From Vallitalea pronyensis (GTDB lineage Bacteria > Bacillota > Clostridia > Lachnospirales > Vallitaleaceae): 64,000 nucleotides of DNA. The position numbers were made by a program, and so were the translations under genes. Position 1 is the first letter of the stretch. Every line of letters starts with the position of its first letter. Positions 1-64,000 of the stretch are shown piece after piece. Below the pieces are notes generated by a model that was not told the origin of the DNA, did no database searches, and saw nothing but the letters and a program-made list of their open reading frames with translations. Location of the stretch: positions 6,033,001-6,097,000 of the forward strand of contig NZ_CP058649.1 in the NCBI RefSeq assembly GCF_018141445.1, written 5' to 3'.

Positions 1-1
1 C

Positions 2-529
2 ACCTACCCATGAACTATAAGGCAATCCATATAATGCACCATCATACATAAAGTTATTTGCTGAAGCCATTTGAAGATTTTTTAAGGCTGCTTCGTCTAG
101 ATAATCGGTTATCTTTGCAACTTGCCCTGCATCCACAAAAGGTTTTGCAAAGCCAGCTCCCCAAGTAAAAAAGACGTCTGGTGCTTCATTCGCTGAAATT
201 GCTGTTTTGATTTTCGTTTTATAAGCCTCATTTTCTGTGGCATCAATATTAATGGTTACGTTAGGATGCTCAGCCTGATACTGCTCTAGCGCTCTGTTAA
301 AGGATACTGCATTCCCATCATTCTCAATGGTCCAAAGATGCCATACATCTAACGACACTTTTTCTTCTTTAGCTGGCTGCGTATTATTCGTTTTTCCCTC
401 TTTTTCGCCTGCTGCACTTGGCGTATCTGTTTGTGCCTTTTTAGGACCACATCCAACAATTCCTAATACCACAACGAAGCATAAAAAAAGTGCTGCAAAC
501 TTTTTCTTACATTTGTTAAAACCACCCAT
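2..529 (-). CDS. Extracellular solute-binding lipoprotein of a sugar ABC transporter (partial, runs off left edge)
   Basis: The first 176 codons are visible. The protein starts at an ATG preceded by GGAGGG and has a basic N-terminus, a hydrophobic segment and a lipobox (LGIVGC, Cys27). A low-complexity Lys/Glu/Thr linker follows, then a segment typical of family 1 sugar-binding proteins (VWHLWTIENDG..., then APDVFFTWGAG). Such proteins are tethered outside the membrane and deliver oligosaccharides to LplB/LplC-type permeases. The gene follows the kinase and regulator in the same direction after a 105-base gap, so the two-component system probably controls this transporter. The permeases should lie beyond the window edge. 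The substrate cannot be read from the visible part. Confidence 0.9.
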   Translation of the reverse strand, partial: MGGFNKCKKKFAALFLCFVVVLGIVGCGPKKAQTDTPSAAGEKEGKTNNTQPAKEEKVSLDVWHLWTIENDGNAVSFNRALEQYQAEHPNVTINIDATENEAYKTKIKTAISANEAPDVFFTWGAGFAKPFVDAGQVAKITDYLDEAALKNLQMASANNFMYDGALYGLPYSSWVG

Positions 530-634
530 GTTTTTCCCTCCATTTACTATTTTATTGTCACCTATATAATAACGAATGAAGATTCAAGTTGGAATAGAGT
601 AATTTTACATAATTCTATAATAATTTTACTTGAT

Positions 635-2284
635 TTATTCAGTAATATTTTTTCTATATTCCGTAACGGACATTTTCATATACTTTTTGAAACATAAACT
701 AAAGTAGTTAGGATCAATAATACCGACTTCATTGGCAACTTCATATACCTTCAATTCTTTGTTTCTCAATCGCTCCATGGCTTTTTCCATTCGTAACTTT
801 ATAATTTGTTCCTTAAAAGATAGACCTTTTTTCTGTTTGTATATTCTTGAAAGATAGCTTGGGTTCATAAAAAAAGTTTTTGCACATCCCTTTAAGCTTA
901 ACTCAGCATCCGATAAATGCTCAACAATATACCGATCGACTTTAGCAATAATATCCGTATCTAAGTTACGTTTATACCTATTAATCGCTGTGACCATTTG
1001 TGTAACATAGGCTTTAACAAAGCTTTCTCCTTTACTCAATGTAACGACCTGATAAACATTTCCAAAATCATGCAGTTCTTTAAATTTCTTTGATTCATTT
1101 AAACAGTTTTGAATATTTTTATCCAGGGATAAGGTGAGAAATTCCAAATTGGAAATAATGCGGGTTATCTGAAATCGAAAGAATGGTTCTCTTTGATGCT
1201 CCATACATCGAATGCAGTCACTAATTCTTCTAAACAAGGTTTCAACTGTTTCAATGGCTTCCTTTACGAGTCCAGCTTTAATGTAAAATTTTAATTGCTC
1301 AAGCTCCTCTGTAAAATATGTCTCATCTAAATCCACTTCATTCATGATTCCCATGTCATCCATAGAGAAAATCGTATCATTCCCTTGTATTCTACCCATT
1401 TGCAACGCCTGTTTGGCTTCAAAGGCAGCGTCATATAACTTCGTAATGTTATCCTTCATGGTACTGATACCAATAATCATATCCTTGATACCACTTTGAT
1501 TTAACACTTTAACATAATAATTCAAGACAGTTACCATATTAAAATGACTATTTGCATTATAGATATACAGCATGTTATTCACATCTGAAAAAAGATATAC
1601 TTGCTGACTTTCTTGTCTTGCTCCAATGATTTCTTCAAGGATGATCTTACCCTTTAACATGCTTTTATACGCCTCTATTTTAGACCCATTGTCGCTATTT
1701 TTAGAAAAAAAGTCAATCATGCCAATTTGATGATGTTCAGATTCAACGGGTATGTCATACAGCTCACCATACTCATTGATGGGCTCTATAGCAACTTTTT
1801 GGGAAATAAGCTTCAAAAAAATGCGCTCTCTCATATACGCTTTCTCGTTTTCAATTCTTTCCAACAAGATATCATAGGCAATTTTTTTCTCAAGTTCATC
1901 ATAAATATCAGCAACCATTTTTTTAACAACCGTTTCAATCTCTTCATAGTCTATAGGCTTTAATATGTAGCCTTCTATGCCAATGTCGATACCTGTTTTA
2001 GCGTATTCAAAGTCATCATACCCTGTTAAAACAACAATTTTTATGCTACTATCATTCTCTTTAATCTTCTTGGCCATGGCCAACCCATCAATGATTGGCA
2101 TATTAATGTCTGTGATTAATATATCGATTGGGTGTTCATCCATATAATCATATACTTCTAATGCACTTGATGCTTTTAGAACCAGCTTACAACCCACACT
2201 TTCCCAATTAACTTTTTCACTTAGTAATTCACGAATTAAGTATTCATCGTCAACAATCACAACATGTAATCGCTCTTTAGTCAT
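635..2284 (-). CDS. YesN-type response regulator (REC + AraC-type HTH)
   Basis: A 549-residue response regulator. The receiver domain covers about residues 5-125, with the acidic pocket at D12/D13, the phosphoacceptor at D59 (LITDINMP) and the conserved Lys in ILKPID. A long middle region of about 300 residues follows, then a C-terminal AraC/XylS helix-turn-helix pair (from about residue 450, ending in the YFSLCFKKYM signature). The ATG at 2284 is chosen because it overlaps the kinase stop codon by 8 bases and the receiver domain begins there; the longer frame reaching 2365 only reads kinase DNA. By family precedent the phosphorylated protein activates the adjacent sugar transporter genes. 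Confidence 0.93.
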   Translation of the reverse strand: MTKERLHVVIVDDEYLIRELLSEKVNWESVGCKLVLKASSALEVYDYMDEHPIDILITDINMPIIDGLAMAKKIKENDSSIKIVVLTGYDDFEYAKTGIDIGIEGYILKPIDYEEIETVVKKMVADIYDELEKKIAYDILLERIENEKAYMRERIFLKLISQKVAIEPINEYGELYDIPVESEHHQIGMIDFFSKNSDNGSKIEAYKSMLKGKIILEEIIGARQESQQVYLFSDVNNMLYIYNANSHFNMVTVLNYYVKVLNQSGIKDMIIGISTMKDNITKLYDAAFEAKQALQMGRIQGNDTIFSMDDMGIMNEVDLDETYFTEELEQLKFYIKAGLVKEAIETVETLFRRISDCIRCMEHQREPFFRFQITRIISNLEFLTLSLDKNIQNCLNESKKFKELHDFGNVYQVVTLSKGESFVKAYVTQMVTAINRYKRNLDTDIIAKVDRYIVEHLSDAELSLKGCAKTFFMNPSYLSRIYKQKKGLSFKEQIIKLRMEKAMERLRNKELKVYEVANEVGIIDPNYFSLCFKKYMKMSVTEYRKNITE

Positions 2285-4070
2285 TTTGCACCTCCAAAGG
2301 CAGAATAATAGTAATGATAGTGCCTCTATTGGTGCTATCAATGATAAACCTACTTTCTGCTCCAAACATATGATGTATTCTTCTTATTGTTGCTGGAATG
2401 CCTACACTTATTTTTTTCATGTCCTCACCTTGCTCACTTTGCTGATTTTTTATGTAAACCACCATTTGTCGAATGTGCTCAAGCTGAGCATTGTTCATAC
2501 CGCAACCGTTATCTTCAACGATTAGTGTTATAGAATCACCTTCTTGTTTTCCAATAATTTTGATTAACCCCTCCATTCCCATAGGTCTAATCCCGTGATA
2601 CAGGCTATTTTCTATTAGCGGCTGCAAGATAAGCTTTGGTATTTTAAAATCCATGATGTTTTCGTCAACATCTATTTCCACTTCAAATAAATGATTATAT
2701 CGTATATTTTGTATAAACAAATAGTTTTTAATGATATCCAGTTCTTTGGAGATGGTTATGACAAGCTTTCCATCACTTAAACTTGAGCGGTAAAATTTTG
2801 AAAGGGCTACTAAACTGTTGTAAGCTTCATCTGTTCTATTTAGCATAATTAAAGAACTAATAGAATCTAGCGTATTGTACATAAAATGTGGTTTGATTTG
2901 TTCCATGACTACCCGCAGTTCTGCTTTTTTAATTGTTTGTTGCTCTTTTATGACTTTATCGATTAACGCTTTAATTGTGACAATCATATAGTTATAGCCA
3001 GCTTTAAGACTGCCGATTTCATCATGATGCTCGCTTACATTAATGGATTCAAACTTTCCTTCTTCAACATCGTGCATAAGTGACGTTAGTTTAACAATGG
3101 GATTGGTAATATACCTTGCAATAAAGAAAGAACCATAAATAATCAATACACCATTAATGAAAATAATGCTAATAATCACGCCATTAAAGCTGTTAACCAT
3201 GGATGACCGGCCTTCATTGGGGACCATTTTAAGTATTTTCCAACCATACTTTTTATTAAAAAACCCTGTCATACTGTATGTTGTACGAGCAATGGTAATT
3301 TCCTCATAAAATATTTGTTCATGATTTAATCTATTCATGTAATCTTTGTCATGAATGTACGCTATTGATTGCTCATCTTCCATGGTTGAGTAGGCATCAT
3401 TCTCTATTTTAATAAGCACTTGCTCATTTTCCCCTAAGTTTAACACATTTAATACGGTACTTTCTTTTATGTTGATCATCATAAGCCCAATAGGTTGATG
3501 GTTTTTATTGTTATTAATCACTCTAATGAAAGTGAAATAGTTTGTCCGATCCTCATTAATGAGTCCTCCGCCATTTAAATTAAGAATGTATCCGCCTTTT
3601 TTCTCTAAGGCTTCTTGATACCAACTAATTTTTTTAATATCTTCTAAAACGATATCTTTATAGGTTTGTTTTTCAGATGAATAACTGTTCCCTTCATTAT
3701 CAAACACATAGACAGAGGAAATTTTTTCATCAAATATAATAGAGGCTGCTAATATTTTTTCTATTTCATGGTGTGAAGCACTACTCTTGTTATCAATTTC
3801 TAGATTTCGTTGAATAGCAATATCCGATATTAACTCTTTAGAAAAATTATTGATGTCTTCAATTAGAAGTTCAATACTTTTATTGTTCGTATTTATTTTA
3901 CTTATACTTAACTCATAGATTGTATTTTCAATATATCGATTTGTCATATTGATATATAAAGAGATACTTATGCCAACACTCAGCAGCACCAGTATAAAGT
4001 AGAACATCAGTATCTTAGTCCTAATTCTTAGGCCTTCAAATTTATTTAAAATTGTTTTCAACCAGTCCAT
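2277..4070 (-). CDS. YesM-type sensor histidine kinase
   Basis: 597 residues. A transmembrane helix at about residues 20-40 is followed by an extracellular sensor region of roughly 240 residues, a second helix at about 290-315, then a HAMP linker (ITNPIVKLTSLM). The cytoplasmic part has a His_kinase (PF06580-type) box with the phospho-His in IKPHFMYNTL, an N box (PLIENSLYHGI) and a G box (VEDNGCGM). The start has an AAGAAGG ribosome binding site. It is the first gene of a leftward kinase-regulator-binding protein set and overlaps the regulator by 8 bases, implying translational coupling. It probably senses an extracellular sugar or a loaded binding protein. Confidence 0.94.
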   Translation of the reverse strand: MDWLKTILNKFEGLRIRTKILMFYFILVLLSVGISISLYINMTNRYIENTIYELSISKINTNNKSIELLIEDINNFSKELISDIAIQRNLEIDNKSSASHHEIEKILAASIIFDEKISSVYVFDNEGNSYSSEKQTYKDIVLEDIKKISWYQEALEKKGGYILNLNGGGLINEDRTNYFTFIRVINNNKNHQPIGLMMINIKESTVLNVLNLGENEQVLIKIENDAYSTMEDEQSIAYIHDKDYMNRLNHEQIFYEEITIARTTYSMTGFFNKKYGWKILKMVPNEGRSSMVNSFNGVIISIIFINGVLIIYGSFFIARYITNPIVKLTSLMHDVEEGKFESINVSEHHDEIGSLKAGYNYMIVTIKALIDKVIKEQQTIKKAELRVVMEQIKPHFMYNTLDSISSLIMLNRTDEAYNSLVALSKFYRSSLSDGKLVITISKELDIIKNYLFIQNIRYNHLFEVEIDVDENIMDFKIPKLILQPLIENSLYHGIRPMGMEGLIKIIGKQEGDSITLIVEDNGCGMNNAQLEHIRQMVVYIKNQQSEQGEDMKKISVGIPATIRRIHHMFGAESRFIIDSTNRGTIITIILPLEVQND

Positions 4071-4166
4071 TTTTTAGCCTTCTTTCAAAAAAATGTATCA
4101 TTTCAACCTATCTTCCATAGTATGCTTATCTTTATTATAGTTATTTTTTCTAGTTTTTTCAAAGGT

Positions 4167-4213
4167 TTTAAAAAAGCTACCTCTAATAGGCTTATCCTAA
4201 TTCGAGGTAGCTT
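4167..4213 (-). terminator. Rho-independent terminator after the DUF6273 gene
   Basis: The arms AAGCTACCTC and GAGGTAGCTT (4174-4183 and 4204-4213) pair perfectly over 10 bp. On the minus strand the hairpin is followed by a run of T. It lies 30 bases beyond the DUF6273 stop codon and before the kinase gene, separating the two transcription units. Confidence 0.85.
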
Positions 4214-4243
4214 CGAAATTCTTATTTTCAGTTGTCTGCTTAT

Positions 4244-4867
4244 CTATTGTGATTTCAGCTTCAGCCATAAAGCTGGACGGACACCGCCTGTACATCTGCC
4301 ATCGCTCCTGTTGCCTCTCAATACATTGTTGCCTTGGATACCTATATTACCGTCACCATGGATGTACACGCCTTTTAAATTATCTCGGCCAGGCGACCGA
4401 AGCCACCACCACCAAACGCTTTCTCTATTAGCCTCAAGTCTTGCTATTCGCTTACGGTTATTTTCATCTTTTCTTTGAAGCCAATATCTTTGATTTTTAC
4501 CAGGGTTATATAGTTTTTCGCTGCTGTCTCCAAAATATCTGCATGCAACTTCCTCAATACTTAATAAGAAGATGCTGTCTTGTGTATCTGCTCCGGCTTT
4601 TGAACCATACCACTGATTGTCAAGATTTTTAATTGCTACCGGAATTATTCTTGATTGATCAGTTGTGTTGAATGTGTTATAAAATTCTCCATTCAGATAT
4701 TGTCTTAACGAGCAGTCAGCCCATGTTATATGTTTATAAGCGTTATGGTAAGAGCGTTGTTCTATAATATACTCGGTTATAATCAGAGCCACATCATTTT
4801 TAATGTCAAGAATGCGCCAGTCATAACCACCAAATTGTATCACCTGACCGATATTAAATTCTTCCAT
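4244..4867 (-). CDS. DUF6273 domain protein (C-type-lectin-like fold family)
   Basis: 207 residues with no signal peptide. The start is fixed by a strong AAGGAGAAGGAG site. The whole protein looks like one DUF6273-type domain: an N-terminal FGGYDWRILDI strand, a central YNTFNTTDQSRI section, then the hallmark WWWWLRSPGR (about residue 150) and a C-terminal GGVRPALWLKL. Proteins with this WLRSPG...RPALWL pattern are common in Clostridia and have no settled function. Here it is a single-gene unit with its own terminator. A shorter, internally deleted copy lies at 33136-33290. Family assignment is from the motif pattern; I infer no activity. Confidence 0.8.
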   Translation of the reverse strand: MEEFNIGQVIQFGGYDWRILDIKNDVALIITEYIIEQRSYHNAYKHITWADCSLRQYLNGEFYNTFNTTDQSRIIPVAIKNLDNQWYGSKAGADTQDSIFLLSIEEVACRYFGDSSEKLYNPGKNQRYWLQRKDENNRKRIARLEANRESVWWWWLRSPGRDNLKGVYIHGDGNIGIQGNNVLRGNRSDGRCTGGVRPALWLKLKSQ

Positions 4868-5072
4868 TGATCTTCTCCTTCTCCTTAATTGGCATGCAAA
4901 TTTTAAGCAACATTATGTACAATTTTCTATTACTTTTACTAGCTAGTCTCAAGATAAGCATACAGGTTGACGCCACGTTAAAGTCAATAGAAAATTTTAA
5001 TTAATTTTATAACGGATTGTATATGTATAGCACCACTAGTAAATGACCAACTTAGCTTGACACACTCTTGGC

Positions 5073-5126
5073 ATACAAAAATCCTCCTAGATATTATGTA
5101 TTATATCATAATCTAGAAGGATTTGT
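5073..5126 (-). terminator. Terminator downstream of the GH67 gene; rest of 4868-5244 empty
   Basis: An imperfect inverted repeat of about 18-20 bp (5079-5098 against 5107-5124, one mismatch and a 2-base bulge) is followed on the minus strand by five T. It lies about 120 bases beyond the GH67 stop codon. In the remaining 4868-5244 interval I see no gene or clear site. Confidence 0.7.
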
Positions 5127-5244
5127 GTCTATACACAATTATTCATAGACTCTTACCGTTTTCTTTATAAACATTGCTTTGAGTCAAGTCTCTCTTTCTG
5201 AAAGAATGAAGATTATACTGCACCTATGTGTAATCTTTTTATCT

Positions 5245-7230
5245 TTAATAGAGCTTCCTACCCTTTTCGTCTTCAATAAGCGTCTTGCGGTAAAAATAGC
5301 TGTTTACCACATCACGCCACAGACCTGCATGATCAAGCTGATGTTCCAAACGCTTTTTCACCCGCATATAAGGCAAAGCTTCCACTGTTCCTTCTAGAGC
5401 AGTCCACTGTTCCAACATTTCCGAAACCGTTTCAACCCCTTCATAATGGGCATCATAGATATGCTGGATTAATGTCTTTCCAGTAGACAGCTGATAACTG
5501 TATGGAATCCTGTGAAAGAAAAGCAGTAATGACTCTGGACAGGTAACCGTACTGCTGTACATCCTTTTATTTTTAGGAAAATACTGATCTATGTAGCCGG
5601 TGCCTGCTTCGGTCCTGTCAACTCCCATGGCCAAATGGTCTGCTCTGTGGTATGTACCAAACATGTCATACTCATAACCGTCCACATTGGGGCCGTAATG
5701 ATGCCCCGGATTCACCATCCAGCCGATACCTAGGGGACTGGTATACTTCTCATAGGCCGGCCATGATTTCATAAGCATATTACAGATGACATCTACCGCT
5801 TCTCTGTTAAATGTCTGACATACCCATTCCTCTGCAATCTCTTCAGATGTCAGAGAGGTCTTCCATATGAGCCGACCAAAACCGTAATAATTGGCTGCTG
5901 CAAGATCATGCCCTGTCCAGTTGCTGTCGTTACCGGTATTGGCTACAGCTGCGATACCGGAGTGTTTCATGGCGTATGTCCTTCCAGCCACCACATCACG
6001 GACCCTATCATTCTCTGAAGCACAGTGAGTCCTGAAATCAAGTACCTCTTTCCACATGGGTACAAGATAGCAGACATGTCTCTGCTGTCCCGTATATTCC
6101 TGAGCAGCCTGGAATTCCAACACCTGATTGGTTGCCTTCATGGCACCTAACAGAGGTGATACAGGTTCCCTGACCTGAAAATCCATAGGGCCGTTCTTAA
6201 TCTGAAGAATCACGTTATCATCAAAAGCACCGTCAAGAGGTATAAAATGATCATAACTTGCACTGGCTCTATCCTGAGTGGTATCCCTCCAATCCTGTGT
6301 GCAGTTGTAGACAAAGCAGCGCCATAGAATGATACCACCGTATGGTGCCACAATTTTACCGAGCATATTGGCTCCTTCTGCATGGGTTCTGCCATATGAG
6401 AAGGGCCCCGGTCTGCCTTCGGAATCGGCCTTGATCAGGAATCCACCCATATCCGGCAGTTCACTGTATAAGGCATCCAGAGTCCTTTGCCACCATGTGA
6501 TAACTTGCTCATCCAGAGGGTCACAGGTGTCTAAACCACCGATGTCCATAGGTGCTGCATAGTCCAGACTCAGATACAGCTTGATACCGTGAGCTCTGAA
6601 GATATCTGAATAGGTTTTTAATGGTTCTCTGTATTTTTCTGTTATCAGGTCAATGGCGGCCCCTGCCACATTCACGTTGTTGATGACCACACCGTTGATA
6701 CCAATGGATGCATTGAGCCTGGTATAATCCATAATTCGCTCACTGACAATAACCTCACCGCTCTTGAAGAAGAAGGATTCACCGCTGTAACCACGTTCGA
6801 TGCTACCATCCATATTGTCCCAGTGATTCAGCATTCTAAGAGGATTATCTGGTATTTCAACCCCTTGATAACCATCTGGAATACCACCTGATCTCATAAG
6901 TCTCAGGACACCAAACACACCATAGAGCACACCGACATCAGACTCTCCGTATACGGTAATCAGTCCGCCGTAGCTTTCAATCTTGTACCCTTCTGTACCT
7001 ATCGCCATGTCGTTATCGCCAACAACCAAATGTATGCCCTCATGGGGAATCTTTTCACTTTCATTCACATGAGGTATTATGCCATACATAGCAGCCGCAG
7101 CAAGTTGAAGTTCTTTGACTGCGGTGTCAAGGACTTCAGAATGTCCCTTCAACGTAATACTTGAGAGGAAGGATGCATATGTCCCTGTCTCATCCTGCTC
7201 ATATTTCAACCATGCCTGTTCCCAGTTCAT
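5245..7230 (-). CDS. aguA: Alpha-glucuronidase, glycoside hydrolase family 67
   Basis: 661 residues, usual GH67 length, no signal peptide, so cytoplasmic. It removes (4-O-methyl)glucuronic acid from the non-reducing end of imported xylo-oligosaccharides. Visible GH67 signatures: PLRMLNHWDNMDGSIERGY (about residue 130), RLNASIGINGVVINN, the catalytic acid region KADSEGRPGP, and the base region QIKNGPMDFQVREP with the later Glu in AAQEYTGQ, matching the Glu and Asp/Glu set known for the family. The start overlaps the stop of a 29-codon reading frame by ATGA and has an AGAGAGG site nearby. It follows the alpha-xylosidase in one leftward unit, divergent from a YesMN pair that probably regulates it. 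Confidence 0.96.
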   Translation of the reverse strand: MNWEQAWLKYEQDETGTYASFLSSITLKGHSEVLDTAVKELQLAAAAMYGIIPHVNESEKIPHEGIHLVVGDNDMAIGTEGYKIESYGGLITVYGESDVGVLYGVFGVLRLMRSGGIPDGYQGVEIPDNPLRMLNHWDNMDGSIERGYSGESFFFKSGEVIVSERIMDYTRLNASIGINGVVINNVNVAGAAIDLITEKYREPLKTYSDIFRAHGIKLYLSLDYAAPMDIGGLDTCDPLDEQVITWWQRTLDALYSELPDMGGFLIKADSEGRPGPFSYGRTHAEGANMLGKIVAPYGGIILWRCFVYNCTQDWRDTTQDRASASYDHFIPLDGAFDDNVILQIKNGPMDFQVREPVSPLLGAMKATNQVLEFQAAQEYTGQQRHVCYLVPMWKEVLDFRTHCASENDRVRDVVAGRTYAMKHSGIAAVANTGNDSNWTGHDLAAANYYGFGRLIWKTSLTSEEIAEEWVCQTFNREAVDVICNMLMKSWPAYEKYTSPLGIGWMVNPGHHYGPNVDGYEYDMFGTYHRADHLAMGVDRTEAGTGYIDQYFPKNKRMYSSTVTCPESLLLFFHRIPYSYQLSTGKTLIQHIYDAHYEGVETVSEMLEQWTALEGTVEALPYMRVKKRLEHQLDHAGLWRDVVNSYFYRKTLIEDEKGRKLY

Positions 7231-7316
7231 ATCAGTACCTCTCTTTCTTGAAGGATCATCTTACTGACAACGTCTACTGTCCGCTGTTTAAGTTTCTCTA
7301 CCAATATTCTGTTCAT
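7227..7316 (-). CDS. 29-residue reading frame coupled to the GH67 start
   Basis: An ATG at 7316 preceded by GGGAGAGAG opens a 29-codon frame (begins MNRILVEKLKQR, ends REVLI). Its TGA overlaps the GH67 ATG as ATGA, the usual geometry of translational coupling. The sequence is charged and amphipathic, with no signal or membrane segment, and resembles nothing I recognise. It may be a real small protein, the stub of a gene deleted between GH31 and GH67, or a translated leader for GH67. Existence as a translated frame is moderately supported by site and overlap; function is unknown. Confidence 0.4.
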   Translation of the reverse strand: MNRILVEKLKQRTVDVVSKMILQEREVLI

Positions 7317-7372
7317 GGTCTATCTCTCTCCCAAGGTCAACAGGTTCATAAGTTCTGTCAATTGGAAATAAG

Positions 7373-9700
7373 TTAACATGTCGTACTCCTTTTTAGCTGA
7401 ATGGAAACTTTCTGGTCGTCAGTACCAAGTGTCAGGATAACGCCCAACTCACAAGGATCAACTGGAACAGTTGCTTCCTCTATTTCCCCAATATTCCTTA
7501 GAACAATGGTTGCTGGTTTTTTACTGTTTCTCGTTATAAGCATTGTATTATCCGTTTTCTCCAAAGTCACATGATCCTCTACCTGATTCTTCGTGTTATA
7601 AACATCTAAAGCAATTTCCGCACCGTCATTTACTTCAAACACATGATAGGAGATGTTCTCCAGATAATCGTAGTCCGGTCTTGAATCATCCTGTCCCATG
7701 GGTAGAATCGTATTAGGCTTAACATACAGAGGCAGACTGAAATAATTAAAATTTTCATTAAAATACTTACCGCCTTGGTGCTTCTCATTGGTCAGCAAGT
7801 GTGTATACGTACCATGAGGAAGGTAATATTGACAGTCCCCTTCTGGATTGAACACAGGCGCAACCATGACTGCATCTCCCAGATAGTACTGTCTGTCAAC
7901 AATCTGAGCAATAGGATCTTCTGGATGTTCCAAGAACATAGAACGCATCATGGGAATACCGCTGATAGCTGTCATATTGGCCTGACTGTAAAGATAGGGC
8001 ATGAGTCTGCATTTCAATTTCACAAAGCTTCTGAGGACATCCACACTCTCTTCATCATATAGCCATGGCACTCTGTAGGAGTTAGATCCATGAAGCCGTG
8101 AGTGACTGGATAATAAACCAAAGGCTGCCCAGCGTTTATAAACGTCACTGGTAGAGGTGCTTTCAAATCCGCCAATATCATGGCTCCAGAAGCCGAATCC
8201 GGACATGGACAGACTCAGACCACCCCGAAGACTTTCAGCCATGGATTCGTACTGGGATGTACAGTCTCCACCCCAATGGACGGGAAATTTCTGAGAACCC
8301 ACTGAGCCTGAACGGGCAAACAGCACGGACTGATACTTGCCAAGTTTTTTTTCAAGGAGGTCATACACAACCCTGTTATATAAATAAGCGTAGTAATTGT
8401 GCATCTTTACAGGGTCAGAACCATCATGGTAAAAGATATTCTCAGTAGGGATTCTCTCACCAAAGTCTGTTTTGAAGGAATCAACACCCATATCCAACAG
8501 TTTTTCCAAATGGCTCACATACCAAGCCGTGGCTTTGGGATTGGTGAAGTCCACGATAGCCATACCTGGCTGCCATAAATCCCATTGCCATGGATTACCG
8601 TCTGTTGTTCTAATAAAATAGTCCTTCTCAAGACCTTCATCATACAGTGGCGATTTCTGCCCAATGTAAGGGTTAATCCAAACACAGATATGAAGTCCTT
8701 TAGCTTTGAGGCGCTTAATCATACCATAAGGGTCAGGAAAGACACAGCTGTCCCAAGTGAAGTTGCACCACTCGTATTCATTCATCCAGAAACAGTCAAA
8801 GTGAAACGTATGCAGCGGTATATCCCTTTCAAGCATACCGTCGACAAATGAGGTTACTGTCTCTTCATCGTAATCTGTCGTGAAGGAAGTCGTCAGCCAC
8901 AGACCAAAACTCCATGCCGGCGGAAGACCTGGTTTTCCCGTGATGTCCGTATATTTTGAAAGAATCTCTTTTGGGGTGTCACCAGGAATGAACATATATT
9001 CAAGCTCTTCACCGGCCACAGAGAATTGAACCTTTGATACTTTTTCTGAACCTATTTCAAAAGACACTTTCCCTGGGTCATTGACAAAGAGTCCATAGCC
9101 TTTATTGGACAAATAGAAAGGGATATTTTTATAGGACTGTTCGGACCCTGTACCGCCATCTTCGTTCCATATATCCACCGTCTGGCCGTTTCTGATAAGG
9201 GGTGTGAAACGCTCACCAAGACCGTAGATTTTCTCATCAATACCGATATTAAGGTTTTCACACATGTACCTGCCACCCTCATCTGTGTCCATCATGCCAA
9301 GACCTCTGAATCCACTGTAGGTGATCATTTTACCTTTGTACATGTATTCAATCTTCCACCCATTCCTGTAAATTCTCATTGCAGTCTTCCCTGCCCCAAT
9401 CTCATAAAAATCATTTGTATCAGAGACGTTAAGGGGCAGTTGTTTATTCTGAGTATCAAAAACAGGCTTCTTCGATTTTTTCTTAAAATGAATAATCCTA
9501 AGGCTGATAACATCCTCAGCAGGTGATGTGATTGACAGGGTAAATAGAGGTCCTCTGAGTGTATTACCTCTATGGTGTACCTGTTGAAAGGGTGCATAGA
9601 CGGTGACTTCCCTATCTGTCACTTTGATATCTCTTGCTTCGTTGGTATAGTAAGGGGTTACCCCTTTTCTCATAAGCCATCTACCATTACTGAATTTCAT
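7373..9700 (-). CDS. yicI: Alpha-xylosidase, glycoside hydrolase family 31 (YicI type)
   Basis: 775 residues, close to the length of YicI-type enzymes, no signal peptide. It releases alpha-1,6-linked xylose from the non-reducing end of xyloglucan oligosaccharides in the cytoplasm. The N-terminal beta-sandwich carries GLGERFTPL and IWNEDGGTGS. The catalytic barrel has the nucleophile Asp in SFKTDFGERIP and the acid/base Asp in PVHWGGDCTSQY, followed by SGFGFWSHDIGGFE. The start has a strong GAGGAGG site. It is the first gene of the leftward unit with GH67. A cytosolic alpha-xylosidase beside a secreted GH74 enzyme and an oligosaccharide importer points to xyloglucan as one substrate of the locus. 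Confidence 0.95.
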   Translation of the reverse strand: MKFSNGRWLMRKGVTPYYTNEARDIKVTDREVTVYAPFQQVHHRGNTLRGPLFTLSITSPAEDVISLRIIHFKKKSKKPVFDTQNKQLPLNVSDTNDFYEIGAGKTAMRIYRNGWKIEYMYKGKMITYSGFRGLGMMDTDEGGRYMCENLNIGIDEKIYGLGERFTPLIRNGQTVDIWNEDGGTGSEQSYKNIPFYLSNKGYGLFVNDPGKVSFEIGSEKVSKVQFSVAGEELEYMFIPGDTPKEILSKYTDITGKPGLPPAWSFGLWLTTSFTTDYDEETVTSFVDGMLERDIPLHTFHFDCFWMNEYEWCNFTWDSCVFPDPYGMIKRLKAKGLHICVWINPYIGQKSPLYDEGLEKDYFIRTTDGNPWQWDLWQPGMAIVDFTNPKATAWYVSHLEKLLDMGVDSFKTDFGERIPTENIFYHDGSDPVKMHNYYAYLYNRVVYDLLEKKLGKYQSVLFARSGSVGSQKFPVHWGGDCTSQYESMAESLRGGLSLSMSGFGFWSHDIGGFESTSTSDVYKRWAAFGLLSSHSRLHGSNSYRVPWLYDEESVDVLRSFVKLKCRLMPYLYSQANMTAISGIPMMRSMFLEHPEDPIAQIVDRQYYLGDAVMVAPVFNPEGDCQYYLPHGTYTHLLTNEKHQGGKYFNENFNYFSLPLYVKPNTILPMGQDDSRPDYDYLENISYHVFEVNDGAEIALDVYNTKNQVEDHVTLEKTDNTMLITRNSKKPATIVLRNIGEIEEATVPVDPCELGVILTLGTDDQKVSIQLKRSTTC

Positions 9701-9914
9701 AGCAAACCTCCTCGTATATCTATTATTATGTTAATTCTAAATCAATACTTATGAGAGTACAACAATAAAAATTCATTTTGATCAACTATAAAAAATCTAG
9801 AATATCTATTTACTTCTGTACCATTTATGCTGGTATACTTAAGTGTTGTATTCCTGTATAATGTACTTAGAACGCATACAAGTCTATACATTAACTACTC
9901 AAAAGGAGAGCCTG

Positions 9915-11660
9915 ATGCTAAAAAAACAATTAAACAGGGTATTCATCATTGTATTACTCATACCGGTTATCGCTATCGGCTCCTATCTTCTTTACAACAA
10001 TTACAACATGCTTTATGGCCATCATGAGGAAATGCTCATATCTGACAATCTGAGAATCAGATCCATTATTTTTGAAGTCACCACCTCAATCACCAATATT
10101 GCAGAGATCATTGGAGAGAATGATGACCTAATGCAGCTGATTAGTAAAAGCTATGAGAATGAAGTGGAAGCTCGTAACCAGATGAAACAAATCACTGTTT
10201 TGAGTGAATATTTTAGTAGGCATACAGAAGTTGGACGAATAACCTTGTACACGGATAATGCCAGTCTCATATCCACAGACCATATCACTGTTGTTGATAC
10301 GGATGATCCCTGGTACAACCATCACGTAAATCGGCCTGGATACTATTGGCAGGTGACCGAGGAGATGAATAGCATGAATGTCCCTTTGGTGGAACTACAG
10401 CTCATGTATGCAATCAATGTGCCCAGAAGTCAGTGGGATGCTGTTCTGATTATATCCATTGACATTAATTACCTAAAGAACCGCATGGATAATAATCAAC
10501 TGGATGTAGATATCACCGTCAACAATGACCCTGTATTCTTCTCTACCTGGGGTAATACTGGTGATTCTCTGACATTCCATGATTACAGCAACGAGAAATT
10601 CTTCAAATTCTCTGGCATCAGCAGTTTGTATAACTGGCGTGGTCTTATGGAGGTATCTACCATCAAACCAGTCAAATCCGACGACAGCATATATGTCTTT
10701 TCTTCGGACCATCACGCTCTGGACCGTATCCGCCGTATCCAGCTTTGGACACTGCTAATCGTATGCCTGAGCATACTCATACCAAGCTGGATTATCATCA
10801 ATTTCACCAGGCAACTAACCAATCGAGTAGATACTCTGAGACGTGAAATGCACCGTGTTACCGATGGCGATTATAATATTATGGAGACTTTCAAGGGAAA
10901 TGATGAACTGGTAGATCTGTTCAGGGACCTGAAGGTTATGATCCGTTCCATCGAAGAACGGGACAATGCCATCTTTGATGCTCGAATCAAAGAGCAGGAA
11001 CTGATCAACCATCAGCAGAAGATGGAAATGGAGATTCTTTCTAGCAAAATCAACCCTCATTTCCTTTACAACACCTTAGAGACCATTCGGATGAAAGCCT
11101 TTAGTATGGATGATATGGACGTTGCCAATGCCGTGAAACAACTGGGCAAATATATGCGCTATAACTTGGAGTCCACGGGAGAAGCTACTACGTTGACAAA
11201 TGAACTGGATTACATCCAGATTTATCTGGAAATTCAGAAGCTGAGGTTTGCAAATCGTATCAACCATTGTATTCACCTAGACAGCACACTGAATCCCGAC
11301 AACATCATGATTCTTCCACTGATGATTCAACCTATTGTAGAGAATGCCTTCATCCATGGGCATGGGGAGACACTGGAAAATGGTACAATCTCTATCATGG
11401 TTAGAGATGAGGATGACGTGGTCAGTATTAGCGTTAAAGATAATGGCTGTGGTATGGATAAAAACACGTTGGAAGGACTCTTAGCGAAACTCACTCACAT
11501 AGACCACCCGTCTACCTCCAGCTTTGGCCTTTACAACATACATCAAAGACTGAAATTATACTATGGTGATGACTACGGACTGACAATCGTATCAACATTA
11601 GATGAAGGAACATCCATCACTTTCAAGATTCCCCACAGAAAGGAGGAGCAATCATGCTGA
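9915..11660 (+). CDS. YesM-type sensor histidine kinase of the hemicellulose locus
   Basis: 581 residues from the ATG at 9915, chosen for its AAAGGAGAG site; the frame opens upstream at 9843 without one. A transmembrane helix at about residues 8-30 precedes an extracellular region of about 250 residues, a second helix near 275-300 and a HAMP segment. The kinase core has the phospho-His in KINPHFLYNTLETI, N box PIVENAFIHG and G box VKDNGCGM. It overlaps the next gene by 7 bases. It is divergent from alpha-xylosidase/alpha-glucuronidase, with a 214-base shared promoter region (9701-9914), and followed by a sugar transporter, so it most likely senses hemicellulose oligosaccharides. Confidence 0.94.
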   Translation: MLKKQLNRVFIIVLLIPVIAIGSYLLYNNYNMLYGHHEEMLISDNLRIRSIIFEVTTSITNIAEIIGENDDLMQLISKSYENEVEARNQMKQITVLSEYFSRHTEVGRITLYTDNASLISTDHITVVDTDDPWYNHHVNRPGYYWQVTEEMNSMNVPLVELQLMYAINVPRSQWDAVLIISIDINYLKNRMDNNQLDVDITVNNDPVFFSTWGNTGDSLTFHDYSNEKFFKFSGISSLYNWRGLMEVSTIKPVKSDDSIYVFSSDHHALDRIRRIQLWTLLIVCLSILIPSWIIINFTRQLTNRVDTLRREMHRVTDGDYNIMETFKGNDELVDLFRDLKVMIRSIEERDNAIFDARIKEQELINHQQKMEMEILSSKINPHFLYNTLETIRMKAFSMDDMDVANAVKQLGKYMRYNLESTGEATTLTNELDYIQIYLEIQKLRFANRINHCIHLDSTLNPDNIMILPLMIQPIVENAFIHGHGETLENGTISIMVRDEDDVVSISVKDNGCGMDKNTLEGLLAKLTHIDHPSTSSFGLYNIHQRLKLYYGDDYGLTIVSTLDEGTSITFKIPHRKEEQSC

Positions 11661-13195
11661 CAGTATACATTGCTGATGACGAGGATATCGTCAGACAAGG
11701 GCTTAAGAAAATTATTAATTGGAAGGAACTGGGTTTTGAAGTCTGCGGAGAAGCCAACAATGGTCTTACAGCCTACAATGATATTGGCACTTTGAATCCA
11801 GACCTTGTTCTTCTTGATATACAGATGCCTAAACTACAGGGGCTTGACCTTGCCGGTCAGTTGAGAGAAGATGGTTTTACTGGCAGAATCATCATACTAA
11901 GTGGCTATTCAGAGTTCAAATATGCCCAAGCAGCCATCAAATGCCATGTGGATTTCTACCTGACCAAGCCCATTGAGGAAGAAGACCTGTACAAAGCTGT
12001 CATGAACATACGGCAGATCCTTCAGAAGAAAAAACTTCATACGGAACACCTTTCCTACTACCAAGAGAAGGCAAAGCGCAAGATACTGGAGGAAATGATC
12101 CGAAATGAAAGAAAAAGTCTGGCAAGTTTTGAATACTCTCTAGGTGATCTGAATCTCCAGACAGATCTCTATCAGATTCTCATCATAGGTGCACTTGAAT
12201 CATCCTCCGGACCCTTTGCTGATTTCTGCAGCCATCTGAACATTCCAATTACCAGCAACTATATCGAGCAATTGAAGATTGAATCCTTAGAGGTGATTCT
12301 TCTTAAGGGAGAATTTATCATTGGAAGATTCTATGCCTTCAAAGACCGCCATACAAATGAGAAAAATACATCATACTTCATCAATGCCGGCAATGTGGTG
12401 ACGGGTATCAACGACATCTATTACTCCTATCATGAAGCACTGGCTGTCCATGAACGCAGGTTCTTTTTCGAAGAGCAAAGCTTCATCGCTGACAGTGATG
12501 ATTTGCCTGCTCCGTCAGATCTGAAGGTAATGTTCACAGCAGAACATTCCAGACAATTTGGTCAAAGCTTTTATGAGCATATCAAGCTCCACAAAGTAAG
12601 GGAAAGTAAGCATCAGATACAAGAACTGCAGGCAAAACTTCTGAATTCCGGCAACAGTGTTGAATTCATCAAAAGTTTCCTGACAGGCATGTATCTGTAC
12701 ATTGTTCATGCGTTCCAAAAGGACTACGGAGGGAACGGTTTGGATTTCCTTACCAACGCTGAAATCATTCAACAGATTCACAACTATGACGTTCTGAAGG
12801 ATATACTAAGTTTTATCAGCAATGAAATCACAAGAATGATTGGTGCTATCAGTAATTTCAGTAGTGAGCATATTGTGGATGATATCATTGAGTATATAAA
12901 GCATCACTATAGCGAAGATATTAAACTGAAAACCCTAGCACCCAAATTCGGTTACAACGGCTCTTATTTAGGTAAGATCTTCAACAAGAATGCAGGGATG
13001 AGCTTCAACGACTATCTTCACAGTATTAGAACCGAGAAGGCCAAAGGGCTTCTTCTGGACGAAGGGTATAAGGTCTATGAAGTGTCTCAAAAGGTGGGAT
13101 ACAAGAACGTGGATTATTTCCACCTGAAATTCAAAAGTTACAACGGGTGCACCCCCAACGAATTCCGGTCTAAACGTAACATCCATGTAGACTGA
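11654..13195 (+). CDS. YesN-type response regulator of the hemicellulose locus
   Basis: 513 residues. Receiver domain at about 1-120 with D8/D9, the phosphoacceptor D55 (VLLDIQMPK) and the conserved Lys in LTKPIEEE. A middle region of unclear function follows, then two AraC-type helix-turn-helix units in the last 100 residues (YNGSYLGKIFNKN ... VDYFHLKFKSYNG). The start ATG lies inside the kinase stop overlap (ATGCTGA) behind GGAGGAG. It is expected to control the flanking GH67/GH31 unit and the transporter at 13.3-17.1 kb. Confidence 0.94.
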   Translation: MLTVYIADDEDIVRQGLKKIINWKELGFEVCGEANNGLTAYNDIGTLNPDLVLLDIQMPKLQGLDLAGQLREDGFTGRIIILSGYSEFKYAQAAIKCHVDFYLTKPIEEEDLYKAVMNIRQILQKKKLHTEHLSYYQEKAKRKILEEMIRNERKSLASFEYSLGDLNLQTDLYQILIIGALESSSGPFADFCSHLNIPITSNYIEQLKIESLEVILLKGEFIIGRFYAFKDRHTNEKNTSYFINAGNVVTGINDIYYSYHEALAVHERRFFFEEQSFIADSDDLPAPSDLKVMFTAEHSRQFGQSFYEHIKLHKVRESKHQIQELQAKLLNSGNSVEFIKSFLTGMYLYIVHAFQKDYGGNGLDFLTNAEIIQQIHNYDVLKDILSFISNEITRMIGAISNFSSEHIVDDIIEYIKHHYSEDIKLKTLAPKFGYNGSYLGKIFNKNAGMSFNDYLHSIRTEKAKGLLLDEGYKVYEVSQKVGYKNVDYFHLKFKSYNGCTPNEFRSKRNIHVD

Positions 13196-13223
13196 AACTT
13201 ACGCATTATAGGTTTTCTTCATA

Positions 13224-13259
13224 AACAGGAGGTGGCTGAACTTACAGCTACCTCCTGTT
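13224..13259. terminator. Bidirectional terminator between convergent regulator and binding-protein genes
   Basis: Fifteen-base arms (13224-13238 and 13245-13259) pair with a single G-T type mismatch around a 6-base loop. The hairpin sits between the regulator stop at 13195 and the binding-protein stop at 13286, where both units must end. Confidence 0.85.
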
Positions 13260-13285
13260 ATGGTGTTTAATTATATCGCTGAATA

Positions 13286-15100
13286 CTATTGATTTCTTGC
13301 CTTATCTCTTGCTGCACTTTGCTCTTTGGCAATGTTTAGGTCATAGTTAAGTACTTCTTCATAGCCAAGTTCATAAACCGTATCCTGCATATCCTTAAGG
13401 AGAGCGTAGAATTCAGCCTCGTCGCTGGCAAATACCATTTTCCAGGAACCCTCTACAATCACAGCTTTAACCTGAGCTCTAAGGGTGCTAATTTCCCAAG
13501 GCTCTGCAGGTGAAATATAATCCGTTCCAGGTGCTACTAGTATCTGATCATGTTCCCTAAGGTATTCGAAGGTTGATAGTGCTCCAACCGCTTCTTGCCA
13601 TGATTTATGGACGGGTGTGGAAGTCAATTCGATATAGGACTCCCAAAGCTTGAAGTCATATGGGAAACCATTGACAGGATTGATGTCTTTAGGTAGTACG
13701 GATGTGTAGTTCAACTGGCTGACACCATCGTTCCAACTTCCTCCGCCCCAATCTTCAGGCATATCCGTACCGCCTTCTAACATTGCCTGAACACCGAATT
13801 CTGTCAGTTCGGGACGACCATTCACCATCTCCCATGTAAGCCCTTCAGGGCCACAGGTACTCCCTGTCTGAGCAGTACTCATCATGATACCTTCAGGAGA
13901 ATAAAGCCAATCAATAAAAGCTGCCATTCTTTCTGGATCCTGTGCTTGTGAACCGATACCCACTACGTATTTGTCACCAGTTGGTGTTGCTCCAGAAGAG
14001 AAGATTTTCATATCATCAATGGGTGCCATCATGAAGCCTTTGCCTGCATTAAGACGTTCTGTCGTATTATATGCAGCCTGGCCAAGCCATGGCCAGGGCG
14101 CAAAGATGACTGCACCGTCCTCATATTTGCTGTACACGGTATCCCAGCCTTGGGTTGTTGATTCAGGATCTACTAGACCCATTTGATTGGCTTCAAAATA
14201 CAGTTTCAAAGCCCTGACATACATAGAATCATCATCAATAATGTTCTGGTCATCAGAACCATCAGCCTTTGACAGGATGAATCCTAACTCATCATAGCCG
14301 TAGAAACAGGTTGGCTGCTTGGCTTTCATCATCATATTGCCATCCCAGTCCTTAAAAAGTGAAAAGGCATACGTTTTTTGACCAGATTCTGAAGTAGGTT
14401 CCATTTCCTGCATTTCTTTTAGTACCGGCAGTAGATTCTCAAGAGTGGTTAACTCAGGTGACCCCACAGCCTGATATAAATCCCATCGAAGGTATGGGCC
14501 AAAAGTCGGCTCTGCACCTTGACTTGGCTCAGTTGGTGGATAGGCGGATACCCTTGAAGGGACAGCATAAATGCTTTCATCATTACCTGTAAGATTCTGA
14601 AGCTTCTCTATCGCGCCTGTGTACTTCATAACATTGGGCATCAGATTAGTCATTTTGCTCATATCCAACAACAGATCTGCTCTGACAGTATCCTCAAGCC
14701 TTCCGTTCTCTGATCCAATCATGACAATATCTCCTAGGTTGCCTGCTGCGGAGCGGGTTTGAAACAACGTATCACCACCACCGGCAACATTAGGTGCGAT
14801 GATGTTCAATTCCATATTGAATTTCTCTTTGACCACCTCACCAAACCATCCTACTTGTAGCCCCTGATAGTTTGCCTGAGAACAGAACACATCGACAGTC
14901 AGGAACTCCTCATAATCTGCCTTCCCTTCTGAAGTAGAACTCTTTCCACCTGATTTGGTTTCATTATCCTTCGTGGCTGTTGCTTTGTCAGAATCAGCAG
15001 CTTTGTCTCCTTCACTATTTCCCCTACACCCTGTGAAGAGACTCATGGCAAGAACCCCAATGAGCATAATGCTGACAAGTTTGTTCATTTTTACTTTCAT
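13286..15100 (-). CDS. LplA-type oligosaccharide-binding lipoprotein
   Basis: 604 residues, the long LplA-type class of ABC binding proteins. A lysine-rich N-terminus and hydrophobic stretch end in the lipobox LFTGC (Cys25), followed by a charged linker of about 45 residues. The start has AAGGAGG 12 bases upstream. The mature protein is expected on the outer face of the membrane, handing oligosaccharides to the two permeases encoded just upstream. Order here is permease-permease-binding protein, not the common binding protein first. No ATPase gene is present, as usual for this class, which shares an MsmX-type ATPase encoded elsewhere. Substrate inferred from neighbours: xylo- or xyloglucan-oligosaccharides. 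Confidence 0.93.
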   Translation of the reverse strand: MKVKMNKLVSIMLIGVLAMSLFTGCRGNSEGDKAADSDKATATKDNETKSGGKSSTSEGKADYEEFLTVDVFCSQANYQGLQVGWFGEVVKEKFNMELNIIAPNVAGGGDTLFQTRSAAGNLGDIVMIGSENGRLEDTVRADLLLDMSKMTNLMPNVMKYTGAIEKLQNLTGNDESIYAVPSRVSAYPPTEPSQGAEPTFGPYLRWDLYQAVGSPELTTLENLLPVLKEMQEMEPTSESGQKTYAFSLFKDWDGNMMMKAKQPTCFYGYDELGFILSKADGSDDQNIIDDDSMYVRALKLYFEANQMGLVDPESTTQGWDTVYSKYEDGAVIFAPWPWLGQAAYNTTERLNAGKGFMMAPIDDMKIFSSGATPTGDKYVVGIGSQAQDPERMAAFIDWLYSPEGIMMSTAQTGSTCGPEGLTWEMVNGRPELTEFGVQAMLEGGTDMPEDWGGGSWNDGVSQLNYTSVLPKDINPVNGFPYDFKLWESYIELTSTPVHKSWQEAVGALSTFEYLREHDQILVAPGTDYISPAEPWEISTLRAQVKAVIVEGSWKMVFASDEAEFYALLKDMQDTVYELGYEEVLNYDLNIAKEQSAARDKARNQ

Positions 15101-15208
15101 CGTTAATACATCCTCCTTTTGAATTTAAATCAGTGGCTCAATCAACCATTTATAACATTGGATTTAACCCATATGTCCATTATATAACGCTTTACTTATA
15201 AACTGATT

Positions 15209-16132
15209 TTATCCTTTTACCGATCCAATCATAATACCTTTCACGAAGTAGCGTTGGAATATGGGATAAATGAACAGAATGGGAAGTACAACAATAACAG
15301 AAATTGTCATACGTATGGATGTTGGTGTCTGTTGTTTAGCAAGTGCCTCCATACTCTGTCCTATGGTACCATTGCTCTTAATCAGCATCGCTAGGGAGTT
15401 GGCCTGATTAAGAAAGGTGTACAGCTGGTACTGAAGAGAGTACAGCTTTTGATCCGTTACATAGATCAAGGTATCGTAGAATGCGTTCCACTGACCAACT
15501 GCTGAGAATATGGCAATGGTTGCAAGAATCGGTTTTGTCAGTGGGAAGATCACCCTTGCATAGATGGTCAAAATTCCTGCACCATCAATCTCTGCGGCTT
15601 CCTGGAGTGATTTTGGTGTGGATTCCACAAAGGTCTTCACCAATATGATATAGAAGGGCTGCACCACAGTCGGTATCACATAAACCCAGAAGGTATTGGT
15701 CAGTTGAAGATTCCGCATTGTTAAAAACATTGGAATCAGACCCGCATTGAAGTACATGGTGATGACCATGAACCGATACCAGAACTTTCTCCTCCACATT
15801 TTTTCCTGAGTAAACATGAATCCAAGAAATCCAGACGCAATAACAGTAAGCGTGGTGCCGATAACAGTTCTCCCAATGGATACCCAGGCGGCTCTGGCAA
15901 GACCGTCCAGCTTCAGAATCTCCACGTAATTCTCAAAGTGTATGTTCTTCGGAAAAAAGTTAATCAGTCCATTGGCCGAAAGGTTATTAGCACTGATGGT
16001 ATTGATAATCAAATAATAAAAGGGATACACACATAATAGGGTAAAAATAATAAACCCAATGTAATTGAACACATTAAACAGAATATCGACAACTGTATAC
16101 CTATTGCTGCCAACACGAATATTTTTTTCCAT
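15209..16132 (-). CDS. Sugar ABC transporter permease (LplC/YtcP type)
   Basis: 307 residues from the ATG at 16132, selected because AAGGAG lies 9 bases upstream; the frame could extend to 16168 without a site. Six hydrophobic helices are visible and the cytoplasmic EAA loop reads EAAEIDGAGILT. The C-terminus ends in the characteristic YFVKGIMIGSVKG of this subfamily. It is 10 bases downstream of the partner permease and forms the membrane channel with it. Confidence 0.95.
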   Translation of the reverse strand: MEKNIRVGSNRYTVVDILFNVFNYIGFIIFTLLCVYPFYYLIINTISANNLSANGLINFFPKNIHFENYVEILKLDGLARAAWVSIGRTVIGTTLTVIASGFLGFMFTQEKMWRRKFWYRFMVITMYFNAGLIPMFLTMRNLQLTNTFWVYVIPTVVQPFYIILVKTFVESTPKSLQEAAEIDGAGILTIYARVIFPLTKPILATIAIFSAVGQWNAFYDTLIYVTDQKLYSLQYQLYTFLNQANSLAMLIKSNGTIGQSMEALAKQQTPTSIRMTISVIVVLPILFIYPIFQRYFVKGIMIGSVKG

Positions 16133-16142
16133 AATAATCTCC

Positions 16143-17072
16143 TTATACGATGGACCTGCCTCTGACACGTTTGGACAGTGTATTCACAACGATTAAAAGT
16201 GTTACTGATACGACAGATTTCAGTATACTGATAGCTGTGGCAAGAGGAATGGAATTGTTACTTCCAAGACCTAGGTTATAGACATAAAGGTCAAGAACCT
16301 GTATCTTATCACGATTGAAGGCATTCTGAAATACGAAGTACTGATCCATGCCGTTATTAAGAAAATTAGCTACTGAAAGCATCAGCAATACAAAAAATGT
16401 GGGAAGGAGGGCCGGCAGTGTGATATGGCGCATTAGGTGAAAACGGTGTGCCCCATCCACTCTTGCCGCCTCATAGAGTTCTTGGTCCGTACCTGCAATG
16501 GCTGCCAGATAGAGTATTGCCCCCCACCCAAGGCCTTTCCATAGAGACCATGCCAGCATCTTGAAGTAGGTATAGTCACCACTATCAAGAATCTTAATGG
16601 GTTCTGTGATGATATTCAAGTCCATTAGGATAGAATTCATCATACCTGTGGTTGAGAAAAGAGCAAAGGCAACTGAATACACAAGCACCCAACCAATGAA
16701 GTTAGGCAGTGTTGTCAGTGTCTGGACAATGCTTTTGAACTTTTTAGATTTGATTTCATTGAGCATAATGGCAAAGATTAACGGCAATATGGATGTAGCG
16801 ATATTTAAACCGCTCATAATGAATGTATTCTTAAGAACCTGCAACAGTTGGTTAATCTGCCCTTTACTCTGAAAGAGATACCTGAACCATTTGAATCCTA
16901 CAAACTCGGATTGTGCAAGAGTCAACGGCGGTCTGTAATCATATAGAGAATACACCCACCCATACAGCGGATAATATGCAAAAAGTAGTGTAAGTACAAG
17001 AAACGGTACGATCAAGAGAAAAAGTTTGATTGACTGCCTTCGTTTCTGTTTCTTTATTCCTATGGGTCTCAT
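16143..17072 (-). CDS. Sugar ABC transporter permease (LplB type)
   Basis: 309 residues with a basic N-terminus (KKQKRRQSIK) and six predicted helices starting LFLLIVPFLVLTLLFAYYPL. The EAA loop is YEAARVDGAHRFHL. AAAGGAG precedes the start. It is the first gene of the leftward permease-permease-binding protein operon. The 500-base interval upstream should hold the promoter, but I cannot pick a convincing -35/-10 pair. Confidence 0.95.
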   Translation of the reverse strand: MRPIGIKKQKRRQSIKLFLLIVPFLVLTLLFAYYPLYGWVYSLYDYRPPLTLAQSEFVGFKWFRYLFQSKGQINQLLQVLKNTFIMSGLNIATSILPLIFAIMLNEIKSKKFKSIVQTLTTLPNFIGWVLVYSVAFALFSTTGMMNSILMDLNIITEPIKILDSGDYTYFKMLAWSLWKGLGWGAILYLAAIAGTDQELYEAARVDGAHRFHLMRHITLPALLPTFFVLLMLSVANFLNNGMDQYFVFQNAFNRDKIQVLDLYVYNLGLGSNNSIPLATAISILKSVVSVTLLIVVNTLSKRVRGRSIV

Positions 17073-17417
17073 GATGTTAGCTCCTTTCCCAAGGTTATTT
17101 GTTATTCTGAACTTGATACAATCATATCAATGAAACGCCTTTACAGATACACCTTAAATTGTAGGAACACTACACCCAAAAAAAGATATCCATTTTTTAT
17201 GGTAACATAAAATGAATTTATTCTGTTGACCAGTTCCACTGTTTTACTATTGTAGGCACTGTATGGTTGATTTCATAAGTACTAATCCTAATAAAATGCC
17301 ACTTTTCGGTAGCATGATTGATCTGAACTGTATGAGCAATGGCTGGAAAACATCATACAATATTAACATGAGTCATAGTTGAATTACTTTTCTCATTAAG
17401 GATTTCCTCTCACTTAA

Positions 17418-17456
17418 GCCTATTGCAATAGAAATTGTGCAGCCTATTGCAATAGA
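17418..17456. repeat. Two copies of a 15-base repeat with palindromic core TATTGCAATA
   Basis: The sequence GCCTATTGCAATAGA occurs at 17418-17432 and again at 17442-17456. Its core TATTGCAATA is a perfect 10-base palindrome, so two dyads lie 24 bases apart, about two helical turns. It sits upstream of the transporter operon, in the interval 17073-17602 that otherwise holds only the DUF2200 remnant below. It could be an operator for a dimeric regulator. A related TATTGCAAT begins the homologous stretch at 20693. Confidence 0.5.
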
Positions 17457-17462
17457 CATATT

Positions 17463-17579
17463 ATGTCAAATAAAAAGGTGCTGATTTATCAACACCTTAA
17501 CTAAGTTCTTATTATACGCATAACAAATAAGCATTTATTTCCTTAATTTTTTCTGCATTGTTTTACCTTTAGCTAACTC
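17463..17579 (-). pseudogene. Remnant of a DUF2200 gene 3' end with its terminator
   Basis: On the minus strand this stretch reads YELAKGKTMQKKLRK-stop, matching the last 15 residues of the intact DUF2200 protein ([15 protein letters not shown]-stop). The matching terminator hairpin (AAGGTG...CACCTT with inner TGAT/ATCA) and T run follow at about 17472-17500. Nucleotide similarity to 20693-20815 continues across about 115 bases. Nothing upstream of codon -16 is retained. The remnant and the intact gene flank the GH74 gene as direct repeats. Confidence 0.75.
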
Positions 17580-17602
17580 ATACTATATGACCGTTGCCGG
17601 TT

Positions 17603-17876
17603 TTAGACTTTGTCGACAGTCTGAAGGGGTTTTTTAATACCCCTTAATATTTTGGATAAGTTATATGATCTGGTTCTCAGTTGAAATAAAATTATTTTGC
17701 GAGTCGAGGCTTGTGTGGTAAGTGATAAATTTATGACTTTATCTTTTTCACCATCAATAGTATAGTAATAACGTATTGTTACATTGGAAAGACTTATATC
17801 GATAGAACCTGTATTTTCTATAATAAGTTTAGGGCTAATACTCTGTGTAGTTGATGATGTTGTACCATTATATTCT
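17603..17876 (-). pseudogene. Frameshifted and truncated CBM3 (cellulose-binding module) of the GH74 enzyme
   Basis: Directly after the GH74 stop, in another frame, the minus strand encodes VKEYNGTTSST, then ISPKLIIENTGSIDISLSN and VTIRYYYTIDGEKD, the classic opening of a family 3 carbohydrate-binding module. Loss of one A from a short A run at about 17879-17883 would explain the shift: restoring it gives GDIKVKEYNG in one frame. The module is also truncated. After about 50 residues it runs into sequence unlike CBM3 and stops at 17603. The GH74 gene therefore once encoded a cellulose-anchored enzyme, unless the base is a sequencing error. Confidence 0.8.
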
Positions 17877-17877
17877 T

Positions 17878-20274
17878 TTACTTTATATCGCCTGCTAAAG
17901 GATTTGGAGTAGGGGTAGGTGTTGCTGTTGGAGCAGAGGTTGTAGTAGGTGCAGGAGTCGGTGAAGTTATAGCAGTATCTCCATAGACTACTCCACGACC
18001 ATTTGTTCCAAGATAAACACGTCCATAAATCCTCGGATCACCAGATATACACATATTCGTTCTTGCGTACTGGTGAAGGTCGTCATTGATTCTAACCCAT
18101 GAAGAACCGGCATCAATGGAGCGGAATATTCCACGTACACCATCAATTTTTGCAGAAGTATATAATGCCATGTAATTTTGTCCGTTAGCAGCTTTCCCAA
18201 AACCAATAACATCAGCTTCCTGTACATTAGAAAGTTTTGTAAAACTTTGGCCTGAGTCAGTAGAATGCCATATGCCATGTTCACCATCTTTGTCACCGCC
18301 AACAAACCAAATATCACCTTCAACCCCAGGCATAGCCTTAAATTGGGTGGCTCCTGACTCAGGAGATGAATGCAATATTGATGCTGCTACTGGCAAGCCT
18401 GTGGCTGGCGTTTTAGTAAAACTTACCCCCCCGTCAGTACTTACATAAAAGTCTCCAGCTGAAAACCCATAGAATTTATCAGGATTAACACGGTCAGAAG
18501 CTACACTGGATTGTGCAGGAAGACCACTACAAGCAGTCCATGAGACACCATTATCTGTTGAATAGCAAACTGAAGCTGTACCATTCGGACTCCAAACTAC
18601 TGAACTTCCGTCGGCTGCAATAGCTGTCATGCCTCCCGTGGTAGTTCCGTTGGGTTCGGTAGCTCCCTCGAACCAACTTGTTCCTCCATCATTGGAGAAC
18701 CCTGAAGCCTTGTTTGTGCTATATTGTCTATCTACATTTCCTACACGAACGATTATGTTTGGGTCTAGTTCTGCATAGTCCATGCTGGTTGTAGTAAGAA
18801 AAAGAGGACTAGTATACATCATTGAAGGCACTTGCGTTATATCATCATGACGAAAACCGCCTATATCGCCAAGACCACTTAGTAAATGGGCTCCTGACGG
18901 AGGACTGATAACTGATAATACAGCTGTTTCTTCCATACCCACACCTTTTACTTCTATATTAATAGTACCACTGTCCCAGTTATTCAGATTATCGGTACCG
19001 TAAATAGTAGCACCGGTACCATACATCATACGGTTGGAATTAAACGGGTCAATTTCAAGATCACCAATCATCCATCCTAACTTTGGAGTAACTTCAGGAA
19101 GCTGGGCTTGAGAATTAAAAGTTAGCCATGGGGCAGCTGAAATATCATGGGTGTACCTGTTAATTCGATTTGGATAGACACCAAAATCCCATATCCTAGT
19201 CCATGTTGACCCACCGTCTGTACTGCGAAAAATAATTTCATCAGGCCACCATGCATTTAGCGTTGCTACCATAATCGTATTGGGACTTTGAGCATCTACT
19301 GCAAGACCGCCATATCCATAATGATTATCACTGCTGCTTGAAGGAACAGGACTTATATTCGTCCATGTACCGCCAGAAGCATCAAACTTCCATACATCAC
19401 CTTTACTACCATCATAAGGGCCGCAACCGTCACTATAGCTTATATAGAGTTTTCCGGTAGAAGAAAGCACTCCGTGATGCGGTAAATATCCAATAGGTTG
19501 ACCTGGAATGGCCTCCCAGGTAACACCGGCATCAGTACTACGGAAAATACAATTGCCTTGATCAGCGACACCAACATAGATCGTTTGTGTCGCATTGCCT
19601 AAAGTGCCTGTGCTTGGATCAAAAGTAATCCAGGCAATCCCCGTCGGGTCACCACCGTATTCTTGACCAGGGCGTGGAATATAAGTACCTGTTTGGGTAA
19701 AGCTGGTAACTTTTGACCAGGTTACACCGTAATCAGTACTTTTCCAAAGTCCATTCCCACTACGAGCGCCAAAATAAATGATGCTATTATCATTAGGATC
19801 AATCATTAAACGTTCTCCCATAGAACGACCCGGCATATTTCCTCCGACTTTGAATGGTAAGGGCGTACTCTCCCAGGTATCCCCTTTGTCTGTTGAACGT
19901 AAAATATGACCATTAGTATCCCAATCATTTGTATACGTTCCAACTGCCATGTATACACGGTTGGTGTCAATGGGATCTGTTGCTAAGGCATCAACACCAT
20001 TTTTATTCCAATCTACAAAGCCTACCCAATCGGTAAGTGGAATCCAGCTTTCGTTCATTTGGTCCCAGCGATATGCACCACCGATATCAGTACGGGTATA
20101 AATTAAATTTTCTTCTGAAGTATTGAATATAATCCCGGGTACAAAACCACCGCCTGTGCCTGTCTTTACATTTTGCCAGACGTACTCTTCTGTGGTAAAA
20201 GCATTTACTGAGCTGGTAATCAACATAACCATTAAAAGAACTACACTTAGTTTTTTTGAAACTTTTTTCAGCAT
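17878..20274 (-). CDS. Secreted xyloglucanase, glycoside hydrolase family 74 (CBM3 lost by frameshift)
   Basis: 798 residues. A signal peptide of about 25 residues (MLKKVSKKLS..., ending VNA) precedes a full GH74 double beta-propeller of about 735 residues. The opening YVWQNVKTGTGGGFVPGI and RTDIGGAYRWD (one catalytic Asp) are typical. The second propeller has LSGLGDIGGFRHDD (the other Asp). At least eight Asp-box motifs (such as RSTDGGSTW, YSTDNGVSW, HSTDSGQSF) are present. A Pro/Thr-rich linker (about 770-795) normally leads to a binding module, but the frame stops five residues after it, and a CBM3 remnant follows out of frame. The enzyme should cut the xyloglucan backbone outside the cell. 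AAAGAGGTG precedes the start. Confidence 0.94.
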   Translation of the reverse strand: MLKKVSKKLSVVLLMVMLITSSVNAFTTEEYVWQNVKTGTGGGFVPGIIFNTSEENLIYTRTDIGGAYRWDQMNESWIPLTDWVGFVDWNKNGVDALATDPIDTNRVYMAVGTYTNDWDTNGHILRSTDKGDTWESTPLPFKVGGNMPGRSMGERLMIDPNDNSIIYFGARSGNGLWKSTDYGVTWSKVTSFTQTGTYIPRPGQEYGGDPTGIAWITFDPSTGTLGNATQTIYVGVADQGNCIFRSTDAGVTWEAIPGQPIGYLPHHGVLSSTGKLYISYSDGCGPYDGSKGDVWKFDASGGTWTNISPVPSSSSDNHYGYGGLAVDAQSPNTIMVATLNAWWPDEIIFRSTDGGSTWTRIWDFGVYPNRINRYTHDISAAPWLTFNSQAQLPEVTPKLGWMIGDLEIDPFNSNRMMYGTGATIYGTDNLNNWDSGTINIEVKGVGMEETAVLSVISPPSGAHLLSGLGDIGGFRHDDITQVPSMMYTSPLFLTTTSMDYAELDPNIIVRVGNVDRQYSTNKASGFSNDGGTSWFEGATEPNGTTTGGMTAIAADGSSVVWSPNGTASVCYSTDNGVSWTACSGLPAQSSVASDRVNPDKFYGFSAGDFYVSTDGGVSFTKTPATGLPVAASILHSSPESGATQFKAMPGVEGDIWFVGGDKDGEHGIWHSTDSGQSFTKLSNVQEADVIGFGKAANGQNYMALYTSAKIDGVRGIFRSIDAGSSWVRINDDLHQYARTNMCISGDPRIYGRVYLGTNGRGVVYGDTAITSPTPAPTTTSAPTATPTPTPNPLAGDIK

Positions 20275-20692
20275 AAACTATTCACCTCTTTATTTTGTAT
20301 TAAACATATTTGTAGAACACTTTTTCAATTTGATGCTTCTGATATGTATGAATTTCATAATAAGAAATACTTTGCTGTAGTGCTAAGCAGAAATTTATCA
20401 ATTCATAATGATAAATTAAAAATGCATATGAAACACTTGCAAGTATTTGCAACATCGTATTTTTAGAATGTACCTTATAAAACTTATATTTTCAATTTTG
20501 TTACAAGTTATATAACTTTAGTCACGTGAGCTTGTATAAAATTATAATATCAAATTGAAAAAATATTTAAATAAATTATATCTTATGTTATGTCATAAAT
20601 ATACAGTAAAAATTAGACATAATATCAGGTAAAAAATATACACAAGAAATCAAACATAATAATGGGGATGGAATGCTTTCAAACCACAGCGT
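20275..20692. other. AT-rich upstream region of the GH74 gene
   Basis: This 418-base gap between DUF2200 and GH74 (both leftward) has very high AT content and should carry the GH74 promoter. A possible TTGAAA with a TTTAAT box about 18 bases further on the minus strand lies near 20294-20325, but the match is weak. No gene is seen. Confidence 0.4.
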
Positions 20693-20815
20693 ATATTGCA
20701 ATGGTTGCAAATAAAAAAGTGCTGATTTCTCAACACCTTAACCAATTTCTCATTATAATGCAAGTATTTATTTCCTTAATATTTTCTCCATTTTTTTACC
20801 TCTGGCTAACTCATC
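20693..20815 (-). repeat. DUF2200 3' end plus terminator, homologous to 17443-17579
   Basis: This copy includes the intact gene's last 16 codons and the terminator hairpin (AGTGCTGAT...TCAACACCTT, about 20718-20742), followed on the minus strand by a T run. Direct-repeat partner of 17443-17579, roughly 80 percent identical by eye, with a 9-base gap. The two copies bracket the GH74/CBM3 block. Confidence 0.7.
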
Positions 20816-21118
20816 AATTAACTTATCTAAATAGCGAATCTGCTGCATCAATTTATCTTCTATGTCTTCCACTCTGTATCCACAAATGACGCCTTTGATG
20901 AGTGAAACATTGGGATTCATACAAGGTGCTTGGTTAAAGAACTCTTCAAAATTCACTTCTTTATCGATTTGTTGTTGTAATCCAAGTTCATCATAACCCG
21001 TTAGCCAATAAATGATTTCATTTACTTCTTCCTTAGTTTTTCCTTTTTTCTCTGCCTTTTGTATATACATAGGATAGATTTTTGAAAAAGACATTGCAAA
21101 AACTCTTGAATTATCCAT
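20768..21118 (-). CDS. DUF2200 family protein
   Basis: 116 residues from the ATG at 21118, which has AAAGGAGA eight bases upstream; the frame extends 7 codons further to 21139 but overlaps the helicase stop. The protein matches the DUF2200 pattern throughout: [35 protein letters not shown], then [11 protein letters not shown] and [35 protein letters not shown] (read in overlapping parts). It is a small soluble protein of unknown function. The gap to the helicase is 17 bases, so the two are co-transcribed. Confidence 0.85.
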
Positions 21119-21135
21119 TTTGAAATTCTCCTTTC

Positions 21136-23109
21136 TCATTTTCGTTTTCCACTGCCAAAATCAACCTTTATCACATTTGATTGTTCCTTCTTTTCATCTT
21201 TCTCAGTCTCAACATCATTGGCCTCTTCTGGGTCTGAGGAATCATCGGAAACGCTTGCCATATCTATTTTTTCAAAGTCTTTCAGAATACTTTCAAAAGG
21301 ACGTGGTACATCCGTATGATCAAAAACATAGAGATTATTTTTTGCTCTGGATATGCCCACATAAAACAATCGGCGGTCTTCTTCTGTCTGTTCAAGATCA
21401 TAATTTTTGTACCAATCATGAGAGTGAAAGTAATAGACATTCTCAAACTCAAGACCTTTTGCAGAATGAATGGTAGTCAGTATAACCTTAGGGTTTTTCC
21501 CCTTTTTTAGGTCAACAACAGGGTCCAAAATAAGATTGATGATGAAATTTTCCAATGACTCATAACTTTGCAGTAAATCTGTAAGCAGTTGAAAGTCATC
21601 TTTAACATCACTTACGGTATAATAGTCTGACTCGATAAGATCGTAAATGGACATATAGAGTTTAATCACGAGAGATAACAGCTCATCCTTATTCACTGTT
21701 GTTGTCAGTATGTCTCTAACTTGTCCTACAAAAGCAGTCTTTTCATCATTAAGCCTATCCGTATCCTTAAGTTCATATTTCATTAGCCTTTTCGCCGTCT
21801 TTGGACCAATTCCGGGATAAATGGTTAATATCCGATTATAGCTGACTACATCCCTGCGATTCAGATATACCATAAGAAAAGCCAGTACATCCTTTATATG
21901 CTTTCTCTCCAACAGACGGACACCACCATAAACCGCATAATCAATACCCTCGTTAATCAAGGCTTTTTCAAAAACCGTTCTGTGCTTGTTATAGCGATAA
22001 ATCAATGCATGACTTTCTTCAGGCTTTTCTTTAATTTTTGATATCACAAAGTCCCGATGACTTTCCAGTGTATTACCTGGTACTACTTCTACATAACCAG
22101 ACATGTCTTTTGCTGAAATTAAAACCTTTTGATACCCAAGTTTTGAAGCTTCAACTGTCTGGTTGACCCGATTCACAATCTCAGGAACAGATCGGTAATT
22201 CCTGGTCAGCTTTATCATCTTTGCATCTTCAAAGTCACGATAAAAGTTTAAAATAATCTTATGGTCTGCTCCTCTAAAGGAATAAATCCCTTGAAAATCA
22301 TCACCTATAGCCATCACATTGGGTATGTTAAGTTTTTTGATAAAATCCAACTGCATTTTATTTGTATCCTGGTACTCATCAATCATAAGGTATTTGTATG
22401 GTAATGGTAGACGATTCTCTTTATGATCCATAAAATGACTGATTTTCAAAATCATATCATCATAGTTAGCTAACATGTGTTCCACTTTATAGCGTTCATA
22501 TACTTTCCTATATGCTTCAATAGCATCACCGTCATCCATCAAGTTTCGCAAATCGAATTTCTTAATATATTCCTGGGGTGTCATATCCGTATTGACACAA
22601 TAAGAGATAAGTTTTTGTATACGACCAGCACGAATAGGTTTGCTAAAGCCTCTATAGTCTGTCATAACAAGGCTATGAACTTGGCGATCGTCTTCAGCAT
22701 CCAACAATCGAAATTTTGATATGGGTGATTGCTTGCCATTCATCTGTGATATATGATTAGCAAAGCCATGGAATGTGCCAACAAAACCTAATTCTGTATT
22801 GGGCATGAGTTGATTAATTCTATACTTTAGCTCATTGCCGGCTTTTCTTGTAAAGGTAATGACAACTACTTTACTTAGATCCGTACCTGTTTTTATCATA
22901 TGAAGTACTCGATAAGCTAATGTATGTGTTTTGCCAGTACCCGGTCCTGCTATGACAAGGAAATTCCCCTCTTTGCGAGTGGCTGCAATCTTCTGACCTA
23001 TATTTAATTTTTCAAGATACCAGTTATCACTTAAAGAGTCTTCAAGTTCTGTTAACTCTCTCGCTGAAAAAGCTTCTATTGAATTACGAATTTCGTCATT
23101 TGATCTCAT
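21136..23109 (-). CDS. UvrD/Rep-family superfamily 1 DNA helicase
   Basis: About 657 residues. Superfamily 1 motifs in order: Walker [13 protein letters not shown] (about residue 53), motif Ia [13 protein letters not shown], motif [11 protein letters not shown], motif [18 protein letters not shown], motif IV LTRNYRS, motif [18 protein letters not shown], motif [19 protein letters not shown]. The size is like a compact UvrD-type 3'-5' helicase without nuclease domain. The acidic tail ends in a [10 protein letters not shown] motif of the kind UvrD/PcrA proteins use to contact RNA polymerase or partners. The start at 23109 is preferred to 23115 for spacing from GAGGA. Confidence 0.93.
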
Positions 23110-23247
23110 ATACATTCCTCTTCACTCTTTTCAAGAACGTTTGTTCTTATTATAGCATATAAAGTGGAAAATAAGTAGATGGTAAATGAAAATTGTTGAA
23201 TAGAAGTTTATTCCTTAAACGTATCTTAGCGTTCTTAGCTTTATTAT

Positions 23248-23289
23248 TCAAAAACGTCCACACAAATGACAAAGTGTGGACGTTTTTGA
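23248..23289. terminator. Strong 16-bp perfect hairpin terminator
   Basis: The arms TCAAAAACGTCCACAC (23248-23263) and GTGTGGACGTTTTTGA (23274-23289) pair perfectly around a 10-base loop, giving T runs on both strands. It insulates the helicase gene from the decayed region to its right. Confidence 0.92.
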
Positions 23290-23394
23290 ATTTGAGGATT
23301 ATCATCATTTGTTTTTGCAAAGGCAACATTTTTTATTTAAATTAGAGTTATGGATTTCTATTAATTCAACCGTTTCGTTTTCATATAATCTCAT
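23290..23394 (-). pseudogene. N-terminal remnant of an AlbA_2/Schlafen-type ATP-binding protein
   Basis: An ATG at 23394 opens MRLYENETVELIEIHNSNLNK, like the start of AlbA_2 (Schlafen AAA_4) proteins, where the consensus is ENETxExKE. After a frameshift in an A run it continues VAFAKTNDDN, matching the family's VAFANTNGG loop. The remnant then stops at the terminator. The C-terminal half of a protein of this kind may survive at 23550-23840. Assigned from short motifs only. Confidence 0.5.
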
Positions 23395-23413
23395 ATAACA
23401 CTCTTTCTATCAG

Positions 23414-23447
23414 TTTCTATCACTTCTAACACAACGAGTGATAGAAA
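23414..23447. terminator. 11-bp hairpin downstream of the HTH fragment
   Basis: TTTCTATCACT (23414-23424) pairs perfectly with AGTGATAGAAA (23437-23447). Without a long T run, it may be a weak terminator or an operator dyad. Confidence 0.45.
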
Positions 23448-23549
23448 GCAAGAAAAACCGTCAGATAAACTACGACAAAGGATAGTCTTATTATCCTTTA
23501 TAGGATTCAATCCATTCATTTTTTTTCTTAATGAATTCAATTAGACCTT

Positions 23550-23840
23550 CTAATCTTGAATTATTCTCCAATAACCACCTTTAGATGAACCTACTCGTTC
23601 TATTATGTTTTTCTCCTTTAACGAATCTGTAACTCTCCTTACTGTGGATTTAGACACTCCTAAAATTTCACTTAACTTATTTTGATTAATTTTAGGATTA
23701 TTGGCTATTGCATCTAATACTAATCTTTCATATCTGTTTAATTTTATATGCTCATTTATATGCTCATTTATATGTTCATTTATGTGCTCATTTATATACT
23801 CATAGCGTTCTGCATTATTTTTTACAATTACTTTTGTCAT
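23550..23840 (-). CDS. Winged-helix DNA-binding protein with NEHI repeats (probably a C-terminal fragment)
   Basis: From the internal ATG at 23840 the frame gives 96 residues: a short head, four NEHI tetrapeptide repeats, then a winged helix (LNRYERLVLDAIANNPKIN, LSEILGVSKSTVRRVTDSL, then GYWRI). The same NEHI-plus-winged-helix tail is typical of the C-terminus of AlbA_2/Schlafen-like ATP-binding proteins and some Fic proteins. The frame is open upstream to 23939, where it reads a hydrophobic stretch with no good start site. I take it as the surviving end of a larger gene, possibly still expressed as a small regulator. Confidence 0.5.
   Translation of the reverse strand: MTKVIVKNNAERYEYINEHINEHINEHINEHIKLNRYERLVLDAIANNPKINQNKLSEILGVSKSTVRRVTDSLKEKNIIERVGSSKGGYWRIIQD
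23744..23803. repeat. 12-base tandem repeat (about 4.5 units) encoding NEHI
   Basis: The unit TGCTCATTTATA recurs with single-base changes across about 60 bases inside the HTH reading frame. Such coding microsatellites vary in copy number and set the spacing of the coiled linker in this family. Confidence 0.8.
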
Positions 23841-23986
23841 AAAAGCTATCTTCTCAACTGATAATATTGTATTACTAGCAATCGCATATGCCAATAATAT
23901 CAGTACATATAAAAATATCTTCTTAATGTACAACAACAAAACATTGAGTCACAAACGTCAGTATGAAAGAAGCTATTCAAGCTAAT

Positions 23987-24019
23987 AAACCGATAAAACA
24001 TTTTATGTTCTATCGGTTT
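23987..24019 (-). terminator. Terminator after the DUF6809-like gene
   Basis: AAACCGATA (23987-23995) pairs with TATCGGTTT (24011-24019). On the minus strand a TTTATT tail follows. It is 15 bases beyond the stop at 24035. Confidence 0.75.
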
Positions 24020-24034
24020 AAACTTAAGACAATC

Positions 24035-24325
24035 TTATGATAATACTCCAATTTCTTTCAGTAATTTCACACAATCCATATAACCTGCAATATACAAGCT
24101 TTCATTAGCACAATTAGCTTCCAAGGATTGCTTACTTATATATTCCTCTGTAAATTCTCTATCTTCTTTACTTAACGAACTAAGTATTTTATAAAACTTC
24201 TTAGAATGTACATTTAAGTAACATTCAATTTCTTGATATTCTAAATCCGTTCTGCTGAATTCTTTATACGCTTCCGCTAGCATTTGTGATGCAAAGAAAC
24301 TAAAATGTTCATTTATATCTGCCAT
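24035..24325 (-). CDS. Small DUF6809-like protein
   Basis: 96 residues, all-helical in appearance, with no signal or membrane segment. The spacing of conserved-looking features (an early YKEF, a central ILSSLSKEDREFTEEYI, and a C-terminal ESLYIAGYMDCVKLLKEIG) resembles DUF6809-type small proteins found in Clostridia on mobile and accessory DNA. GGAGG precedes the start. The family assignment is tentative and no function is known. Confidence 0.55.
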   Translation of the reverse strand: MADINEHFSFFASQMLAEAYKEFSRTDLEYQEIECYLNVHSKKFYKILSSLSKEDREFTEEYISKQSLEANCANESLYIAGYMDCVKLLKEIGVLS

Positions 24326-24445
24326 GAATTATACCTCCAATTCTTGTATTACTATCTTAAACAGGGTATAATGGATTTACCGCTATTTAGGTTAGTGGTC
24401 TGGGAGAAGTGGTGTAATTGCTTGATGGGCTTTCACCGCTTCTTT

Positions 24446-24622
24446 CTATTTGTTTTTTAAGTCGCTTTCCAACTTGCTTATCCCACGTCTAATTCCTTCG
24501 GCTCTACTAACTTTATATTCTTCACAATATTCCTTTAGAATTTCATTACTTTTGTTATCAAGCCTTACATGAATAGGTTTGCCTTTAGGATTATCAGTTG
24601 GTCTGCCTACTTTCTTAGGCAC
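24446..24622 (-). CDS. Small ribbon-helix-helix type DNA-binding protein
   Basis: 58 residues from a GTG at 24622, chosen because AGGAGGTGA lies at the right distance; longer starts at 24652 (ATG) or 24685 (TTG) lack a site. The sequence has a basic arm (PKKVGRPTDNPKGK), a beta-strand PIHVRLD and two helices (NEILKEYCEEYKVS, AEGIRRGISKLESDL), the CopG/Arc-like layout. Such proteins are common on mobile elements, as plasmid or toxin-antitoxin regulators. No toxin partner is seen. Confidence 0.65.
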   Translation of the reverse strand: MPKKVGRPTDNPKGKPIHVRLDNKSNEILKEYCEEYKVSRAEGIRRGISKLESDLKNK

Positions 24623-24778
24623 ATATTCACCTCCTACTATTTTGTAGCCCATAATAAGTATATAATATGTAGCCCAAAATATCAATAAGAATTTTCACAT
24701 CAACCCTTTTACATATAAATCATTTATCACAATCAAGTTTTAGAAATTATAAATAAACCAATTATACATTCTCTTCCT

Positions 24779-25135
24779 CTACCCCACATTCTTATTGCTC
24801 ATTTTATGTATTTTAACAGGTATTTTTTCTTCAAGCTCCCATACTATATTAATAGGTTTGCTACCACTATGAGATACATAATTAGCTTTACCCAAGAAGT
24901 AGTACGGTGACGTTATCCCATTCTCTGATTTATACTCTCTTACAAAAAGTAACACAGTCGTATCATTATTTCTTTGGTTGATATATCTTTGACCGGTAGA
25001 TGATGTATCTGATGTTCTACTTTGCGATTGCCAGTGAAAAAGTCTGTCACTTATTGCATAGTCTTCATACATGGTTGACTCACTAAAGTTTTTCTCTGAC
25101 TTATTTAGAGTTATAAACAATAAATCCAGCTAATA
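24779..25135 (-). pseudogene. C-terminal DUF3427 fragment of a DEAD/DEAH helicase
   Basis: About 116 residues: LLFITLNKSEKNFS, then TMYEDYAISDRLFHWQSQS, TGQRYINQ, LLFVREYKSENG, YYFLGKANYVSHSGSKPI. This is the DUF3427 module normally found at the end of about 900-residue superfamily 2 helicases with an N-terminal PLD-like nuclease. All catalytic parts are missing, and an in-frame TAG lies just upstream at about 25136. Read as a truncated relic of a defence-type helicase gene. Confidence 0.75.
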
Positions 25136-25370
25136 AATCTCCATTAGCACTATGACTTAAAATAGTATAATGGAACATGACAAGTGCAGTGTTGAAGTTA
25201 TGACAGGAAATAAAGAATTGTGCTAATACCCAATACACTTATGACTAAGTAAATTTGTTAAATGAAAACAATTACGTAAAAGATACCCCCTACTTCTAAA
25301 GTGATTTTAAAGAAGGGTTGTCCCGATTTTATGATGATTTTAATAGAATTTTAATAAGTTAAAGGACAAA

Positions 25371-25406
25371 AAAGCACCCTAAATTTACAATGAAACAGAG
25401 GGTACT
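25371..25406 (-). terminator. Minus-strand terminator downstream of the 25577 gene
   Basis: AGCACCCT (25373-25380) pairs with AGGGTACT (25399-25406) with one mismatch, followed on the minus strand by six T. It is about 170 bases beyond the 25577 stop. Confidence 0.65.
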
Positions 25407-25439
25407 TATATATAGTATTTTATTTTTGCTTACTTTCAA

Positions 25440-25540
25440 CAAGAATTATTTAATAATTCTTGCGAAACAAGGTACTTACCGAAACTTTTCCAAAAGGAAA
25501 AGTTAAACGATTAGATAGCTTGCCTCTGACCGAGGTCAAG
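25440..25540. other. Cluster of three small hairpins in the 25136-25576 gap
   Basis: Three stems follow one another: CAAGAATTAT/ATAATTCTTG (25440-25462, perfect), AACTTTTCC/GGAAAAGTT with a 4-base loop (25483-25504, perfect), and CTTGCCTC/GAGG-CAAG with a bulge (25519-25540). The rest of the gap holds one terminator and no gene. The block may be a structured RNA, the end of a lost element, or the 3' region of the 25577 mRNA. Confidence 0.4.
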
Positions 25541-25576
25541 GAAAGAATTTTTGTTACAAAGACAAAATTCAATTTG

Positions 25577-26305
25577 CTATGACCTTGTTAACAACAAACA
25601 TAATGAATCAAGTGAATCATTACTAGATAGAATTAAAATATTCTTACATGCAAAATACAGCTTTGCAAGCAAGTTATCTCTTGCTAATGTTATTTCATTG
25701 AAACCGTGACAGTAAAACATAAAATATGGACGACTAAAATCAACTTGTACCTTTAGCATTCTCAAAAATAGTTCTTCTTCTGAGGATAGTGAAAGATTAT
25801 CTAAGTCTAGATTATCTTTATATAATAAATAAATATCATCTCCATGAGAAGGAGTGTTTTGTTTATCTAGTAAATTAATAAAAGACATTATGAAAGGATT
25901 TAATAATTTCCTATCATATAAATTCATAAAGATACTAATTATATTTGTCATATGATCTGATTCTGTAATAACGCAAATGACTTCTATATGGTCTCCATAA
26001 TAGTTTACCATGACTGTATTAAAAATACTTAATAATTGTACAAGTGCACTTTCTTCAAATTCTTCTTGACCACAATCATAGACAATTTTGAAATTAGCTT
26101 TGTGATCAAGGCTTCCTTTGTCGAAATTGGTGACTAGTTGAAATAAAAGAAATTGAACATAAGAATCTTTGGATATAATTTCATCCATCTTAGGATTAAC
26201 TATCCTAGTATCATATCTCTTAGTTTCACACAATTTTGATTTCTTAATAGAACATAAGTATTTTTTAAGTTCCGAATTATGAATCTTACCACAAATCGGC
26301 TTCAT
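25577..26305 (-). CDS. Unrecognised cytosolic protein coupled to a secreted protein
   Basis: 242 residues, no signal peptide or clear membrane helix. It overlaps the upstream secreted-protein gene by 20 bases in another frame, with TTAGGA before the start, so it is translationally coupled. Visible features: a Lys/Cys-rich head (CGKIHNSELKKYLCSIKKSKLC), a hydrophobic-acidic middle (FKIVYDCGQEEF, VMVNYYGDHIEVICVITES) and a helical C-terminus. I recognise no family. Codon use and composition match the AT-rich neighbours. Its partner suggests a role in handling or immunity to the exported protein, which is only inference. Confidence 0.7.
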   Translation of the reverse strand: MKPICGKIHNSELKKYLCSIKKSKLCETKRYDTRIVNPKMDEIISKDSYVQFLLFQLVTNFDKGSLDHKANFKIVYDCGQEEFEESALVQLLSIFNTVMVNYYGDHIEVICVITESDHMTNIISIFMNLYDRKLLNPFIMSFINLLDKQNTPSHGDDIYLLYKDNLDLDNLSLSSEEELFLRMLKVQVDFSRPYFMFYCHGFNEITLARDNLLAKLYFACKNILILSSNDSLDSLCLLLTRS

Positions 26306-26960
26306 GATAAATTCCTAAGTATCCTGGTGTTGTGTTAGTGGTTGTTACAGTTATTGAACCATCAACAAAATACATCGTTACATTAGATGTATGATAAAGA
26401 TGTAATTCTTCATATACATAAAAAGTATCCAGTGGCAAATAGTTTTTTCCTGTAATCCAAGTATCATCTGCTGAAAATACATTAGATGCAGAAACATAAC
26501 CATCAATACGAGTAATCCAAGAGGAAATGTCTCCTCCATCATGAAGTTTTACTGTACCTTGCATAACCACAAGTCCATTTGTATAGCTATATGTTGGTGT
26601 GAACGTCATTAGATAAGCACTACTACCTCTATTTGTGTCTTGAAGCATAGATTCTTTGGTAGGATAAACTGTACATGTAATTAATTTTGATTTAGAATTC
26701 AAATCATCGACAATACCCTGAAGCTCGCTATCAGACAACAGGGTTAAATCAACTTCTTCGTATGAATTGGATTTTTCACCCTCAACCAACTTATAGTAAC
26801 CTGATTTTTCTTGACGTTCATATAGTTTTTCTAGGGCCTTTTCTCTTTCTACTTCACGTTCTACTTTTATTGATGTTACATCATTCGCAGTTACTGATAA
26901 GTTACCCATACTCAAAAATAATGAAATGATTAGTATCAACATTAAAATATTTTTTTTCAT
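26286..26960 (-). CDS. Unrecognised secreted protein
   Basis: 224 residues. Signal peptide of about 25 residues (MKKNILMLILIISLFLSMG, cleavage near VTA-ND). A charged helical stretch (VEREVEREKALEKLYERQEK) follows, then a beta-rich domain (TFTPTYSYTNGLVVMQGTVKLHDGG, in parts; WITRIDGYVSASNVF; VTMYFVDGSITVTTT) with no cysteines. The layout recalls small secreted Clostridial proteins of unknown function. AAGGAGAG precedes the start. It is the first gene of a two-gene unit; two perfect 16-base direct repeats lie about 210-240 bases upstream. Confidence 0.75.
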   Translation of the reverse strand: MKKNILMLILIISLFLSMGNLSVTANDVTSIKVEREVEREKALEKLYERQEKSGYYKLVEGEKSNSYEEVDLTLLSDSELQGIVDDLNSKSKLITCTVYPTKESMLQDTNRGSSAYLMTFTPTYSYTNGLVVMQGTVKLHDGGDISSWITRIDGYVSASNVFSADDTWITGKNYLPLDTFYVYEELHLYHTSNVTMYFVDGSITVTTTNTTPGYLGIYHEADLW

Positions 26961-27168
26961 TTTACTCTCTCCTTATTATTCACTGTAGTTTCCTTCCTTA
27001 TATGTATATTGGTTTTCGAGACTTACATAAGTATGTTCACCAAAATTTAGAAGTCAGGAATATCTTCTTGAAGTCGTCATCATACCGTGCACTGTTACTA
27101 TTCATCTACCCTCCTTTATTTATTTATAAACCTAATTGTACCTTAGCCAATAGAAAAATCAATAAAAA

Positions 27169-27203
27169 AATAAATATTTCATACAGTAATAAATATTTCA
27201 TAC
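27169..27203. repeat. Perfect 16-base direct repeat upstream of the secreted-protein gene
   Basis: AATAAATATTTCATAC occurs at 27169-27184 and 27188-27203, a period of 19 bases. It lies in the 640-base gap 26961-27599, upstream of the leftward 26960 unit. Possible regulator binding sites or simple AT-rich duplication. Confidence 0.55.
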
Positions 27204-27413
27204 TTACTCATGTCTAACAAATAAATTTTTCCTATTGAAAGAATATTTCCTATCTAATCTTAATTTAAATCAAGGGTTGTAAGACTGTTTAAAAAATATT
27301 ACCGAATAAAAAACTAGCTGACTCGTACTCCCTCCATTAAACGACGATAAATCATTTGACAATAAAATCCAATATAGTCTTTGGTGAATTCTCCATAACA
27401 ATCATTAAATAAT

Positions 27414-27440
27414 AAGAGCCTACATAATTTGTAGACTCTT
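27414..27440. terminator. Hairpin downstream of the 27600 AraC gene
   Basis: AAGAGCCTACA (27414-27424) pairs with TGTAGACTCTT (27430-27440) with one mismatch and a 5-base loop, 160 bases beyond the AraC stop codon. The minus-strand T tract is weak. Confidence 0.6.
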
Positions 27441-27599
27441 TCATATAACAATTACTATTCATATAGAATTTACTCAAGCACACCTGTTGACATAGTTCAT
27501 AATCCATCAAATAAATTAGTGTATAATTCTTCAGTATCAGTTTTCTTCAATATTCTTTCCCATTCCTCTAGAACTTAAATCCTTGCTCCCCAAGAACTT

Positions 27600-29066
27600 T
27601 TACAGTTCTGCACTAAACATAAAAGCCGTACTATATTTATCGCATCCATTAAGAAATACTTCCGCAGTCCAATATTTATCTGGGTAGGGAATATTAACCC
27701 CCTCACCAAGCATAATGTTTCTAGTGACATCGTACATGGCATCGCAGTCATAACCTTCGCGTTTATGCATAGCATCCATATCGCCGGAGAATGTTGCATA
27801 CGCAAATTGAGAAATGTATGGAGCTCCCACCTTGCCATCGCTTTGGGGGATGAAGTCGAAATAGAGAAAACCTTCCGGTACAGGGGTATCTGCCCGCATA
27901 AAACGTCCCCAAACACCATGCCATGGACCAACGTCTACGCCTAATCCGTAATGGTGCATAAACAGAACATCATAGCCAAGATCAGATTTATACGCGTTCA
28001 TCGTGTCCAGAATGGCGAAAAACCCTTTACGAGTTTCTGTATTGGCTAAGTCATCGACTTCCTTCCCTATGAATCGCATGGCAGGCATTTTTTTGTATTC
28101 AAAGCTGTCCACTTTGAAGCCATTTTGTTGCTTCTCAACTACATCTGGCATGAAAAGCGCCCACTGGACACCCGCATCGCAGTCCTTTAAGTGATTGATA
28201 TATCCATATAGATCTACACTATTGGTACCTGTAGGTCCTGTTTTATTTCCTGCAATTTGCTCTCGTATACTGGGATCTTCCATGGCAGAAAAATCAGCAA
28301 ATACCTGAGCTACAACCTCTTGCAACCCCTTGTCATGAGAAAGTCCTGAAAGCTCATTATCAAATCGATCTAGTGCCTTAAACGCTGCAGGGTTTACCAC
28401 ACCCGATGGCTCTAATTCTGATAAGTACGTCCGAAGTTGTGCATTTTGCTCTTTGAATCGCCCAAACACACCCTGCATTAAAATTTGCTCGTTTTCAGCC
28501 AGTTTTTCCTCACTCCATTGAGAATCATCCAGTACCCATTCGGTCAATGCATCAAAAACACTTGGATTTTGCCCTCTTGCTTTGCCTGCCCAGCTAACAA
28601 TTCTTTTATATTTCTCTTCACCAGTCAGTTTCTCGTCCTTTTGTTCTTCAATATCATTCCAATAGAATTCGTCAATCAGATGACGTGACATATCAAAACC
28701 TCCTTTAATGGTAACGTTAATAGACAATGGATGAAATATCTTAACCTTCCTCAGCTGCACTTTCGACGGTGGAACCCCGTGAAAGCGTTTAAACGCCTTA
28801 GAAAAGCTTTCCCTGGAATCATACTGATAACGCATAGCTACATCAATCATTTTACTATTTGACTGCAACAAATCCTGGGCAGCACAGCTTAGTCGTCTAT
28901 TACGAATGTACTCGCCGATGGTCATGCCCATCACTACATGAAAAACAAATTGAAAATGTGAACTTGATGAATAGACTTGGCTTGCTATTTCATCTATACT
29001 AATGTCTTCACTTAAGTGATTTTCGACATAATTAATAGCTTTAGATAAGCTTTGTATCCAATTCAT
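27600..29066 (-). CDS. AraC-family regulator with large C-terminal effector-type domain
   Basis: 488 residues from the ATG at 29066, behind GGAGGAGG; the frame's TTG at 29084 is part of that site. Residues 1-110 form two AraC-type HTH units (SIDEIASQVYSSSSHFQFVFH, IDVAMRYQYDSRESFSKAFKR). A helical segment (about 140-280) and a C-terminal domain resembling GyrI-like/effector-binding folds follow (YKKMPAMRFIGKEV, GVWGRFMRADTPVPEGFLYFDFIP, GEGVNIPYPDKYWTAEVF). Proteins with HTH first and ligand domain last resemble Rob/SoxS relatives that answer small molecules. It stands alone between a terminator and the erm gene. The ligand is unknown. Confidence 0.85.
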   Translation of the reverse strand: MNWIQSLSKAINYVENHLSEDISIDEIASQVYSSSSHFQFVFHVVMGMTIGEYIRNRRLSCAAQDLLQSNSKMIDVAMRYQYDSRESFSKAFKRFHGVPPSKVQLRKVKIFHPLSINVTIKGGFDMSRHLIDEFYWNDIEEQKDEKLTGEEKYKRIVSWAGKARGQNPSVFDALTEWVLDDSQWSEEKLAENEQILMQGVFGRFKEQNAQLRTYLSELEPSGVVNPAAFKALDRFDNELSGLSHDKGLQEVVAQVFADFSAMEDPSIREQIAGNKTGPTGTNSVDLYGYINHLKDCDAGVQWALFMPDVVEKQQNGFKVDSFEYKKMPAMRFIGKEVDDLANTETRKGFFAILDTMNAYKSDLGYDVLFMHHYGLGVDVGPWHGVWGRFMRADTPVPEGFLYFDFIPQSDGKVGAPYISQFAYATFSGDMDAMHKREGYDCDAMYDVTRNIMLGEGVNIPYPDKYWTAEVFLNGCDKYSTAFMFSAEL

Positions 29067-29211
29067 AAAACCACCCTCCTCCAAATATTATTATACAATA
29101 TCATTCGTCTAAAATCATGTCTTAAAATACGGAGTTTTGTCCTCTGCCCCACATGGTATGGTTAATGAATCAATACTCTTTTTATGTAGGATACGTATTC
29201 TCTTGCCATCT

Positions 29212-30108
29212 TTAAAGTTCTTTTGTTAATTTTCTACTTCGATATAATTTATCTATTTTATTTTGTTCTTTTATAAGATTCAAGTATGCATTATTGATCC
29301 GTTCTTTCTTTTCATCTGACACCCCTATTATATAATATTGGAACACTTTTAACCATTGCTCGTGACTTAGACAGGTTGGGCTATCTGTAATTTGAAATCC
29401 AATATCATTAGATAGCCTCTTCATCTGTTTATAAGAAAAAATACCTTTACATCTGCTTTTCATATCTTTTCCTATATTACTGAAGATATATGCAATAAAG
29501 TCTAAGTATAAATCTTTCCAATCTTTTTTTACTAATATATTCTCCCTTCTTTTAATACACATAAACACACTATCAATACTAGGCACTGGCTTGAAATCAG
29601 TTCTTTTAAGATTTCTTATAATATTAATATCAAAATATGGCTTCAGAAGTAAGGATTGCATACTTTCTCTATTATAGGGGTTACCTGCATATTTCTTTGC
29701 TGCTTCCCTTTGAACAACAATATATATATCTTCGGGAGGATTGGTAGCAGATGTTAATTTTGACAAAATAGCTGCCGTAATATTATAAGGAATACTTGAG
29801 AAAATCTTATATTTATATTCCACTGGCAATTTAAATTCTAAGAAATCTCCATGTATTATTTTAATGTTTTTTATATCATAGAATTTATCCTTTAAGCTTT
29901 TATATAAATCAAAGTCATATTCTATAACATATAACCTCCTGCACCTTTTTACCAATTGTTCCGTAATAATACCTTTACCTCCCCCAATTTCAATGACTAT
30001 ATTATACTCGCTTATATTGCTTTCTTCTATCAATTCAGTTACTAATTTTTTACTACGCAAAAAATTTTGTGAATCCTTCAATCTGATCTGATTATTTTTA
30101 TTAAACAT
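29212..30108 (-). CDS. erm: Erm-type 23S rRNA adenine N6-methyltransferase
   Basis: 298 residues from the ATG at 30108, with AAGGAG eight bases upstream; the GTG at 30117 overlaps that site. Family motifs: QNFLRSKKLV at the N-terminus, SAM site VIEIGGGKGIITEQL (about residue 42), acidic loop VIEYDFDLYK, HGDF, catalytic SSIPYNITAAIL, and FKPVPSIDSV. Erm enzymes dimethylate A2058 (E. coli numbering) of 23S rRNA and give macrolide-lincosamide-streptogramin B resistance; RsmA/KsgA is the close relative. The Erm assignment is favoured over RsmA by the SIPY motif and by the upstream leader peptide and attenuator, which RsmA genes lack. It is slightly longer than most Erm proteins. Confidence 0.88.
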   Translation of the reverse strand: MFNKNNQIRLKDSQNFLRSKKLVTELIEESNISEYNIVIEIGGGKGIITEQLVKRCRRLYVIEYDFDLYKSLKDKFYDIKNIKIIHGDFLEFKLPVEYKYKIFSSIPYNITAAILSKLTSATNPPEDIYIVVQREAAKKYAGNPYNRESMQSLLLKPYFDINIIRNLKRTDFKPVPSIDSVFMCIKRRENILVKKDWKDLYLDFIAYIFSNIGKDMKSRCKGIFSYKQMKRLSNDIGFQITDSPTCLSHEQWLKVFQYYIIGVSDEKKERINNAYLNLIKEQNKIDKLYRSRKLTKEL

Positions 30109-30168
30109 TAAATCCACTCCTTAAAATAATTTTTGATGTGGATTCATGTATATTGAATATCCAAGATA

Positions 30169-30212
30169 ACAAAAAAAGCTATAAATGAATAAAATATCCA
30201 TCTATAGCTTCC
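30169..30212 (-). terminator. Intrinsic terminator (attenuator) in the erm leader
   Basis: On the minus strand AAGCTATA (30210-30203) pairs with TATAGCTT (30183-30176), followed directly by seven T (to 30171). It lies only about 60 bases before the erm start and after the leader peptide frame, so it must be suppressed for erm to be transcribed. An upstream TAGCT near 30342-30348 could compete for the 5' arm, but this pairing is short. Confidence 0.8.
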
Positions 30213-30438
30213 TAAATTTATTAATATTTTTTTGTGATTTACAACAGTTAATAATTTTACTGCTCAGTCCATTAGACATACTAAAAAGACACAAATATCC
30301 CTTCTATTAGAGATATAGCAATTTTAAATTATATTATAGTTAGCTACATGGGTTTTCATTATAAGAATCCACTAATATAAGGCATAACAAATAAAGCCTA
30401 AAGACCATTTACCTTACATTAAATTTATTTAGTTGTAT

Positions 30439-30483
30439 TTATTTAACAACTAAATGACGAATTCTTATTGTACATATACCCAT
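30439..30483 (-). CDS. ermL: Leader peptide of the erm gene, with an Arg-Ile-Arg (+X+) stall motif
   Basis: A 14-codon frame, MGICTIRIRHLVVK, starts at 30483 behind a very strong GGAAGGAG site and lies about 30 bases from the transcript start predicted from the promoter. It contains Arg-Ile-Arg, the +X+ pattern at which macrolide-bound ribosomes are known to stall (as with RLR in the ErmD leader). The erm gene begins 330 bases downstream, after a terminator hairpin. Drug-dependent stalling would be expected to refold the leader and let transcription continue. The frame, site and motif are seen; the mechanism is inferred from known Erm leaders. Confidence 0.82.
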   Translation of the reverse strand: MGICTIRIRHLVVK

Positions 30484-30514
30484 TTTGCAACTCTCCTTCC
30501 TATAATTTAAAAAC

Positions 30515-30543
30515 ATTATAACATGATTATATACATTTATCAA
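30515..30543 (-). promoter_or_regulatory. SigA-type promoter of the erm leader transcript
   Basis: On the minus strand TTGATA (30543-30538), a 17-base spacer and a perfect TATAAT (30520-30515). Transcription would begin near 30508, just before the leader peptide's ribosome binding site. Confidence 0.88.
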
Positions 30544-30694
30544 TCCAACTATTATCACGATGTTTAAGAAATGTTTTCTTTGGTATATGCTGTGTTGAAT
30601 CCTATTTTTCTCGCTATTTTATCACATCTTCACCACTTATATCGTAGCGTTATAAGCTTTTTATTTACTTCTGTGATAAAGATAATGTTTTCTA

Positions 30695-30797
30695 TATAAA
30701 AGTAATTTCTTACCATTAGTTCTTTTACATGGTTTAATTGTTCATTAAAAGTTGTGTCTTCTTCTTTTAGCCTTCTTTGGATTGTTCTTTTACTCAT
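30695..30797 (-). pseudogene. HTH fragment of an AraC-family gene, related to the gene at 35235-36218
   Basis: The minus strand reads MSKRTIQRRLKEEDTTFNEQ and then LNHVKELMVRNY, almost identical to residues SKRTLQRRLKEENTSFNEQL... of the intact AraC regulator at 35.2-36.2 kb; DNA identity is obvious by eye over about 100 bases. Everything before and after is missing. The rest of the gap 30544-31176 shows no gene. Confidence 0.8.
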
Positions 30798-31176
30798 CTA
30801 CCCATTTGTTATTTAATGCAATATACTGCCCTGTTATGTCTTTCAATTATTCTGTAAGACTAATTCCAGTCTAAAAGTATTCTATTGACCTTTACTAGTT
30901 GGTGTTTCAAAGCAAAAATATAGGTTGTCATGTTAATCGGGAAAGTTAACAATGGCTTGACATTTATTATTTTAGATGATAGGTTAAATTGAAATAGCTA
31001 AATTTTACTAGTATGTAATGGTTATGGATAAAAAGATATCAGCAAGATAATAAATATATTATAGATATTACATGGTATCAAGATGTTCAACGAATTATAA
31101 GCATATTATGTAAAAAACGTTTTGGCAAGAATGCTATTTACTCTAGATATCCCAAACATTTATTAAGGAGATAAAT

Positions 31177-32106
31177 ATGAAAATAGATCGTATGCTTACA
31201 ATCATTGTTATATTACTTAATAGAAGTCGAATATCGGCAAAAGAACTTGCGGAAAAGTTTGAAGTTTCCGTTCGAACGGTTTACAGAGACATTGAAGCTA
31301 TTAATATGGCTGGTATTCCCATTATATCATACCCTGGGAACAATGGTGGTTTTGGTATTATGGAGAATTATAAATTAAACCATCAGTTGTTGACACTTAA
31401 CAATTTGTGTTCCATACTCTCAACGCTTAAGGGTGTGAACACAACTCTTGAGGATGTTGAGCTTGAATCATCCATAGAAAAACTGCGTAATCTTATTCCA
31501 CAGGATGAAACGCATCATCTTGACCTGCATATGGAGCAAATCATAATTGGTATGCAGCCTTGGGTATATACCTCAAGACAGAAACAACTGGTCAAAAGTA
31601 TCCGAAATGCTATCACCCAATCACAATTGATTACAATTATATATCGAAACTATGCAAACGAAACAAGTACAAGACAGATAGAACCCATGTCATTAATCTT
31701 TAAAGGTTATACATGGTACCTGTTTGGCTATTGTCACTTAAAAACAGATTTCAGGGTATTCAGAATTTCACGTATTATTGATTTGCAGGTTGAAGATGTA
31801 CTATTCAAACGTAGAGACAAGTCATATCAAGAAATTGAAGAGGCATCAAAGGAGCAGGTGTCTTTGACCAGCATTACCTTAAAATTCGTACCCCAGGTAA
31901 GAACCCGAGTTGAAGACATTTTTGACAAAGAAAATATTGAAACTCTGAACACAGGTGAACTGATTGTGACTGCTCAATTTCCAGAGAAGGAATGGTATTT
32001 CGCATTGATATTCAGTTTTGGTGAACACGTAGAAGTGTTAGGTCCTGAAAGAGTGCGACGAGCTGTTGCATCTAGAATAAGATCGATGCATGAAAAATAT
32101 CAATAA
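31177..32106 (+). CDS. YafY-type transcriptional regulator (HTH + WYL domain)
   Basis: 309 residues behind AAGGAG. Residues 1-60 are a DeoR-like winged HTH (SAKELAEKFEVSVRTVYRDIEAI). A helical linker follows, then a WYL domain at about 145-215 (ITIIYRNYANETSTRQIEPMSL and KGYTWYLFGYC, with the WYLFGYC core), and a WCX-type C-terminal extension. WYL domains bind small ligands or nucleic acid and such proteins often regulate adjacent genes. It lies 94 bases upstream of the alpha/beta hydrolase in the same direction, so it may control it. Confidence 0.93.
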   Translation: MKIDRMLTIIVILLNRSRISAKELAEKFEVSVRTVYRDIEAINMAGIPIISYPGNNGGFGIMENYKLNHQLLTLNNLCSILSTLKGVNTTLEDVELESSIEKLRNLIPQDETHHLDLHMEQIIIGMQPWVYTSRQKQLVKSIRNAITQSQLITIIYRNYANETSTRQIEPMSLIFKGYTWYLFGYCHLKTDFRVFRISRIIDLQVEDVLFKRRDKSYQEIEEASKEQVSLTSITLKFVPQVRTRVEDIFDKENIETLNTGELIVTAQFPEKEWYFALIFSFGEHVEVLGPERVRRAVASRIRSMHEKYQ

Positions 32107-32199
32107 ATTTTTTTCAAACCTGCCATACTGGTGTCACACCACTATTCTATACTACTAGTTGTAACAGTTTTTACTATAGTTAGTATAGGAGGTAATATA

Positions 32200-33144
32200 A
32201 TGATTAATAAAATTGTTTTTCCCAAGCCTACCCATATTTCAGTCAACGGTGTGGAACTTGAAGTCTTTGAAGCAGGTCAACAAAATGCAGGAAAACCGAT
32301 TGTACTCTGTCACGGTTGGCCAGAACATGCCTTTTCTTGGCGCCATCAGGTGCCCGTCCTTGTCAAAGCAGGCTATCATGTCATCGTGCCAAACCAAAGG
32401 GGTTATGGCAACTCATCTAGTCCGACTGAAGTAACCGATTATGACATTGAACACTTGTCGGGTGATCTCATCGCGCTTCTTAATCACTACGGATACGAAG
32501 ATGCCATCTTTGTCGGTCATGATTGGGGTGCATTTGTTGTTTGGGGACTGACCTTATTGCATCCAAACCGTGTATCTAAAGTGATAAACCTGAGCTTACC
32601 TTACATGGATCGAGGAGAAAAACCTTGGCTCCAGTTCATGGAAGATATATTTGGCGCTGACAACTATTTTGTACACTTTAATCGAAAGCCAGGCGAGGCA
32701 GACGCTGTATTCGAAGAAAATACATCCCAATTTCTTCGCAACTTGTATAGAAAGAATGTGCCATTCAGAGAGCCACAACCGGGTATGGCGTTGATCAATC
32801 TGGCCAGAGAAGAAACAGCATTTGGTGAACCCATCATGAGTGACAGGGAACTGGCAGTTTTTGTGGATGCCTTTGAATCAACAGGGTTCACGGGGAGTAT
32901 AAATTGGTACAGAAACCTTGATCGCAACTGGCACTTATTGGCTGACGTGGACCCTATCATCCAACAGCCCACTCTCATGATTTATGGTGACCGAGATAGC
33001 GTTGCTAAGTCTGAAAACCTAGCAGAGTTCGTACCTAATGTTGAAATAGTAAATCTAGATTGTGGTCATTGGATTCAGCAAGAAAAGCCAGTAGAAACAA
33101 ACCAAGCCATTATAAAATGGTTGGAACAATGGGATTATCTTTGA
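32200..33144 (+). CDS. Alpha/beta hydrolase, epoxide-hydrolase-like
   Basis: 314 residues from the ATG at 32200 (ATAGGAGG upstream; a longer frame from 32131 lacks a site). Motifs: oxyanion loop LCHGWPEHAFSWRHQ, nucleophile elbow VGHDWGAFVVWG (nucleophile Asp, as in epoxide hydrolases and dehalogenases rather than esterases), late acidic residue in YGDRDSV and the catalytic His in DCGHWIQQEKP. Probably a cytosolic detoxifying enzyme that hydrolyses epoxides. Its last codons and stop lie at the border of a DUF6273 remnant, so the native C-terminus may have been altered by a few residues. Confidence 0.9.
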   Translation: MINKIVFPKPTHISVNGVELEVFEAGQQNAGKPIVLCHGWPEHAFSWRHQVPVLVKAGYHVIVPNQRGYGNSSSPTEVTDYDIEHLSGDLIALLNHYGYEDAIFVGHDWGAFVVWGLTLLHPNRVSKVINLSLPYMDRGEKPWLQFMEDIFGADNYFVHFNRKPGEADAVFEENTSQFLRNLYRKNVPFREPQPGMALINLAREETAFGEPIMSDRELAVFVDAFESTGFTGSINWYRNLDRNWHLLADVDPIIQQPTLMIYGDRDSVAKSENLAEFVPNVEIVNLDCGHWIQQEKPVETNQAIIKWLEQWDYL

Positions 33145-33290
33145 TTTTCACCTGGGTTATACAGATTTACAATACTGTCTCCAAAATATCTGCAAACAGC
33201 GTCCTCTATAGTTAATAAGAGGACGCTGTTCTATACTATACTCGGTTATAATCAAATCCACATTATTAATTAATGTCAAGAATGCTTCTA
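33136..33290 (-). pseudogene. Internally deleted DUF6273 remnant, copy of part of the 4244-4867 gene
   Basis: The minus strand matches two separate parts of the DUF6273 gene: 33225-33290 corresponds to the ILDIKNDVALIITEYIIEQR region and 33136-33222 to LLSIEEVACRYFGDSSEKLYNPGKNQR. The roughly 190 bases between them in the intact gene are gone, and the frame is broken. Similarity runs into the final codons of the hydrolase, showing the junction lies at its stop codon. Confidence 0.82.
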
Positions 33291-34379
33291 CCTCTTCTTT
33301 TTTTGCATACTTGCCAGCTCGCTATCTAGCCACATTGCTAATTCCTGACTTATATCAAGCAATGATTCATTCAAAGAAAAACGAAACCCTTCACATCCTT
33401 TTTGGCAATTGCCATGACCGCTGCCATTTTTTCTATCACATCCATATCCTTTAGCAATCTTTTCCTGTAAAACCCCTGGAAACTTCTTAATTACATCATC
33501 ATATTTTGAGGTATTTTTTGTCTTAAGGATCATACGGTAACCGTTATGTAAAGATGTGGAAAACCTCCATATTGCTTTACCTTTATACATGTAGATTAAA
33601 TGAACACATAAAAATCTTAAATCTACCTTGCATTTCATTCCTAAATCCAGATAATGTTGATGTAATTTTAAGACGAATTCTTTCAAAGGCGCAGACAACG
33701 GATAGACAAAGTCTGTCAAAACAGAGGCGACTTCTACTTCCTCATTTTTCAGCGCCCTGTAATCGCATCGGAGTAAAATATCATCATTTTTACGGTATGA
33801 TAGCTCATTCTGGGCAATCGCCAAAGCTTTCCAGCCTTTTATCATAATGGGATAATCAGGATATGTAATTTGTATTGCTTCAATTTTTGATATATCAGGT
33901 TTTTTCATGCTCAAGTCGATACCATCAAAATCAATACCGCATTCAGTCAGAAACCGCATGCTTTTAAGCATTTGGGGATCTGAAATTTTTGCAGTTGAAT
34001 TTTTATTAAGGGATCTTTTAGCACTAAGTAAATCCCAGCCATTAACCAACAGTGAATCACCTGTCTCAGATAATATGCCATGCTGACCTATATTTAGTAA
34101 TATACTTCTAATATTGTTCATAAATGGATATTCTACCGTCAAAGTTGTTTCGTCTGAAAACTTTTTCTTACCTTTTATGGGTATGTCACATAAACTATTG
34201 TCAGCGATTAAACCATCGTATAATCGATGTAGGAAATCTCTAAAAGCAAGAACGCCGTTTCGTATGTCCTCTTCGTGTGAAATATCTGTGTACATAGAAT
34301 TGATTGTATATATTTTAGGCATATTCGCCGGTAATAGTTGCTTCAAGAATTTTGCCAAGTCCCCCATTGTTTTTTCCAT
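33288..34379 (-). CDS. Unrecognised conserved-looking protein with Cys-rich C-terminal motif
   Basis: 363 residues from the ATG at 34379, behind GGAGGGAG (the ATG at 34397 is inside that site). No signal peptide or membrane helix. A basic, mostly helical protein with a late cysteine/histidine cluster, GYGCDRKNGSGHGNCQKGCEG (about residue 325; spacing C-x11-C-x3-C), which could bind a metal. A WRFSTSLHNGYRMILKTK segment precedes it. I recall similar proteins in Lachnospirales but no assigned function. It lies between the DUF6273 remnant and the flavin-protein gene, on the same strand as both. Confidence 0.7.
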   Translation of the reverse strand: MEKTMGDLAKFLKQLLPANMPKIYTINSMYTDISHEEDIRNGVLAFRDFLHRLYDGLIADNSLCDIPIKGKKKFSDETTLTVEYPFMNNIRSILLNIGQHGILSETGDSLLVNGWDLLSAKRSLNKNSTAKISDPQMLKSMRFLTECGIDFDGIDLSMKKPDISKIEAIQITYPDYPIMIKGWKALAIAQNELSYRKNDDILLRCDYRALKNEEVEVASVLTDFVYPLSAPLKEFVLKLHQHYLDLGMKCKVDLRFLCVHLIYMYKGKAIWRFSTSLHNGYRMILKTKNTSKYDDVIKKFPGVLQEKIAKGYGCDRKNGSGHGNCQKGCEGFRFSLNESLLDISQELAMWLDSELASMQKKKR

Positions 34380-34470
34380 AACAAACTCTCCCTCCATCCT
34401 GTTTTACCTTAAAATAAATTATACATCAGGATTAAGCAATACACCATAGAAGCCGAGTAATAAAATACCC

Positions 34471-34947
34471 TTATTTTACCACTTTATTCATAAGATTGAT
34501 TTCATATATACTTTTACCGTATTTTTTTTCATTGTCAATAATGGTACCTTCTGTCAGTGTGATACGCATAACGATTGAGTTGGGATTGTCCTCGTCGCCA
34601 ACCTCATCGAACCAGCCGAAGACTTTTTTGAACTTCGCTCTGATTTTTGCATTCTTATTATCCTTTACCCAACCGAGATTTTCAGCTATGCCCTGGAAAG
34701 CAAACCAATCCAACCCGCAGACAGAAACTTCGTTGTTCTTCTCAATTTGCAAGCTTTTATTTTTTGTTGCGTCGGTGGAAACATAAAATACACCGTCTTC
34801 ATAATAAGCGCATACCATGCGGACAGCAGGACGGGGATTACCATCTGCGTTCGTACATAATGCTACTGTCGCAAGGCCAATAATTACCTCTTTATCGTTT
34901 CCGCAACGCTCTTCCATTAGTTTAATTGCATCGTCCTATTTGCTCAT
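34471..34947 (-). pseudogene. Pyridoxamine 5'-phosphate oxidase-like flavin protein with an amber codon at position 4
   Basis: The natural start is an ATG at 34947 with GGAGGA nine bases upstream, giving MSK-TAG-DDAIKLMEERCG. DDAIKLMEER is the normal N-terminal helix of this family, so the TAG (34936-34938) interrupts the true coding sequence. The remaining frame from the ATG at 34917 gives 148 residues of a split-barrel FMN-binding protein (VALCTNADGNPRPAVRMVCAYY, GVFYVSTDATKNKSLQI, GEVDEDNP-like and EGTIIDN). Re-initiation at 34917, which has no site of its own, could give a protein lacking only ten residues. Possibly inactive or poorly expressed. Confidence 0.78.
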
Positions 34948-35234
34948 TTTACATTCCTCCAATAATATTATTTTTTCTAGACACTACCTCTTTCATCTTC
35001 ATATAAATAAGGCATATTGAACTTAATGTTGCGGTCTTCGTCAAGTTCAAAATTTATGCTTTCAATCCTTAGTATAAAGCATTACCCAAAGGAAGAGTCA
35101 AGAATAATATTATTCTTATTTTAAAATCCGTTTAAACGTTTTATTTCCCTTTGATATTAACGAATCTACTTATTTATGAATAGTTGCTCCTAATCTTAAA
35201 CAGAAACCTCTTGCATCTAGGCCAGTTATAATTG

Positions 35235-36218
35235 TCAATTTGAAAGTTCACTACGATAATCCGTCACACTCATTCCAGTCCATACTTTAAAAGCTCTTGA
35301 TAATGATTTAGCATCTGAATAGTTAACTAGAAAAGCTATTTCATCTAAACTCATATCCATTTTCAAGTAATTTCTTACCATTAGTTCTCTTATATGGTTT
35401 AATTGTTCATTAAACGACGTGTTTTCTTCTTTTAGCCTTCTTTGGAGCGTTCTTTTGCTCACACCCAGTTCAAATGATATCTTTTCTGCATCACTAATAC
35501 CTGAAGGCAAAAGTTCCAATAATGTACGCCTTACTATAGCAGAAAAACTTTGATCAACTTCCATTTCTCTCAATCTATGATTAAGTTCATTCTCCAAGTA
35601 ATCCCACATTCTATTATTTTTTGTAATGAATGGTCGCATTAAGTCTTCTTTGCTAAAAACAATCGCATTACCTTCACTTATGATGGATGGTGTTCGATTA
35701 AAATACTCAACTGCTTCTATTGGATATTCAAATGATCCACTAATTTTTTTTGGTTTTAATGCTTCTATACCTGTTCCTTTTCTAATAATAGATAAGATAC
35801 TTATTTGAGCGTGAACAAACATCATGCGTGGTACCGGTGTCCCATCATTGAATACATAGGATATGGATACGCTTTCATTATCTTCAACTAAACTCATTTG
35901 AATGGGTGCAACAATCTTTTTATATTTTGATATTCTCCTAATGCACTCTAATCCATTTTCAGCACATAATCCTGCAAAAAACTCTGGATTAAAAGAGGCA
36001 ACCGAATCGACTTTTGATATTTCTACAATAAACCTATCATTCATATACTCATCCATTGCTTCTATTAGTCTCTTATATTGGTCCGAGGTGAGTTGGAACT
36101 TATTATCATTAACAGCTCTTGGAGGAATACCTGCTTCTCTTAAGAAAATGTCTAAATCAATACCTATACGCTCAAACATTTGTCTACTGTCCTTATCAAA
36201 ATTTATGTTATAAAACAA
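35235..36218 (-). CDS. AraC-family regulator (Arabinose_bd-type N-domain + HTH)
   Basis: 327 residues from a TTG at 36218, which stands eight bases after AGGAG; no ATG is well placed and the frame upstream only reads the SDR gene's end. The N-terminal 200 residues resemble the PF12625-type domain of OruR/ArgR-like AraC regulators (FERIGIDLDIFLREAGIPP, LTSDQYKRLIEAMDEY). The C-terminal 100 residues carry the HTH (LGVSKRTLQRRLKEEN, LDEIAFLVNYSDAKSLSRAFK). It is 22 bases downstream of the SDR gene in one unit. A partial copy of its HTH lies at 30695-30797. Confidence 0.88.
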   Translation of the reverse strand: MFYNINFDKDSRQMFERIGIDLDIFLREAGIPPRAVNDNKFQLTSDQYKRLIEAMDEYMNDRFIVEISKVDSVASFNPEFFAGLCAENGLECIRRISKYKKIVAPIQMSLVEDNESVSISYVFNDGTPVPRMMFVHAQISILSIIRKGTGIEALKPKKISGSFEYPIEAVEYFNRTPSIISEGNAIVFSKEDLMRPFITKNNRMWDYLENELNHRLREMEVDQSFSAIVRRTLLELLPSGISDAEKISFELGVSKRTLQRRLKEENTSFNEQLNHIRELMVRNYLKMDMSLDEIAFLVNYSDAKSLSRAFKVWTGMSVTDYRSELSN

Positions 36219-36240
36219 GTTCACCACTCCTATCTTCTTA

Positions 36241-37194
36241 TTATAACCCAACAATTTTATATGTTTTATTCACTAGATCTTTTGCAACTTTTATATCTTT
36301 TGCATGTGGATTTGGTGATGTTAAAGGCCATCCACCATCTTTACAAGCCTTATCTCGATATAATACGCTGCTCTGACTAAAATAAGAGCCTGAATGTTTA
36401 ACTGCTTCATCCGATATTAAACAATTTAGTGACGTTTGGGCAGACTCCTCATTTGAATCAGTCATGGACCGAATAAAAGGTGCCATAATTGGACTAATGA
36501 TTCTCATAAAGGTATTTTCTTTACCAAAATTAGACCTTGCCCATCCTGGATGTACTGAAAAAGCTGAAACATTTGTGCCTTCTAACCTTCTTGATAGTTC
36601 TAGTGCATATAAAACATTTGCAACCTTTGCCTCTGAGTATGCATGCATTGCATTGTAAACTCTTTTTTTATAGTTTAAGTCATCTAAATGAACATATGGT
36701 CTATTATCTGGTCTGCCAGCGTGTACACATGAAGATAATAATACGATTCTCGATGGCGCACTCTTTTTAAGAATATCTAATAAAGACTCTGTTAAAAGAA
36801 AATGCCCAAAGTAGCTAACACCAATCGACATTTCAAACCCATCTTTTGTTCTTGTAACTTCTCTGCCCATTGAAACCATACCAGCATTACAATCTAGACC
36901 ATACAATGTATTATATTTGCCCAAAAATTTTTTAACAAAACCTCTAACTGATTCTAAATCTGCTAAATCAAGTTTCATGACTTCATAACTACCTCGTAAA
37001 CTTTTAAACGCCTCAGCTACTTTTTCACCTGCTTCAACTCTTCTACACGCCATAACTACATGGGCACCTTGTTTAATTAATTGTCTTGTCGTTTCTAGAC
37101 CAACACCTGAATTTGCTCCTGTAACAATAAATGTTTTTCCTTTTAAATTCTTATTCTTAGTTGTATTATCAATCCATAATTTTTTTCTAGCCAT
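36241..37194 (-). CDS. Short-chain dehydrogenase/reductase (retinol dehydrogenase-like)
   Basis: 317 residues. Classical SDR: cofactor motif TGANSGVGLETTR (about residue 25), with VMACRR favouring NADP(H); LDLADLESV, NAG motif (DCNAGMVSMG), catalytic Ser (LLSSCVHAG) and YSEAK (YxxxK). Length and the HPGW segment resemble the WWOX/retinol dehydrogenase-like branch. Substrate unknown. It is the first gene of a leftward unit with the AraC regulator and divergent from the MATE exporter, with a Fur-like box in the shared interval. Confidence 0.92.
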   Translation of the reverse strand: MARKKLWIDNTTKNKNLKGKTFIVTGANSGVGLETTRQLIKQGAHVVMACRRVEAGEKVAEAFKSLRGSYEVMKLDLADLESVRGFVKKFLGKYNTLYGLDCNAGMVSMGREVTRTKDGFEMSIGVSYFGHFLLTESLLDILKKSAPSRIVLLSSCVHAGRPDNRPYVHLDDLNYKKRVYNAMHAYSEAKVANVLYALELSRRLEGTNVSAFSVHPGWARSNFGKENTFMRIISPIMAPFIRSMTDSNEESAQTSLNCLISDEAVKHSGSYFSQSSVLYRDKACKDGGWPLTSPNPHAKDIKVAKDLVNKTYKIVGL

Positions 37195-37384
37195 GCTGTA
37201 TACCTCCCATTTTATTTATCTCGTTTTTTGCTTCATTTCTAACCAGTCTCTTATAATGGTTTAAGTATATCAACTTTCGGAAAATTTTTTAACCCCAATC
37301 CATGCCAACATGTCATCAAATGATGCCATTAAATGATGCTCTTTTTTAAGTTTCATAAGCAGATTCAATATTTGCTTTTGTATA

Positions 37385-37403
37385 ATAAATGATTATCATT
37401 ATC
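37385..37403. promoter_or_regulatory. Fur-like box between the SDR and MATE genes
   Basis: ATAAATGATTATCATTATC matches the 19-base Fur consensus (GATAATGATTATCATTATC) at 16 of 19 positions. It lies 19 bases upstream of the MATE -35 box and could also act on the divergent SDR promoter. Iron control is inferred from the match only. Confidence 0.65.
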
Positions 37404-37422
37404 AATATAACATGTTTTTTTA

Positions 37423-37451
37423 TTGACATAAAATTTTAATTATGCTAATCT
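37423..37451 (+). promoter_or_regulatory. SigA-type promoter of the MATE gene
   Basis: Perfect TTGACA (37423-37428), 17-base spacer, TAATCT (37446-37451). The transcript would start near 37458, about 50 bases before the gene. Confidence 0.75.
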
Positions 37452-37508
37452 GATTAAACTAGCAACGCGTATCATTCTACATAAATAATAAATAACAAAG
37501 TAGGACTT

Positions 37509-38846
37509 ATGATGAACAATAAAATTACAGAAGGTACAATATGGAAACAAGCCATATTATTTTTTATACCTATTCTTTTCGGAACGTTCTTTCAACATTT
37601 ATATACAATCGTTGATGCTGTTATCGTTGGAAGAGGGCTAGGTACAGCAGAACTTGCTGCTGTAGGAGGATCTGCCGCCAAGTATATAGCCATGATTACT
37701 AATTTTTTTATTGGTATTTCAATAGGTGTAACTGCCTATGCTTCACGTAGTTATGGTGAAAAAAACTTCAAAAAACTGAAAGCAATCATATTTAATGGAA
37801 CATTACTTTTTGTATGCCTTGGTCTTATATTCTCCATTATAGGAATCGTGTTCTCATTTGAATTTTTAAATCTAATGGGTACTCCGAAAGATAATATTGA
37901 TTTATCAAATACATATCTAAAGACATATTTGTACGGTATCCTATTCTGTGTTATCTATAACTTATTTACTGGCATTTTACGTGCAATGGGCGATTCAAAA
38001 AGACCATTATACATACTCATGTTCTGTAGCATTTTAAACATTATTTTGGATCTTTTGCTTGCCTTAGTGCTTGGATTAGGCGTTTTTGGTGTAGCCATTG
38101 CTACCGTTTTTTCACAAGGTGTAAGCGCTGTGTTACTCTTCATACTGCTATTAAGATCCCTTGAAAATACAGAGCATTATAAATTAAGTGTAGATTTTCC
38201 TCTGATGAAAGATGTAGCTATTTTAGGTATTCCTGCTGGTATACAAAGCATATTAGCAAGCTTTTCAAATATGGCAGTGCAAAGCACCGTTAATACATTT
38301 AGCACAATGACGGTTGCAGCATGGAGTGCCTATATAAAGTTAGACGGAATAGTGGATGCCTTTATAAGTGCATTATCTGGCTCTGTTATAACCTTCGTAG
38401 GGCAAAATCTTGGTGCTGGTAAAATTGATAGGGTTAAAAAGTCTGTAAAACAAATAACCATTATAGGATACATGATGATGCCAATCATTATTGCTGTATT
38501 TATCCTTAATCGATTTACCTTATTATCCATGTTTACAACAGATCAAGAAGTGGTTGCAACGAGTGCCAATATTTTACTTTTTGTCATCCCTATGTATATT
38601 GTCACAATACCACAATATCTTCTTTCTCAAGCCGTTAGAGGACTTGGAAAATCGATTATGCCTATGTTACTGGGCTTATTTGGAAGCGTAGGGCTTAGAC
38701 TTTTATGGATATTTGTAATATTCCCTTATAATCCTACAATAGAGTTTTTAGGATTATCGTATCCCGTAATTTCATTTATTATGTCTATACTATTTTTTGC
38801 TTATTATAGAATTGTCGTTAATAGACTTGAGTATAACAAGCCGTAA
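37509..38846 (+). CDS. MATE family multidrug/sodium antiporter
   Basis: 445 residues, twelve predicted membrane helices in two similar halves. Typical MATE features: ILFFIPILFGTFFQHLYTIVDAVIVGR at the N-terminus (in parts), the middle SVNTFGT-like QSTVNTFSTMTVAAW, and GQNLGAGKIDRVKKS in the second half. It exports cationic or hydrophobic compounds using Na+ or H+. Start could be 37509 or the next ATG at 37512. It sits behind a clear promoter and a Fur-like box, so iron limitation may raise expression; export of a siderophore or a redox compound would be one explanation. Confidence 0.94.
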   Translation: MMNNKITEGTIWKQAILFFIPILFGTFFQHLYTIVDAVIVGRGLGTAELAAVGGSAAKYIAMITNFFIGISIGVTAYASRSYGEKNFKKLKAIIFNGTLLFVCLGLIFSIIGIVFSFEFLNLMGTPKDNIDLSNTYLKTYLYGILFCVIYNLFTGILRAMGDSKRPLYILMFCSILNIILDLLLALVLGLGVFGVAIATVFSQGVSAVLLFILLLRSLENTEHYKLSVDFPLMKDVAILGIPAGIQSILASFSNMAVQSTVNTFSTMTVAAWSAYIKLDGIVDAFISALSGSVITFVGQNLGAGKIDRVKKSVKQITIIGYMMMPIIIAVFILNRFTLLSMFTTDQEVVATSANILLFVIPMYIVTIPQYLLSQAVRGLGKSIMPMLLGLFGSVGLRLLWIFVIFPYNPTIEFLGLSYPVISFIMSILFFAYYRIVVNRLEYNKP

Positions 38847-38892
38847 TTTTACTTTACAGCTATACCATTTTCATATATTTAAATTCATAGAA

Positions 38893-38935
38893 AAGCAGTA
38901 AATTTACTCTATAAACTAAAGTATTTTTACTGCTT
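38893..38935. terminator. Bidirectional terminator between MATE and sulfatase genes
   Basis: AAGCAGTAAA (38893-38902) pairs perfectly with TTTACTGCTT (38926-38935), between convergent genes ending at 38846 and 38980. T/A runs flank both arms. Confidence 0.8.
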
Positions 38936-38979
38936 GATTATCTTTTAATTGTATGTACATAGGAGGCATCCTATACTTG

Positions 38980-40500
38980 TTAAGAAATCTCTACTGACTC
39001 ATAGTTAATAAAATCCTCGAACACTCTATCTTGATACCATTGATCACCGGCCTTTTGAAGCCAGTATCCAAGTTCCTTTTTCAGAAATTCTAACGTTTCA
39101 TGACTTAAGTCTTCAAAGTCAAGATTATTCATTTGATATGGGTCAGCTTCATTATCAAAGATATAGGATTTGTTCATATTTCCCTGTTCATCTCGTTCAA
39201 TGACAAAAGTATACCGATCCGTTCGAACCCCTTTACGCTGACATTCTGGATAATCATAAATATAGAGGGACGACTTTGGCTTTTCTATCTTAGCTTCTTC
39301 TCCTTTAATAAATATCTCTGAATAATCCGTACCGTCAAGGTCCATGGGTATACTCTCTTTAAGCCCTGCTAGACCAAGCAATGTTGGCATCACATCTGGA
39401 CCAGCCATCTTCAAATCTTCTAATCTATGACTTACAGCTCTTGGATACCTAAGAATAAATGGAATCAAATAAGACTCTTCATGAGGGAGATTCTTAGCCC
39501 CAAGATTATGACCACCCATCATCTCTCCGTGGTCTGATGAGAAAACAACAATCGTATTCTCAAGTTCTCCTTTTGATTCTAATGCTTCTATAATGCGACC
39601 AAACTGCCTGTCTATACCTGTCACTGATGAGAAATAATAACGTACAAAATTTATAGCTTCAGCATTTTCAGGCACATTAGGTCTATTTAAAAGATGCCAT
39701 ATATCCGGAACTCTTTCTTCAGAATAGTATTTATCAAACATCTCCATATCTGTATGTTCTTTTTCTGTATATGGGTTGTGAGGTGGGTTAATACCAACAC
39801 ATAGAAAGAATGGATTATCTTCATTCCTTTGCCCCTGATCATTATGGATATATGAAACTGCTAAATCACCATCTGCGGCAGCGGCCCATTTATTCACTGT
39901 ATAACGCTTATTATCTGTATCTCTATATTGAGTGGTTTGACGCCAATCATTTACACCGTAATTATGCCAGTAATCAATCCGGTGTCTTCTGCTCTCTGGC
40001 GTAACAGCCTTCCAGCAGCAATGATATAAATTAGCACTATCTGTTAAGTCTACATCTCCAAGCTTAGACCCATCTGGAAAATGGGTCCCATTCTCTACCA
40101 TATAGTTTCCTTTTGCATCGCAATTTGGCACAGGCATATCCAAGTGCCACTTACCAATATACCCCACATTATATCCTTCATCAGCTAACACGTCTGTCAA
40201 GCATGTGATATCTTCTCTTAGTGAATCTGTTCTCATGTTATTACAATTATGTTTCACACCATTTTGCTCTGGATACCTACCAGAAAAAAGCATACCTCTA
40301 TAAGGACTACACAGAGGACATGTACTAACTGCCTGAGTTAATACAATACTTTCATCAGCAAACTTATCAAGATTAGGGGTGTGAACTGGGTCCGATACAC
40401 CCCTAAGGGCATCTCTATATTCTGGTTTACGCCAAAATCCCATAGCATGGATTCTGTATTGATCGGGAAATACATAAACAATATTTGGTTTTTTCATCAT
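38980..40500 (-). CDS. Type I sulfatase (S1 family, Cys-type)
   Basis: 506 residues from the ATG at 40500, eight bases after AAGGAG (the GTG at 40509 overlaps the site). Alkaline-phosphatase-like fold: N-terminal metal Asp in VYVFPDQYR, active-site motif TCPLCSPYRG (C-x-P-x-R; the Cys of CSPYR must be converted to formylglycine), GYIGKWHLD and the metal pair in VFSSDHGEMMGGHN. No signal peptide, so probably cytoplasmic, removing sulfate from imported oligosaccharides. Its maturase (anSME/FGE type) is not in the window. It is divergent from the ABC permeases and belongs with the GH95 locus, suggesting a sulfated glycan substrate. Confidence 0.93.
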   Translation of the reverse strand: MMKKPNIVYVFPDQYRIHAMGFWRKPEYRDALRGVSDPVHTPNLDKFADESIVLTQAVSTCPLCSPYRGMLFSGRYPEQNGVKHNCNNMRTDSLREDITCLTDVLADEGYNVGYIGKWHLDMPVPNCDAKGNYMVENGTHFPDGSKLGDVDLTDSANLYHCCWKAVTPESRRHRIDYWHNYGVNDWRQTTQYRDTDNKRYTVNKWAAAADGDLAVSYIHNDQGQRNEDNPFFLCVGINPPHNPYTEKEHTDMEMFDKYYSEERVPDIWHLLNRPNVPENAEAINFVRYYFSSVTGIDRQFGRIIEALESKGELENTIVVFSSDHGEMMGGHNLGAKNLPHEESYLIPFILRYPRAVSHRLEDLKMAGPDVMPTLLGLAGLKESIPMDLDGTDYSEIFIKGEEAKIEKPKSSLYIYDYPECQRKGVRTDRYTFVIERDEQGNMNKSYIFDNEADPYQMNNLDFEDLSHETLEFLKKELGYWLQKAGDQWYQDRVFEDFINYESVEIS

Positions 40501-40509
40501 AACTGTCAC

Positions 40510-40823
40510 TCCTTAAATAATATGTTTTGTCCTTCACTAAATCATGTTAACCTATCTTAAGTAGAAATGTAATAACCATAATTAATAAAGGTATACAGTA
40601 ATTATTTTCCGGTATAGATATTTCTTTTTATCCTTCTCTCACCTTTGCAACTACAGCTTTTAAAAATCGCACACTCTATAAAAGTTATGCTCATTTACAT
40701 GCAATCTCCTTTGTTGTTATGATGAATTCAAGGCAATGAATGCGCATTCATAAAACACAATCCAAAAATCACTTTTGAAATCCGGATACGAAATCACTAT
40801 GACCGGAATGTAGGAGGAACATT
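40510..40823. other. Intergenic region between sulfatase and ABC permease genes
   Basis: A 314-base divergent promoter region. On the plus strand TTGAAA (40775-40780) with TATGAC (40798-40803) at 17 bases is a possible promoter for the permease operon, close to the TAGGAGGA site of the first gene. No operator or small gene is obvious. Confidence 0.4.
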
Positions 40824-41765
40824 ATGGAAATGACTCAGGCAAAACCAAAGCCAAGTGTCGGTTCAAAACTTGTCAAGCATCTGAAGAAAAAATATCAGTT
40901 ATGGTTACTGGCTTTACCGGCCATCGTGTACTTTATTATTTTTCATTATATCCCTATGTATGGTGTACAGATAGCCTTTAAAGATTTTATTGCATTCAAA
41001 GGCATCTTGGGTAGTCCATGGGTAGGCTTTAAACATTTTGAACGCTTTTTCACATCTTACCAATTTGGGCGACTTATTACCAATACACTGGGTATCAGTT
41101 TCTACCAACTGGCAGTCGGTTTCCCAGCACCTATTATTTTAGCATTACTGCTTAATCAAACAAAAAACCAAAAGTATAAGAAATTCATTCAAACTTTAAC
41201 CTATGCCCCTCACTTCATTTCTGTGGTTGTTATGGTCGGAATCATCCTGCTATTCCTATCACCTCAAAGTGGCATTATCAATCATATGATTGCATGGACT
41301 GGATTAGAACGTATTAATTTTATGGCAGAACCTGCTTATTTCAAAACCATCTATGTGTTTACAGGTGTTTGGCAGAGTGCAGGCTGGGGCGCCGTCATTT
41401 ATTTAGCATCCCTTTCCTCTATTAGTCCATCTCTTTACGAAGCCGCTCGAATAGATGGTGCAAACAAATGGCATTTAATCAGGTACATTGATATGCCATC
41501 CATCATGCCTACAGCCGTCATTTTGCTGATTATGAATGTTGGCCGTATCATGAATGTGGGATTTCAGAAAACGTACCTTATGCAAAACCCATTGAACTTA
41601 GAGTCTTCTGAGATTATTGCAACCTATATTTACAAAGTTGGTCTCCTTGATGCACAGTATAGTTACTCCGCAGCCATTGGACTTTTTAACACGATCATTA
41701 ACATCATTTTACTTGTTACTGTTAACCGTATTTCAAGAAAAGTTACTGAAACCAGTCTCTGGTAG
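40824..41765 (+). CDS. Sugar ABC transporter permease (LplB type)
   Basis: 313 residues with a lysine-rich cytoplasmic head and six predicted helices (LWLLALPAIVYFIIFHYIPMYG start, in parts). The EAA loop reads YEAARIDGANKWHL. Strong TAGGAGGA site. First gene of the plus-strand unit; pairs with the next permease. Its binding protein is probably the lipoprotein at 50318-51937, encoded on the other strand at the far end of the locus. Confidence 0.95.
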   Translation: MEMTQAKPKPSVGSKLVKHLKKKYQLWLLALPAIVYFIIFHYIPMYGVQIAFKDFIAFKGILGSPWVGFKHFERFFTSYQFGRLITNTLGISFYQLAVGFPAPIILALLLNQTKNQKYKKFIQTLTYAPHFISVVVMVGIILLFLSPQSGIINHMIAWTGLERINFMAEPAYFKTIYVFTGVWQSAGWGAVIYLASLSSISPSLYEAARIDGANKWHLIRYIDMPSIMPTAVILLIMNVGRIMNVGFQKTYLMQNPLNLESSEIIATYIYKVGLLDAQYSYSAAIGLFNTIINIILLVTVNRISRKVTETSLW

Positions 41766-41777
41766 AAAGGAGTCCTT

Positions 41778-42671
41778 ATGACAAAACAAAAAGCATCTAC
41801 TGGAGCAAGTGATAAAACCGTAGACATTATGATTTACATCATCCTTGGCCTTATCGGTCTAGGCGTTGCGTATCCATTATACTTCATTATCATTGCCTCT
41901 TTTTCAGACCCTACAATGGTAAACACAGGACAGGTAATTCTTCTTCCCAAAAAAACAACATTTGAAGGATTTGCATTACTCTTTCATCATAATGATTTAT
42001 GGATTGGCTATCGCAACACAATTATCTATGCATTGAGTGGGTCTGGTATCGGTATCATTATCACAATGATGGTGGCCTATACACTATCTATTCGTGACTT
42101 TAAAAGCGGACGTTTCATTATGTTTTTCTTAATGATCACGCTTTATTTTAATGGTGGACTTATTCCAACTTACCTTTGGATGAAGAAGATTAACTTAACG
42201 AACACACCCTTCATTATGATTCTACTTGGCTCAGTCAGTGTCTTTAACATTATATTAGCTCGTACCTTTATTAGATCCTCTTTATCGAAGGAGCTCTATG
42301 AAGCAGCAGTGATTGATGGTTGTACACATTTTCAATACTTTTTTCAAATAGTATTGCCTCTATCAAAAGCCATTATTGCCGTTCTTGGACTTTATTATGG
42401 TGTGTTCCACTGGAACGATTACTTTAGAGCTCTTATTTACTTACGGGACGGTGAACTGTACCCATTACAATTGTTCTTACGTTCAATCTTAGTTGAAGCT
42501 TCAGCAGACATGGAACTTCTTGACGTTGAAGAAGTCATTAAACAACAACGTCTCGTGGAACTTATCAAATACGGACTCATCATTGTATCCTCTTTACCGA
42601 TTCTTATGGTGTATCCGTTCCTACAAAAATACTTTGTTAAAGGAGTGATGATCGGTTCTGTTAAAGGTTAG
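41778..42671 (+). CDS. Sugar ABC transporter permease (LplC/YtcP type)
   Basis: 297 residues, six predicted helices, EAA loop YEAAVIDGCTHFQYFF and the C-terminal YFVKGVMIGSVKG signature. It is 12 bases downstream of its partner, behind AAAGGAG. The C-terminal signature is shared with the first-locus permease (KGIMIGSVKG), as expected for one subfamily. Confidence 0.95.
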   Translation: MTKQKASTGASDKTVDIMIYIILGLIGLGVAYPLYFIIIASFSDPTMVNTGQVILLPKKTTFEGFALLFHHNDLWIGYRNTIIYALSGSGIGIIITMMVAYTLSIRDFKSGRFIMFFLMITLYFNGGLIPTYLWMKKINLTNTPFIMILLGSVSVFNIILARTFIRSSLSKELYEAAVIDGCTHFQYFFQIVLPLSKAIIAVLGLYYGVFHWNDYFRALIYLRDGELYPLQLFLRSILVEASADMELLDVEEVIKQQRLVELIKYGLIIVSSLPILMVYPFLQKYFVKGVMIGSVKG

Positions 42672-42729
42672 TAACTTATAAACTACAGGGGGAATTCATC
42701 CCCCACCTAATTTTACAAGGAGAAAGGAA

Positions 42730-45483
42730 ATGAAAAGTAAAAGCGTAACGTCCATCTTAATCTGTTTATTAATGCTCGTTAATCTAGCAGTCGGGAATTG
42801 GTTGACAGTATCTGCTGAAGAAACTGTCCATTCAAATCCATCTATTGCAGCCTATGCATATCAAAGAGAGTTTATTGAAGATTTTTCTGAACTTACCACA
42901 AGTGGTCTTGGAACATATGCTAGTGCAGCGATTCCAGGGTTTACATGGACATTGGAAGGTAAGGCTAATGGCATAACAGGAACAGGACTTGCGTATGCAG
43001 ACCCTGCTTTCGGAACAAGTGTCTCTTTACCATCCGACCCGGATTCAGCCAATAATGGTGTGCTTATATCGGATACCATTAGTAATGGCTTATCAAAACT
43101 ATCTTTTTCATACGGAACAGGTAAATGGGGAAGCGGTAAAGACCGAAAATTCTCTGTATATATTAATGATGTTGAAATAGGTGCCGAGCAATTTGATCGG
43201 GTCATAGCCGTGCCAACTCGAGTCTATACATACACTTGGGAAGCTAGTGATGAGATGCCTCAATTCGAAGGAGATGTTGTCATTAAATTCATCGGGGAGT
43301 CTAACTCTTATACCCAAGGTAACGGAAAGGTTGTCTATCCAAATATCATGATAGATGATATTCATTGGACCATAGCTGTTGATTATGATCCATATGTGGA
43401 AATGACGGGTGTGCCTGTTGTAGGGAATACCCTAACTTCCAATGCATTCCATGTAAATGATGAAGATGTTGTCTCCTATAAGTGGATTGCATGTAATGGA
43501 ACTGAAGAAGTAGTGGTTTCAGAGGAAAAAGATTTTACTATAACCGATAATTGTGTAGGAAAAACACTTAAAGTTGTGATGACTGTTAATGGTGTAGACT
43601 ATGTATCTCCCAGTACTTATACAGTCATTGAAAGTGTCAAAGATATCACTGTTACTTTTGATGCATATGAACGTAACTATGACGGTACAGATGTCGCTGA
43701 TTTAGTTGCACATATAGAAGGTATCGACTCTACTGACAACGTACAATTAAGCTATACAACTCAATTTGCAGATAAAGCTGTTGGTGAAAACAAAACTCTG
43801 TCTATAAAGGATATCTTAATAACAGGAACCGATTCTTACAAATACCAAGCAGTATTTCCAGAACACATCCAAGGAACTATTAACCCCGTTACCATAACAG
43901 CAACTGTAAAAGGTATTAACAAAGTATATGATGGTGAAACAAATGCTAGAGTCTCATTTGTATTTGACGGTGTTGTAACAGGTGATCAAGTATCTGCCAA
44001 TTATAATGCACTATTTGATTCTCCTGAAATAGGCGAAGGAAAAACTGTCTATGTCACCAACATTACCCTTTCAGGAAGAGATGCTGGTAACTACTTATAT
44101 GAAATAGAGGAATGTACCGTGACAGCAAATATTACATTAGAAGCAGAAAGTAGAACCCCTGGTATTGGTGATACTGGGGCAACATTTGATTTGTCTAAAT
44201 TAGACCCCAAATACCCACAAATGGAAGAGTGGATCAAGGCAGGTGTTGAAGGTGGTATACCTGTATCAGATAGTTGGGCTCTTAACAAAGCAAAACTTAC
44301 AACGGATTTATTAGAGAAACCAGAAGCTGTGCCAAGTAGAAGCTACACCATTGGTTTTGAAGCAAAAGATGCAAAAGTCCATGGCCAAGTTGCTGATACT
44401 GCCCTTCAAGGTGCAACAAAATCAGATGACATTCAAAGTAAAATCGATGAAGTTGCTGCAGCAGGTGGTGGCATTATTACCCTTGAGAATGGTTATTATT
44501 ACTTAGATAAGCCTATCTTTATCCCATCTAACATCGTCCTAAGAGGTGAAGAAGCTGGAAAGGTTATTCTCTATGTTGCAGCAAATGATGCTATGTTAGA
44601 CCCTTACAGAGGTCATGCCGTGTTATTTGCAACAATGGATGGCGATACCGTCGTAGGATCTGAGAATGCTGGTCTAGAAAATCTTGTCTTCGAAGGTTGT
44701 CTTGGAAAGCCAAGAGAAGACTGGAACGACCATGCATTAGTTGAAGTCGATACAAATACAAGTATTTTACTCTTCGACAAAACAACACATAACTGTTGGT
44801 TACACACAGTCAGTGTGATCAACGGATATCGCCAAACGGTCAATTGCTCAGGATACAACAACACCTTCTCAAATGTATACAGTAATGGCGCATTTAACAA
44901 AGGTGGTGGCGGTGCTGCATACTTCATCATAGCAGGTCATAATAACCTTATGACAGGATGTTTGGTAACACACTTAAGACACTTCTCTATTCAAGCTGGA
45001 ACAGCAGAATACAATGTGGTGTATGACAATGTATTTCGACAAGAAGTATCCTTTCATCATAAGGATTTAGGTAACAACCTTATTGAAAATAATGAGATCT
45101 ACCTTCCAGGACCTAACGATGAAATAGAACGAACTGGTAAGTACTCATCCCTTGGTTATCCAGAATACTATGATTTTCCAATACTTGATGGTACAGACAG
45201 CGTGTTCAGTAGTCGTGGTATTAGAGATGGCTATGTAGCTATAATGGGTCCTTGGTCCATTCAACATCAGATATCCGAAGAACTTAACTACATACTTAAC
45301 AATAGAGTGACTCAAAACAATCAGTCAATTAAGCATCCTTGGAGTGAAGAGAATATTGTTTATGTTGGTCCCTTCTATGTAAAACCAGCAGATAAATATA
45401 CGAACTTCGTACCTAAAGATGAATACCCAGCACCGATTGGTGGAACCTTCTATCCCGTTGTTATTGAAGATACTTCCGATTAA
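42730..45483 (+). CDS. Secreted multidomain protein with YDG repeats and a right-handed beta-helix
   Basis: 917 residues. Signal peptide (ends LTVSAEE, about residue 30). Residues about 30-220 form a beta-sandwich with a jelly-roll look; about 220-300 an Ig-like unit; about 305-475 two YDG-type repeats (YERNYDGTDVADL and INKVYDGETNARVSF, each ending in G..YKY or GNYLY). From about 560 a parallel beta-helix typical of polysaccharide lyases and related enzymes (GGIITLENGYYYLDKPIFIP, GLENLVFEGC, GYNNTFSNVYSNG, NLIENNEIYLPG). A lyase or hydrolase acting on an extracellular glycan is likely but the family is not certain. The stop is followed in frame by a hydrophobic tail (see 45487-45573). AAGGAGAAAGG precedes the start. 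Confidence 0.82.
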   Translation: MKSKSVTSILICLLMLVNLAVGNWLTVSAEETVHSNPSIAAYAYQREFIEDFSELTTSGLGTYASAAIPGFTWTLEGKANGITGTGLAYADPAFGTSVSLPSDPDSANNGVLISDTISNGLSKLSFSYGTGKWGSGKDRKFSVYINDVEIGAEQFDRVIAVPTRVYTYTWEASDEMPQFEGDVVIKFIGESNSYTQGNGKVVYPNIMIDDIHWTIAVDYDPYVEMTGVPVVGNTLTSNAFHVNDEDVVSYKWIACNGTEEVVVSEEKDFTITDNCVGKTLKVVMTVNGVDYVSPSTYTVIESVKDITVTFDAYERNYDGTDVADLVAHIEGIDSTDNVQLSYTTQFADKAVGENKTLSIKDILITGTDSYKYQAVFPEHIQGTINPVTITATVKGINKVYDGETNARVSFVFDGVVTGDQVSANYNALFDSPEIGEGKTVYVTNITLSGRDAGNYLYEIEECTVTANITLEAESRTPGIGDTGATFDLSKLDPKYPQMEEWIKAGVEGGIPVSDSWALNKAKLTTDLLEKPEAVPSRSYTIGFEAKDAKVHGQVADTALQGATKSDDIQSKIDEVAAAGGGIITLENGYYYLDKPIFIPSNIVLRGEEAGKVILYVAANDAMLDPYRGHAVLFATMDGDTVVGSENAGLENLVFEGCLGKPREDWNDHALVEVDTNTSILLFDKTTHNCWLHTVSVINGYRQTVNCSGYNNTFSNVYSNGAFNKGGGGAAYFIIAGHNNLMTGCLVTHLRHFSIQAGTAEYNVVYDNVFRQEVSFHHKDLGNNLIENNEIYLPGPNDEIERTGKYSSLGYPEYYDFPILDGTDSVFSSRGIRDGYVAIMGPWSIQHQISEELNYILNNRVTQNNQSIKHPWSEENIVYVGPFYVKPADKYTNFVPKDEYPAPIGGTFYPVVIEDTSD

Positions 45484-45486
45484 GGT

Positions 45487-45573
45487 GATACGAACACAAG
45501 TAACAAACTTAGGACAATAGCGGCAACGATAATAATCATTCACCTCTTTAGTAACGACACAGCCAAACTCCGA
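45487..45573 (+). other. Possible lost C-terminal membrane anchor of the beta-helix protein
   Basis: Reading past the TAA in the same frame gives GDTNTSNKLRTIAATIIIIHLF followed by a short polar tail (quoted in part). GDTNTSN before a hydrophobic segment is a common way for Clostridial surface proteins to end. The in-frame stop would then separate the enzyme from its anchor. The match is short and may be chance. Confidence 0.35.
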
Positions 45574-45586
45574 TAGTGATATAAGT

Positions 45587-45631
45587 AAGAGAAGAGTATC
45601 GTGAATAACCGATTTCTCTTCTCTTTTTTAG
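45587..45631 (+). terminator. Terminator of the permease/beta-helix operon
   Basis: AAGAGAAGAG (45587-45596) pairs perfectly with CTCTTCTCTT (45616-45625), followed by a T run on the plus strand, about 100 bases beyond the stop. Confidence 0.88.
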
Positions 45632-45757
45632 TTGACATTTTTTATATAGCTTAGCATTTTTTCATTACTTATAGCCTCTCTCAACAGATTATGATAAACT
45701 TTCATTGTTCAAATGTATTCATGGCGTCCCTAAGTACGTTTTAATGAAGGGGGTTTT

Positions 45758-48043
45758 ATGTTGACTATTAATAGACGCTTATCATATTATAAACGCAATC
45801 TTATCTCCTATATTTTTCTCTTTTTTCTACCTGTCTTGATTTTCATAGTTTTATATCAGTTTTTATTTAACACCATATTAAAAGAAGAGCTTATAAGAAA
45901 CAGCCAATCTCAGTTAACTTCTCTTGAAAAAAATATTAGCAGTGAAATGAACCAAATAGATGCTGTTGTTAATCAAGTTAATATTGGTACACAGTTTGCT
46001 CCTTTTACCTATATCGAAAATCCCAATTATGCAAAAGACCGCATTAACCAACTTAGACGCTATACGGCTGTCAATCCATTTATTCATAACATTCTACTTC
46101 ACTACAATGATGACAAGTATGTTTACGCTTCTTCCGGCTCATTTGTACTTGATTATACATTTGACAATGTGTTCATATTTGAAAATTATTCAACTCGTGA
46201 ACTCATTGAGACCATGGAAAACCCAGGTACAGGGATTACAGCCTCCGGTATCACCCTTAATTTGTATGGGGAAACCATTCCAACACACTGCTCAATTGTT
46301 GTCCGTGGGCTTACTTATTCCGGCTATGGCCATTATGGCAGCCTAGCTTTCTTTGTGGACGAAAAAAGCATCATGTCACAAATTCAAACCACTTTTCAAA
46401 GTGACATATACGCTAATTATATACTGGATTCAAATAATCAACTGATTACCCATGTTATACCTGAGTTTTCTAAAAGTGATACAACATACAGAGCCCTTAT
46501 AGAATCTCATGATCAAGTAGCCCCTTCAACAATCCACAAAATTAATGGTGATGATTATCTAATGACCTATACAACATCTGAGACAACTGGTTGGCAATAT
46601 TATTGTTTTACGCCTGTTGATGAAGCTTTAGCTGTAGCAATTCATACACAAAGACGATTTCTGATCATTGTTATTTGCCTATTACTTTTTGGGTTGTTGG
46701 CTATTTCTATTTTTATGACACTTAACTATAGTCCTATCAAAAAATTACAAACATTGTCTAAGGACTTTATCGATGGTAACACAAACCCCAATGGTAGTGA
46801 ACTTAAGGATATTGAAGGAGCTATTCTTTCACTTTCAAGCCAAAATGTGGCATTAAATGAAGCCCTTGATGACAACTTCATTGCTGCCAAAGCTTATCTT
46901 ATCGGACAGCTTATCTCTGGACAGCCAATGGTAAGAGAACATCTGGACCGATCGCTACTCATGAAAATTATGAATCCGCAGATTACGGACTATGCTATTG
47001 TGATGGCTCATATAGGTCAAGATGAACAAGACGACTGGCATTTTATAAAAAATGACTTAATGCATGATATCGAAGAAAAAAGCGGCACATACCTACAGTT
47101 ATTATGCACCGAAAACAATATTCGTTATACGATAACAATCCTTATTCTCTTGCAAGAAGGGTTTAAGGAAAATGTCTTAGATGAACTACATCAAATACAC
47201 AAGAACCTTAACGAAAAATGGCAACGTGATATTACTTTTGGCCTAGGTTCTCTAACAGATAACTTGAGCAATCTCCCAAGATCATATATGGGTGCATCGA
47301 CCGCTATAGATTATCGCTTAATGATAGGTAATGGGTCCCTTATTCAATACGATAATCTTGTTGATAACATAGAACAGGCTTCAACTTATCCTTATGCTGA
47401 ACTTGAACAATTTAAATTAGCTATTAGAAGAGGTTTTCCAAAGGATGTTGACAATGCTTTAAACAATATTGTGGCACAAATACAAACTAAAAACATACCT
47501 ATTTTCATAGGCAGAAGCATATGCTATGAGATTATTAGTACTGTTGTACATAGCTATGAAAGTCTTGGCCAAAATCATGATGAACTTTTTAACAAATACC
47601 CAGACATCATTGCCATAACCAAATACGAATCGATTCATAAAATTATTGAATTAGTGACGTTAATTAGCTATGATGTGTGTTCTGCTTTGAGCAAAAGTTC
47701 TACAAAAGAGCATATACGATATGTAGACTCCCTAAAACAATACATATCCGTCAACTATTCATCACCTGATTTTTCACTTCAATTAATGGCTGACCATTTC
47801 CATAAACAGGCTTCTAACCTCAGCTCTTTTTACAAAGAAAATACTGGCGAAAACATCCTTGAATCTGTAACGCGTTATCGGATGAATGCCGCCAGTAATT
47901 ATCTTATAAATAGTACACTACCAATCAAAGAAATATGTACTGAGATCGGTTATACCAATGTATCAAGTTTTATACGTCGTTTTAAACAGTTCCACGAACT
48001 TACACCTGGACAGTATCGTGAATTGTATCAAGACATAACTTAG
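45758..48043 (+). CDS. Membrane-bound AraC-type regulator with extracellular sensor domain
   Basis: 761 residues. Helix 1 at about 17-38 ([21 protein letters not shown], in part), an extracellular cache-like region of about 260 residues, helix 2 at about 305-327 ([18 protein letters not shown]), a cytoplasmic linker, then two C-terminal AraC HTH units ([41 protein letters not shown]). This is a one-component version of the YesM/YesN pair: sensor and DNA-binding domain in one chain, with no kinase core. GAAGGGGG precedes the start. Its last 44 bases overlap the convergent GH95 gene. It probably senses the glycan of this locus and drives the operon upstream and/or the GH95/binding-protein unit. 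Confidence 0.92.
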
Positions 48044-50246
48044 TTGTCTCACCTGCTGTAAGTTTAATTTTCCTACGCTTTCCATTAATAACCATTTTAC
48101 ACTCCGTTGTTTTTAGGCTTACGATACTTATTGTTGTGATCGCCCCTTCACTCCAACTTATATCAACTGTATAGCCACCTCTTGCCTTAAGACCTTTAAC
48201 AGAACCGCACTCCCACAATGTTGGTAAACCTGGAAGCATTTCAATGTATTCTTCATGACTTTGTATCAACATCTCTGCTATAGCTGCCGTAGCACCAAAA
48301 TTCCCATCAATTTGGAACGGTGGATGACAATCAAATAAATTAGGATAGGTGGATTGGTTTAATAAGGCAATCATATTCTCATAGGCTGTGTCACCAGCAT
48401 GTAATCGTGCATAAAACATTATAATCCAGGCTCTACTCCATCCTGTATGACCCCCTCCAGCTGACAAACGTCGTTCTAACGTTTTCTTAGCACCTTCATA
48501 TAACTTAGGTGTTTTCTTTTTACTAATCTGTGTCCCTGGATATAATGCAAATAAATGTGATATATGACGGTGTCCAACTTCTACTTCATCATAATCAACT
48601 GCCCATTCCATAATCTGCCCATGTTTCCCTAATTTAATGTCTGGCATTTTCTTTAGGGCATTCTTCATTTCTTCATAGATCGAATCTTCATCCTCTAAAA
48701 CAGATGCCCCTTCCATACACTTATTGAACAGTTCTCTTGTAATCTGTGTATCCATTGAAGGCCCCATACATAGAGCGCCTGAATGACCATTTGATACTAT
48801 ATAATCATTTTCTGGCGACACCGTTGGGCCTGTAACCAAGTAACCTTCTGGACTTTCTACCATGTAATCCAAAATAAATCGAGACGCTTCTTTCATCATT
48901 GGAAGCGCTTTGTTGGCTAGGAATGTTTCGTCCATGGAATAAGCATAATGTTCCCATAGATGTAGACATAACCATGCACCACCCATTTGCCAAAAGGGAG
49001 AATTCGCTAATATACCTTCACAGTCAGCATCTCCCCAGTGATTCGTGTTGTGATGAGCCATGAAACCTCTACAACCATAAACTTCCTTAGCTACCCTACG
49101 TCCATTGACAACCAGTCGTTCCATTAAATCAAACAACGGTTCATGACATTCGGATAAATGACACACTTCCGACGGCCAATAATTCATTTGAGCATTTATA
49201 TTAATCGTATATTTAGATTCCCATGCAGGTGTATACCCGTGGTTCCATATACCTTGTAAGTTGGCTGGTAATGTTCCTGGTTGTGAACTGGCAATCAGCA
49301 AATATCGCCCATAATTAAAATAAGTTTCAATGAGTCCAAGATCTGATCCATTAAATGACGCTAATCTTTCATCTGTTGGTAAGTCTGACGTTCTCGCCTC
49401 AATCTTTCCAAGCTCTAACTCTACACGATCAAATTGATTTTTATAACTGTCCTTATGTCTCGTTTTTAGTTGTTCATAAGGTTTATGATATACAGCATCT
49501 ATTTGATTCACGCAAGCCATTAGCGTATCCGCTACACGGTATGTACTATTTGCAGCAATAAATATCAGCGCCTCATCTGCATCTTCTACAGAAATAAAAT
49601 CACCGATATGAGAAACTTTACCACCAATGGGAACAATCTTTAACAAAGCTGTGAATGTCACGCCATCTACGCCACAAGTTCCATGATAAGCAACACTATC
49701 TTCAGCAACTACCTCTAAAATTTCTTCATAAGGTCGTCTATTTAGGTTTGCACAAAATGTTAATGCGCCTTTTTTATCAGCAGTCAACTTCATAACCATG
49801 ACTTCGTCCTCTATACTTGAAAACATCTCCCTTGAATACGTAACGCCATTGATCAGATAGTGTGATTGAACAGTGGCATCAGAAAGATCTAATATTCTCT
49901 TATAATTTTTTACTTGATCCTCGTGCTCAGCAAAAAACATTCTTAATTCTCCTAAAGGCAGATAAGGATTCAGATATTTAGGGCTAGACGTCATTGCCAT
50001 TTTAGCTAAGTACTCTGCTTTTTTTAATTCGCCATCAAATAATAATTGTCTTATTTTGGGTAAATAGGCTTTCGTATCTTTATTTGTACGTTTCTTGGGT
50101 CCACCATACCATATCGAATCTTCATTTAAATAAATCACTTCTTCTTTAACATGGCCACAAACCATTGCGCCAAGTCGTCCATTACCAATTGGCAAAGCCT
50201 CTTCCCACTGTTTAGCAGGCTGTTTATACCATAATTCTTTATTCAT
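48000..50246 (-). CDS. Glycoside hydrolase family 95 (alpha-L-fucosidase/galactosidase type)
   Basis: 748 residues, usual GH95 length, no signal peptide, so cytoplasmic. The N-terminal beta domain starts [20 protein letters not shown], with EDSIWYGGP; the (alpha/alpha)6 barrel has [19 protein letters not shown] (the two Asn that position the catalytic water), [10 protein letters not shown] (catalytic Glu region) and [16 protein letters not shown] (Asp region). Family members remove terminal alpha-1,2-L-fucose or alpha-L-galactose. The gene follows the binding lipoprotein across a terminator-like hairpin. With the sulfatase and beta-helix protein nearby, a fucose-containing, possibly sulfated glycan is the likely target. 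Confidence 0.94.
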
Positions 50247-50266
50247 CTACTTATACCCCTACTATT

Positions 50267-50298
50267 AAAGGTGCTCTGACCAGAGCCAAAGCACCTTT
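50267..50298. terminator. Hairpin between binding-protein and GH95 genes
   Basis: AAAGGTGCT (50267-50275) pairs with AGCACCTTT (50290-50298), with a further CTG/CAG pair inside. It stands 20 bases after the lipoprotein stop and before GH95 in the direction of transcription. The minus-strand T tract is short, so partial termination would make the lipoprotein more abundant than GH95. Confidence 0.7.
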
Positions 50299-50317
50299 AT
50301 TATTTTAAAGCCCCGTT

Positions 50318-51937
50318 CTAATTTTCATTATATCTTTGAAGTGCTGCTTCATGTATTTCTATTAATCTTTGTAAGCCCATATCATTAAGTTTTTTAAGGT
50401 AAGCATCCCATTGATCTTCAATACCACCCATTTGCATCCATCTAGCATACATCTCATCTGTATAACCAATAATGTCGGTTTTAAGAACTGCTAATTCTTC
50501 AACTTCTTCAATGGTAAAGAATACTTTTGGATAATATTCCATCTTATGATAACCATTATAAGCCTCATCTAACAGATTCTTTTCTATCATATGTGCTGGC
50601 TTATCTTTAAGCATCCATACTAAATCATCTGTAAAGGCACTAATACGTTCAAACCCTTGTGGTACTTGACCCGTTCTATTCTCTCTTGTAGCTTTTTCTT
50701 TCGTCTCGTAAACACCATCACCATCTGTATCTTCAATGTGGATGCCGATTTTTAAAGCACCTGATGCTTGCATTGTGAATACTGGTTCATATACGTTATC
50801 AACCCATGCCATCATGTACTCAACATCTTCTGCTAAGTGTGTAATTGCAAATGACCCTTTGCTAGTAAGACCAAATTGCATTAATGGCCAACTCTGATGG
50901 CCGTTTGGACCAACAAGGGGTGGCACTGGAATATAGTCATCTTTCTTCACATCGTTAGCCCAGCCTGTACTTCGCCAAGTTTGGAAAACACCAACTCTTC
51001 TTTCCTCTGATTTAAGCTTTGATGAGAATGCTTTAGAATCATGGGTGAAAGCTTCTTCATCAATAAGACCTTCTTCAAATAAACCATTGAAATACTGAAT
51101 TGCTTGTTTGTATTCTGGTTGTGCTGCTGTGTAAATAACTTTACCCTCAACTAAATCAATATGTGTATTGAAATCATCCTGAATACCAAAGGCACCAAAT
51201 AAATCTGATGCATATCCTAAACCGTCATTAAATGAATAGGGTATTTCATCTTCTGAGTTGCCATTACCATTTGCATCTTGCTCTTTAAATGCTGTCAATA
51301 CAGCCTTTAATTCTTCTGTTGTTGTTGGCATCTCCATACTTACAGCTTCTAACCACTCCTTATTAATATAAAGAGGAAACTGTGTCGTACATGTAAATCC
51401 ACCTGAAATTTGAGGTAAACTATATATATGTCCATCTGGTGCTGTGATACCTTTTTTATATTCTGGGTATTTATTAAACAGCTCTACCAAATTAGGTGTC
51501 AATTCTGGAGTAATATAATCTTCAATAGGAATTAACATTCCTTGGGAACCATATTTAAGCACTTCGTCATCTGTTAAGATGCCATTTCCAAAAAATGCAT
51601 CTGGTAAGTCACCACTAGCAAATAGAAGAGAACGTTTTTCTTCCCAACCATTGTTTTGTGATGTTTGCCAATTAATTTTTACACCCGTCTCTGCTTCCAA
51701 CTCTTTATACAATTCTACTTCAGCTGGACTAACTTCTGCATCTCTAAGTACTACCGCAATATTTAGCGGTGCTCTTTCCTTAACTTCTGTAGATTCATCA
51801 CTACCTTTATCATCGTTATCTTGAACCTTTATCTCTCCATTGGCCGTTTCATTTGTATCACTACGCTTACCACATCCACTAAACATTGTTAAAGCCAATG
51901 CCCATACCATACATAATGCTATCATTTTGTTTCTCAT
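50318..51937 (-). CDS. LplA-type oligosaccharide-binding lipoprotein of the GH95 locus
   Basis: 539 residues from the ATG at 51937 behind AGGAGGG (the frame opens at 51982 without a site). Lipobox MFSGC (Cys21 from this start) and an acidic linker, then an extracellular binding protein with ESGV-like ETGVKINWQTSQNNGW, LPDAFFGNG and an EF-hand-like DANGNGNSEDEIPY loop that may bind calcium, plus DTDGDGVYETKEKA. Presumed partner of the permeases at 40.8-42.7 kb. Separation of binding protein from permeases by 8 kb and by strand is less common. Confidence 0.92.
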   Translation of the reverse strand: MRNKMIALCMVWALALTMFSGCGKRSDTNETANGEIKVQDNDDKGSDESTEVKERAPLNIAVVLRDAEVSPAEVELYKELEAETGVKINWQTSQNNGWEEKRSLLFASGDLPDAFFGNGILTDDEVLKYGSQGMLIPIEDYITPELTPNLVELFNKYPEYKKGITAPDGHIYSLPQISGGFTCTTQFPLYINKEWLEAVSMEMPTTTEELKAVLTAFKEQDANGNGNSEDEIPYSFNDGLGYASDLFGAFGIQDDFNTHIDLVEGKVIYTAAQPEYKQAIQYFNGLFEEGLIDEEAFTHDSKAFSSKLKSEERRVGVFQTWRSTGWANDVKKDDYIPVPPLVGPNGHQSWPLMQFGLTSKGSFAITHLAEDVEYMMAWVDNVYEPVFTMQASGALKIGIHIEDTDGDGVYETKEKATRENRTGQVPQGFERISAFTDDLVWMLKDKPAHMIEKNLLDEAYNGYHKMEYYPKVFFTIEEVEELAVLKTDIIGYTDEMYARWMQMGGIEDQWDAYLKKLNDMGLQRLIEIHEAALQRYNEN

Positions 51938-52252
51938 AAGTGCCCTCCTAATATAATGTATTATGAAACTTGTATTGTGCATACCAATACCTATCTATTT
52001 CATCATAGACCATCTGCGCCACTAATGAAATGTACAAAACTTATAGTTTATGTGCGTTTTTCTTAGTACTGTCAAATTGCTATTTATAAGGATTTTAGCA
52101 CTATGCATATTATTTTAGCACATGTATCTTTTTCATTTGCAATCTTAGTTAGACTTCCTTGAAGTTTAAAAGTTTACTGTTCATCTTAATGTTTCTTTAA
52201 CAGGGCTATAACTGGGGAAGATGAATTAGCCGTAATCTTTTTTCATGCAAAA

Positions 52253-52298
52253 AAAAACAGCCTACAAAACTCATATAATTATGAGTCTGGCCGTTTTT
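52253..52298 (-). terminator. Terminator left from a degraded rlmD-like gene
   Basis: On the minus strand AAAAACGGCC (52298-52289) pairs with GGCTGTTTTT (52262-52253), with an inner ACTCATA/TATGAGT stem, followed by nine T. It ends no intact gene; the nearest upstream candidate is the rlmD-like remnant at 52389. Confidence 0.8.
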
Positions 52299-52388
52299 AA
52301 TGAGTTGTCTATTCATGCCTTTGCCATTAAACCTAACATTTGTCTTATTAAACTAATCTTTGGCACTAATTTTTTAACTATTCAATCA

Positions 52389-52485
52389 TTAATGCGGATG
52401 AGCTGTTTGCGGGAACATATCCACAGGGATGATCTGATCTGTTGTGTAGCCGCCATCGACCAGAAATACATTATACTTGCTATAA
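52389..52485 (-). pseudogene. C-terminal remnant of a TrmA/RlmD-type rRNA uracil methyltransferase
   Basis: The minus strand reads VFLVDGGYTTDQIIPVDM then FPQTAHPH-stop, matching the CDGGYAVREVQGVDMFPHTVHTE end of the intact RlmD at 61815-63224 and the PVDMFPHTxHVE signature of the family. Only about 30 residues survive, followed 90 bases on by a strong terminator. The rest of the 51938-52520 gap shows no gene. Confidence 0.75.
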
Positions 52486-52520
52486 AAGTGACTTTTTTTA
52501 TTATATCATGATATTTCCTA

Positions 52521-52577
52521 TTGACAAAACTAACAGTGTTAGTTACAATAGACCTACAAGCTAACAGTGTTAGTTTG
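52521..52577 (+). promoter_or_regulatory. Promoter with two palindromic TetR-type operators
   Basis: TTGACA (52521-52526), 17-base spacer, TACAAT (52544-52549). The spacer is almost exactly filled by the palindrome AACTAACAGTGTTAGTT (52528-52544; perfect 8-base half-sites around one G). A second copy of its core, CTAACAGTGTTAG, lies at 52561-52573, near the transcript start. Repressor binding would block polymerase. The TetR protein is the third gene of the operon. Confidence 0.88.
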
Positions 52578-52620
52578 AGAGCTGCTCGGCTTTATTATAT
52601 ATGATCATAAGGAGGAATTA

Positions 52621-53598
52621 ATGAAAAAACCAATGAAATTCATCATCTTGTTAATAGTATTGATTGTTATCTACTTTGTGATCAACTACATCCAATATCG
52701 CTCATTCACAAAGAATGCATCAGAGAATGAACAACTAAATATACATCAAAGTGAAATATTCAATTTATCCTATGGCAAGATTGAATATACTACCTTTGGC
52801 ATCGGACCAAGTATACTGATTCTTCATGGCGTAACCGGTGATGTTGACCAAGGTCTTGGAATAGTCGAACGCTACTTTCCCGATGGTTATCAATATATCA
52901 TCGTCTCCCGTATGGGATATTCTGATTCTGATATTCCTGACAGTCCTACGGTTGCAATTCAATGTGAAATTTACAATGAGCTTCTTGACCATTTATCAAT
53001 AGATGAAGTTTTTGTGTTTGGTAATTCAGCCGGTGGTACATCTGCTATCAAATTTGCTGATATGTATCCTAACAGAACGCTTGGGCTTATCTTACAATCT
53101 TCAAACCTACCCTATGATGAAGTGATGTCAGCTCCACCTAAAGCTGCTGCTAAGCTGATCTTTGGCAATGACTTTTTGTACTGGTGGACTTTGAGAACCT
53201 TTGGTGATGCATTGTTTATAAAGAGCTTCGTTGGTGAAAAAAAATATGATCTACTAACCAATGAGCAAAAATCTGATATCATCGACGATTACTTTTTGGG
53301 TTCCTTGCCAATTACTTCAAAACTAGATGGTATTGTCTTTGATTTTTATCAATCTAATCCCGCTATTAATGAACCAGATTTTTTTGATCACCAAATCGAT
53401 ACTCCGACATTAGTCCTAAGAGGGACCTATGATACAAGTATCCCTGAAGAAGGCATACTAAATCTGCAATCTCATTTAACAAATACTCAAGTTCAATATT
53501 ATGATGCCGGACATTTTTTATACAATATGGATGATCTAATAAAGAACGATATTGAAGAATTTATAAACCAAACTATAGGAGGCACACATGCTAAATAA
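52621..53598 (+). CDS. Membrane-anchored alpha/beta hydrolase
   Basis: 325 residues behind AGGAGG. An N-terminal helix (about residues 6-25, FIILLIVLIVIYFVI) anchors it with the catalytic domain probably outside. Motifs: ILHGVTGDVDQG oxyanion loop, VSRMGYSDSD, nucleophile elbow VFGNSAGGTSA (Ser), late acid in RGTYDTS and His in YDAGHFLYN. Probable lipase/esterase or acyl hydrolase. First gene of a TetR-controlled operon; overlaps the next gene by 11 bases. Confidence 0.88.
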   Translation: MKKPMKFIILLIVLIVIYFVINYIQYRSFTKNASENEQLNIHQSEIFNLSYGKIEYTTFGIGPSILILHGVTGDVDQGLGIVERYFPDGYQYIIVSRMGYSDSDIPDSPTVAIQCEIYNELLDHLSIDEVFVFGNSAGGTSAIKFADMYPNRTLGLILQSSNLPYDEVMSAPPKAAAKLIFGNDFLYWWTLRTFGDALFIKSFVGEKKYDLLTNEQKSDIIDDYFLGSLPITSKLDGIVFDFYQSNPAINEPDFFDHQIDTPTLVLRGTYDTSIPEEGILNLQSHLTNTQVQYYDAGHFLYNMDDLIKNDIEEFINQTIGGTHAK

Positions 53599-54154
53599 AC
53601 TATCAAATACATTAATTAATCAAAGTAAACTATGGAAAATATTTCTTCTCCTAGCCATCATGGTTGCGCTATTTATGTCGCTCCCGGCTTTTGAGAGTTA
53701 TTTTCAGATAACAGACATGGCTTCTCTAGATGAACTCCAATTTTACTCATCTGATGACATCTATCAGATTCTTGATCAGTGGGGAACAGAAGGTCAAAGG
53801 CAACAAATGTTTTTCCACTTCACTTGGGATCTAGCATTGCCTATAACATACTTTTTCTTTCTGGCTTATTTATTTTCTTGGTTGACCAAAAGAGGATTTA
53901 AGCAGGATAATCCTTTGCAAAAGCTTAATCTATTATCATTGGTCGCTGTTGTAGATATATTGGAGAATTTGAGCATGCTGGCACTAGTCTTACTATATCC
54001 AACAGAAATCCAAGTACTTGCTTTCTTAAAAACAGCCTTTACTCTAATAAAATTCTATATATTTGGCCCACTGATATCACTAGGGCTTTTTGTTTCAATC
54101 ATAGCTACCATTAAAAATAGTATCTTCAAAGCTAAGAAAAAAGAAAGGAATTAA
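53588..54154 (+). CDS. Small polytopic membrane protein
   Basis: 188 residues with four or five hydrophobic segments (IFLLLAIMVALFMSLP, WDLALPITYFFFLAYLFSWL, LLSLVAVVDILENLSMLALVLL, FGPLISLGLFVSIIATI, in parts) and a basic tail KAKKKERN. Family not recognised. The segment between helices 1 and 2 (DMASLDELQFYSSDDIYQIL) probably faces outside. Translationally coupled to the hydrolase before it and two bases from the TetR gene after it, so the three act together; a role in membrane lipid or envelope chemistry is only a guess. Confidence 0.75.
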   Translation: MLNKLSNTLINQSKLWKIFLLLAIMVALFMSLPAFESYFQITDMASLDELQFYSSDDIYQILDQWGTEGQRQQMFFHFTWDLALPITYFFFLAYLFSWLTKRGFKQDNPLQKLNLLSLVAVVDILENLSMLALVLLYPTEIQVLAFLKTAFTLIKFYIFGPLISLGLFVSIIATIKNSIFKAKKKERN

Positions 54155-54156
54155 TT

Positions 54157-54789
54157 ATGATATATGATAATGATACAAAAAATAAAATTCTTACCACTGC
54201 CCTTGACTTATTTGCCGAAAAAGGCTATTCAAATGTCACTATTCGAGAAATAGCCAAACATGTTGGGATAAAAGGCAGCTCAATATATAATCATTTTTCA
54301 GGTAAAGAAGATATCCTCAGTGGTATATTAGAGTATCAAAATTATTTCAACGAAAAGGAATATGACAATAAAATAGCAGGTGTAGATCCATGTGAAATCT
54401 CAAAAGATACACCCTTAGAGATGATTTTAGAAATGGCTCTTACAACTTCTTTAAATATGTTCAGCTCAGAGGATATGATAAAAATACTAAAGATATTATC
54501 CCAAAACCAATTAAGTCATCCAAAAATAAGAGAACATTTTATAAATGTATTCCTTTTAACTGCACGGCAAAAACTCATTGAGCTATTCTCCATCCTGATA
54601 GAAAAAGATATCATCCAGCATGACGACCCAGAATTTTTAGCCTATGAATTCCATAGTTTTCAAATATACTCATACTACGAAAACTATCTATTATTAGAAA
54701 ACTATGTGGTTACTGATGAAGATACTGAACAGATTAGATCTTATATGATAAAGCATATCCAGTTCTTTTGCCACGCACTAAAGCACTAA
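54157..54789 (+). CDS. TetR/AcrR-family repressor
   Basis: 210 residues. N-terminal HTH (ILTTALDLFAEKGYSNVTIREIAKHVGIKGSSIYNHFSGKEDIL, in parts) is classic TetR. The C-terminal helical domain (about 60-205) would bind an unknown ligand. GAAAGGA precedes the start. It is the last gene of the operon; palindromes in the operon promoter are the likely operators, giving self-repression relieved by a ligand, perhaps a substrate of the hydrolase. Confidence 0.92.
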   Translation: MIYDNDTKNKILTTALDLFAEKGYSNVTIREIAKHVGIKGSSIYNHFSGKEDILSGILEYQNYFNEKEYDNKIAGVDPCEISKDTPLEMILEMALTTSLNMFSSEDMIKILKILSQNQLSHPKIREHFINVFLLTARQKLIELFSILIEKDIIQHDDPEFLAYEFHSFQIYSYYENYLLLENYVVTDEDTEQIRSYMIKHIQFFCHALKH

Positions 54790-54823
54790 GTTGATTGGTG
54801 GATATATTAATTTTAGGAATATA

Positions 54824-55387
54824 TTAACTTTTCATCTTCGCTGTCATTCCAAACAAAGTCATATTAAGTACATCCGCCTCTGAAGCATAGATGATATTTT
54901 TCTGCTTACTGCTTAATTCATCAGGTATTAAGTTTTCTTTTATTGCATCTGTATGTATACGATAATTAATCTTAGCAATATTTCTTTTTATGTCCCATCC
55001 TATTTGAATTTGCTCCTGCTCTTTTAGTCGCTGAAATTCCTTAATTAGGTATATCTTAAACTCTGCACTAATCCACATTCCAAATTCAAATGCAATATCT
55101 TTATGAGCATAAGTACCACCGTATCTTCCTGCCTTTGCCATTAAACCTATTGCATTAGTTTTACAAACCCACTCTTTAACACTTATTTTATAACTATTTA
55201 ATCCTGCTTGACTTCTAATTGTGGCGAATTCGCCATAATTAAAATCTGGGTTATGAATTCTTTCCCATATTCCAAGATACTAGACTGTATTTCTGTTTCT
55301 AAGCCAGTCAGAAATAAAGAAATCTCCATCCTTTGCTCTTAACATGTCCGTTAGCGATATATAGTCTTCTTGATTTATTAAAGTCAT
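54824..55387 (-). pseudogene. KilA-N domain protein interrupted by an amber codon
   Basis: The full frame starts at the ATG at 55387 (MTLINQEDYISLTDMLRA) and runs to 54824, but codon 36 is TAG (55280-55282) within RNRNTV-stop-YLGIWE, where the family has RNRNTVEFLGIWE. The rest is intact: HNPDFNYGEFATIRSQAG, SVKEWVCKTNAIGLMAKAGRYGGTYAHKDIAFEFG (in parts), then a C-terminal helix. KilA-N proteins are DNA-binding proteins of phages and mobile islands. The downstream ATG at 55141 could give a 105-residue fragment lacking half the domain. Confidence 0.88.
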
Positions 55388-55714
55388 AAGCAACTCACTC
55401 CATTTTTTTATATATCACTGGACAACTTGAGTAATGCAACATCCGTTAATATTATCAATGTTTTTAGTCCTATATCCAGTTAGTTTATTTACCAAATAAA
55501 TTACTTTCTATCTATTTTACCATATCTTAGTTTCTGATATTTAAAACATTTTTACTTATTTTCTCTTATAGAAAATTATACATCATTTCTATGCACGCTT
55601 CAAATTGTATCATTACAAATTTGACCTTACCTATTTTCTTCATTGGTAAACCCGTTAAAATCTTTTGAGTAACCCCTTAATCATGTATTGATTGGCATTT
55701 TCTTCTCCTTTATA
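55388..55714. other. Intergenic, no gene seen
   Basis: AT-rich gap of 327 bases. Just after the MBL gene stop, the minus strand has AAGGAG and ATG followed by only five codons (MPINT), possibly the stub of a lost gene. Nothing else is recognisable. Confidence 0.4.
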
Positions 55715-56995
55715 TCAAGATAATCTGTATAATTTGATTTTCTTAAGACTTTTATAATTTGAAATAATATTATTTTTTGAAATCGGCTTCCCATGTGCAG
55801 GATAGACTTTTTTATAATCAATCGTCATCATCTTTTGCCAGCTTTTTTTGTATTCGAGCATATCTTCTATCCAAATGATTATATGATGAAGACTTGGCAA
55901 TCCATTCATCACAGCATCACCTGAAAACAATATTTCGTCATCAAATAACAAACCAATTGAATCATGTGTATGTCCTGGTAGATCTATAATTTTTGCTGAA
56001 AGACGTTCTTCAATCTTTTCTCTATTATGGTCATCAATGATTAAAAATCTATCGCTCACTATGATTGGTTGAAATCTATGTTCACCCTTTCCTACTAACT
56101 TCATAACTTGACAGAAAAACCATGCCAATCGACTACTGCAACCACCATCAAAAGAGTTTTGTCCCTTTTCTAACTGATTCACTGACTTATGATTAATAAT
56201 AATTTTTGCTGTGGTTTCTTCCATCAGCTGATATAGGAATCCAACATGGTCATCATGAGCATGAGTGATAAATATATATGCAATGTCATTAAGACTTATA
56301 TTGTTTTTACTAAGCTCACTTTTAAATGTTTCCAAATACTCCTTATAACCAGTATCAATGAGTATGTATCCTTCATTTGATTCAACTAAATATACATTAC
56401 TAATTCTATTTCCGACATTTATAATTCTTTGATCAATTGGTTTTCTTAAATTGAACTGTCTACGTACTTCCTTTCCTAACTCTTTATCAACCGTCATAAC
56501 CTTTTCAATATATTCATCAAAGTATTCATACTTTTCAATATCTGTGCCAAATAAGATTATTTCCATTTTCTTTCGCATTATGTGGACTGTTTCGATTGCT
56601 GAATAATCTTGAATATCTCCAAGTAAGCACAATGTGTCAACAAGACTATCCATTGCTTTTTCGTGTGAAAAAGGTTTCCTTTTGATGGTTGATATCTCTT
56701 CAATATTAGTTATCTTTGTTTCTTTCTCTTCAATAATTGCATTGATATGATTTTTGGCATGTCCAATTATACAGGATTCACCACTGCAAATTTTACAATA
56801 CTCTGTGCCCATGCATATACTATCTAGATCCTCCCTCAAATGTTTATAATAGTCTTGTAAGCGCTGTGCTTTTACTCTATAGGCAGACTTTATACCTTTT
56901 TTTCTGTGTTGAAATAGTTTTGCCACCATAAAACCTGTTATGCTGATTAATAAAATCACTAAAGGTAGAACAAACTCAACATTTCCGCTATACAT
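55715..56995 (-). CDS. Membrane-anchored metallo-beta-lactamase-fold hydrolase under a manganese riboswitch
   Basis: 426 residues from the ATG at 56995, behind GGAAGGAG (the TTG at 57010 overlaps this site). A helix at about 8-27 (FVLPLVILLISITGFMVAK) is followed by a cysteine-rich stretch (CMGTEYCKICSGESC) and a helical region. The MBL domain covers about 190-420: NVYLVESNEGYILIDTGY, metal motif THAHDDH, GHTHDSIG, LFSGDAV and a final His in YPAHGKP. All metal ligands are present. Substrate unknown. A yybP-ykoY riboswitch with its terminator stands directly upstream, so expression should rise with Mn2+, and the enzyme may itself use manganese or protect against its excess. Confidence 0.9.
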   Translation of the reverse strand: MYSGNVEFVLPLVILLISITGFMVAKLFQHRKKGIKSAYRVKAQRLQDYYKHLREDLDSICMGTEYCKICSGESCIIGHAKNHINAIIEEKETKITNIEEISTIKRKPFSHEKAMDSLVDTLCLLGDIQDYSAIETVHIMRKKMEIILFGTDIEKYEYFDEYIEKVMTVDKELGKEVRRQFNLRKPIDQRIINVGNRISNVYLVESNEGYILIDTGYKEYLETFKSELSKNNISLNDIAYIFITHAHDDHVGFLYQLMEETTAKIIINHKSVNQLEKGQNSFDGGCSSRLAWFFCQVMKLVGKGEHRFQPIIVSDRFLIIDDHNREKIEERLSAKIIDLPGHTHDSIGLLFDDEILFSGDAVMNGLPSLHHIIIWIEDMLEYKKSWQKMMTIDYKKVYPAHGKPISKNNIISNYKSLKKIKLYRLS

Positions 56996-57011
56996 ATGAT
57001 CTCCTTCCAAA

Positions 57012-57066
57012 TAAAAAGAGACCTATAGATTAAATGGCGTAAAACACCAATTAATCCATAAGTCTC
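57012..57066 (-). terminator. Riboswitch expression-platform terminator
   Basis: On the minus strand a stem of about 20 pairs (57066-57045 against 57038-57018, with a few G-U pairs) is followed by TTTTTA. Its 5' arm starts with GAGACTTAT, which is also the closing 3' strand of the riboswitch aptamer, so aptamer and terminator cannot form together. Confidence 0.88.
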
Positions 57067-57153
57067 GCTCCATTAATAGTTATTAAAGTAAATAAGACCA
57101 GGATTCCTCCAGTATGTTGATCTTATTTTGGTTTCCCATAGCTACTCCCTTAT
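57058..57153 (-). promoter_or_regulatory. yybP-ykoY (manganese) riboswitch aptamer
   Basis: Minus-strand landmarks in order: closing stem ATAAG, AGGGAGTAGC, GGGAAACC, a long arm AATAAGATC ... GGTCTTATT capped by a GGAGGAATCC hairpin, a variable arm, then GGAGCGAGAC and CTTAT. This follows the Lactococcus yybP-ykoY element almost part for part. Ligand-bound aptamer closes the ATAAG/CTTAT stem and should prevent the terminator, turning the gene on with Mn2+. Confidence 0.9.
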
Positions 57154-57165
57154 AGAGTTAACCCA

Positions 57166-57194
57166 ATTTTAACAAACGTCTATGAGACTGTCAA
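57166..57194 (-). promoter_or_regulatory. SigA-type promoter of the riboswitch transcript
   Basis: Minus strand: TTGACA (57194-57189), 17-base spacer, TAAAAT (57171-57166). The transcript would start near 57159, a few bases before the aptamer. The rest of 57195-57332 shows nothing further. Confidence 0.85.
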
Positions 57195-57332
57195 GATTTT
57201 TACTATGTAAAACTTTAAGATTCTATTGAATCTACAAACAGAACTACTTTAATGGTTTTTATCTAAGTTAACTTCCCAATTTTATCCCCTTAACTGAATT
57301 TAGTCTTGCAATCATTTTTTAATTTTGGTCAG

Positions 57333-59841
57333 TTAATCAACTGTAAACCCTGCTGTCAAATAGTATTTGTCATAATCCCCAGTGCTTCTAAAATCCAGTA
57401 TATCTTTCACAATGCGGTATTCACCATTATCCAGATCTCCATAAAGCCAGCCCCAATCAACTTTCAATTCCCTATTATCACCAGAAGCCAAATCATAGCC
57501 AATATCATGAAATGCGTAATCGCCATCAATAGCTACAGGAACCTGATACCAACTTCCATTAATTTTCTTTTCCAACCAGAAGTATTCACCATATGTACAG
57601 TAACTACTCGAGTTATTCTCAATTACTAATGTCAAACTAATAGATGAAGCTGTCCCCTCCTTTAGAGTCATAGTAACGCCATCAAAGTTGTTGACCGTTT
57701 CATATGTTGTAGGTTCCCAGTCAGTTATTTTATCAGATAAGGTATCGCTTTTGTCTGATTCTTTTTCAGTAAACAACGTGTAAACCATATCGCCACGTAC
57801 ATAGGTGAGTGAGCCAAGCGTCCAATCTGAAGTTTGTAGATACCCATACTCGCCTGTGTCGAATCTTACAACTTCAAAACTATAATTGCCAAACTTTTTT
57901 GAATTAATCACTTCATCTATGGAAACAAACTGACTGCTAAATGGTTTATCCATTGGCTTATATGTTTTTTCATATAATGTATTATCTGATACGGTATATA
58001 CGAACATATTTTTACTGTTCATAGGGTGTAATTGCACTATATTTCCATCCATGCTGACAGAAACATCACAATAATAATCTCCTTGAGTGTAATTACACTT
58101 TAAAGGCTTTAAGTCTAGGCTACGTATAATTTGTCGTGATTTAATATCATATACAAATAGTCCGAAATAACCGTGGAAAATCACAATATCATCAGAAGCA
58201 AAGTCAAGAAAAGCCATATCAGCGCCTATGTTCTGATTAACCGACCATATGGGTATAGTTGGCTCAAGGCTATTTTTACGCCATATGTACAAATCTCCTA
58301 TCCAATCTTCATTTTCAGCCTCAATGATTTCCAAGGTATTATTTTCGTTTATTTTCAAAACAAGATCAAATTCTTCTACATGTAGCAGCACTTTTTCATT
58401 AACAATATCATATTCTCCATCATGAACGTAACTTATGTTAAAAATCCCCCATTGACATGTAAAATCTCTTTCCAACCTTATCCAATAATTGGTTTCATCA
58501 TACTGACATTCATAGAAACCAAATTTAATTTCATTTGGTTTGTTTATATTATTATTATCTAAATCGTCTTCTACAAACTTTTTAATGTCTTCATTTGTTT
58601 CCAATAGCATATTGCCATTAATCAGCTTGCTAAATTCTTCTTTGCTTTTGGCAAAATCACGCACATTTTTTCCATATTGATCATTCGCCCATTCTCGTGT
58701 GTACTGCATAGAATATGGGATTAATCCATCATCTAGGTTGAAATTAATATATTCTACGTTTCCAATCAGAGCAAACATAATCATAGCATTATCTTGAAAC
58801 TGTTGCTGATTTGCTTCACCACTATATAAATTTCTGGTTTCTGTATCTGTTTTTAGATTGACAGTTATTGAAAAAGGCTTACTATCAGTAAAAAGCTCAA
58901 AGGAATCATAAGTTATGTTTTTAGAAAATGTTAATAATGAGATAATACTTCCAACCTTTGAGTTATCACCTACATACTCGGTTTTATTTTTTAAAAGCTG
59001 TGAGGTAAGACTGTTATTATCTTCTTTAACTGTAATTGGGTCGGTAAACAAACCAATGGAAACTACTATAGCTACAACTAAAGCAACAACAATCACCCAA
59101 AACCTTGGTTTTCTATAATTTAACACGTTTTTAATTCTCCCTTTTACATTTCCCTCTCCAAAGGCAAGTGGACTTCCATTATAAATAGGCTTTCTGGTAG
59201 CAAGTGACAATAATGAATTAGCATAAGGCTTTTTTATATCTTCATCCATTTCTTTTAATACTCTTTCGTCACAAGAAAGCTCCATATCCTTACTCATCAA
59301 TATAAACGAAACCCACACAAGAGGATTAAACCAGTGTATGGACAATATTAAGAAGGCTAATATCTTAATCATATGATCTTTCCGTTGAATATGGGTCTGT
59401 TCGTGTAGCAAAATATAGCTTCTTTCAGTGGCACTAAGTCCAACTGGCAAATATATCTTAGGACGCACCAATCCAAGTACAAAAGGTATTTTCAAATTGT
59501 TAGCTTCAAAGATATTCTTCTCAATTAGTTGTGCGCTTTTAAGCTGTTTATATAAGCTCAAAATAGAAACAAAGCTATAAACAAGCAATGCTATTATACC
59601 GAAAATCCAAACATATGCCCCTATTTCCACATAAATCTGCAATGGATTTGCACTAGCCCCAACAGTCGGTAAGGGAAGTGATTGACTTACAAATGAATCA
59701 ACTGCTTCTATTAATCTGTGGACTTTGCTGATAGATGATATCATGTGGGATGGGTACAGTTTTTGTATTTCGTGGCAAAAGACTAAGCATACTCTCAAAT
59801 GAGAATGTTATTATAAGGCGAAAGGCCACCACACCCCATAA
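57333..59841 (-). pseudogene. BlaR1/MecR1-type M56 sensor peptidase, N-truncated and frameshifted
   Basis: The long frame (57333-59798) encodes a BlaR1-like body: VGASANPLQIYVEIGAYVW membrane segments, metalloprotease motif LLHEQTHIQRKDH, LSIHWFNPLVW, DMELSCDERVL, a helix near VIVVALVVAIVVSIGLF, a large extracellular region and a C-terminal Ig-like domain (VTMTLKEGTASSISLTL ... RIVKDILDFRSTGDYD) of the Big_14 kind. The piece before it (LWGVVAFRLI, FSFESMLSLLPR, IYQQSPQIN) is read in another frame from 59841, so a 1-2 base indel lies near 59705-59715. The first membrane helix is missing, replaced by part of a different gene. Probably nonfunctional. No BlaI partner is present. Confidence 0.82.
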
Positions 59842-60123
59842 AATTTTTAGCTCATTAATCTTATAGTCGAAAAAAAGATTTATACTAATATGGTAAAACC
59901 TGACACCAAGTACAGAGACATCTTTATATGAATTAACTATAATAGGCTTTTCCCATATTCCAGTAAGTAAAACTTTATTTCTATCATCAAAGAAGTAAAT
60001 AACTATATCAAAACATCCATCTGGCTCAACCACTGACGAATAATCTTCTTTTATATCTTTCATTACCCAATAGCTTTCTATATAATCTTTAAGTATATTG
60101 TTTGGCTTAATTTCATAATACAT
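59698..60123 (-). CDS. Chimeric reading frame: DUF6597 (AraC N-domain) fused to a BlaR1 piece
   Basis: 141 codons. Residues 1-94 look like DUF6597, the N-terminal domain of AraC-type regulators (YYEIKPNNILKDYIESYWVM, EPDGCFDIVIYFFDD, VLGVRFYHI). From residue 95 (59841) the sequence becomes the second helix region of a BlaR1 protein (LWGVVAFRLIITFSFE). The frame then ends at 59698 after a frameshift. The HTH half of the AraC gene and the start of BlaR1 have been deleted together. A start site (AAGGTAG) precedes it. The product is unlikely to work as either parent. Confidence 0.75.
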   Translation of the reverse strand: MYYEIKPNNILKDYIESYWVMKDIKEDYSSVVEPDGCFDIVIYFFDDRNKVLLTGIWEKPIIVNSYKDVSVLGVRFYHISINLFFDYKINELKILWGVVAFRLIITFSFESMLSLLPRNTKTVPIPHDIIYQQSPQINRSS

Positions 60124-60334
60124 GTCTTTCTACCTTTAATATTATATTAAATTATTTAGTTTTATTTGTTTATTTCCTCTGTAACAGAACTATGCTCTCA
60201 CAATGTCTTGTGTAGAAGGTAAATGTATCGAGAATGCGTACTTGTCCCCTCGTGTAAGGATATTTTACTATATATCAATGAGATTATTAAAAGAGTAATT
60301 CCGTTTGATCCTTAAGATTGAAACCATGCCTTGC

Positions 60335-60366
60335 AAAAAAGGCAATCTAGGATGTCCTAGATTACC
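60335..60366 (-). terminator. Terminator after the duplicated-domain lipoprotein gene
   Basis: GGCAATCTAGGA and TCCTAGATTACC (60341-60366) pair over 12 positions with one mismatch and a 2-base loop, followed on the minus strand by six T. It lies about 95 bases beyond the stop. The rest of 60124-60458 shows no gene. Confidence 0.92.
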
Positions 60367-60458
60367 TCAAAATTTATTTAACATTATTCCAATGATTGGA
60401 ATCTAGACTATCACTACCAAATCAGTAAACTCAAATCTTGTTTTTAAATTATTACTTA

Positions 60459-61640
60459 CTATTGATTTCTCTTCACATTTACATATAGCTCTTTAAATTC
60501 ATCATAATAAGGATTTTCCCATTTTTCATCTTCAAACGTTTCATAACTTACTACTATTGCCTCAAATGTGTCTACTCCTATCGCACTATCTATTGAAAAG
60601 CCACTTTCTTCTCCAAATGTTGCACCTCCTACAAGGTTTATATCTGAATAATTAATTTCTCGTAGATAGTCTGGATCATTAAAATCCATATCTCCTTTTA
60701 TCTTTAACGGTAAGCCATTTTCATCCCAAGCTACAAATGCAATCACAGCATCTCTTATATCTTTTTCAGTATTATTTTTTATTACTGCTTGTAACATATC
60801 AGGATATAAAGACTTATACTCTTCACTTTGCACCACGTATTCTGTTGAAATTATAGTGATAGGCAATGCCTTCAATAATTCTTCTAATTCATTTTGTGCC
60901 ATAGATGGCTTTTTATCTGAATTATTCTTTCTAGACGTTACAAGTGATGTATTCGATTCTATAACAACCTCTACAGTCATGTCATCACTAAGTTTCTGCC
61001 CTTCATATACTGTTTTAAATTCATCATAATAAGGATTTTTCCATTTTTCACCTTCAAACGTTTCATAACTTATTACTATTGCTTCAAATGTGTCTACTCC
61101 TATCGCACTATCTATTGAAAAACCACTTTCTTCTCCAAATGTTGCACCTCCTACAAGGTTTATATCTGAATAATTAACTTCTCGTAGATAGTCTGGATTA
61201 TTAAAATCCATATCTCCTTTTATCTTTAACGGTAAGTCATTTTCATCCCAAGCTACAAATGCAATTACAGCATTTCTTATATCTTTTTCAGTGTTATTTT
61301 TTATTACTGCTTGTAACATATCAGGATATAAAGACTTATACTCTTCACTTTGTACCACATATTCTGTTGAAATTATAGAGACAGGCAATGCCTTCAATAA
61401 TTCTCCAAATTCTTGAAGCGTCATTGTCTTTGCACTGTCTTTTGGCTCATCACTAACTTGTTTATCCACACTATCCTGCTTCTTACTCGTCTCATTATCT
61501 TCCACTTTTGTCTCTTCAGGTCTGCTATTTGTTTCTTTTACTGAACTATTCATTACCTCTTGCTTCTTTTCACTACCACATGCCACTAAAATAAAACAAA
61601 TAAATAATGAAATAATAACCAAACTAAACCTTTTTTTCAT
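60459..61640 (-). CDS. Lipoprotein with two near-identical DUF5780-like domains
   Basis: 393 residues. Signal with lipobox ILVAC (Cys21), an acidic/Lys linker of about 50 residues, then domain 1 (about 75-205) and domain 2 (about 250-385). Both contain LLKALP, STEYVVQSEEYKSLYPDML, QAVIKNNTEKDIR, VAFVAWDEN, LPLKIKGDMDF and GGATFGEESGFSIDSAIG, differing at few positions. This is the DUF5780-type surface domain, of unknown function. The linker between them holds SRKNNSDKKP. The gene stands alone with its own terminator. The protein should sit on the outer membrane face. Confidence 0.85.
   Translation of the reverse strand: MKKRFSLVIISLFICFILVACGSEKKQEVMNSSVKETNSRPEETKVEDNETSKKQDSVDKQVSDEPKDSAKTMTLQEFGELLKALPVSIISTEYVVQSEEYKSLYPDMLQAVIKNNTEKDIRNAVIAFVAWDENDLPLKIKGDMDFNNPDYLREVNYSDINLVGGATFGEESGFSIDSAIGVDTFEAIVISYETFEGEKWKNPYYDEFKTVYEGQKLSDDMTVEVVIESNTSLVTSRKNNSDKKPSMAQNELEELLKALPITIISTEYVVQSEEYKSLYPDMLQAVIKNNTEKDIRDAVIAFVAWDENGLPLKIKGDMDFNDPDYLREINYSDINLVGGATFGEESGFSIDSAIGVDTFEAIVVSYETFEDEKWENPYYDEFKELYVNVKRNQ
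60495..60893. repeat. Second copy of a 522-base-period intragenic tandem duplication
   Basis: About 400 bases here match 61017-61415 with only scattered differences, offset by 522 bases (174 codons). Near-identity at DNA level, including silent sites, points to a recent duplication or ongoing gene conversion. Confidence 0.9.
61017..61415. repeat. First copy of the intragenic tandem duplication
   Basis: Partner of 60495-60893; encodes domain 1 of the lipoprotein. Long shared runs span TCTATTGAAAA...CTTCTCCAAATGTTGCACC and the YVVQSEEYKSLYPDML coding stretch (quoted in part). Confidence 0.9.
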
Positions 61641-61814
61641 ACGATACTCCTCACTATCTTTATTTTTTAACGAAGCAATTATAGCACTATTCGACTTATT
61701 ATGTCAAATATTTCCATAGCGATGTTCTTCTAACTATTTAGATAATGCAAAGCTTAACGGTCATAATCTTCAATAATATTACTTAAAGAAAAACATTTTC
61801 ACTTGTGAATATTA

Positions 61815-63224
61815 CTAATTGTCTATATACAAGTAATCTGACGATTTACTGTTCTTCAAAAGGCAGATAGTTTCTGTATGCACCGTATGCGGAAACATAT
61901 CAACCCCCTGCACTTCCCTAACCGCATATCCACCATCACACAAAACCCTCACATCCCTTGCCATAGTCCCAGGATCACAAGACACATACACCACACGCTT
62001 TGGCTCCATAGCTATAATCGTATCCAACAACTCTTTATCGCACCCCTTTCTAGGAGGATCCACTACGATAACATCTGCTTTCACACCATCTTGGAATTGC
62101 TCCGTAATCACTCGTTCAGCTTTTCCCACATGGAATTCTGCATTGGTGATACCACTAAGTCTGGCATTCTCCTTAGCATCTTGGATGGCTTCTGGCACGA
62201 TCTCCACTCCTAGAACCTTTTTGCAATGCTTTGCTAAGAATAAGGATATGGTACCAATACCACAATAAGCATCCCACACAACTTCTTCGCCAGTTAAATC
62301 GGCATACGCTAAAACCATGTTATAGAGTTTCTCCGTTTGTATCGGATTTACTTGATAGAAGGATAATGGTGATATCCGAAAAGCAATAGCACCGATATAA
62401 TCCGTTATGGTTTCTTGGCCCCATAACATCCTAATGGTTTTGCCCATAATCACATTAGTTTTCTCTTTATTCATACTCACATAGATACCTGATACCTGCT
62501 CAATCTGTTGTAAGCTGGTAACAAGCTCTTCTTCATGAGGCAACTTATGACCATTTATAACGATACCTACCATGATTTCATTGGTATGATGGCTTATTCT
62601 TGTAACAATATGTCGAACAAGCCCTTGATGACGATGTTCACTATAAGGTGGAATGCCATAAGTCAACATATGGGCTTTTATGGTTTCTATAATGGTCCCA
62701 TTAACAGGCTGTTGAATATAACATGTATCCGTTGTGACAATCTGATGGCTGCGCATGGCATAAAAACCAATATCTATACCCCCATCCATTGCCTCACCAA
62801 CGGGAAATTGCACTTTATTGCGATAATAGTAAGGGTCGTCCATACCTATGGTCTCGTTGACAACCACATCTTTCATACCACCGATACGCTCTAACAGGTC
62901 TACAATCTTTTTTCGCTTATATGCCAATTGAGCCTTGTAAGAGAGATGTTGTATCTGACACCCGCCGCAACGCTTTGCAATGGGACATACTGGGTCCCTT
63001 CGATGTTCTGAAGGTTTTACAATTTCTATAAGTTTACCATAACCATAATTTTTTTTGGTTTTAATGACTTTTACTTTAACCTTTTCTCCTGGTAAGGCAC
63101 CATCAACAAATAGGGTATAGCCGTTTATTTTACCAATACCTTCACCATGAATACCCAAATCATCAATGGTCATGTGGTAATATTCATTTTTTACAACAGG
63201 TAATGCTTGATTATTTTTTTTCAT
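61815..63224 (-). CDS. rlmD: 23S rRNA (uracil-5-)-methyltransferase, RlmD/RumA type
   Basis: 469 residues from the ATG at 63224, eight bases after AAGGA (the ATG at 63233 overlaps the site). N-terminal TRAM domain (IDDLGIHGEGIGKINGYTLF, in part), a 4Fe-4S cluster signature CPIAKRCGGCQIQH with an upstream Cys, a central domain, then the SAM-binding fold (VWDAYCGIGTISLFLA, VVDPPRKGCD) and catalytic Cys in VVYVSCDPGTMARD, ending VDMFPHTVHTETICLL. It makes m5U in 23S rRNA; Gram-positive RlmCD-type enzymes may modify two sites. A relic of a related gene is at 52389-52485. Confidence 0.94.
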   Translation of the reverse strand: MKKNNQALPVVKNEYYHMTIDDLGIHGEGIGKINGYTLFVDGALPGEKVKVKVIKTKKNYGYGKLIEIVKPSEHRRDPVCPIAKRCGGCQIQHLSYKAQLAYKRKKIVDLLERIGGMKDVVVNETIGMDDPYYYRNKVQFPVGEAMDGGIDIGFYAMRSHQIVTTDTCYIQQPVNGTIIETIKAHMLTYGIPPYSEHRHQGLVRHIVTRISHHTNEIMVGIVINGHKLPHEEELVTSLQQIEQVSGIYVSMNKEKTNVIMGKTIRMLWGQETITDYIGAIAFRISPLSFYQVNPIQTEKLYNMVLAYADLTGEEVVWDAYCGIGTISLFLAKHCKKVLGVEIVPEAIQDAKENARLSGITNAEFHVGKAERVITEQFQDGVKADVIVVDPPRKGCDKELLDTIIAMEPKRVVYVSCDPGTMARDVRVLCDGGYAVREVQGVDMFPHTVHTETICLLKNSKSSDYLYIDN

Positions 63225-63321
63225 GATTGTCATCCTTAACTCTTTTATTTAGCTTGATGGCTTACTTCATTCGCCATAACATATTCCGTTATCCATAAAA
63301 CAGGCTAAGTAAATATCTTTT

Positions 63322-63879
63322 CTACTTATGCACTGTGCATGAAAATACGGGCCATTCTTCTTGTAAAATGGCATATTGATATTCATCCCACCATATAGGT
63401 TGTCCCTTCTCATCTTTTATAAAACAAACACGTTTCATACTACAACCTTCTCGTTCCATGGATAAACGCTCTAATAATTTCCATGAGGGTGTATTATCAG
63501 GGTTGCATTTTGCAAATACCCGATGGACGCCAAGTTCATCAAAACCATACTGCATGACTGCTTTGGCGGCTTCTGTGGCATACCCATTACCATAGAACTT
63601 TGGATTGAAGATATAACCGATGGTCCATTCCATAAAATCCTTGGGCTGTACTTGACCAAAATACACGTGCCCAATCATCTTACCTATATCTTTTAATTCA
63701 ACGGCCCACATGGTATCACCCTCGGAAAAATACTTAACTTTCTCCTGACAAGATGCATCTGAAGTGTCCCAATCCCTCTCATAAGTCATCACCGATTTTT
63801 GGGATACATATTCTTGAAGATCCTGCCAATCTTCTAGCTTAAATGTTCTCACCTTTAATCTTTTTGTTTCAATCAGCAT
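63322..63879 (-). CDS. GNAT N-acetyltransferase, RimJ/RimL type
   Basis: 185 residues behind GAGGAG. Typical RimJ/RimL-like acetyltransferase: IETKRLKVRTFKLEDWQ start, IGHVYFG, WTIGYIFNPKFYGNGYATEA (acetyl-CoA site, with GNGYATEA), ELGVHRVFAKCNPDNTPSWKLLERL and a C-terminal WWDEYQYAIL. Substrate unknown: ribosomal protein, peptide or small molecule. It lies 97 bases upstream of rlmD in the same direction, so it may be co-transcribed. Confidence 0.92.
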   Translation of the reverse strand: MLIETKRLKVRTFKLEDWQDLQEYVSQKSVMTYERDWDTSDASCQEKVKYFSEGDTMWAVELKDIGKMIGHVYFGQVQPKDFMEWTIGYIFNPKFYGNGYATEAAKAVMQYGFDELGVHRVFAKCNPDNTPSWKLLERLSMEREGCSMKRVCFIKDEKGQPIWWDEYQYAILQEEWPVFSCTVHK

Positions 63880-63911
63880 GTTTACCTATCTCCTCATCTT
63901 CATGTATTTTA

Positions 63912-63945
63912 AAACCCCTAACTGCATGCATTTGGCTAGGGGTTT
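63912..63945. terminator. Hairpin terminator at the right edge
   Basis: AAACCCCTA (63912-63920) pairs perfectly with TAGGGGTTT (63937-63945). It probably ends a leftward gene lying beyond the window. Confidence 0.8.
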
Positions 63946-64000
63946 ATTCATCACATCTATTGGTATCTGACACTTCTTATGTTATGATTCTCTCGTATAC

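Follow-up and report, generated by a model that had tools for sequence, protein, structure and literature searches.

A predicted manganese riboswitch precedes the putative enzyme half of a UPF0016 exporter fusion in Vallitalea pronyensis

A compact RNA leader, apparently a variant of the yybP-ykoY class of manganese riboswitches, precedes a gene for a membrane-anchored protein with a metallo-β-lactamase (MBL) fold in Vallitalea pronyensis. We favour, with a probability of roughly 0.7, the reading that a Mn2+-ON riboswitch here drives a cytosolic enzyme, one half of an exporter fusion, and that the gene was formed by deletion. An initial annotation of this DNA had proposed an ON riboswitch of the manganese class that controls an MBL-fold protein anchored in the membrane, and the sequence supports this.

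Organization of the locus

In the window, i.e., the whole stretch of 64,000 nucleotides that was analysed, the elements lie on the minus strand in the order promoter, aptamer, terminator, ribosome binding site and ORF. The sigma-70 type promoter TTGACA-17-TAAAAT (57166..57194) agrees with the consensus at 11 of 12 positions. Taken alone it is weak, with two promoter-like sites seen versus 2.0 expected from shuffles of the region. TTGACA is found at a similar distance in the leaders L002, L005 and L041, and this placement together with the consensus match bears out the SigA promoter of the initial annotation. The ribosome binding site GGAAGGAG (57001..57008), read from the sequence, precedes the start codon ATG at 56995; a mechanical ORF list starts the frame at TTG 57010.

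The ORF (55715..56995) encodes 426 amino acids with a membrane helix, a four-cysteine (Cys4) domain and an MBL-fold domain. A probable deletion junction lies just 3′ of its first five codons, MYSGN (56981..56995). The single membrane helix (56912..56971) was assigned as the equivalent of exporter helix 7 from alignments, with hydrophobicity and charge judged by eye, and is followed by the Cys4 motif C-x5-C-x2-C-x4-C (C61–C75; 56771..56815). The MBL-fold domain (55793..56413) carries HAHDDH (245–250), H342, D360 and H401. PF00753 matched residues 195–401 with an E value of 9.3e-24 and the HxHxDH/H/D/H ligand set is complete, which places the protein in the MBL fold; helix and four cysteines are likewise present, as the initial annotation had it. 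A role as β-lactamase was rejected, since the B3 model NF033105 scored 62.8 bits versus a cut-off of 240. PF01169 had no match in the window protein, which thus lacks the UPF0016/GDT1 signature (E-x-G-D-(K/R)-(S/T)/PF01169), and when the rest of the window was searched by tblastn with the fusion described below, no remnant of the exporter reached significance. Structure prediction gave a model of low confidence for the window protein (mean pLDDT 60.0) and an unusable one for the fusion (pLDDT 46.9), and the Cys4 domain had no resolved fold in the predictions. Foldseek with the low-confidence window model yielded TM-scores by target of 0.39–0.48 among the 50 matches listed.

On its C-terminal side, the helix is flanked by the positively charged stretch KLFQHRKKGIK, and by this charge the MBL part is probably cytosolic. 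For two-domain UPF0016 proteins, a positive-inside analysis placed the central loop in the cytosol (passages of PMC4067407). With a cytosolic central loop and six helices, the UPF0016 C-terminus would lie outside, and a seventh helix would hence bring the Cys4-MBL part into the cytosol.

Relatives and origin of the gene

A search with the window protein at E ≤ 1e-20 matched 7 of 22 family genomes, V. pronyensis itself (G000) included. Full-length relatives are found at L002, L003 and L004, single ORFs of 613–628 amino acids that are 48–50% identical over the aligned part and carry, in this order, two GDT1 stretches (UPF0016), a seventh membrane helix, the Cys4 domain and PF00753. Two of these fusions, L002 and L003, are preceded by an aptamer of identical sequence (RF00080, 20.4 bits). 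At the third, L004 in G006, no aptamer was detected by RF00080 or by R1, a covariance model built from ten distinct leaders. Related genomes thus do pair the riboswitch with an MBL domain, in two of three fusions, although this domain is fused to an exporter there. Further full-length relatives were found neither in 392 genomes of the order (E ≤ 1e-45) nor in 398 genomes of the phylum (E ≤ 1e-35). At L004 (3300–3900), a PAP2-like ORF, recognized by eye, occupies the place where the aptamer would be and, also by eye, runs into the apparent tail of a terminator; a similar PAP2-like ORF, again by eye, adjoins a standalone MBL gene in G765 (L082, 2636–3376).

The window gene is evidently the C-terminal half, comprising helix 7, Cys4 and MBL, of the larger fusion seen in these relatives. 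An enzyme rather than an exporter had been named as the target in the initial annotation. This stands for the enzyme half, whereas in three relatives the MBL domain forms the C-terminal part of a UPF0016 exporter. Judged from the sequences, the target is new in architecture and finds its explanation in fusion with the usual target, the UPF0016 exporter. One review screened strains that possess a UPF0016 member and places the gene under yybP-ykoY control in 328 of 333 (passages of PMC7380456). The titles and abstract openings listed by literature searches yielded no description of Cys4 and MBL domains added to UPF0016, of a UPF0016-MBL fusion or of an MBL gene controlled by a manganese riboswitch; in passages of PMC10550928, manganese-riboswitch and MBL wording occurs separately and is not joined. 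The C-x5-C-x2-C-x4-C motif is present in 22 of 24 distinct frames that match a two-motif UPF0016 pattern among the loci collected, a count that leaves out L071, a GDT1 protein by Pfam that falls outside the pattern.

How the gene arose may be read from a sister genome, G010. Here the same aptamer is followed by an α/β-hydrolase gene with a missing stretch and then by a broken gene, in which the first GDT1 residues run straight into the Cys4 domain; the end of the MBL domain lies in another frame. The MBL remnant corresponds to window residues 397–425 (62% identical). In a tree of the Cys4 domain, in which two intact fusions were kept, G010 groups with the window (99/96) beside the two intact fusions (98/95); the four-row group is supported with 90/81 and, together with two UPF0016-Cys4 proteins without MBL domain, with 100/100. 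The 24 rows of this tree were chosen by the Cys4 motif, so that motif conservation within it results from selection and the 22 of 24 frames given above are the fairer measure.

After the terminator, window and G010 have 25 of 34 ungapped nucleotides in common, through ribosome binding site, ATG and first codons, and then the similarity drops. None of 20,000 shuffles was as good, with ribosome binding site and start codon being shared by function. The G010 hydrolase starts with MYLGNEYWKNYM (MYLGN), a hydrolase homologue in the V. pronyensis genome (L089) with MFEGNAYWKNYM (MFEGN) and the window protein with MYSGNVEF. The simplest account would be an ancestral operon of aptamer, hydrolase and UPF0016-Cys4-MBL gene that suffered one in-frame deletion. 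From the three sequences and the relatives, the likeliest event is that the upstream α/β-hydrolase, at about codon 5, was fused in frame to exporter helix 7, which would have removed the exporter part; in none of the relatives was the ancestral operon found intact. We had also considered a leader-peptide origin for the start that the window gene has in common with the hydrolase of G010, and dropped it because L089 begins with similar residues.

A deletion of this kind could have left a mere by-product, i.e., a working riboswitch in front of a truncated helix-Cys4-MBL protein without a present role. We regard this as a real possibility, albeit a doubtful one. The exporter part is gone from the window gene, and in the sister copy of G010 the hydrolase, the exporter and the MBL domain are each broken. 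The five remaining genomes of the genus yielded no orthologue, and two of them gave only MBL matches of about 35% identity. With its operon broken in the sister genome and its orthologues missing from these five, the window gene may thus be a relic. The V. pronyensis genome moreover contains an intact UPF0016-Cys4 exporter elsewhere (L047, two GDT1 stretches), behind its own variant aptamer. Six relatives agree at 63 MBL positions, of which the window protein keeps 57 and changes six, the second highest loss of seven proteins. On the other hand, the 426-codon ORF is intact and the MBL metal ligands are present, and 57 of 63 lies within the leave-one-out range of the relatives, for which 57 were kept of 57, 59, 60, 61, 62 and 66 positions. 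Conservation of the window protein is therefore inside the range of its relatives, toward the lower end; a recently truncated gene could not be told from a conserved one in this way. In the Cys4 tree, the end branch of the window (0.63) is longer than those of the intact fusions (0.51 and 0.52) and shorter than that of the broken G010 copy (0.86). All these features would also be expected after a recent deletion.

Alternatively, the product may act as a stand-alone MBL enzyme that is induced by manganese and has a manganese stress role of its own, independent of any exporter, which we consider unlikely. Its active-site residues are intact, and MBL-only relatives, 41–47% identical over the domain, are found in G116, G057, G733 and G765, so that the MBL domain does not need an exporter everywhere. 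Yet these standalone relatives have no R1 aptamer within flanks of about 1.5 kb, and in all three cases of an intact Cys4-MBL part found beyond the window, this part is fused to UPF0016. By eye, the neighbourhoods of the standalone genes (L038, L039, L081, L082) show no common partner. The search also returned a weaker MBL match with one internal stop in G698 and, in G557, a UPF0016-Cys4 protein that was matched in its Cys4 part.

The aptamer and its relatives

The aptamer spans 103 nucleotides (57056..57158), a position corrected here from that of the initial annotation, and is indicated by RF00080, R1 and covariation. Its fold comprises P1 and the pairs next to it, P2, which is capped by a GAAA loop, P3, which carries the L3 bulge, and P4; pair counts on the leaders give the four-way junction P1–P4, and the minimum-energy fold shows the same helices. 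In P1, 57155–57149 pair with 57062–57056 (CUAUAAG/CUUAUGG). L1 reads GGGAGUAGC and L3 ACAUACU, with A57115 as the presumed Mn-contacting adenosine; compared with the RF00080 consensus and the L3 of X. oryzae, the conserved L1 and L3 cores including this adenosine are present.

RF00080 matched the leader at 57149–57029 with 23.8 bits and an E value of 7.3e-5, calculated for 311 bases against 4227 Rfam families. The gathering cut-off of the family is 45 bits, and by this Rfam score rule the window aptamer fails. As a consequence, an Rfam scan of the whole window at the gathering cut-off returned no match; a search of the V. pronyensis genome with RF00080 gave no match at E ≤ 1e-3. The initial annotation had named yybP-ykoY as the class and would have given it up if RF00080 scored below threshold. 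The E value and the leader covariation uphold the class and the score falls short of the threshold, but this threshold missed all ten distinct leaders scored (17.6–33.5 bits), eight of which precede UPF0016 genes. In 14 control genomes, RF00080 had matches in five, above the cut-off in only two, and compact leaders were missed. Rfam-derived gene lists are thus probably incomplete in these Clostridia. The leader most probably represents a compact variant of the known class.

The ten leaders, with the window among them, were collected from genomes of the family and from one named MAG. Related to one another, they were aligned with MAFFT without structure, whereas the structure itself was taken from the window. 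On this alignment 98.8% of 320 cells are paired, nine of 32 pairs are changed on both sides and the covariation score is 0.253. Shuffled controls reached a mean score of 0.125 and a mean of 5.5 double-change pairs, and 5 of 500 attained nine; further pair types did not exceed the shuffles (441 of 500). With slid partners, the score was at most 0.067, with zero or one double-change pair. Anatomy and covariation of the leader are observed features. Six UPF0016 leaders of the genus (L009–L011, L015, L018 and L020) share L1 GGGAGUAAC, whose pairing is preserved by a double change from G-C to A-U, and L3 ACAUAAU, in which the Mn-contacting adenosine is kept. Judged by these motifs, they form a second aptamer subtype, which in V. 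pronyensis occurs beside the canonical one.

R1 matched 12 of 22 family genomes at E ≤ 0.01 and, family members included, 65 of 392 genomes of the order; the 106.8 bits of the window aptamer follow by construction, as it is a training leader. From 79 distinct places we inspected 39, namely the best-scoring ones of the order search and all 19 family loci. Ten are training leaders: eight stand before UPF0016 genes, one before the G010 hydrolase with the broken UPF0016 gene, and one is the window. The first genes behind the other 29 encode, by Pfam, UPF0016 (11), MntP (5), P-type cation ATPase (5) and radical SAM-SPASM proteins (4), a Na/Ca exchanger and an oxaloacetate decarboxylase beta subunit, while one has no Pfam match and one locus lies at a contig end. 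The L048 leader is identical to that of L002. Relatives of the leader thus precede Mn2+ export genes. In V. pronyensis, R1 has three matches, the window, C1:4988564 before the UPF0016-Cys4 gene, and C1:4216674; the MntP gene (C1:5096250) has none.

The match at C1:4216674 (L060, 43.6 bits) precedes a gene of the Na/Ca exchanger family (PF01699). Four R1 loci (L056–L059 in G016, G015, G018 and G014; 36.8–41.5 bits) stand before a 456-amino-acid radical SAM + SPASM protein, an arrangement seen in four of the six genomes that represent the genus and an unusual possible target of a manganese riboswitch. A match in G380 (L080, 43.8 bits) before the beta subunit of a Na+-transporting oxaloacetate decarboxylase may be chance or a different target. 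At E ≤ 1, RF00080 matched none of eight R1 loci (L051, L056–L060, L072, L076) at the R1 place. As L072 precedes an MntP and L076 a P-type ATPase gene, these misses reflect a weakness either of RF00080 or of the weaker R1 matches. About 730 bases upstream of its R1 match, L076 has a partial RF00080 match (771–809, plus strand; 26 bits, model positions 47–85), perhaps a second leader or chance.

Could the variant sense another divalent metal than Mn2+? Its score below the RF00080 cut-off and the three divergent aptamer versions before different genes in one genome point this way, but L1 and L3 of the window are canonical, including the Mn2+-contacting adenosine of the class, and R1 loci precede UPF0016 and MntP genes. 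We therefore hold another metal to be very improbable.

The aptamer is followed by an intrinsic terminator (57013..57066), a segment of 54 nucleotides with −28.6 kcal/mol that ends in TTTTT (57017–57013); its hairpin segment has a z-score of −8.6. The 5′ arm contains the P1 3′ strand, all seven nucleotides of which are paired inside the terminator fold. P1 and terminator are thus mutually exclusive, in agreement with the initial annotation, and closure of P1 would turn the gene ON. The overlap recurs in all ten leaders, with 5–7 of the seven P1 nucleotides inside the terminator fold. An ordinary attenuator or chance fold has next to no probability, for although only the terminator stands out in a simple scan and the folding energy of the aptamer exceeds that of shuffles just moderately (z −2.1; 6 of 200 as good), the covariation and slid-partner controls, the RF00080 E value and the same aptamer at two of three intact fusions all speak against it.

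Proposed mechanism and function

By analogy with the class, from which we infer Mn2+ binding and read-through, Mn2+ bound between L1 and L3 would hold P1 closed. Closed P1 would keep its 3′ strand out of the terminator and the gene would be transcribed, while without Mn2+ the terminator would form. At high Mn2+, the cell would hence make the cytosol-facing, membrane-anchored MBL hydrolase and, from the second locus with its own variant aptamer, also the intact UPF0016-Cys4 exporter. We suspect that the MBL part is a metal-dependent hydrolase that once worked for the exporter on the inner side of the membrane and may do so to this day. It is possible that the protein is a Mn-dependent enzyme or a new arm of the manganese stress response, as initially suggested. 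More specifically, MBL might be the Mn2+-induced enzymatic partner of the UPF0016 exporter, joined to it in the fusions of the relatives and supplied in trans here from a riboswitch of its own; we put this forward tentatively and rate it as rather doubtful. If true, manganese efflux would be coupled to a cytosolic hydrolase, which would regulate the exporter via the shared Cys4 domain or clear a product that is harmful at high Mn2+. That no neighbour of the window gene explains the enzyme counts against our favoured reading.

The fused hydrolase points directly to a partner for the UPF0016/GDT1 family of Mn2+ exporters, whose human member TMEM165 is tied to disease (passages of PMC7380456), and in the window gene this domain is available for assays without the exporter.

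Comparison with known systems

With the yybP-ykoY class (RF00080), the window leader shares L1 GGGAGUAGC, L3 ACAUACU and the P1–P4 four-way-junction pairing; it differs in its compact, A+U-rich form, which scores 23.8 bits versus the cut-off of 45. Its L3 matches that of X. oryzae, ACA48U49ACU52, where N7 of A48 contacts Mn2+ (passages of PMC6754395). As in the ON switch of L. lactis, in which a P1 strand is common to the terminator (passages of PMC11087558), the window leader shares its P1 strand with the terminator. In contrast, the UPF0016 leaders of the same genus depart from the class with L1 GGGAGUAAC, L3 ACAUAAU and the compensated pair.

Among MBL hydrolases, subclass B3 and HARLDQ-motif proteins are nearest by profile and by Foldseek with the model of pLDDT 60; the window protein shares their HxHxDH, H, D and H ligands but has its own GQNSFxGGCSSRLAW block. 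Like the UPF0016/GDT1 Mn2+ exporters MneA, TMEM165 and Gdt1p, the orthologues of the window protein carry two N-terminal GDT1 stretches, to which they add the Cys4 and MBL domains, whereas the window gene itself is without a GDT1 domain.
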